Below are positions 1-25,971 of a stretch of 25,971 nucleotides of DNA, piece after piece (within the stretch, counting starts at the first letter, position 1; each line of letters starts with the position of its first letter). The notes beneath the pieces were generated by a model. That model ran no database searches, was not told the origin of the DNA, and worked only from the letters and a program-made list of their open reading frames with translations. The DNA comes from a virus: positions 1 to 25,971 of IMG/VR virus record IMGVR_UViG_3300032313_000135; one strand, given 5' to 3'. Position numbers and translations under genes: made by a program.

Positions 1-671
1 CCCATGATAGTAAATACACGATTACGAACTTCTACTTCTGACATCTCAAGGGAAATTACAAGGGGTGTTCTACCCTGTTTCCAGGCCTGTACAGCGAAGT
101 ATAGAGCCATCCATGACTTTCCTATACCTGGGTATGCTAGAAAGACTCCTAACTGCCCTGGCATAATTCCAGATGGAAGATAGTTATCAAACCCTGGTAG
201 GTTGGTTTTAATTCCAACGTGACCTGCTGCTTGCTGAACCTTTAGGTTTTCAAAGTATGCCACTGCTGATTCAAGATCCGTAACATCAATGTCACGAATT
301 GCTGCAGTATTTTTCTTTAACTCAGAAGTCTGTGTAATTAAATCATTGAGCGCAACAGTCCCTTGGTTGTTTTGAACATTGCTTGCTGCTGATCTTAGTA
401 TATCTTTAAGGCTGTCATTTAAATACTCACCCTGTAACTCTTCAAGGTGATGCTTAGTTGCTCCTACATTTGCTATTGGGGCAAAGTCTCTAAACTTTTC
501 TGTTACAAGTTCTGCAGGTGGCAAAGACTTATTATTCTCAAAGTAGAGTCTGATAAAGTTCCAGATATCCCCGTGGGTTCTAAGAAGGTTGTCTACATTT
601 GCTTGCAATAGGACGTGGATCTGTTTATCTTGAAGAACTGCAGTAATTAGTTTGGACTCTGTGTTATTCAC
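1..671 (-). CDS. DnaB-like replicative helicase, N-terminal part (cut by window edge)
   Basis: Hand translation of the minus strand from a GTG at 671-669 gives 223 residues that run off the window. A stop (TAA, 674-672) lies directly upstream in frame, so GTG is the earliest possible start. A good Shine-Dalgarno AAGGAG at 684-679 stands 7 bases before it. Residues about 1-145 are helical, like a DnaB N-terminal domain. From about 150 the RecA-like core begins: a Walker A motif AYPGIGKS at residues 179-186, then PLVISLEMS at 203-211, which matches the DnaB-family H1a region. Walker B and later motifs lie outside the window. The family unwinds DNA at the phage fork as a ring hexamer, using ATP. 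The start overlaps the upstream 102-aa gene by 8 bases, so the two are probably translated together. A non-replicative RecA-fold ATPase is possible but less likely. Confidence 0.88.
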   Translation of the reverse strand, partial: MNNTESKLITAVLQDKQIHVLLQANVDNLLRTHGDIWNFIRLYFENNKSLPPAELVTEKFRDFAPIANVGATKHHLEELQGEYLNDSLKDILRSAASNVQNNQGTVALNDLITQTSELKKNTAAIRDIDVTDLESAVAYFENLKVQQAAGHVGIKTNLPGFDNYLPSGIMPGQLGVFLAYPGIGKSWMALYFAVQAWKQGRTPLVISLEMSEVEVRNRVFTIM

Positions 672-972
672 TTAGCCACTCCTTTGCCATTCTTCTACGC
701 TCTGCTCTCTCGTTGTCGTCTTTGCTTTTATCTTTTTGTGCCTGTAAAATTTTTTCTGCGTTATATGCAAAGTAATTCCAAGAAGGATTCTCTGCAACCT
801 TAAAGTAATACTCAAGTATATCGTAACATCCTGAAATCCCATATGACTCAACTAGGGCATCTGAAGCCCACTGTTCTACATTTAGATTAAGAGATGGCTT
901 TGATTCGTACCTTGCGGTATGATACTTGCTGTATCTTGAAAGCAAAGCCATACGGTCTTTGCGCTCAGCCAT
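664..972 (-). CDS. Small charged protein of unknown function next to the helicase
   Basis: This is a 102-residue protein that I do not recognise. It is highly charged at both ends: an N-terminal segment rich in Lys/Arg (MAERKDRMALLSRYSKYHTA) and a C-terminal helix rich in Lys/Asp/Glu/Arg ending in EWLSE. The middle (residues about 30-75) is aromatic-rich and probably helical. No signal peptide or membrane segment is visible. The ATG shares one base with the upstream stop (TAATG at 974-970), and the gene's own end overlaps the helicase GTG by 8 bases, so it is translationally coupled on both sides. Small proteins encoded just before phage DnaB genes are sometimes helicase loaders or helicase partners. 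That role is inferred from position only, because no DnaC/DnaI-type ATPase motif is present. Confidence 0.75.
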   Translation of the reverse strand: MAERKDRMALLSRYSKYHTARYESKPSLNLNVEQWASDALVESYGISGCYDILEYYFKVAENPSWNYFAYNAEKILQAQKDKSKDDNERAERRRMAKEWLSE

Positions 973-1178
973 TATTCGTTAATCTCTGCCTTTGCTTCGT
1001 TAATCTTTTCAGTTAACTTATCTTCAACAAATTTATAGACACGCTCAAAAGCCTGATCTGCGGTCTCTCCATTACGTCTTGTGTCAACTACTCCAAGATC
1101 AAGTCTTAGCGATTGAAAGTTTCCTAGGTTAAGCGTGTATCCAAGTGTAACAGATACCTTTGTGTCTTCGTTTTGCAT
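972..1178 (-). CDS. Small conserved-looking phage protein, 68 aa, start revised
   Basis: The reading frame is open back to an ATG at 1259, but that start would overlap the upstream helix-turn-helix gene by 68 bases and has only a weak AAGAAG-like site. An internal ATG at 1178-1176 has a good AAGGGG Shine-Dalgarno (1190-1185) 6 bases upstream and lies 13 bases beyond the upstream stop, so I choose it. The 68-aa product begins MQNEDTKVSVTLGYT, has a beta-rich first half with a NLGNFQSLRLDLGV stretch, and ends in a charged helix (DQAFERVYKFVEDKLTEKIN). This beta-plus-helix layout looks like a compact single domain. I recall similar small proteins near phage replication genes but cannot name a function. 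The stop shares a base with the next start (TAATG). Confidence 0.72.
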   Translation of the reverse strand: MQNEDTKVSVTLGYTLNLGNFQSLRLDLGVVDTRRNGETADQAFERVYKFVEDKLTEKINEAKAEINE

Positions 1179-1191
1179 TCCATACCCCTTG

Positions 1192-1734
1192 CTAAATAGA
1201 TTCGCTCCAAATTGGAACGAACTGTCCGTCTTCTGTTCTTCTATATGTAAGTATACCATCGCCCATTCTTCTTGTCAACTCTTGCTTGCTGGGCGTAATA
1301 TCGTTTGTTATTAATTTATCTTTTCTTGGTCTACCAATATGGTATGTAGCAAGTATATCACGTATCTCTTTTACTTGCGATTCTGAATAATATGATCTTA
1401 CTTGGAATCCTCTAGCCCCACCCTTTTGAGATCCAGTTGGAAATGGGATGACTCCTCGTTTCATTAGTGATGGCATATATTTTTTATGACGATTAACTAA
1501 ATCAGCAGTCTCCCTAACGGTGTATGCTCTTTCTCTTTTCTTTTTAAAATCACTAACTAGACAACTTTCAATCTGATCTTTTGTAATATTATAAACAGAC
1601 ATTATTCCATTGGATTTATTTAAATGATGCACCCTAACTAGGTCTCCATTTAAAAACCAGACTTTTTTATTCCCTGGAATTACAGGGAGGACATTGTAGC
1701 CTTCGCTCTCGATACTTCCCTTTTTAATAGCCAT
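1192..1734 (-). CDS. Helix-turn-helix (MerR/excisionase-like) DNA-binding protein
   Basis: This is a 180-aa protein. Residues about 20-65 form a small beta-rich N-terminal segment (VWFLNGDLVRVHHLN). Residues about 70-120 look like a MerR/excisionase-type winged helix: AYTVRETADLVNRHKKYM supplies the first two helices, and the following RGVIPFPTGSQ and FQVRSYYSESQV segments look like the wing and following helix. A basic GRPRKDK patch near residues 134-140 resembles an AT-hook. The family binds DNA as a regulator or architectural factor; the target is unknown. The ATG at 1734 has GGAGG 4 bases upstream, inside the end of the zinc-ribbon gene, giving a 55-base overlap. Its place between the structural and replication genes suggests control of gene expression or replication, but that is inference. 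Confidence 0.8.
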   Translation of the reverse strand: MAIKKGSIESEGYNVLPVIPGNKKVWFLNGDLVRVHHLNKSNGIMSVYNITKDQIESCLVSDFKKKRERAYTVRETADLVNRHKKYMPSLMKRGVIPFPTGSQKGGARGFQVRSYYSESQVKEIRDILATYHIGRPRKDKLITNDITPSKQELTRRMGDGILTYRRTEDGQFVPIWSESI

Positions 1735-1871
1735 AAACCCTCCGCAGAACTTGTTGGTGGATTAAAAAAACTTCTTGATCCGCAAGCCATGCAATATGTT
1801 TCAAGATGTCCAATTGTTGTATACTGTCTATCAAGAAACATTCTTCCTTTGCATTTTTTACATCTTAGCAT
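1680..1871 (-). CDS. Zinc-ribbon protein, 63 aa
   Basis: The protein has two Cys pairs, CKKC at residues 4-7 and CMAC at residues 27-30, separated by 19 residues with aromatic and Thr content. This is the spacing of a four-Cys zinc ribbon. The C-terminal third is basic (LLKREVSRAKATM). Zinc ribbons of this size usually bind nucleic acid or RNA polymerase, but nothing here tells which. The start shares one base with the upstream stop (TAATG, 1873-1869). The last 18 or so codons overlap the helix-turn-helix gene in another frame, so the C-terminus is constrained by two coding frames. The metal site is well supported; the biological role is not. Confidence 0.75.
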   Translation of the reverse strand: MLRCKKCKGRMFLDRQYTTIGHLETYCMACGSRSFFNPPTSSAEGLWLLKREVSRAKATMSSL

Positions 1872-2314
1872 TAGTTTGGTATACCAATGATAATCAGATT
1901 AACATTGAGGGAAGCCGTACCAGATGTATTAAACTTAACAAATCCGCTAACTCCAGATGTAGATGGATCATTTAAAACAACAGTTACAGTAGCCCCTGCA
2001 GGGGTCTGGCCTACATTTATTGGAGTTGCAGTTACAATTGGTGGAAACCTAAACTCTCCTGCAAACGAATGAGAAAAGTTGAGTTGCTCACCAGGAGTAA
2101 CAGGCTGGCTACTTGCAACTTTCACAAGTCCACCAATAACTCTAACTTCTGTGACTTTTCTATTTTGTGGACCATTGTCTGCTGTTTGAACTGTTACGTA
2201 GTCATATGTTGCTGGAGATACTTCTTTTGCTAAATCATTTACTGCTTGTGCTAACTCATAAACATAGGTTACATCTAAGGGTTGACCACGTTCAGGTAGG
2301 GGTATTTTTGCCAT
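1871..2314 (-). CDS. Small tail-associated protein with H-type-lectin-like beta domain
   Basis: This is a 147-aa protein. Residues about 15-35 are helical (VTYVYELAQAVNDLAKEV), which could form a trimeric coiled-coil stem. Residues about 75-147 are beta-rich, with a pattern reminiscent of H-type lectin domains in tail fibres: a PGEQLNFSHSF strand, a FPPIVTATPIN strand, a GVSGFVKFN strand and a final hydrophobic LNVNLIIIGIPN strand. This similarity is by eye and only suggestive. It is the last gene of the tail-tip cassette, so host-surface or glycan binding is plausible. The ATG has no Shine-Dalgarno; instead a TGG-TATAAT box ends 6 bases upstream, so it may be read from a leaderless mRNA. Fibre or tail-tip accessory is the best guess. 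Confidence 0.72.
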   Translation of the reverse strand: MAKIPLPERGQPLDVTYVYELAQAVNDLAKEVSPATYDYVTVQTADNGPQNRKVTEVRVIGGLVKVASSQPVTPGEQLNFSHSFAGEFRFPPIVTATPINVGQTPAGATVTVVLNDPSTSGVSGFVKFNTSGTASLNVNLIIIGIPN

Positions 2315-2320
2315 ACTATA

Positions 2321-2329
2321 ATTATACCA
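2321..2329 (-). promoter_or_regulatory. Extended -10 promoter, probable leaderless start for the gene at 2314
   Basis: The minus strand reads TGG-TATAAT here (TG at 2329-2328, TATAAT at 2326-2321), followed by 6 bases (TATAGT) and then the ATG at 2314. The box overlaps the stop codon of the upstream gene. With normal spacing, transcription would start at or beside the A of the ATG. No Shine-Dalgarno is present. No good -35 is seen: TTTACT lies 19 bases upstream. This is a prediction from sequence only. Confidence 0.5.
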
Positions 2330-2816
2330 CTAACGGCGTTGCTAAAGTAAAGATTGCAGCATCTGGATTATAAGTCTTAGGATAAACGGGCACCTGAACC
2401 GCAACCTGAAACGAAGATATGCCTGCTGGAACTAAAGTTAAAAACTGCGTTGAAGAAGAACTGGCTAAGAACGACCAGTCTTTTAGATTGGTTTTAATAT
2501 ATATATCATACTCTTTAAATATAGATACTTCGTTAGAGTCTAATGAAACTTTTGGGTGTTGCCAAACCATATTGATAACCCTTGTTGGTGACGTTCCTGT
2601 AACTAGAACAGAGCAAGGGACTGGCTGAAGTTCTCCAGTTAACAAAAAATGGTATGGTGACCAATGAGAAGATCTGTTTTTGTCATTTGAAACAACTCTA
2701 TATCTAACAAAGTATCCCAAAGCGTTAGGATTGGTTGAATTAATGCCAGGAATATCTTCTTTTAAGACTGTAGCATTTTTAATTCCAGCATCTGGAGTAG
2801 GTTCTAGCACTGTCAT
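2322..2816 (-). CDS. Fibronectin-III-like minor tail protein
   Basis: This is a 164-aa protein, beta-rich throughout. The segment GYFVRYRVVSNDKNRSSHWS followed by PYHF looks like the central strands of a fibronectin type III domain. A second run of strands (VINMVWQHPKV, YDIYIKTNLKDWSFL, FQVAVQVPVYPK) could be another such fold or a jelly roll. Such domains decorate phage tail tips and help weak contacts with the cell surface. The start overlaps the preceding fibre gene by one base (TAATG at 2818-2814), which couples their translation. There is no enzyme motif, signal or membrane segment. Minor tail protein is inferred from fold pattern and location; the exact role is open. Confidence 0.72.
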   Translation of the reverse strand: MTVLEPTPDAGIKNATVLKEDIPGINSTNPNALGYFVRYRVVSNDKNRSSHWSPYHFLLTGELQPVPCSVLVTGTSPTRVINMVWQHPKVSLDSNEVSIFKEYDIYIKTNLKDWSFLASSSSTQFLTLVPAGISSFQVAVQVPVYPKTYNPDAAIFTLATPLVV

Positions 2817-3952
2817 TATAAAACATCCAGTCCAAACCTAAACTCAATGTGACTTGAACTGTTTGCAATTTTTGTGATTGGCTGTAAGTCTAGATTTTTT
2901 ACAATCGAATATCCAGTTAGCCCATAGATTGGATTTTGGTTTGTTGTATTTTCTAGCCTTAATGCATCAAGACAAACATAATAGTCGGATGATACCACTT
3001 GATTTTTTATCACTGAAACATAAAACTTTGCTACGTCAACAGTTTTCCAGGTAAACCCAGGACTCTTCGTTAACTCTTCAAACTTTTTAGTAGAGACAAA
3101 ATATCTTCCTGTAGCAAAGTCTATATCTAGATCAGAGTTGAGCAAGACTGTTTCAAATCTTGCATACTGTCCAGTTCCATGAACATCTGTTTCTGCAAAC
3201 TCCATCATAATTCTGACCTCATCTGGCTGAACATCAGAGTCTCCATTTTTATTTATTAAAGAAAATGCTAGACGTAATTCATCTTTTGGAGATGCCTTAT
3301 CAAAATCTAGCACTGATCCAGTTAGGTGTATATGATTTGATCCTGATGCAATTTGAAGTTTGCCACTAGGCAGTACATTTATCGTTGACATGTCTCCACG
3401 TATAGCAATGATGTTATTTAAAAACCTACAACCTTCTTTTCTTGCTTTTCGTTTTGGCTTTTCAAAAATAGGGTTATCTGAGTTTGTTTGAAAAACCACT
3501 TCTGTTTTATTGATAACATTATCTCCTGAGTGCAAGTCACCTTCATAAGGTTCAATAGAAGATGCCTGGGTTTGTTCGTGGTACTCCCAATTTTCATCCT
3601 TAGTAAACAAAAAGATTGTTCTACTATCATTAAAGTTTGCACTTGGGTTTGATCCCGCAGACCAAATGCCAACTTCAGTTATATTATATCTTTCTAGTGT
3701 TGGGAGTTCTCCAGTAAATACAATCTTAGAGACTCCTGCTTCAGTGACGTACCCTCTAGATGTTACAGGAATACGAAACATCTCAAAATCTAAAGACTCT
3801 TTCTCTTTCATAGCACTTGTCTCAGCCTCTGAAAATACGTGAGAAGACAAGACGGGGGTGGCTCCACAGCCAATAGCAATATATGAGGCATACGCTGGTG
3901 CCTGACCCACTAGGTATTTTGCCAAAATTGATTGGCCTGTGTTAGTTATCAT
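2816..3952 (-). CDS. Tail fibre / receptor-binding-like protein
   Basis: This is a 378-aa protein. The first 30 residues (MITNTGQSILAKYLVGQAPA and on to a Gly-rich IAIGCGATP) and the later ERYNITEVGIWSAG segment match the N-terminal attachment module found in many tail-collar fibre proteins. Residues about 185-330 form a second beta-rich region (IHLTGSVLDFD, RIMMEFAETDVH, YYVCLDALRLEN) that reads like a carbohydrate-binding jelly roll. The fibre probably attaches to the hub by its N-terminus and contacts the host by its C-terminus. The start has GGAG (3961-3958) 5 bases upstream, embedded in the stop region of the upstream gene. I see no lyase or hydrolase motif, so it is more likely a binder than an enzyme. 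Confidence 0.75.
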   Translation of the reverse strand: MITNTGQSILAKYLVGQAPAYASYIAIGCGATPVLSSHVFSEAETSAMKEKESLDFEMFRIPVTSRGYVTEAGVSKIVFTGELPTLERYNITEVGIWSAGSNPSANFNDSRTIFLFTKDENWEYHEQTQASSIEPYEGDLHSGDNVINKTEVVFQTNSDNPIFEKPKRKARKEGCRFLNNIIAIRGDMSTINVLPSGKLQIASGSNHIHLTGSVLDFDKASPKDELRLAFSLINKNGDSDVQPDEVRIMMEFAETDVHGTGQYARFETVLLNSDLDIDFATGRYFVSTKKFEELTKSPGFTWKTVDVAKFYVSVIKNQVVSSDYYVCLDALRLENTTNQNPIYGLTGYSIVKNLDLQPITKIANSSSHIEFRFGLDVL

Positions 3953-3960
3953 TTTTACTC

Positions 3961-4464
3961 CTAATTAGTAATTGTATCATCAAAATACCCACCTTGGTTA
4001 ATTATTTCTATCTCTACTTGTTCTTCATCCTCAATGTTTATAAGATTGACGACTATGTTACCTGTGCCATCTTCAATATAAACGTTTGTTCCGTTAGCCC
4101 CTAGACCATATTTGGGAAGTCTGTCCTCAAGTCTTATTGAAAAATTTTTAAATAAGACATCTGAGGTCCCGCCAAGTTTAATTATATTATTAGAGTTATA
4201 TTCAAGCATTAGATTTTTTAAGTTTTTAACAATACTATACATAATATTTTGTCCATTTATAGCGTCTGCTCTAGAAATATTGATTAACTCTTGACCACCA
4301 ATGTCTTGAAATATAATTTCAAACATCGCTTCATATGCTATTGGATCGCTTAATTGATCTACTGCGTTAGGAACAGCAACCTTGGTGGAGTTTGTCTGGG
4401 TGCTTCTACCAAAGTCATTTGTCCATGTTATGCTCGCCTGATTTGCTGTTGCGTCTATAGCCAT
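3961..4464 (-). CDS. Tail-tip accessory protein of unknown function
   Basis: This is a 167-aa acidic protein (pattern IEDEEQVEIEIINQGGYFDDT near the end) that I do not recognise. The N-terminal 40 residues are polar and Thr/Asn-rich. Residues about 40-110 are probably helical around EAMFEIIFQDIGGQELIN and IMYSIVKNLKNLMLEYN, and the rest is beta-rich. It lies between the hub and the fibre, and its start shares one base with the hub stop (TAATG at 4466-4462), so it is probably made in step with the hub. Baseplate or fibre-connector function is inferred from position only. Its AT content is as high as that of its neighbours. Confidence 0.68.
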   Translation of the reverse strand: MAIDATANQASITWTNDFGRSTQTNSTKVAVPNAVDQLSDPIAYEAMFEIIFQDIGGQELINISRADAINGQNIMYSIVKNLKNLMLEYNSNNIIKLGGTSDVLFKNFSIRLEDRLPKYGLGANGTNVYIEDGTGNIVVNLINIEDEEQVEIEIINQGGYFDDTITN

Positions 4465-7400
4465 TATAGTACCTCACTTAAAAATAAAGACATTTCTGGG
4501 CCATCTTTTGATTTTGAGTATTCTATATTGTATACCACAAACCTAGAACCATCAGACCCAGCCTTGTTAATATTTTTTTCAACATAGTCTATCTCTACAA
4601 TATCGCCCAACTGAATCATGGGATTTGCAAATATTCTTAAACCTATGGACTTTCTTGGTTTTGTTATTTTTTTAACTAACCAAGACATTAGGTTCTCAGC
4701 AGCATCTGCATTTTGTACATATGGAACATCTAAAGAAAAATCTTTTCTTCCGTATAGCATTCTGCTTGACTTTATGTCTTCATAATTTTTTTCAACCTTA
4801 TTGACTGCAGTTATAATACCTGTTGAGTCAAACTGAGGATCTGAAAGATCGCTGTTCTTTGAAAAGTAATCGTCTACGCTAAAATTATTTGTAGACTGAT
4901 TAGTAAATGCTATTCCTTGAACTCTCAAATAACTTTGGCTACTAGAATCTAAACTCAACACTCTGTCTGTTGTATTAAAAATTAAAAACTCTGCCCCATA
5001 CGATCTTGCTCTAAATCCAGATATAGCATAAGATTTTAGTTTGTTAAATGTTGGAGATAGTTGTGCATATAATGCTGGATATGCCAGGTCATATCTAAAA
5101 TTAAAAGAGGCTGCTTCACGCATAATTGTTCCAAACTCTTCAAAGTATATACTAAACTTTGGTGGCTGAGCAGAACTTATTCCAGTTAGGTAGGATGCTT
5201 GAACTGATCCACTCATTGAATATTTTCTAAAAGAATCCTGTGCACTTATTCCTGAATCTCCAAAGGCATTTGAAATTGGAGCGTCCAGTTGAAAAGAAGT
5301 GTTTTGAGAATAGTTATTTGCTAAAGCATAAACATTCTCAAACATAACCCTAGAAGATCCTCTAACAAATAGCGCCATGTTATTATATACATTTAGTGGT
5401 TTTTCGTCAAAAACTGTAGCAATTAGATTATCATTTAAATATAAGAAAAATTTTCTTCTTGATCCAATATCTTGATACTCTACAGACAGATCATACACCG
5501 TTGGATTTTGTTCTGCTGCAACTCTGTATTGTCCAACAAACTCTCCACCATCTACAATAATATTAGCAAGACCTTCATAAAGAGTGACTGGTATTGCAGG
5601 GGCTGCTGGATTAGGAGTCGGGGATGTCTTTGCTTCTAGTTTATAAAATAAAACATCATGGACATTTTGTCTTGAAGAATCATCTATTTTTGTTTTGTCT
5701 AAGGCGACTATCTCAAAGTAATATCCAGCATTAGTTTTTGGATCAACCATGATGGCGATACCGCCACCACCACCAGCAATTATAATCTTGTCGTCAGCAG
5801 TTTTTCCCTGTACGGAATAAAGTTCTGTTTGACCAACAGCAGTCTGTCCATTTTTTTCATTATCTTCAATTCTTCCAATAACTCTAAGTCTTGTGCCAAA
5901 ATGTTTAAATTTATTTGAGAGAGGTTTGTATACATAGGACAGGAAGTTTGCAGGAGTGTCTGTTGTTTTAAAGCCTCCACCATTCATAACAAAAGCAGAA
6001 GACTGAGTTGTTCCAGCCTGAGTTGAACGCATTGTGTTTACGCTAGACTCTGAAATATATTTTGATGAAATAAAGTTTTTAATAATTCCATTTCTGGTTG
6101 TTTTTGTAGCAAATGAATTATTAACTCCAGCAGCAACATTACCTGTTGTCTCTGGAAGTGTTTGATCAAACTTAAATAGGTACTTGGCATCCATCTCAAC
6201 TCCACGAACATTATCATTATTTGACCAGTGTTCGTTTAATCCAGCATTGTGTTCTGAGATAGTGGTCCCAAACTGTGCTCTTCCATGTTTAGCAACTTCC
6301 CCATTTTTTAATTTAGACAAACCATTTATCTCTTCATAGTTTGGTTCAGAGTAAATTCTTACAAGACCTGTAGGATATATTTTGCCATTAAATGGCAAAG
6401 AACTAAAGTACGTGTCATACTCAAGTTTGCTGTTTATCCAAACATCTCCAGTTCCAGAAACATTATACTGCACGGCATCAAATTTTAGAATCTCTCCATT
6501 AGCATAGAAGTATCCTTTGTATCTTCCCAGCCAGTAAACACCTTCTCCAAGATCCATGGTGTTGTTAATTATTTTTCCATTAGATACCGTTGGAGCAACG
6601 GCTGACAAATAAGAATTTAAAGGAATGGCCGTAAGGTCATAGGTTGATGAATTTCCAACCTCTTGGTTAATTGATTTTATATTTTGCTCTCCAGATACTT
6701 CCCATAAGAGGACTGGCTTATAGATATACAGTCTTTCTTGTTCTAGCATTCCTGCTGCTTTTATTGTTCCAACAGTTCTTTCTATATGTCTTGTAGTATA
6801 AGATATTTGACCACCATTGTATACCTGGCTATCTTGGCTAGTTAACTCCATAATATTTGAAAGTTTAGTTTTTGTATCTTTATTTTTAACTACATCTACC
6901 TGTGCAGAATCTGAGGATCCATATAGAGTTAAATCTGTAGGTCTTTGCGCTACAGTTGGCATAATAAAATCTTTACTCATCATTACAAAATTGTTATATT
7001 CATCAAAGAACATTGCTGTCTGCGTTGAAAGTGCTAGACCCTGTAGTATTTCTGCAACGCTTTTGTCTGGCGGAATAAAGAAATATGGAATAACCATTTC
7101 TGATTCTCCTTCAACTCTTTTAAACACATAGTTAGAAAAACCAATAGAGTCTAGCAGTAAAGACACGGCAGCACTGACAGAAGTGTTTGTTGACAGTATT
7201 TCTGGGGCTGTCTGAGATTCAAAATAAAAGTATAAGTCCCTAAGACTTAAAGATACTTTCTTAGACTGATTATCAATTTTAGCAAATCCATCTGAGTACA
7301 TTGTTTTTATTGGAACATAGTAATCAATTCCTACTGCATCTGTTAAAACTTCATAAAATTTGATCTGAATATTTTTTATATTTTTATTTAGAATAATACT

Positions 7401-8765
7401 TGATTTATTATTTTCATTAAAGGAGTCATCAAAATCAAAAAAAGATATGCTTCCCGTTGACGCAAGAAGTTGTCCTACTGGCATTCCGCTTACTCCTAGA
7501 TCTGAAGCGCTTTTATTTAAAGAAAAATCTAAGACTCTATCAGATAGATCTGCAGTGAGTCTAGGAGAAAACTCAATCAAATCAAAAGATGAATCAAACT
7601 TTTTCATACTGTCTACAACAATTCTTATTCCAGAAATATACTCAAATTCTTTGTATTTTAATTCACCTCTTACAGTATAACTTGTTGGGTCTGTTAACTC
7701 AGTAACAAAGTTTGTAAAACTATCTACTACGGGCTCTTCAAATTTCCAGCCATACTGGGGAACAAACGTTTTCCACTCAGCCTCATACCAGATATGGTAC
7801 TCTCCAATATCTCCAGAGTTTTCAACAACAAGGTATGCGTCTCCCTCTCTTGTTCCTACTGGAGGTCTAAGAGTTATGGATGACAACTCTCCACGATAAA
7901 CAAATACTTGAGAGTATATCTTTGGAAGTATTAACCCATAGGCTAGTTCTACATATCCATCAGATTGAATTATTGAGGTTCCGTCTTTTCTCTTGTCCTG
8001 ATCAGTAAAGGAAACAGCATCCACCCAGTTGTTATTTTTTAATACCTGAACTTTCCACACACTTGGAGTTGTCTGATTTAATTCACCAAAGTAGGGGTCA
8101 GCAAAAGATCCTGTCTTGTTTGTATATCTTCCAGAATCAATGTCTCCAATATTTGTTTGCATTTTTATAACAAGCCTATTTGCTGGAACTCTTTCTTTGT
8201 ATACAACAAATGGTGCAGCATCCTCAATTATATGTCTACCGTTAACAGTTTGGTTAGAGGTTCCATACTCAACTCCATTCTCAGTTCTAAAAGATGTCCA
8301 ATATTTAAATGGGTCATTTTTATCTGCCATATAGTATCTTGGTTTTCTTGCCATATTAATATCAGGATTATGCAAAAACTTTCCACCTTGAAAAACTGCT
8401 TTATTGATTCCAGATCTTGGCCTAAATGGTTTTAAACAATCTTCTAGTGAGTATAGCAGTTTTAGTTTATCTTTTTTAGGTATAAGTTTAAATGGCGTAT
8501 CGTTCTCATCAAACCCTCCATCAATAACAACATCTGCATCTGTTGCTCCATAATAAAATGCTGGAGAAGAATTTTTATTTTCTAAAACAAAAGTGTTGGG
8601 GATAGTTCTATAAATAGATTCAGAGTCTGTGGGTCGATATCTATAGTTACCAACTACCAATATATTTGAATATATATTCATATTCCATTCAGCAATAACT
8701 GCTGACTGTGTTTTTATAGACGAACTCGTCTCTATATGCTTTAGTAAATCTTTCTCATCAAACAT
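4464..8765 (-). CDS. Large tail hub / minor tail protein with sugar-binding-like domains
   Basis: This 1433-aa protein has a mosaic layout. Residues about 190-300 look like a discoidin-type galactose-binding fold (ANRLVIKMQTNIGD, VWKVQVLKNNNWVDAV). Residues about 440-620 resemble the baseplate-hub core of siphophage tail-tip proteins (SISFFDFDD, VSAAVSLLLDSIGF, DKSVAEILQGLALSTQTAMF). Residues about 940-1150 look like a concanavalin/LamG-type sandwich (RLRVIGRIED, KFFLYLNDNLIATVFDEKPL, ALFVRGSSRVMFENVYA). The C-terminal 95 residues return to a hub-like pattern (IGLRIFANPMIQLGDIVEID). It would cap the tail tube, tie tube to fibres and probably touch cell-wall sugars. No peptidase or lysozyme motif was seen. 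It is TAATG-coupled on both sides. Domain names are by-eye matches; tail hub is the firmer part. Confidence 0.8.
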   Translation of the reverse strand: MFDEKDLLKHIETSSSIKTQSAVIAEWNMNIYSNILVVGNYRYRPTDSESIYRTIPNTFVLENKNSSPAFYYGATDADVVIDGGFDENDTPFKLIPKKDKLKLLYSLEDCLKPFRPRSGINKAVFQGGKFLHNPDINMARKPRYYMADKNDPFKYWTSFRTENGVEYGTSNQTVNGRHIIEDAAPFVVYKERVPANRLVIKMQTNIGDIDSGRYTNKTGSFADPYFGELNQTTPSVWKVQVLKNNNWVDAVSFTDQDKRKDGTSIIQSDGYVELAYGLILPKIYSQVFVYRGELSSITLRPPVGTREGDAYLVVENSGDIGEYHIWYEAEWKTFVPQYGWKFEEPVVDSFTNFVTELTDPTSYTVRGELKYKEFEYISGIRIVVDSMKKFDSSFDLIEFSPRLTADLSDRVLDFSLNKSASDLGVSGMPVGQLLASTGSISFFDFDDSFNENNKSSIILNKNIKNIQIKFYEVLTDAVGIDYYVPIKTMYSDGFAKIDNQSKKVSLSLRDLYFYFESQTAPEILSTNTSVSAAVSLLLDSIGFSNYVFKRVEGESEMVIPYFFIPPDKSVAEILQGLALSTQTAMFFDEYNNFVMMSKDFIMPTVAQRPTDLTLYGSSDSAQVDVVKNKDTKTKLSNIMELTSQDSQVYNGGQISYTTRHIERTVGTIKAAGMLEQERLYIYKPVLLWEVSGEQNIKSINQEVGNSSTYDLTAIPLNSYLSAVAPTVSNGKIINNTMDLGEGVYWLGRYKGYFYANGEILKFDAVQYNVSGTGDVWINSKLEYDTYFSSLPFNGKIYPTGLVRIYSEPNYEEINGLSKLKNGEVAKHGRAQFGTTISEHNAGLNEHWSNNDNVRGVEMDAKYLFKFDQTLPETTGNVAAGVNNSFATKTTRNGIIKNFISSKYISESSVNTMRSTQAGTTQSSAFVMNGGGFKTTDTPANFLSYVYKPLSNKFKHFGTRLRVIGRIEDNEKNGQTAVGQTELYSVQGKTADDKIIIAGGGGGIAIMVDPKTNAGYYFEIVALDKTKIDDSSRQNVHDVLFYKLEAKTSPTPNPAAPAIPVTLYEGLANIIVDGGEFVGQYRVAAEQNPTVYDLSVEYQDIGSRRKFFLYLNDNLIATVFDEKPLNVYNNMALFVRGSSRVMFENVYALANNYSQNTSFQLDAPISNAFGDSGISAQDSFRKYSMSGSVQASYLTGISSAQPPKFSIYFEEFGTIMREAASFNFRYDLAYPALYAQLSPTFNKLKSYAISGFRARSYGAEFLIFNTTDRVLSLDSSSQSYLRVQGIAFTNQSTNNFSVDDYFSKNSDLSDPQFDSTGIITAVNKVEKNYEDIKSSRMLYGRKDFSLDVPYVQNADAAENLMSWLVKKITKPRKSIGLRIFANPMIQLGDIVEIDYVEKNINKAGSDGSRFVVYNIEYSKSKDGPEMSLFLSEVL

Positions 8766-9427
8766 TATGCCTCTTCCAGTGTTAAGGACACATTCCAGAA
8801 GTCAAAGTTTAAACCACTTCTTTTTTGAACTGAGTAACTAAAGTCTGAGAAAAACATTTCAATTACTTCGTTATATTTGTTTGTATTTTTAAACCTTTCG
8901 TCTGAGTTAACAGTTTCAAAAACATCTTTAAAGTTTGTATATTTATCGTAGGCTAAGTAGACCCAGAAAGATCCACTGTGATTTTTATACCAGTCAAGGA
9001 GTTCTACTCCACCTGCTCCACCATCTGTAGTAAACTCTAAAGGGTTTGTTCTTATCTCTGGAATTTTTGTCATATTAGGATTTCCATCAGAATCAAAGCC
9101 AGCATAGGTATCAAATGCTCTAGACGGCAACATATCCCAGGATACTGTTAATGTTAGTTTATCTGCAGTATGATAAGATCTCATACGGCCATTGATCATT
9201 CTCTCCCGTTTTTCAATTCTGGTGGTCTTAAAGTCTATGGGTGACCTATTGTTATCAGAAAGGATTAAGAACTCGCCATAGCCATCTACAGAGGCTCCTA
9301 ATGACCCAATCTCGTCTCCTTCAGGGATGTGAAAACCATTTACCTTGATACCCTCGTTATCTGCAAAGAGGATCCCTTGAGGTCTTTGATATTTCTTACG
9401 ACCTGCCATATATGCATTAGTTGCCAT
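8765..9427 (-). CDS. Distal-tail-like minor tail protein
   Basis: This is a 220-aa protein encoded directly after the tape measure gene and before the hub, the classical place of the distal tail protein that joins tube and tip. It is beta-rich, with KLTLTVSWDMLPSRAF and SFWVYLAYDKYTNF, and ends in a strand pattern FDFWNVSLTLEEA typical of tube-like folds. The N-terminus is basic (YMAGRKKYQRPQ). Length fits the single-domain distal tail proteins of siphophages. The ATG shares one base with the tape measure stop (TAATG at 9429-9425), and GGAG lies inside the tape measure C-terminus, so translation is coupled. Function is inferred from gene order and general pattern. Confidence 0.76.
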   Translation of the reverse strand: MATNAYMAGRKKYQRPQGILFADNEGIKVNGFHIPEGDEIGSLGASVDGYGEFLILSDNNRSPIDFKTTRIEKRERMINGRMRSYHTADKLTLTVSWDMLPSRAFDTYAGFDSDGNPNMTKIPEIRTNPLEFTTDGGAGGVELLDWYKNHSGSFWVYLAYDKYTNFKDVFETVNSDERFKNTNKYNEVIEMFFSDFSYSVQKRSGLNFDFWNVSLTLEEA

Positions 9428-12400
9428 TAGGTTCTAACTCCTCTCATCTTTTGTGCGTCAACGCTCTTTATCTGAGCAATAACGGTTCTTGCAATTTCAT
9501 CTGGGTTTGATTCAGATTTAACGTTTACACTAATACTATAATTATACACTGCGTCACCTGCTGCTTGGCCATTATTCATTGCCTGCATCTTTCCTATACC
9601 GTGGGACTGTACAGCAAACTTATTCATTACAAACTCTCCAGGAGTGAGCATTGCTGGAACTGTGTCAGTTCCCATGTTAAATTTCTTTTGTGCAAACTGA
9701 GAAGAAACAAGGCCTCCAGTAGCATAGCCTGTCCACTTGTATATATTTCCTGACTTTGATGATGTTTCTTCATCTAGAGCGTTAGTTTTACCACCAACTT
9801 GCCATGCCACTTGTTCGTTAGTAAATCCAAGAGACTTTAGGGCTTTTCTTGCATTATCGACTATTATGTTTTGGTCTTTCATATTTCCTTGAGCAACTTC
9901 TACATTGTCCCAAGCAGTTAAAAGTTCTATTTTTGCATCTGGCCTAGTTTCTTTTAAAAACTCTTCTCTTCCATCAGTATCTTTATAATCCCATGTTTTT
10001 CTTGCAGCACTTAAAACTTTTCCTGCAGCCATTAAAGACTCTCTGTTTGTTTTAAAGTCTTTGTCTGCATTTTTTAGTATGCTAAAAATATTTTGCAATT
10101 CAGCACTAATTTCTTTTTCTTTTGCTGCCTTGAATGTTTTTGCTCCTTCTGAGTCCATTGGCGATGCATTAATATAACTAGGTTTATCTGCAGTACCAAT
10201 GTTCCTTTGTGTAAAAGATGTTGCATACTCTTTTGCTTTTACGTATTCGTCCCAAAGTTTTCTGGCATCTTCTTTAGCCTTTCCTGAAAGTTTTTTAATA
10301 TCGCTTTCTTTAACAACCTTCATAGTCACAAGTTTTTGCTGAAGTTGAAATGCTTCTCTTTCTGCTCTCTGTTTTTCTAGTGTTATTGAAAGTTTTGATC
10401 CAGCAGAAACTGCTGCTTTATCTGTTTTTGCTAATTTTGGTGCTGCAGCAGGTTTGATTGGTACATACTTAAAGGATCCTGGTTTATACCCTGCTGTTCC
10501 TGGAACATTCTGACTTGAAGATCCTGGCACTTGGGTTCCAGGAATTGGAACTACATTGTTTGACCCACCAGTGGTTGTGCTATTATTTCCAGTTCCTGAC
10601 CCACCAGTTGTAGACTTTCCACCAGCATCACTTGTTACTGGTCCTTTTATTTTAGCAGAATTATAAATATCATTTGCAGCATTTTGTGTAAGATTATTGT
10701 AATTTGTGTTTGGATCATCTGCTGCAGAAGTTGGTCCTGTTATTGGTGCTTTTGGTGCTCCATCTTTCCACTTTTGATTAAATCCACTTTGTAAAGTATC
10801 TACTAGCCACCATTGATTTTGTGATTTTGCAGACTCAATTGCTTTTAGTTCTAGGTCATACTGCTCTTTTTTAATCTTATACTCAGCCTCTGCTGCTGCT
10901 TGTGCTGCTTTAGCATCTGCTGCTTTCTTTGCTGCAAGTTCTTCAAGTCCCTGTGCTGTTGTTTTAAATTCTTGCCTTAATGCATCCATTGCTGTTCCAG
11001 ATGCTGCTGCTGAAGCAGAAGAATATTTAGACATTGTGTCCTCTATCTTGCCCCAGCCTTTTTCAATCTCATCAACTGAAGCAAGCATTGAACCCATTAG
11101 TCTATCAAAGTCTTGTCCAGCAACGGCGGAAGCATCTATCTTGGCTCCAATAGCATCCCAGGCATCCTTTGTTTGTCCAAGAACAGTTATACCGCTTACT
11201 AATTTTTCTATAGCCCGTTCATCAGTTGCAATCGCAACATTGTTTGCATCAATACTGTATTGTCTTGGCTTTATTTGTTTTTCTGTTATATCGTAAATCT
11301 CATCTTCTTGTTTACGGATAGCCTCTTGTGCTGCTTCTCTTTTTTCTTCAAGGTCGTAAATCTTATCGCTTGTATCTTGTATTTGTTTTAGGATTTCAAG
11401 TCTTGTAAGCAACTTACCATTTACTTCTGTTGTTGCTGTATTTTCTAGAGTATAGATTGTCTGAGCATTTTGATACTGTCTCTCAGTAATTTCGTCTTTG
11501 CTTAGTCCTGAGACCTCGCCTCTCAAACTATCTATCTTATTCTTACGAGATAGTTCTAAAGCCTTAGAAGCATTCTCTGCATTACGTGCTGCTTGGGCTG
11601 CTCTTATAGCCTGGACTGCACGGGCTGCTGCACCAATATCTCCCTTAGAGAGAGCATCTGCTAAGTCAAGTTGCTCCTTTTCTTGCTCAACAATCTGACT
11701 CTTAATTTCTGAAACCTTAGCAAGTGCTTCTGCTTGTTCGTCATATCTCTTATTAATTTCTTCTGCAGCATGATTCATTTTTTCCATATCATTAGACAAG
11801 ATTGTGTTTTCTGCATTGATCTCTGCTATAGGTCTTTCAAATGCTACCTCAATGACTCTTTGAAGATCGTTTATGCTTTCTTGATAGGCTTCAAGAGGAC
11901 GAGTGATATCCATCTCAAGCGCTCTTGTTGCTTTCTGAATAGCCTCTTCAATTGGACGTATCTTGCTAAAGGTTATTTGTTGAATCTCAAGTTGTAAATC
12001 TTCATTTGCATTCTTAAGTGTTTTAATATTTGCAACCATAGATTTAGATGCTGCACTAGCACCAGTTCTAATTAACGCTTCCTGAACTGAGAACATCTTG
12101 TTAACAAGTTCCATACCTGGTGCTGCTGCTGCAGCAAAATCCCCAGCATTAAACTTAGCACGAATTTCTACAATCTTTTCATCTTTTATACCCTCAAGGT
12201 ATTCAGCAATTGCCTTAGAGTCTATCTTTCCATCTTCTAGGTCTGCCATTAATTGCTTGGCCAGCGCTGGGTCTGAAAGAACTGTTGCAATATTTTCAGC
12301 AGACATACCTGATATCTTTAATGCAGAAGCGAGTTTAGGGAAGGTGTCGTTCTTAAATTTAAAGTCTGCATTCTTCTTTAATAGGTCTGCCATAACTGCA

Positions 12401-15400
12401 GCCTTCTCTGTTGCATTGGCAGCATTTATTGCATCATCTGAGAACTTCTTTAGGTCTGTTCCTGCTAATGCTGAAGAGGCTACTGAGGCTGCTAGTGCTG
12501 AATCTGAAACTAATTCCAATGCAGTTGCTGTATCTACTCCTGACGCCTTTAATTTATTAAATGCTTTAAATTGATTATCAGCATCAGTGATTACCTTTAC
12601 TTGTGCAATATTAAACTTATCAAGTGGGGCTTCATTGTATGCTGCAATGACAGCCTTACCCTCTGCGGATATTCCAGTAATCCTTGTTTTATCATATACA
12701 ACATTGCCTTTTTTATCTTTTAATACATTACCCTTTTTATCTTTCTTGGCTGCATATGTAAAGACTCCTTGCTGTCCAGCCTTCTTGCTATTAAGATCGG
12801 CCTTTAGTAACTCATCAAACTGTTCTGCATCTAAACCAGCAATATAGTCTCTAAATTCTTCTGGAACCTTTAGTGCAAGAAGTTTTTGTTGAACACCATC
12901 AAATAGTTTAAACATATTTGCAACATTCTTCTTTGCAGCAGGACTATTAAATGCTGCAAGCATGGACTCAATTGGCTTCTTGGCATTAAAAGATTGGTCT
13001 CTTACCATCTTGATACGCATAGCAAGTGAATCAAGGAAGTCTAGTGGATCATCTTTCTTTCCTCCTGAACCAGGAGTTTTGGCAGGTCCTGCATCAACTG
13101 AAGTAACGCCACTTGCATAGGTAGGAACTAACTTTTCAGCAGCCATCTGCTCAGGAGTTAGTTTTAAGAATGCTGCTTTAAACTTTGCTTCTGCCACTAG
13201 GAGAGCGTCTGCTCCTGCTGCAATTGTTCCCTTTGACTGTGCAAGCCAGGCCTGGTTTCTTGCATAAAGTTCTGCTGCTGCTTCTTTTTGCTCTTGAGTA
13301 AGGATTGATTCATAGGCAAATTGTGTTTGAAGTTTTTGTAAATACTCTGCCTGTTGCTCTAAGTTTAGGTTATTGAACTGAGCCATTCTTTCTTCATTGG
13401 CTTGTAATGCTGTAATGGCTGCATTTTCTTGTGGCCCCAATTTTTTGGCAGCCTCAAGATCCATCTTCTTATCGCCTTTTTTCTTTTGCTCTTCTTTAAG
13501 TTTTTCAATACCTTCCATCTGGCCCTTAAGAACTTCAAGGCCTTCTAGACCAAGGGTAGTCAACAAAACCTCCATGTCAATGGTTGTTCCATCCAGAGCC
13601 TGAATACCCTTAAGTGCTTCCATAATTGCATCAAACTGTCCTGGGTCTGTTTTTGTTAATGCAATCTTGGTAACCATATTTGTTGCCATTTTTTTATCTT
13701 TATAGCCTGCAAACATGTTTAGGAGTTCTTTTGTTTTTGATGTTCCATGAATTCCCACACTTGCATTAAAAAGTAAGTCTAGATTATTTAGTTGTCCAGA
13801 AAAAAGTTCTAAGTAGTTGTTTGCTTCTGATGGACTTAGAACTTTACTTCCAACAAGCATTTCCCATTTTGCTTGGAAGGTTTGTGCTGTTTTATTATCC
13901 TTTAAGCCATTAATTGACTTATTGTCTGCAAAGTCTTCTGATGTATTTAAGAATGTTTTTGATGCTTCTTCTTGGTCAGTTCCCTTATAGTTTGTTAATA
14001 GTTGATTTCTGGATGCATCAAAGTAAGCATCTTCTTTACCACTAAACTTTGAACCACTGTAAACCTTTTCAAAACTCTTTTGCTGTAAACCAATCTGTGT
14101 AAGAAGTAGGCCGTTCATTGTATTTGTATCTATAACATTTTGAGCAGTAAGGTCGGATATCTTCTTCTCAATTTCTAGTTTCTTTGCTGCGTTTGCAGTT
14201 GCTGCTAACTCTGCCTCAAGTTTTTTCTTTTGATTTTCATATTCAACTTGTACCTGATCTGCCATCATCGTGGCCATCTGAATATTATTCATGTTATATG
14301 CTGCGATGGATGCAATGTTTTCTCTTCGATTTCCCTTACCTGCTGCAACGTCATCTTCTGCTTTGTCAACTCTATTGTTTGCGTTAGCCATTATTAGCGC
14401 TCTAGTATCCATAGGACTATTCTTTAAGTCTTCACCGTTTGGACCTAGAAGTGCAGATAGTTGTCCAACAATTTGCATCTCAATCTTTTGATCTTTTAGT
14501 TGCAAAGCAAGTTCTGCAGCAATACTGTTTGCTGCCTGTGCATCAAGTACTCCGTCTGCAACGGCTGTAGCAAGTTTTAATGATAGATCATCAACTGCTC
14601 TTGCGGATCCAAACTTCTTAGCGTTGTCTTGAAATAACTTCTTTTCTTTTTTACCAATGTCTGTACCTAAGAACTTATTACCAAATGTATTATCAATTTT
14701 AATTTCTTCATCATACTTACCGTATTGGCTAGTTGATCTACGCTTATCCATGATTTCAGATGCACCAACACGTCCTGCCATCTCACCTATTGACTTTAAG
14801 CCATCTCTTGTTGCTGAAAGATCTGTTGCAAATTGTGCTGCTTTTTTAGCCATATCATTAAAGTGCTTGTTAAGCATATAGGCTCCTGCACCTAATGCTA
14901 CAACTGCTCCTACTGCAAGTCCTATTGGTCCTGTACCCGCAATCATTGGAGCAAACTGTGCTACCGTTGCTGCTGTACCTAATGCTGCCGTTACCTGTGG
15001 TGGTGCTCCTGCCATACCTGCGACCATTGCTGCTGTTCCTAGGCCACCAGAAACTTTACCAGAAAACTTGGAAACCTTCTCTTTACGCAAGCCACGCTTC
15101 TTTTTCTTTAATTGGCTTTCGGTAAGAGTTGTTGGCTCCCCTGTTTCTGGGTCAAACAGTATTTGTCCCTTTTTGTTTTTTGTATAACCAACCTGTCCTG
15201 GATCATCTGGGCCATTAGTTCCTGGGTCTCTTCCCATTGCTTCGTCATATGCTCTTGTATAGTCGTATGCCTTGGTCTTATCAATATACTTGCTATCTGA
15301 CTGTGCTCCGTCAGGAATAATTGCACTTGGATCTTTCATTCGTGCAGCAAGTTCTTGTCGTCCCAACTCTCTTATCTTGCGCTTGTCTTCTTCAATGTCT

Positions 15401-18400
15401 CTATTTATGTCAGCAATGTTTTCTGAAGAACCTGCAATATCATCTTGTGCTATACCTGTTGTACCTGTTGACTGAAGAACATCATTCATATTTCCTGTAG
15501 TAGCATCTGTTATCTGTGCACCAGTTAGCAGGTTTCCTGCAGTTTGTGTTTGAGCATCAACTGCTTCTCCAGTTACGTTTGCAAGTTCATCTGTCTGTTC
15601 TGCAACCATAAGAGTTGAGTCTGCTGTATCTTCTGTACCTTCAACAATGCGTCTTAATCCATCACCTTGTTCTTGTGTTCCGTTAGATACAACTTCATCA
15701 TTCTTGTCTTGAATTTTTTGAACTTTACCTGGTTCTTTTACATCATCTTCTGATATATCTATCCCGCTCTCAAGTTGAATTGCCTCAATCTCTGCTTCTG
15801 CTGCCTTTATTCTTAACTCTGCTGCTTTGGCCTCTAATTCATCCGCCTTCTTTTTAAGTGCTTTAGCGTTATCAGCAGTGTAAATGTTCTTGCCATCTTC
15901 ACGGGCTGCAACCTCTTCCCACTTTGCTGCTTCAGTTCTAACTCTTGCTGCTGCTGCTTCTGCATCAGATGCTTCCTTATTTAGTCTGTCTGCTTCTTCA
16001 CGAGCCTTACCAATATTAATGGTGTTACCCTTAATGGTAACTCTTGACTTACTTTGATCCCTGATCTGTTGTACAACCTGTGCCTGTGCCGTTGCAGCCT
16101 GCTCTGTACTTACTGCTAAATCTTCTGCTGCTGCTTCTGTTCTTGCTGTTAAAGCAACTGTTGAAGAAGGTCCTGATACTGGAGGAGTTCCTGGACCACC
16201 ACTAATGCCTGCTTCTTTGGCACGTTTTCTTCTTTGTCTATCTTGTGATTTAAGAATTTGTCTTTCTTCACTAAATTCTGGGGTATTGATATCATCGTAG
16301 AAAGATTTATTGTCAAGGTCCATCTTGTCAACTCTTGCCTGTGTTTCTGCTGCTGTTGGTACTGCAGCAGACCCTAGTTTTTTAGCCTGAGAAGAGACTT
16401 CTGCGGAATGTTCTTGCATTCCAATAACAATTCCGTCTGCAACACTTTTACCAATCTCCCTACCCTTTTTAGAAGGAGAACCTCTGTCTACTCCTTCTGG
16501 ACCTTCGGCTCCGTCAATTACTGCTTGACCAACCTCTGCTCCTGCTGCTGCTGCAGCAGCCGTGTCTTCTGGTGTAACCTCTACTGTTGGTGCAGGGGTT
16601 ATTATTTGTCCTGCACTAAGTCTTTCTCTATTTCTTAGTTTTTCTACAATTGCTCTTTCAGTATCTGTTACTCCACCCTTTTCTGATGCAATTGGCTCAG
16701 AATAACTTGTTCCAACCTCTCCACTTTTTATGTGTGCAAATGTTGGTTTACTTCCTTTTTCATCTGTTTGTTCTGGTGGTGTTATGCCTCTTCGTGCATA
16801 CTCTCTTTCTGTATTTCTCTTTGTTTGATCATCTAGATACTCTGACATGGAGTGTCCAGGAATTGCAACTCTTTCTGTTCTTATATCGGTAATTCTTTCA
16901 TTACCATCTTCATCAATTCCAGTCTCAACTCTTTTGCGGTTCATAGCAACTGCATCTCGACCAGGATTTTCTGGTGTTCCTAAATCTGCATCAAATATTC
17001 TTCGTGCAGCAATCCTCATCTTTTCTGCTTCATCAGCAGTAACCTTTAAATCTCTTTCTAGACTGTCTATATATGCAACCATCTTTGGGTATGCAGTTTG
17101 ACCCGCTTCGCTAACATCTGTTACTCCTGGAACTACTTCTCTTGCAAATATGTTTGCAATCTCATCAAAGTGAGGGGCTAGGTGCTGGTTAGATTTAGTC
17201 CACATATCAAATGACTCGTCTGTTTGCCTTGCAATGCCATCAAGGGCCTGCATCTGAGTTACCATTGATCCTGTTGTTGCTACTTTAAACCTGTCTGATG
17301 CACCTACTATTTCTCCTGATTCATCTTTTTTAGTAATAAATCTAGAATCTCCTCCAGCAATAGTAGATCCTTGAACTGGACGGCCTTGTATGTTTCCTGG
17401 CATCATGATAGCAGCGCCAGACATTAACTTTGTATCTTGTTCACCACCTGCTACTCTACCCGTATGTGGTTGTGTAATTGTATACTTTGGCTTCCTTGGG
17501 TGTGGGTGTTCGTGAAATTCTCCAGTACCTTTGTGATATCTATTTACAGATCCATTTTGAAGTGCTGCTACTAATTCTGGATTTTCTTTTGCAGTATCTT
17601 TTGTAATAACAACTTCGCCAGGAGTTAGTAATGCTGGGACAGTATCTTTATTTCCTGTACCTGGAACGACTCCACCTGTTGCAAACTTTGTAGGAGGTAG
17701 TCCTGCTACTGCTCCTGCTGGTCCTGGTACAGTATTGAATAATCCTGGAGATGATTGAGCAAGGGCTCTTGCCTGACTTGCTGCTGCGCCGTAGGCTGCT
17801 GCTAATGCTTGAACTGATGCTGCTTCAACATTAAATGTAGAAATTAATTGGCTATGAGATGTATGTAAAGCATTAGACTGTGCAAGGTTTTCAATCTGTT
17901 GGTTGGTTAGATACTCAAACCCTCCGCCAAGAACATTGTTTGAACCATTAAGTTGAGCAACTCCGCCACGGAGTTTTGCAAACAACTTGATACCATTTGC
18001 AACAAAGTTCATTAAAACACCAAATGTCATTAATAGAACTGGAGCAAGTCCTCCAACAACTCCAACAACAACTGTTATAACTTTTTTAGTTCCATCGCTT
18101 AAAGTGTTAAATTTTTCTAGGATTCTTCCAACAAAACTAACTATAGGTGTTACTGCTTCTAAGAATGCTTTACCTATTGGAACAAGTTGGAGTTTAATAT
18201 TTTCCATAGACTTCTTAAACTTGTTACCAGTCATGTCTTCAACCTTGCCAAGTTCTCGCTCAGACAAGATTGCTAATTCTTCAACTGATGCTCCTGCAAG
18301 TCCAAGTGCTCGTGCAGCCTGTGAAGAATCTTTTGTAACGTTCTGGAATAGTGTAGACAGACGAGCAAACTGGAACTTACCAAATAGTTGTTCGATTGCT

Positions 18401-19734
18401 CTTGCACGGTTAAGAGGATCAAGTGTATCTAATGCTCTTGCAAATCCTACTACAGTTCCTTTTAGATCTCCCTTGTTTGCTTCAACAAGTCCGTTAATAT
18501 TAATTCCCAGTCCCGCAAGAAATTCACTAGCCTTCTTAGAAGGGTTAATCATAGAAGCAAGACCAGACTTAAGTGCGTTAGCACCTTCTGATGCGTTGAT
18601 TCCACCTTCCTTCATTGCAGTCATAAAGAATGCAAGGTCTTCTACGTCACCGCCTAGTTGCTTAACAACTGGTCCAGCCTTTGGAATAGCAATTGTTAGA
18701 TCTTCAATAGACAAGACTGTCTGGTTTTCTACTGCGTTAAGGAAGTTAATTTTTCCTGCAAGATCTTCTGCTGCGATTCCAAAAGCATTTGTTAAAGAGA
18801 TTGTTGTCTCTAGCGCTTGCTGTTGTTCAACTTGTCCAAGAACGGCAAGGCGTGTTGCTTGAACTATTTGAGCATTAAGTGCATCTCCAGTAAGACCCAT
18901 CGCTGCTGCTGTTCCAGCCATTTCTACAGTATCTTTTGCTGCAATACCAAACTTAGTAAACTCTTTTGCAAGTCTCTGAACATCTGCAATAGCCTTGTCA
19001 GTTGCATCTGAGTTTGTCATCATGTCTCCATATACTCTGGAGAACTTTGTTATTGCCTGCTCCATTTCCATGAATGTTTTTGCTGCAGTTGAGCCTAGAA
19101 TTGTAAGTGGAATAGTCAAACCAACCATCAACTGGCGACCTGCCCACTGAGTATTCTTACCAAAATTCAGAAGTTGAGTTGAGCCTTGACTTAATAGTTT
19201 ATTTAAAAATTGCTGTCTTTGTGCAGCCATTTGCATACGTGTTGCATAATCTGTATACTGACCATTGACCATCTTTAGGTGCTTTGGAATAACCTGAAGA
19301 GTCTTGATCATATCTCCATTTGCAGACTGCATCTGGATATACTGAGCCTGTAGAAGTTTTACTCTATCTTTACTAGCACGTGTTAATGTCTCACGCTCTT
19401 GTGCAAACATCCCTTTAAATACCTTGGTATTTTGGGTGGCTGCTGCTGCGGTGTACCTAAAGTACTGTCGCATTGATAGTTGATTTTTTTCAAGTGCTTG
19501 TGTAAAAGAAGATGTACTTGTGGCTACATCCTTTTGAGTTGCAACAAACTTTCCAGTTGCATTAATAGCCTGCATTAACTGGCTATTAAGGCCCTTCTGG
19601 GCATTCATTGCTGCAACGTTACCCTGAGTTAGGGTTTGATTAAAACGGCTAAGTCCTGCCTGTAACTGACGTAATTGTGCTAAGGCTTGGCTGGTATCAA
19701 AATTAATACCTATATTTGCGTTTACGTCAGCCAA
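9427..19734 (-). CDS. Tail tape measure protein, TP901 type, 3435 aa
   Basis: This protein sets tail length and passes into the host at infection. Residues about 220-490 match the TP901 tape-measure core (EQAITKFSRVYGDM, ETTISLTNAFGIAAEDLAGK, LTIAIPKAGPVVKQLGG, FAFFM-like and NASEGANALKSGLASM segments). Hydrophobic stretches at about 545-590 and 1555-1625 could insert in the membrane. A GSPSKKGREIG motif lies near 1085, and coiled coils near 1230-1310 and 2575-2900, including LADALSKGDIGAAARAVQAI. A Gly/Ser/Thr/Pro linker spans about 3035-3105. The motif DTVPA(L/M)LTPGE occurs twice, near 696 and 3358. I see no lysozyme or NlpC/P60 motif. Start is TTG (19734-19732) with AGAGG 8 bases upstream and an in-frame TAG just before. 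At about 0.15 nm per residue the tail would be about 515 nm. Confidence 0.96.
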   Translation of the reverse strand: MADVNANIGINFDTSQALAQLRQLQAGLSRFNQTLTQGNVAAMNAQKGLNSQLMQAINATGKFVATQKDVATSTSSFTQALEKNQLSMRQYFRYTAAAATQNTKVFKGMFAQERETLTRASKDRVKLLQAQYIQMQSANGDMIKTLQVIPKHLKMVNGQYTDYATRMQMAAQRQQFLNKLLSQGSTQLLNFGKNTQWAGRQLMVGLTIPLTILGSTAAKTFMEMEQAITKFSRVYGDMMTNSDATDKAIADVQRLAKEFTKFGIAAKDTVEMAGTAAAMGLTGDALNAQIVQATRLAVLGQVEQQQALETTISLTNAFGIAAEDLAGKINFLNAVENQTVLSIEDLTIAIPKAGPVVKQLGGDVEDLAFFMTAMKEGGINASEGANALKSGLASMINPSKKASEFLAGLGININGLVEANKGDLKGTVVGFARALDTLDPLNRARAIEQLFGKFQFARLSTLFQNVTKDSSQAARALGLAGASVEELAILSERELGKVEDMTGNKFKKSMENIKLQLVPIGKAFLEAVTPIVSFVGRILEKFNTLSDGTKKVITVVVGVVGGLAPVLLMTFGVLMNFVANGIKLFAKLRGGVAQLNGSNNVLGGGFEYLTNQQIENLAQSNALHTSHSQLISTFNVEAASVQALAAAYGAAASQARALAQSSPGLFNTVPGPAGAVAGLPPTKFATGGVVPGTGNKDTVPALLTPGEVVITKDTAKENPELVAALQNGSVNRYHKGTGEFHEHPHPRKPKYTITQPHTGRVAGGEQDTKLMSGAAIMMPGNIQGRPVQGSTIAGGDSRFITKKDESGEIVGASDRFKVATTGSMVTQMQALDGIARQTDESFDMWTKSNQHLAPHFDEIANIFAREVVPGVTDVSEAGQTAYPKMVAYIDSLERDLKVTADEAEKMRIAARRIFDADLGTPENPGRDAVAMNRKRVETGIDEDGNERITDIRTERVAIPGHSMSEYLDDQTKRNTEREYARRGITPPEQTDEKGSKPTFAHIKSGEVGTSYSEPIASEKGGVTDTERAIVEKLRNRERLSAGQIITPAPTVEVTPEDTAAAAAAGAEVGQAVIDGAEGPEGVDRGSPSKKGREIGKSVADGIVIGMQEHSAEVSSQAKKLGSAAVPTAAETQARVDKMDLDNKSFYDDINTPEFSEERQILKSQDRQRRKRAKEAGISGGPGTPPVSGPSSTVALTARTEAAAEDLAVSTEQAATAQAQVVQQIRDQSKSRVTIKGNTINIGKAREEADRLNKEASDAEAAAARVRTEAAKWEEVAAREDGKNIYTADNAKALKKKADELEAKAAELRIKAAEAEIEAIQLESGIDISEDDVKEPGKVQKIQDKNDEVVSNGTQEQGDGLRRIVEGTEDTADSTLMVAEQTDELANVTGEAVDAQTQTAGNLLTGAQITDATTGNMNDVLQSTGTTGIAQDDIAGSSENIADINRDIEEDKRKIRELGRQELAARMKDPSAIIPDGAQSDSKYIDKTKAYDYTRAYDEAMGRDPGTNGPDDPGQVGYTKNKKGQILFDPETGEPTTLTESQLKKKKRGLRKEKVSKFSGKVSGGLGTAAMVAGMAGAPPQVTAALGTAATVAQFAPMIAGTGPIGLAVGAVVALGAGAYMLNKHFNDMAKKAAQFATDLSATRDGLKSIGEMAGRVGASEIMDKRRSTSQYGKYDEEIKIDNTFGNKFLGTDIGKKEKKLFQDNAKKFGSARAVDDLSLKLATAVADGVLDAQAANSIAAELALQLKDQKIEMQIVGQLSALLGPNGEDLKNSPMDTRALIMANANNRVDKAEDDVAAGKGNRRENIASIAAYNMNNIQMATMMADQVQVEYENQKKKLEAELAATANAAKKLEIEKKISDLTAQNVIDTNTMNGLLLTQIGLQQKSFEKVYSGSKFSGKEDAYFDASRNQLLTNYKGTDQEEASKTFLNTSEDFADNKSINGLKDNKTAQTFQAKWEMLVGSKVLSPSEANNYLELFSGQLNNLDLLFNASVGIHGTSKTKELLNMFAGYKDKKMATNMVTKIALTKTDPGQFDAIMEALKGIQALDGTTIDMEVLLTTLGLEGLEVLKGQMEGIEKLKEEQKKKGDKKMDLEAAKKLGPQENAAITALQANEERMAQFNNLNLEQQAEYLQKLQTQFAYESILTQEQKEAAAELYARNQAWLAQSKGTIAAGADALLVAEAKFKAAFLKLTPEQMAAEKLVPTYASGVTSVDAGPAKTPGSGGKKDDPLDFLDSLAMRIKMVRDQSFNAKKPIESMLAAFNSPAAKKNVANMFKLFDGVQQKLLALKVPEEFRDYIAGLDAEQFDELLKADLNSKKAGQQGVFTYAAKKDKKGNVLKDKKGNVVYDKTRITGISAEGKAVIAAYNEAPLDKFNIAQVKVITDADNQFKAFNKLKASGVDTATALELVSDSALAASVASSALAGTDLKKFSDDAINAANATEKAAVMADLLKKNADFKFKNDTFPKLASALKISGMSAENIATVLSDPALAKQLMADLEDGKIDSKAIAEYLEGIKDEKIVEIRAKFNAGDFAAAAAPGMELVNKMFSVQEALIRTGASAASKSMVANIKTLKNANEDLQLEIQQITFSKIRPIEEAIQKATRALEMDITRPLEAYQESINDLQRVIEVAFERPIAEINAENTILSNDMEKMNHAAEEINKRYDEQAEALAKVSEIKSQIVEQEKEQLDLADALSKGDIGAAARAVQAIRAAQAARNAENASKALELSRKNKIDSLRGEVSGLSKDEITERQYQNAQTIYTLENTATTEVNGKLLTRLEILKQIQDTSDKIYDLEEKREAAQEAIRKQEDEIYDITEKQIKPRQYSIDANNVAIATDERAIEKLVSGITVLGQTKDAWDAIGAKIDASAVAGQDFDRLMGSMLASVDEIEKGWGKIEDTMSKYSSASAAASGTAMDALRQEFKTTAQGLEELAAKKAADAKAAQAAAEAEYKIKKEQYDLELKAIESAKSQNQWWLVDTLQSGFNQKWKDGAPKAPITGPTSAADDPNTNYNNLTQNAANDIYNSAKIKGPVTSDAGGKSTTGGSGTGNNSTTTGGSNNVVPIPGTQVPGSSSQNVPGTAGYKPGSFKYVPIKPAAAPKLAKTDKAAVSAGSKLSITLEKQRAEREAFQLQQKLVTMKVVKESDIKKLSGKAKEDARKLWDEYVKAKEYATSFTQRNIGTADKPSYINASPMDSEGAKTFKAAKEKEISAELQNIFSILKNADKDFKTNRESLMAAGKVLSAARKTWDYKDTDGREEFLKETRPDAKIELLTAWDNVEVAQGNMKDQNIIVDNARKALKSLGFTNEQVAWQVGGKTNALDEETSSKSGNIYKWTGYATGGLVSSQFAQKKFNMGTDTVPAMLTPGEFVMNKFAVQSHGIGKMQAMNNGQAAGDAVYNYSISVNVKSESNPDEIARTVIAQIKSVDAQKMRGVRT

Positions 19735-19747
19735 GGACTATACCTCT

Positions 19748-20071
19748 TTACTTGATTGAGTTTAAAAGACCTGATGCGTCAGAAAGTTGCATTCCTGAAG
19801 CAGCATCAATGATCTTATAGACTGTAGGAAGATCTAAATTTTCCTCAATCGCCTCTCTGTTGTCTGCAATTGCAGGCAAGTATTGTTTAAATGCAATTTG
19901 TACACAGTCAATAAGAATGTCCATTGACTTGCTATTGTCGTCTGCAACTTCTTGCAGTTTAGTAAAATGTTCCATAAAAGGCTTAAGCAAAGATATCCTT
20001 AGTGGCTTAACCTCAAATTTTGTTCCATCCATAAGGGACAGTTGGTTCTTGCTTTCTACTTCTTTAACCAT
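19748..20071 (-). CDS. Short tail assembly chaperone (G-like), 107 aa, start revised
   Basis: The product resembles the N-terminal half of the 227-aa chaperone encoded just upstream. Shared positions include L-x-DG, PL-x-I-x-x-L, M-x-x-F, a C then I, KQ-x-x-P-x-I, EE, and the Y-x-I-x-D-x-x-x-G-x-x-x-x-D-x-S end. Such proteins coat the tape measure protein before tube polymerisation. The frame opens at ATG 20083, but the bases just after it form GGAGG (20081-20077), an ideal Shine-Dalgarno 5 bases before a second ATG at 20071, while the first ATG has no site of its own. I therefore start at 20071. It lies 13 bases upstream of the tape measure TTG start. It appears to be a separate gene for the short form that most phages make by not frameshifting. 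Confidence 0.82.
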   Translation of the reverse strand: MVKEVESKNQLSLMDGTKFEVKPLRISLLKPFMEHFTKLQEVADDNSKSMDILIDCVQIAFKQYLPAIADNREAIEENLDLPTVYKIIDAASGMQLSDASGLLNSIK

Positions 20072-20076
20072 GATTT

Positions 20077-20081
20077 CCTCC
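20077..20081 (-). promoter_or_regulatory. Ribosome binding site deciding the start at 20071
   Basis: GGAGG on the minus strand, spaced 5 bases (AAATC) from ATG 20071. The alternative ATG at 20083 begins 2 bases before this site, so initiation there would use the site itself as coding sequence. This is the basis for the revised start. Confidence 0.65.
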
Positions 20082-20095
20082 ATTGTAGTTGTTTA

Positions 20096-20104
20096 ATTAT
20101 ACCA
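20096..20104 (-). promoter_or_regulatory. Extended -10 promoter before the short chaperone
   Basis: TGG-TATAAT (TG at 20104-20103, TATAAT at 20101-20096) lies in the 48-base region between the two chaperone genes. Predicted transcription would start near 20089 and give a leader of about 18 bases carrying the GGAGG site. The nine bases are identical to the box at 2329-2321. No convincing -35 is visible. A promoter here would let the short chaperone and the tape measure be expressed apart from the long chaperone. Confidence 0.45.
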
Positions 20105-20119
20105 TAAACAGGCTTGTTT

Positions 20120-20803
20120 TTAGTCTACTTTTTCGTAGTCTAGCCCCATACCAATTCCAAATCCAGCCTTCTGTGCACTAATACCCTGAAGGGCAACGAT
20201 GTCTTTTGCATTTGCTGCTTGGCCACCACTGAACACTCTAGCCTTCATTTCTTCCCAGGCATTTCCTTTTCCAGAATTTTTGTCTAGGTCGACACCCTGC
20301 ATTGCTGCAAGGAATTTCTTTTCATCGTAGTTTAATTCTCTGCTAATAGAAAGAGTTATCATTAACTCTGGCATAGACAAGGATGTTTCTAGTTCGTTGT
20401 AGTCTTTCCAGATCCCCAACAAAAAAACTTCTGACTCTAATTTTGCAAGGTCAAGGTCATCCCAAGATGATCCACTATCAACTGCTTGCTTTTTTACAGG
20501 TTCTTCTGACTTATCATTAATCTTAATACCAGCAGTTATATCTAAGATATCATAAATGTCTTGTAGGCTAACATATTCTTCTAGCATCTCTTGGGTTTGA
20601 GTAATCTCTGGTCTAAACTGTTTCATACAAATTCTTGCACATTTTGACAGCGCTATAATTGCTTCCATATCCCCTTGAGCATTTCTAACTTCATCAAAGT
20701 TATCCATTAACTGCCTAAGATATTTTATTTTTAGGGGGGATAACTCTATCTCTACTCCATCTTGAAGAGTAATATTTTTTGTATTATAAACTGTTGTTGC
20801 CAT
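20120..20803 (-). CDS. Long tail assembly chaperone (fused GT-like), 227 aa
   Basis: Residues 1-98 form a G-like domain (LQDGVEIELSPLKIKYLRQL, MKQFRPEI, DIYDILDITAGIKI). Residues about 120-227 form a T-like domain with SMPELMITLSISRE and KKFLAAMQGVDLD, a pattern known from frameshift-made GT products of siphophage chaperones. Here both domains are in one uninterrupted frame. The codons for V103-K104-K105 (GTA AAA AAG) contain the slippery heptamer A AAA AAG at the domain boundary; a -1 slip would add Ala-Ser-Ser and stop at TGA 20480-20478, giving 108 aa. GT-type proteins bind tape measure and recruit tube subunits. The ATG has no Shine-Dalgarno, and a TGT-TATACT box ends 6 bases before it, so leaderless initiation is likely. 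A homopolymer miscall in the A run would change this picture. Confidence 0.88.
   Translation of the reverse strand: MATTVYNTKNITLQDGVEIELSPLKIKYLRQLMDNFDEVRNAQGDMEAIIALSKCARICMKQFRPEITQTQEMLEEYVSLQDIYDILDITAGIKINDKSEEPVKKQAVDSGSSWDDLDLAKLESEVFLLGIWKDYNELETSLSMPELMITLSISRELNYDEKKFLAAMQGVDLDKNSGKGNAWEEMKARVFSGGQAANAKDIVALQGISAQKAGFGIGMGLDYEKVD
20489..20495 (-). other. Candidate -1 ribosomal frameshift site (A AAA AAG)
   Basis: On the minus strand the frame reads CCT GTA AAA AAG CAA GCA GTT, so the heptamer A AAA AAG is in the X XXY YYZ register used for -1 slippage; the same heptamer works in E. coli dnaX. After the slip, the next codons are GCA AGC AGT TGA. The shifted product would be 108 aa, close to the 107-aa paralogue. 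No strong upstream Shine-Dalgarno-like stimulator is seen. The nearest downstream hairpin is weak (TCATC/GATGA with a TTGG loop, 20470-20457). Confidence 0.5.
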
Positions 20804-20809
20804 CTATAT

Positions 20810-20818
20810 AGTATAACA
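20810..20818 (-). promoter_or_regulatory. Extended -10 promoter, probable leaderless start for the long chaperone
   Basis: TGT-TATACT (TG at 20818-20817, TATACT at 20815-20810) is followed by 6 bases (ATATAG) and the ATG at 20803. The spacing is the same as at the gene starting at 2314. There is no Shine-Dalgarno. The box lies directly after the hairpin that ends the tail tube transcript, as if to restart transcription at a new level. Confidence 0.5.
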
Positions 20819-20822
20819 GAAA

Positions 20823-20848
20823 GGCCCAGACTTTTTAGGATCTGGGCC
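20823..20848 (-). terminator. Rho-independent terminator-like hairpin after the tail tube gene
   Basis: The minus strand has GGCCCAGA, a 10-base loop and TCTGGGCC: a perfect 8-bp GC-rich stem starting 22 bases after the tube stop codon. It is followed by TTTCTGTT, which is only moderately U-rich, so read-through into the chaperone and tape measure genes is likely. Partial termination would favour the high-copy tube protein. Confidence 0.72.
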
Positions 20849-20870
20849 AAACTGTATATATTAAGTTGTA

Positions 20871-21488
20871 TTATGCTGCGCCGACTGTGCGGTCTACGAT
20901 CTTACCGTATGATCCGTTGTCGTTTGGAAGAAGACGGAATGATACTTCGAACATTGTCGCTTCGTCACGCTTTGCTGATACTGAAACGCTTTCAATTGAA
21001 AGTGCACGGTATGCAACGTAAACACGCTCCACGTTAAGTGATGCGTCTCCAGTTCCTGGTCCAACTGCAATCAAACCACGCTCTACTGGCACATCGCCAA
21101 TATCGCCTGCTGAAAGATTAAGTGTTGGGTGTGTAGCAACTGTTGTTAGATCGCTTTCCTTGCCTGCAAGGGCAAATAGAAGGTTCTCTAGTGTTGATTC
21201 TGCGAATGTAGTATTTAGGTTTACCTGCATGCCTTGCTTAAATAACTTAGCAACGTCAAGTACCTGGTCTACTGCTACTTCACCGAAATCTGGCTGGAAT
21301 TGGATTTCCAAACCATTCATTGTATATCCAACGTTACGGAAGTCTGCATCATTTGAAAGGGTTTCCTTGTATGATGTTCCTGCTGCGAATGCTGGACGAT
21401 CTGCGTCTGCAAGTGCGCCGTCTTCATATGTGAAGAGGGCTGCTGCTCCAACGATAATATCGTTTGAACTACCACGTGTATATGCCAT
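20871..21488 (-). CDS. Major tail tube protein
   Basis: This 205-aa protein forms the stacked rings of the tail tube. It sits between the tail terminator and the chaperones, the standard place for this gene. The fold is mainly beta, with an N-terminal arm (MAYTRGSSNDIIVGAAALFT), a long polar loop around residues 25-55, and C-terminal strands (SVSVSAKRDEATMFEVSFRL) typical of tube proteins. Codon use is strikingly different from the tail-tip genes, with many C/G-ending codons, as expected for a very abundant protein. The leader carries a strong GAGGTGA Shine-Dalgarno about 7 bases before the ATG. A TATAAT lies further upstream and a terminator-like hairpin follows the gene, so it may be expressed partly as its own transcription unit. 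Confidence 0.9.
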   Translation of the reverse strand: MAYTRGSSNDIIVGAAALFTYEDGALADADRPAFAAGTSYKETLSNDADFRNVGYTMNGLEIQFQPDFGEVAVDQVLDVAKLFKQGMQVNLNTTFAESTLENLLFALAGKESDLTTVATHPTLNLSAGDIGDVPVERGLIAVGPGTGDASLNVERVYVAYRALSIESVSVSAKRDEATMFEVSFRLLPNDNGSYGKIVDRTVGAA

Positions 21489-21543
21489 ATTTTTTCACCT
21501 CTTTGTTTTCTTTTGGATTAAAAGGGCTTGTTTCCTCAAGTTA

Positions 21544-21549
21544 ATTATA
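21544..21549 (-). promoter_or_regulatory. Possible -10 box upstream of the tail tube gene
   Basis: TATAAT on the minus strand, preceded by TAG rather than TGN, lies in the 70-base gap before the tube gene, with about 55 bases of leader to the ATG. It is flanked by an imperfect inverted repeat, TTAAAAAGGG on one side and CCCTTTTAA on the other. There is no clear -35. TATAAT is not rare in AT-rich DNA, so this is tentative. Confidence 0.35.
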
Positions 21550-21558
21550 CTACCCTTT

Positions 21559-22092
21559 TTAAGCGTTTGCTGAGTCTATAATGTCTTGCATTGGGTGGTA
21601 GTCGTAGTCAATGATTATTTTGTTACCCGCATAAGTTCGGGCTGTTCCAAAATCGACTATGTCTCTTGCCTCTTCTAGTTGGTAAATCTTAAAATTGTGG
21701 AAATAGAACTGACAGGTCATACCATCAAAGGTTTTACCCTTTGCCCAGGTGTTTATGTCTTCAGCAGTTTCATCTCCTCGGTCCATTAATCGAAGAACGG
21801 ACTCTTGTATCTGAATCATATTTATAATCGGATTTGACCCAGATGCATAAAAATAATATAATACCTGTTCACACTTTATATGTGGGAATGCTCCTCTACG
21901 CATTCTAAACATTCTATCGTAAACGGCCATAGTTCCACCTTCTGGAAACTGTGTTTGTAATGTCTCAAGTGTAGATGGGCCTGTTGGGAAAAAGGGAACT
22001 ATGCCAAGACCTGATAACTCATTAACCTTTTCTTGAAGATATTTGTTGATCCATAGTACTGGAGTATTTAATGCTGATGTTGATTCTGCCAT
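21559..22092 (-). CDS. Tail terminator-like protein
   Basis: This 177-aa protein lies directly before the tail tube gene, the usual position of the protein that caps the finished tube and docks it to the head. It has an N-terminal helix (PVLWINKYLQEKVNEL), central strands (KCEQVLYYFYASG), a second helix (INMIQIQESVLRLMDR) and C-terminal strands with IYQLEEARDIVDFG and NKIIIDYDYHP. This alpha/beta order fits the tail terminator family. Length is slightly above the usual 130-160. The ATG shares one base with the upstream stop (TAATG at 22094-22090). The assignment rests on fold order and synteny. Confidence 0.74.
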   Translation of the reverse strand: MAESTSALNTPVLWINKYLQEKVNELSGLGIVPFFPTGPSTLETLQTQFPEGGTMAVYDRMFRMRRGAFPHIKCEQVLYYFYASGSNPIINMIQIQESVLRLMDRGDETAEDINTWAKGKTFDGMTCQFYFHNFKIYQLEEARDIVDFGTARTYAGNKIIIDYDYHPMQDIIDSANA

Positions 22093-22766
22093 TATGATGC
22101 CACCGAAGCATTAGCGACCCAACGATATCCTGTAGAAATACCAGTTGATCTTCCGCCACGCTTTCCCTTTCCTAAGTTTTTCTTGTACACTGATGGATTC
22201 TCAAAGTACTGTCTAAGGTTACCACTATTTAAAAATGCTTGAGTAAAGTATCTACCAAAGAACATATCAAATGCTTTTTCAAACTCACCCTGGGTGTTGC
22301 CTCCTGGATTTTGAACAAGAACTGGCTTCTTTGTATAAACTATTTGTCCATCAACTTCAAACCTAAGAGCCTCTGCATTGCGTGGTCTTATTACGACAGG
22401 AGTTCCAGTTTCCATAATGATAGCCTTGTCACGAAACGGCTCATTAGATCCTTCTTTAACTGAGTTAGACTGTTTAAACTGTGATATAAAGGAAAGTCCT
22501 ATATTGCTAACTGTATACTGTATGTCAAATAATCTTGCCTCTGGGCTACCGTTTTGATACCATTCGTATACGTGGTGCAAAGTATCTGGAGACACTCTAG
22601 CATTTGTATCAATGAACTGTGATGCTATTTCAGATACGTCAATACCCAGGTTATTTAGGAAGTCCTTCTTACCTTTTTGAATTCCTTCAGCAAAGCCAGT
22701 TGAGTAATCGATAATGTTCTTCATATCTTTATTAAACTGTCTAGTGTTAAACTTTACTTTAATCAT
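22092..22766 (-). CDS. HK97 gp10-like neck / tail completion protein
   Basis: This 224-aa protein starts with IKVKFNTRQFNKDMKNI followed by a long basic helix, the typical opening of HK97 gp10-like neck proteins. It continues with a VSPDTLHHVYEW segment and beta strands containing IVYTKKPVLVQNPGG. The C-terminus is very basic (KKNLGKGKRGGRSTG), perhaps for contact with DNA or an acidic partner in the neck. The start overlaps the upstream stop by four bases (ATGA), and its own end overlaps the next start by one base, so the head-tail joining genes are tightly coupled. It is longer than many gp10-like proteins (about 110-150 aa). Confidence 0.76.
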   Translation of the reverse strand: MIKVKFNTRQFNKDMKNIIDYSTGFAEGIQKGKKDFLNNLGIDVSEIASQFIDTNARVSPDTLHHVYEWYQNGSPEARLFDIQYTVSNIGLSFISQFKQSNSVKEGSNEPFRDKAIIMETGTPVVIRPRNAEALRFEVDGQIVYTKKPVLVQNPGGNTQGEFEKAFDMFFGRYFTQAFLNSGNLRQYFENPSVYKKNLGKGKRGGRSTGISTGYRWVANASVAS

Positions 22767-23209
22767 ACATCTACCGCCTGATTTTCAGATCTTCTTATGA
22801 TTAACTTGTAGTACTCTGTTGAGCCAAAAGGACCAACAAAAGGATCCTGTGTTGCAATTTCAAAGATAGTGGACTTGCCTGCTCGTGGACCAGAAGTCTC
22901 TAGGTATATGTCGTTGCAGTTTTGATCTCTAATGTTAGTGATGATAACATTTGTAATTGAGTTCTTTGCTTCAAGACTTGACATTCTGATGTCTGTCTTT
23001 ACTCTACCAATTAGCATCTTGTCCTGGGTTATGTTTACATTGGGAGTTATTTCTTCTTTAAAGGCTCCTCCTGCTGAAGCAAAAGAGCAAGCAATTGTTC
23101 TATCAAGAATCCAAGTCTTTTCTACGTTGCCGTAAATTCCTTGTTCAACGACTGGATGATAAACATCTGCAAGCATTGGGAACGTAAAGTCTGGTGTTTC
23201 GCATATCAT
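22763..23209 (-). CDS. Head closure / head-tail stopper protein
   Basis: This 148-aa protein has the beta-barrel pattern of the head-tail joining family: an N-terminal strand region (FTFPMLADVYHPVVEQGIYG), a middle MLIGRVKTDIRM segment and a C-terminal DPFVGPFGSTEYYKLIIRRS stretch, which is a very characteristic ending for actinophage and other siphophage head-closure proteins. It closes the portal channel after packaging and offers a docking face for the tail. It is coupled to the adaptor gene upstream (TAATG at 23211-23207) and to the neck gene downstream (ATGA overlap). Size is a little above the HK97 and SPP1 versions. Confidence 0.76.
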   Translation of the reverse strand: MICETPDFTFPMLADVYHPVVEQGIYGNVEKTWILDRTIACSFASAGGAFKEEITPNVNITQDKMLIGRVKTDIRMSSLEAKNSITNVIITNIRDQNCNDIYLETSGPRAGKSTIFEIATQDPFVGPFGSTEYYKLIIRRSENQAVDV

Positions 23210-24126
23210 TAAATTATCCCTGGCTTGACAATATTTTTAACATATTTTTCAAGTATCTTATCTACTAGGAAGTTTCCTGTTCCGCTAAGCATTGCCTTAT
23301 CAAATTGAATTCTAAACTGATCTGTGTTATATGCTGTGATGTATCTCTTGTAGTAATCCAACTTGCCACACTTAAGATCTTCTATTAAAAGTTTTGCTGC
23401 ATACTCAATGTCGGCAGGGACTGTTATGTAGCCGTGATCAACAACAAATGTGTAGTCATATCCCGAAGGGAATCCTACGCCATCATATCCATAGTAAGCA
23501 AGATCTCCACTTGCTACTGGAAGGTTCTGGGCTGTAGACTCATACCTGTTAACTACGCCATCACGTATCTTTTGTATAGCGGTCTTGTCTGATGTTATAG
23601 AATATTCGTGTTCATTTAATTCTGGTGTTGATCTATCATAAACTAATTGGTTATTCTCATAAACCTTAAATACTCTATAAACCTTTTCCCATAAAGAGAA
23701 GTAGTCTGACCCGTTGCCAGTTCCAATGACTGTAATCTTTTTATTATAAAATCCTTCTGGAACAAAAGTATCTATCATAGATCTTGCTACTAATTCTAAT
23801 GTTGTGTACTCAGCAATTTCAGATGCTGTTGTTCCTAATGTGTTTGGATCTACGTATGGTCTTATTAATTCATAAAACTCTTCGTAGATTGAAACCTCTG
23901 TATCACTAACAATTTTAAAAATTTCTACTCTATAGTTATTATCGTATCTTCCAGGAAGAGAAATCTCTAGATTATCTCCCGTATCTGAACTTAAAAATTC
24001 TAGATCTTGTACTGAAAGATCCGCCATATCCGTAACTCTTGCATAGATGTCTACATTGTTATACCCTGCTGGGACAACAAAGTTTACTGCAATTGTTTCG
24101 TATGGCGGAACCCTCAATATCTCCAT
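23209..24126 (-). CDS. Head-tail adaptor with extra N-terminal beta domain
   Basis: This 305-aa protein has two parts. Residues 1-90 form a beta-rich module (IAVNFVVPAGYNNVDIYARV, LEISLPGRYDNNYRVEIFKI) resembling an Ig-like or fibre-attachment fold. Residues about 95-305 match the adaptor pattern of siphophage connectors: a helix (ASEIAEYTTLELVARSMID), a phage-specific beta insert, then helices with YAAKLLIEDLKCGKLDYYKRY and a C-terminal FLVDKILEKYVKNIVKPGII. The adaptor sits under the portal and recruits the stopper. The length is well above the usual 100-180 aa because of the N-terminal module. The gene begins 3 bases after the upstream stop. Adaptor is a confident guess by order; the role of the extra module is open. 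Confidence 0.72.
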   Translation of the reverse strand: MEILRVPPYETIAVNFVVPAGYNNVDIYARVTDMADLSVQDLEFLSSDTGDNLEISLPGRYDNNYRVEIFKIVSDTEVSIYEEFYELIRPYVDPNTLGTTASEIAEYTTLELVARSMIDTFVPEGFYNKKITVIGTGNGSDYFSLWEKVYRVFKVYENNQLVYDRSTPELNEHEYSITSDKTAIQKIRDGVVNRYESTAQNLPVASGDLAYYGYDGVGFPSGYDYTFVVDHGYITVPADIEYAAKLLIEDLKCGKLDYYKRYITAYNTDQFRIQFDKAMLSGTGNFLVDKILEKYVKNIVKPGII

Positions 24127-24129
24127 GAA

Positions 24130-24561
24130 TTACTTACCGAATTCCTTAGCAACTTCTTCTGGTGTTGCAATGCGAATGTGTGGGCGAGTAAGCCACTTTT
24201 CAGCAGCATCCTTATCAACAATGTTATAGCCACGGTAAACCTTGCCTACCTCTGACCATGTAACATTCTTTGTTGAATAAAGTGCTATCTTCTCTTTAAC
24301 TTCTGCAGCCTTTGCACTCTTCTTCTTTGGGGATGTCTTTGGTGCTGTTGTTGCTCCAATAACTCCCTCTTCTACTGCTCCAAGTGCCTGAACTTCTTCA
24401 GGTGCCTGATATGAAGGTGCCTCAACTACTTCCTGAACTTCTTCTACAATTGGAGTTTCTACAATAGGTTCTGCAACTGGCTCTTCAACAACTGGTGTTT
24501 CAAAAACTGGTGCTTCATATACTGTTTCTTCTACAATTGGATTTTCATTAATGTTTTCCAT
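24130..24561 (-). CDS. Acidic Val/Glu/Pro-repeat protein, possible capsid accessory
   Basis: This 143-aa protein has three parts. Residues 1-55 are a degenerate repeat of Val-Glu-Glu-Pro type units (VVEEPVAEPIVETPIVEEV), very acidic and probably disordered. Residues 70-90 are a basic linker (APKTSPKKKSAKAAEVKEK). The last 50 residues form a compact domain with VTWSEVGKVYRGYNIVD and AAEKWLTRPHIRIATPEEV. It follows the capsid gene and precedes the adaptor. Proteins here may be decoration, head-fibre or connector accessory proteins; nothing visible decides among these. It has its own strong AAGGAGG site and a TGA-TATAAT box just upstream, after the capsid terminator, so it is probably the first gene of a new transcript as well as a read-through product. 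Confidence 0.72.
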   Translation of the reverse strand: MENINENPIVEETVYEAPVFETPVVEEPVAEPIVETPIVEEVQEVVEAPSYQAPEEVQALGAVEEGVIGATTAPKTSPKKKSAKAAEVKEKIALYSTKNVTWSEVGKVYRGYNIVDKDAAEKWLTRPHIRIATPEEVAKEFGK

Positions 24562-24578
24562 AATTCCTCCTTGTTAGT

Positions 24579-24592
24579 ATTATATCATTATA
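24579..24592 (-). promoter_or_regulatory. Double -10 box upstream of the acidic accessory gene
   Basis: Two overlapping boxes on the minus strand: TATAAT at 24592-24587 and TGA-TATAAT ending at 24579, the second of the extended type. They begin directly after the capsid terminator and leave a short leader with the AAGGAGG site. No matching -35 element is seen. This would restart transcription for the connector and tail genes. Confidence 0.5.
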
Positions 24593-24601
24593 AGTAATAA
24601 A

Positions 24602-24631
24602 GGGGAGTAAGAGCGTTAACTCCTACTCCCC
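24602..24631 (-). terminator. Rho-independent terminator after the major capsid gene
   Basis: The minus strand folds into a 12-bp stem (arms GGGGAGTAGGAG and CTCTTACTCCCC, one G-U pair) with a 6-base TTAACG loop, followed by TTTATTACTT. It lies 22 bases after the capsid stop. This is the strongest terminator in the window. It probably limits read-through so that capsid mRNA exceeds the downstream genes. Confidence 0.85.
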
Positions 24632-24653
24632 CTAATTTTTTACTGTTTACAGA

Positions 24654-25799
24654 TTACTCTGCTGCAGCGTCTGCGTATGAGATTGCATCCTGCTCTTCCC
24701 ACTGAATACCGAAGCGAACGAAGACTGTATATTCTACAGTATCCTTCTTTGGCTTGTATTCACGGTTGACAGTGATATCTCGCTGGAATCCCCATACACG
24801 GTTCTGAGGGAATGTCAAGTCGACATATCCTGCAGGGTAGTATGGAACTTCCTGAACGTCAATTCCGAGAACACGTGTTGTACGTGCTCCACCGAATGTC
24901 TGTCCTGCGCCATCAAGGTATGCTTGACGGTTTGCAGCAGTACCTGCTGGACGGTTAGCAAATGCTTCTGCTACTGCGTCTGCAAGTGTACCGTTATTCT
25001 TGATGATTCCTTGGAATGCATCAGTACCTGCGTAGAACTTAAGGTTTGACTTAAGTGCACGGTACTTACGTGGCATTGCAAGAATGATCTTCTGCATTGC
25101 GTCTGTTGACCAAGTGTTATCAGCAACTGTTACAACTGCTTCATGTGCATCTCCGTCTGTCTTAACGCGGTTTACGAAACCTTCCATGATTGAAAGGAAT
25201 GCGTCTGATCCTGCACCTGTTCCGTTAATTGCAAGGTCTTCGATATCATTACCGAAAGCATTTGTCATCAAACGAACGATGTGGTCTTCTAGTGCTGCAC
25301 CTTCGATGTTATCTTCTAGTGCTTCTGCAGATACTTCCCAGTCAAGACGAATCTTCTTTGTAGTCAATTCAACCTTTGAGAATGTTGCACCTGCGTTTGT
25401 GTAATCGCCAACTGCTTGCGCTGCTGCACGAATAACACGCTCTCCGACGTTTACCTTTTCGAGTTCCATTGTATTGGCTCTCATAGTAACGCGACGGCCA
25501 TCTTGGGCGAGAATGGTTGCATCCCACACGTAGTCAATAAAACGACGTGCTTGCTCTGGGCGTAGGATACCTGATCCAGCCTCACCTGAAGGGTTAACTG
25601 CATTTGGTCCAGATGTAACGCCTGATAGTGCTGTTGGGATATTTCCTAACACGCCACCATCGGTGTAATTACCTGGTACGTTTGAACCTGCTTCAGATCC
25701 AGATGCGAATGCACCTTGTCCCTGATACAGTCCTGGTGCTGTTCCACCAAGATTACCTGCTGTTCCAGGTTGGTTCTTTTCTATATTTTGTTCCGACAT
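24654..25799 (-). CDS. Major capsid protein, HK97 fold
   Basis: This 381-aa protein builds the phage head shell. After a 75-residue Gly/Ser/Asn-rich N-terminal tail comes LRPEQARRFIDYVWDATILA, the N-arm pattern of this family. An E-loop-like region follows (residues about 120-160, with TTKKIRLDWEVSAEALED), then the A and P domains (MQKIILAMPRKYRALKSNLK, RVLGIDVQEVPYYPAG) and a closing strand VEYTVFVRFGIQWEEQDAI. The usual long coiled delta domain seems to be missing or replaced by the low-complexity tail. All seven lysine codons checked (K148, 149, 250, 254, 349, 351, 352) are AAG, unlike the tail-tip genes, fitting high expression. A near-perfect AGGAGGTGA site lies 7 bases before the ATG, and a strong terminator follows the gene. 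Confidence 0.95.
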   Translation of the reverse strand: MSEQNIEKNQPGTAGNLGGTAPGLYQGQGAFASGSEAGSNVPGNYTDGGVLGNIPTALSGVTSGPNAVNPSGEAGSGILRPEQARRFIDYVWDATILAQDGRRVTMRANTMELEKVNVGERVIRAAAQAVGDYTNAGATFSKVELTTKKIRLDWEVSAEALEDNIEGAALEDHIVRLMTNAFGNDIEDLAINGTGAGSDAFLSIMEGFVNRVKTDGDAHEAVVTVADNTWSTDAMQKIILAMPRKYRALKSNLKFYAGTDAFQGIIKNNGTLADAVAEAFANRPAGTAANRQAYLDGAGQTFGGARTTRVLGIDVQEVPYYPAGYVDLTFPQNRVWGFQRDITVNREYKPKKDTVEYTVFVRFGIQWEEQDAISYADAAAE

Positions 25800-25803
25800 A
25801 TTG

Positions 25804-25812
25804 TCACCTCCT
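25804..25812 (-). promoter_or_regulatory. Very strong ribosome binding site of the capsid gene
   Basis: AGGAGGTGA on the minus strand is fully complementary to the usual 3' end of bacterial 16S rRNA, and its GGAGG core is 7 bases from the ATG at 25799. It is the strongest such site in the window and fits the highest-copy protein. Confidence 0.8.
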
Positions 25813-25835
25813 GTGATTTTTTACTTATTTGTTTT

Positions 25836-25970
25836 TTAATTGAATAAGTCGGCTGTTTTGAGGAAACTACCGCCCCATAGGGATTTTTCAACCGTTTCAG
25901 GCTGATTCTGTACTATCTCGCCGAGATCGCCAGACTTTCGGAAAGCAGTGTCTTGCTCTACAAGTTCCAC
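25836..25970 (-). CDS. C-terminal 44 codons of the gene upstream of the capsid gene (partial)
   Basis: The frame is open from the window edge to TAA at 25838-25836 and ends in VEKSLWGGSFLKTADLFN. The piece is charged and then amphipathic, ending in an aromatic, hydrophobic tail. The gene directly before a major capsid gene is usually a scaffold or a prohead protease. A scaffold C-terminus that touches the capsid would fit the last 20 residues, but the fragment is too short to decide. The stop lies 36 bases before the capsid ATG, with no terminator between, so the two genes are probably cotranscribed. Confidence 0.6.
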   Translation of the reverse strand: MELVEQDTAFRKSGDLGEIVQNQPETVEKSLWGGSFLKTADLFN

Positions 25971-25971
25971 A

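Follow-up and report, generated by a model that had tools for sequence, protein, structure and literature searches.

A phage clade in which two genes probably stand in for one frameshifted tail chaperone gene

In the phage DNA described here, a single recoded tail assembly chaperone gene appears to have been replaced by two genes, the first locked to the long product, with the G and T domains joined in one frame, and the second locked to the short product, with a G domain only; we put the probability of this reading at about 0.83. It is built on the observed paralogy of the two genes, the fusion of two reading frames, the co-occurrence of fusion and second gene in relatives, the direction of the change, and an asymmetry in start signals and codon usage, and from these we infer the start sites, the ratio of short to long protein and the chaperone function itself. 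A conserved frameshift in phage tail genes was reportedly set out by Xu et al. in 2004. In lambda, gpG is made in an approximately 30-fold excess over gpGT, with G binding the tape measure protein, T binding the tail tube protein, and neither product remaining in the virion; the frameshift is widely conserved among long-tailed phages, T4 excepted (PMC5009743).

The window, by which we mean the whole stretch of DNA analyzed, is a viral contig of 25,971 bases with a G+C content of 38.5%. Its structural genes are encoded on the minus strand and run, in the direction of reading, from the gene for a capsid protein through several head-tail genes to those for the major tail, long, short and tape measure proteins, and the position of the long and short genes between those for the major tail and tape measure proteins is kept in relatives. 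The features needed for the argument are, in the same direction:

20871..21488, minus strand: major tail protein gene (phrog_2175, 7e-33; the homologue is annotated as major tail protein in Streptomyces phages)
20823..20848, minus strand: terminator-like hairpin after the major tail protein gene and ahead of the long gene, a 9-pair stem followed by a T-rich tail
20810..20815, minus strand: putative -10 hexamer TATACT with TGT before it (extended -10), 6 nt before the long-gene ATG
20120..20803, minus strand: long gene (GT), an open reading frame of 227 aa with the G and T domains in one open frame
20489..20495, minus strand: zero-frame A_AAA_AAG heptamer within the long gene, probably incidental, rarely conserved in fused relatives
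20096..20101, minus strand: putative -10 hexamer TATAAT with TGG before it, 24 nt before the short-gene ATG
20077..20081, minus strand: Shine-Dalgarno sequence GGAGG of the short gene
19748..20071, minus strand: short gene (S), a 107-aa paralogue of the G domain, read from an ATG with a Shine-Dalgarno sequence
9427..19734, minus strand: tape measure protein gene, 3435 aa (phrog_10030, tail length tape measure protein, 2.5e-96)

By the usual rule of 0.15 nm of tail length per tape measure residue, the 3435-aa protein encoded at 9427-19734 on the minus strand predicts a tail near half a micrometre long.

The short gene is a paralogue of the G region of the long gene, and chance is excluded as an explanation of their likeness. 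The sequence-only reading had aligned the short protein with residues 11-98 of the long one, with one single-residue gap; BLASTP reproduces the alignment and the gap (30% identity, 57% positives, E 4e-17), but the span is wider than first given, residues 5-104 of the 111-aa short form lying against residues 1-99 of the long protein. The 111-aa form is the product of the first ATG in the frame (20083-19748), while the ATG at 20071, which is preceded by GGAGG, gives the 107-aa form used here. Searched against the whole record, the long protein matches itself and the short gene only (8.8e-15). Profile searches place both proteins in one family, phrog_10504, at equal strength (2.9e-18, and 3.1e-18 for the short protein), as the proposed kinship would have it. 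In the long protein this family covers residues 1-106, in keeping with a G-type chaperone domain at residues 1-100, and a second family, phrog_10474, found in the long protein only, covers residues 131-219 of a T domain that extends from about residue 116 to 227. Pfam returned nothing above its cut-offs for either chaperone, and a sequence search of solved structures with the two proteins gave no match.

Predicted folds point the same way. The AlphaFold models of the two chaperones, with mean pLDDT values of 81 and 85, have in the shared region two strands followed by four helices, in the same order, and both match one and the same viral BFVD entry named tail assembly chaperone (for the short protein, TM 0.73 at 1.5 A). 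The HK97 tail assembly chaperone, 2ob9, is a high-ranked solved structure for both models, first for the long protein (Z 4.3) and fourth for the short one (Z 4.2), but these similarities are weak and below the safe level, and there is no match in sequence.

To follow the distribution of the two genes, viral contigs were scanned six times with the long and short proteins, the T domain, the major tail protein and near relatives as seeds, and a seventh time with the G protein of locus L402. More than 550 loci came out of these scans, and profiles of G, S, T and the major tail and tape measure proteins served to score their reading frames. A search of genome contigs for relatives found none. Among 337 distinct related loci, all of those that reach the tape measure gene are in one of two states, and none is mixed. 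In the fused state (196 distinct loci with the tape measure gene, and one further locus with fusion and S but with no tape measure gene in view), G and T share one frame and a separate S follows; in the split state (131 distinct loci with the tape measure gene), T lies in the -1 frame of G and there is no second copy. Thus, among distinct loci reaching the tape measure gene, S is missing from no fused locus in which it would be visible and is present in no split locus. The whole records agree, with exactly two copies in the 8 fused ones (98-117 kb) and exactly one in the 12 split ones. Co-occurrence in relatives had been put forward as a check on the sequence-only reading, and it holds throughout: the fused gene always comes with the short gene, and relatives split in the -1 frame never carry a second copy. 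Several apparent exceptions were discarded on inspection. Four fused loci that seemed to lack S (L038, L050, L219 and L247) are all contig ends, and L205, which had seemed split, is an in-frame fusion whose alignment had run past the stop. At L267, the 502-nt gap from T to the tape measure match conceals no short gene and is accounted for by an earlier start of the tape measure frame.

Among named phages, the closest are about 127 Streptomyces phage records, to which are added T-domain matches in a few Rhodococcus phages; in the Streptomyces phages for which the taxonomy was read, it is Stanwilliamsviridae. Homologues of the chaperones are annotated as tail assembly chaperones in named phages. 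Members of this family such as Faust, Yaboi and EGole share homologous G, T, major tail and tape measure genes with the window, and in the records read the order is the same: major tail, G, T, tape measure. They differ from the window in having G and T in two frames, with T in -1 and overlapping the end of G, and in having a single G copy; in Yaboi, NiceHouse and Francesca, the G and T genes are annotated as joined frameshift products. The short protein, searched against all phage records, matched one place per record, and no second G copy was found in the Streptomyces phages.

What remains of the recoding signal differs between the two states. In the first survey, most of the 89 distinct split loci carry C_CCA_AAC/T/A in the G/T overlap. 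The split relatives with an S-like G, which carry G_GGA_AAC or C_CCA_AAC/T at this position, include the nearest of all, namely L397, L402 and about 30 more distinct loci (e.g., L413, L419, L432 and L434); each has a single S-like G with T in -1, one group having G_GGA_AAC and another C_CCA_AAC/T. Since the heptamer differs between these nearest groups, the slip site has evidently changed while recoding was kept. In the subfamily of Streptomyces phages that includes Yaboi and EGole, T is in -1 yet the canonical heptamer is absent: the Boydwoodruffvirinae loci L164, L166, L167, L168 and L169 have no canonical X_XXY_YYZ in the overlap, and these phages likely use a non-canonical slip site.

Among the fused loci, a slippery heptamer near the G/T boundary is absent from 118 of 150, close relatives of the window included, and A_AAA_AA[A/G] is found there in 22 of the 150. 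The window itself has A_AAA_AAG, and this supplies what is still the main rival to the two-gene reading: that recoding has been inverted, with the long protein as the zero-frame product, a -1 slip near codon 104 producing a 108-aa G protein, and the short gene as an extra. The heptamer is indeed in the correct frame at the G/T boundary, a -1 stop follows four codons later (the slipped product would end after KKASS), A_AAA_AAG is the shift site of dnaX (PMC5009743), and the 22 loci retain some version of it. The likeness to bacterial dnaX is that there, too, a long zero-frame product (tau) is accompanied by a shorter one sharing its N-terminus (gamma). It does not extend further, as the heptamer is not conserved among most fused relatives and a separate gene is on hand to supply the short form, being present in every fused locus with enough contig. 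We consider inverted recoding improbable, and in the window A_AAA_AAG is probably a Lys-Lys pair rather than a kept signal. Neither of the two familiar arrangements describes the fused loci, which show neither two products drawn from one gene by a programmed frameshift, as in lambda, nor a conserved slippery heptamer with an early -1 stop, as in dnaX.

The history of the switch was read from a concatenated tree of the major tail protein, T and the tape measure N-terminus with 130 representatives. In this tree, the fused loci form one clade (95), the S-like split loci adjoin it (joint node 100), and a single change of state suffices; a tree of T and the tape measure protein, or of the major tail protein alone, needs two. 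A reversion to the split state at L397 and L402, suggested by their position inside the fused clade in the major tail tree, was rejected, as the T, tape measure and concatenated trees all place these loci outside. Taken as a single event, the switch means that the perfect co-occurrence reflects descent and not many independent trials, so that the association by itself is no proof of replacement, and the case has to rest on the asymmetry conserved within the clade.

That asymmetry begins with the two G copies themselves. The G/S tree separates a clade of long-gene G domains (100/100) from a clade of S proteins (100/97) and joins S to the G of the S-like split relatives (98/94), which indicates that the short gene resembles the ancestral G and that the long-gene G is the derived copy, although testing does not reject the alternative with long-gene G and S as sisters (AU p 0.445, and 0.164 in another test). 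S is more conserved than the long-gene G domain in 82% of pairs. By eye, its C-terminus has a short tail after a conserved LxD motif, as does the zero-frame end of the split G. Retention of ancestral-G features by S is the pattern expected if two copies divide two ancestral products between them. Across relatives, dN/dS for S is about 0.09, a sign of purifying selection, and synonymous divergence over the same locus pairs is 0.45 for S vs 0.9 for the long gene, the lower value being as expected for a highly expressed gene.

The start signals of the two genes are sharply different. For scoring, a -10 hexamer had to match TATAAT at 5 of 6 positions or better, and a Shine-Dalgarno sequence had to reach a duplex energy of -6 kcal/mol or lower. 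Of the 151 distinct regions upstream of the long gene, 104 have the hexamer precisely at positions -12 to -7 relative to the ATG, vs 0.8% of shuffles; at a spacing of 5-7 it is present in 114 of the 151, preceded by TGn in 114/114, and none of the 151 has a Shine-Dalgarno sequence at the cut-off. Where a -10 element sits 6 nt ahead of the ATG, the transcript is expected to be leaderless, and the spacing at the long gene puts the predicted transcript start on the ATG. With the -10 so placed and the Shine-Dalgarno sequence absent, the long gene looks to have a leaderless-type start. Leaderless messages are common in actinobacteria, where they can be well translated. The window has another start of this kind, at a 147-aa gene (1871-2314, minus strand) that lacks a Shine-Dalgarno sequence and carries TATAAT 6 nt ahead of its ATG, so the long chaperone gene is not alone in this.

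For the short gene, 163 of 164 distinct relatives have a TATAAT-like hexamer at a distance of 18-45 nt upstream (exactly TATAAT in 159, and preceded by TGn in 159), and 158 of the 164 have a strong Shine-Dalgarno sequence (-6 kcal/mol or lower). The G genes of split loci have the same arrangement, with a distant -10 in 76 of 81 and a Shine-Dalgarno sequence in 75 of 81, so that the short gene, as judged from these motifs, keeps the ancestral arrangement of a consensus TATAAT, a leader and a strong Shine-Dalgarno sequence. Neither pattern is seen at the major tail and tape measure genes, and the Shine-Dalgarno contrast does not depend on whether starts are chosen by closeness to the profile or by best score. 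Because a generic promoter scan gave no -35/-10 pair at the long or the short gene, both putative promoters rest on the conserved extended -10 motifs. The sequence-only reading had supposed separate promoters and different ribosome access, and both proposals fare well: each gene has its own conserved extended -10, differently placed, as a putative promoter, and the long gene, with a leaderless-type start and no Shine-Dalgarno sequence, stands against a short gene with a strong one. Hairpins like the one before the long gene in the window were seen by eye in most of the listed relatives, and no terminator was found between the long and short genes, which suggests that a message begun at the first promoter should extend through the short gene as well.

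Codon usage shows the same asymmetry. On a codon index taken as the log-odds of major-tail-like vs tape-measure-like codons, with each locus left out of its own reference, the medians are -0.03 for S, -0.38 for the long-gene G domain and -0.27 for T, and S exceeds the long-gene G domain in 76 of 76 loci. In the split loci, the median for G is -0.04 and G exceeds T in 35 of 40. A pooled codon reference gives the same picture as the leave-one-out one. Third-position G+C is alike in S and T (0.31 and 0.29) and yet their indices differ, which means that G+C is not the cause of the difference. Together with its low synonymous divergence, this codon usage fits a high output of S and a low output of the long gene. 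For the latter, codon usage and a non-consensus -10 would be the main grounds, given that leaderless messages can translate well.

A course of events consistent with all this can be proposed. In an ancestor, a single gene would have given both products through a -1 ribosomal frameshift, which the split relatives still appear to use. The G region would then have been duplicated, one copy being fused in frame to T with loss of the slippery site, and the other keeping the G stop and the G-type start signals. In the present arrangement, the hairpin would end the major tail protein transcripts, the extended -10 of the long gene would give a leaderless and weakly translated message running on into the short gene, and the short gene, with a second, consensus promoter and a strong Shine-Dalgarno sequence, would yield more of the short protein than there is of the long. 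On the model of gpG and gpGT in lambda, coating of the tape measure protein would be the task of the short form, and recruitment of the major tail protein that of the long form.

A different fate for the second copy is that the short gene has taken on a new function, for example at another part of the tape measure protein, or solely as a hetero-oligomer partner of the long protein. The two copies have indeed diverged, with just 30% identity and separate clades, and the tape measure protein, at 3435 aa, is unusually long. But it is the short gene, and not the long one, that keeps the ancestral start signals, the codon usage and the closest likeness to the nearest split G, and the gene is absent from all split relatives; we find a new function about as hard to credit as inverted recoding. 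That the short gene is a redundant leftover of the duplication, as its small size and partial sequence overlap with its neighbor might suggest, can be dismissed for a gene that is intact in 196 of 196 distinct fused loci, evolves at the dN/dS given above and has a conserved promoter motif and Shine-Dalgarno sequence.

The replacement of recoding by two genes, the central proposal of the sequence-only reading, is thus largely supported, by co-occurrence, by separate -10 elements, by ribosome access and by codon usage, and we infer roles like those of gpG and gpGT for the short and long proteins, with a ratio set by the two genes. Like the lambda pair, the two genes of the window lie between the major tail and tape measure genes and encode a short product of G alone and a longer G-T product with the G domain in common, and there would be the same need for more of the short form than of the long (30:1 in lambda; PMC5009743). 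Unlike lambda, the window has two genes and not one recoded gene, its short form is a diverged paralogue and not an identical N-terminus, and the ratio would come from promoters and translation starts and not from slippage. We found no prior description of duplication replacing chaperone recoding in the openly available literature that was searched.

The tail chaperone frameshift is a textbook case of recoding, and here is a clade that appears to have dropped the recoding and kept both products. Probably, duplication and subfunctionalization resolved a frameshift gene, with a ratio that now comes from two types of start and from codon usage and that has been stable across a diverse clade. Recoding would then be one way to fix the ratio, and not a requirement for identical N-termini. 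With separate promoters, the ratio of short to long protein could also change in the course of infection. For annotation, the lesson is that pipelines seeking a slippery site will miss or misname such gene pairs. For the biology of tail assembly, the clade and its neighbors are a natural experiment, near relatives with and without recoding and a single switch between them, in which two types of start can be compared with the efficiency of a frameshift.

Follow-up and report, generated by a model that had tools for sequence, protein, structure and literature searches.

Tailed phages nearly always retain the frameshift that yields the tail assembly chaperones G and GT, in preference to two genes, and the reason for this is an open question. 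In phage lambda, about 30 copies of gpG for each gpGT cover the tape measure protein, a ratio that is critical, and tail tube subunits are brought in through the T part (PMC5009743); frameshifting of this kind is widely conserved in long-tailed phages, T4 excepted (PMC5009743). The question is raised anew by the minus strand of the window, i.e., the whole stretch of 25,971 bases of an IMG/VR virus record that was analysed, where two open reading frames lie between the major tail protein gene and the tape measure gene (Table 1). The first one, GT, carries both chaperone domains without any change of frame, and the second one, G2, resembles the short chaperone. How a phage of this type could obtain its short and long chaperones, and in what proportion, is the subject of the present analysis.

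According to profile searches, residues 1-106 of GT correspond to phrog_10504 and residues 131-219 to phrog_10474, whereas G2 matches phrog_10504 only. The two domains sharing one frame certainly represent a real fusion, and both this fusion and the separate 107-aa paralogue, likely the short form, had been correctly recognized by an earlier reading made from the sequence only. Such an organization has the features of a G/GT pair, flanked by the major tail protein gene on one side and the tape measure gene on the other, and consisting of a long form made of the whole short-form domain followed by a C-terminal T domain, except that the short form is here a paralogue encoded by another gene. G2 reaches 107 aa from the ATG at 20071 and 111 aa if translation starts at 20083; it is 30% identical to the N-terminal half of the fusion in the window, and the identity between the two G copies, G1 and G2, ranges from 30 to 37% overall. 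No Pfam chaperone model matched GT or G2. The nearest annotated homologues of both halves, with 35-45% identity and a matching gene order, occur in Streptomyces phages of the Stanwilliamsviridae (Faust, BillNye, MulchMansion), where they are annotated as tail assembly chaperones. These phages differ from the window in having a single G gene with T in the -1 frame, hence two reading frames, and the heptamer C CCA AAT in Faust and BillNye. With respect to the predicted structures, AlphaFold models of GT (pLDDT 75.9) and G2 (pLDDT 78.1) were compared with PDB chains, among which the HK97 chaperone gp13 (2OB9) ranked first for GT (Z 4.6, 81 residues, 4.5 A) and second for G2 (Z 3.9); at 7-11% identity, these Z values are too low to prove a shared fold, and the modelled resemblance, too weak alone, is consistent with a chaperone. 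Foldseek alone gave no significant match, and a profile search of PDB sequences returned chance matches only.

Table 1. Features of the tail chaperone locus and its surroundings, in window coordinates.
Feature	Position	Strand	Basis and remarks
Fused long tail chaperone GT (G1 and T)	20120..20803	-	227 aa, ATG start, one reading frame
G-like half G1, residues 1-106 of GT	20486..20803	-	phrog_10504, E 2.9e-18; separate, faster-evolving G clade
T-like half of GT, from S-S-W-D-D-L-D	20123..20470	-	phrog_10474, E 7.6e-13; alignment
A AAA AAG heptamer, in register	20489..20495	-	sequence and relatives; not conserved
TGA ending the hypothetical -1 product at 108 aa	20478..20480	-	position not conserved
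N-D-K-S-E stretch, where split relatives have the slippery C CCA AAY (N-D-P-N)	20504..20518	-	
GT start: extended -10 TGT-TATACT, 6 nt, ATG	20804..20818	-	predicted leaderless; no Shine-Dalgarno
Terminator-like hairpin with T-rich tail	20823..20848	-	between the major tail protein gene and GT
Short chaperone G2, separate gene	19748..20071	-	107 aa; phrog_10504, E 3.1e-18; tree; zero-frame-like tail
G2 start region: extended -10 TGG-TATAAT, GGAGG Shine-Dalgarno (20081-20077), ATG	20069..20104	-	
Major tail protein (context)	20871..21488	-	phrog_2175, E 7.2e-33
Tape measure protein (context)	9427..19734	-	3435 aa; named by size and place after the chaperones; annotated tape measure protein at the matching position in Streptomyces phages

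The sequence-only reading had assigned the short form to a reversed frameshift of the type known for E. coli dnaX (tau/gamma), in which the full reading gives the long product and a -1 slip on A AAA AAG the short one. As a sequence potential, everything it described is exact, including the register and the coordinates of the heptamer. Codons 103-109 of GT read GTA AAA AAG CAA GCA GTT GAT, with a run of six As, and a -1 slip would read GCA AGC AGT TGA, adding Ala-Ser-Ser to 105 residues to give a product of 108 aa that stops 4 codons on, near the domain boundary. The same A_AAA_AAG is the dnaX site of E. coli, in which it shifts very readily (PMC5009743). In relatives that retain the fusion, however, the heptamer is frequently broken, sometimes by synonymous changes, which is the outcome that the same reading had named as refuting its proposal. 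In relatives sharing 88-95% protein identity its place is taken by GTA AAG AAA, GTT AAG AAG, ATT AAA AAG or GTA CAA AAA, and only 9 of the 18 distinct close relatives retain a canonical heptamer, which is AAAAAAA in 7 of them; the distance to the -1 stop amounts to 3, 4 or 12 codons over these 18 sequences. In the genes of the window, 54 heptamers of the X XXY YYZ type stand in register among 8261 codons, and in-register examples occur in 34 of the 180 fused linkers, as compared with 25.8 +/- 4.5 expected when synonymous codons are redrawn. The possibility that a frameshift is concealed at another point of the fused linker was discarded on account of this near-chance rate. No stem-loop stimulator is apparent in the 84 nt past the heptamer (z = +1.0, with 170 of 200 shuffles folding as well), and no dip in synonymous variation marks the junction across 179 fused sequences; an apparent dip at codons 91-101, seen with the 18 close relatives, disappeared over the 179. 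In addition, a dedicated short gene, G2, accompanies the fusion in every listed sequence that extends far enough downstream. Fused genes thus differ from a programmed -1 frameshift, T not being in the -1 frame and the slippery heptamer not being conserved, and they differ from dnaX by the unconserved heptamer, the lack of a stimulatory structure and the existence of a separate short gene. A dnaX-like slip is therefore very improbable and the heptamer most likely incidental: the observation was right and the mechanism wrong. Annotators are warned by this example that a lone in-register heptamer should not be called a recoding site.

A miscalled A run had also been considered, in which case the fusion would be a sequencing or assembly error and the true T would lie in the -1 frame, as it does in more distant relatives. 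A homopolymer does stand at the junction, but each of the 180 distinct fused sequences, which come from independent contigs, has an uninterrupted frame with varied codons, many of them lacking any A run, and the 80 IMG/VR relatives of the fused protein that were retrieved likewise continue in one frame. These relatives refute an artefact of this kind, the probability of which is negligible.

To place the locus among its relatives, loci, including those of five additional scans centred elsewhere, were classified by means of G- and T-domain profiles; most of the T-domain scans of IMG/VR returned at least about 600 stretches each. Among the matches listed, 316 distinct G-T sequences were found, of which 180 are fused and 136 split, these counts referring to sequences and not to independent events. 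The module exists in two states. Among the matches listed, G2 lies directly downstream of the fusion in 172 of the 180 fused sequences, the remaining 8 breaking off no more than 150 nt past T, whereas a second G was found in none of the 136 split sequences, 130 of which extend for at least 450 nt after T. In all 136 split sequences among the matches listed, Streptomyces phages included, T is in the -1 frame. Near the end of G, 155 of the 170 split loci among the matches listed possess an X XXA AAN heptamer (68 of 69, 54 of 68 and 33 of 33 loci in the three batches), which is C CCA AAC/T or G GGA AAC/T, with one C CCA AAA, and usually stands about 12 codons before the G stop. The C CCA AAY recoding site, found in split relatives only, is located at K-L-N-D-P-N, about 6 codons upstream of the place of the window heptamer. 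It is absent from the window, and the fused proteins mostly read N-D/E-K-S-E-E at the corresponding place. The loss of this site, like the fusion itself and its association with a second G, is directly visible in the sequences.

The near split phages, equally devoid of a second G, comprise L311, L320, L323, L326-L341, L344, L355, L364 and L436 on the one hand, and L317, L406, L411-L413 and L430-L435 on the other hand; in L320 and L323, T leads straight into the tape measure gene. Two canonical heptamers, C CCA AAY or G GGA AAY, are found at one place when L166-L242 and L311-L364 are set against the second of these sets. Since the split relatives use either of the two, the slippery site must have been exchanged at least once without loss of frameshifting. 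Fifteen loci of one Streptomyces-phage group (L083, L246-L257, L259, L260) have T in the -1 frame without a canonical X XXY YYZ near the G end. A hairpin, CTAGNTGG...AACTAG, occurs in 77 of 133 split sequences versus 3 of 180 fused ones; it was not retained as independent proof of a stimulator, the stretch being coding in two frames in split phages, and folding in the split L320 and L166 is no better than in shuffles. In L271, L274, L275 and L296 the G domain match falls in two pieces, as if some 36-105 nt had been inserted inside G. Bacterial genomes gave a single match, the split phage L165 (CAINGU010000031.1, 109,918 bases), in a metagenome-assembled genome labelled as an uncultured cyanobacterium; this contig is probably a mis-binned phage, or else points to an unexpected host, and says little about the hosts of the group.

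The two types of genes also differ in their start signals. A match to the Shine-Dalgarno over 5 nt or more precedes 98% of the split G and 94% of the G2 genes versus 1% of the fused genes (1/178). Upstream of the fused gene, an extended -10, most often TATACT or TATAAT, ends exactly 6 nt before the ATG in 104 of 144 distinct upstream regions and 5-7 nt before it in 83% of them, versus 1% in shuffles, a spacing never encountered in split G or G2, where the extended -10 (TGnTATAAT) mostly ends 22-30 nt before the start. In the window, these two arrangements are exemplified by TGT-TATACT-ATATAG-ATG for GT, and by TGG-TATAAT, 14 nt, GGAGG, 5 nt and ATG for G2. The GT start thus has the characters of a leaderless gene, lacking a Shine-Dalgarno and having its -10 end some 6 nt away from the start codon. 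A -10 hexamer placed at this distance is expected to make transcription start on the ATG itself, and the GT mRNA is accordingly predicted to be leaderless. Leaderless mRNAs are common in Actinobacteria and account for 20% of the genes of Corynebacterium diphtheriae (PMC5784534). Actinobacterial hosts are suggested for these phages because their relatives are Streptomyces phages. A leaderless start alone does not mean a weak one. A second gene of the window, 1871-2314 on the minus strand, is also predicted to be leaderless, as TGGTATAAT at 2312-2329 ends 6 nt ahead of the ATG and a Shine-Dalgarno is lacking.

The explanation that probably accounts best for these observations is that a duplication followed by a division of labour has replaced the programmed frameshift, the G:GT ratio being set by initiation. 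The fused gene would encode GT outright, with no slip needed, and the short chaperone G would be supplied by G2, the gene lying just before the tape measure gene. G2 would have kept the layout of the split relatives, i.e., an extended -10, a gap of about 25 nt, a Shine-Dalgarno and a zero-frame type of tail, without the slippery site, and G1 would be a diverged second copy of G, fixed in one frame with T. An extended -10 belonging to GT itself would give rise to a leaderless mRNA, and two promoters combined with two kinds of translation start, not a rare -1 slip, would fix the ratio of G to GT. From its consensus -10 and its Shine-Dalgarno, G2 would be the abundant short form; from its less consensus -10 and leaderless start, GT would be the rarer long form. 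We infer that both genes are expressed, that their products are made in such a ratio and that G2 and GT co-assemble. It is rather improbable that G2 is instead a second chaperone serving a different client, in which case proteolysis or some other route would provide the fusion with its short form. The low identity of G1 and G2 leaves room for different partners, and other routes to a short form are known for dnaX, e.g., proteolysis in Caulobacter (PMC5009743), but the start signals, the length, the tail and the tree position of G2 are those of the G of split phages, and among the matches listed G2 appears only where the frameshift has gone.

With lambda and most other long-tailed phages, the locus has in common its place between the major tail protein and the tape measure, the G/GT pair and a T fused to G; it differs from them in that GT is read without a slip, G comes from a separate gene and no slippery site is conserved. 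Vladimirov, Gautam & Davidson 2022 (Virology 566:9; cited in PMC10885494) reportedly propose, to judge from the title, that the chaperone forms of T4-like phages arise otherwise than by frameshifting, a feature that they would share with the window. The authors of PRFect found many SEA-PHAGES genomes without an annotated frameshift chaperone and suggested incomplete annotation (PMC10885494). No report of a duplication with leaderless and leadered starts replacing a frameshift was found in a literature search, most subscription papers being outside its reach. If the division of labour between G2 and GT holds, the locus offers a clean case, in a large family, of a duplication after which each product of a formerly recoded gene has a gene to itself. 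Between relatives that use the frameshift and those that do not, a single locus differs, in a countable manner, by the fusion, the second G and the start signals. This allows a direct test of whether phages require slippage just to set the ratio or in order to have G and GT come off one mRNA.

The direction of the change was approached with trees of the three genes. In the G tree, G2 groups with the near split G (93/89; mean identity 57%), and G1 forms a separate clade (99/96), with 41% identity to the near split G, outside G2 plus near split G; the mean identity within the clade is 0.46 for G1 versus 0.60 for G2. An AU test did not reject G1 and G2 as a single clade (p = 0.21), so that the duplication may have preceded or followed the lineage splits. 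The T tree runs from far split to near split to fused phages, except that a split subgroup, L413 and L430, is nested within the fused clade, next to L428 (97/96), and the major tail protein tree places L311, L320 and L323 next to a fused phage. From the three trees taken together, a reversal, a second fusion or a recombination must have happened somewhere; the state would thus have changed at least twice, or the genes recombined, and each switch may have gone in either direction. For L413 and L430-L435, taken with L428, a return to frameshifting or a recombination is possible. The nesting of L413 and L430 in the T tree and the position of the near split phages in the major tail protein tree would also suit a fused two-gene state that is ancestral or was acquired by recombination, the near split phages being reversions. 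This is unlikely, as the far split lineages, cultured Streptomyces phages included, share a slippery site of the same type at the same position, and as frameshifting is so widely conserved in long-tailed phages (PMC5009743). The split state is inferred to be ancestral; G2 would be the source of the short form and GT the scarcer product. A more far-reaching version of the replacement of the frameshift by duplication, in which the control of the ratio has moved from slippage to leaderless versus Shine-Dalgarno-led initiation, the swap has been undone at least once (L413/L430) and the two solutions interconvert, is tentative and rather doubtful.

The loss of two Cs from GAC CCA AAT CT would yield GAC AAA TCT (D-K-S), and the fusion may therefore have arisen inside the old slippery site. 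The tails of G2, e.g., KLSDASLLGNLVNN and GIKLSDASLLGNLVNN, are similar to those read in the zero frame in split G, e.g., KLNDPNLLGAALVGTN and GLKLNDPNLLGAALVGTN; in the G2 C-termini, other codons stand in place of the P-N pair of the slippery site. In L033, the C-terminus of G2 departs from that of its close relatives from ...SGMQ onwards (RLLMRLESLLQRRKM), as by a frameshifting indel or a sequencing error.
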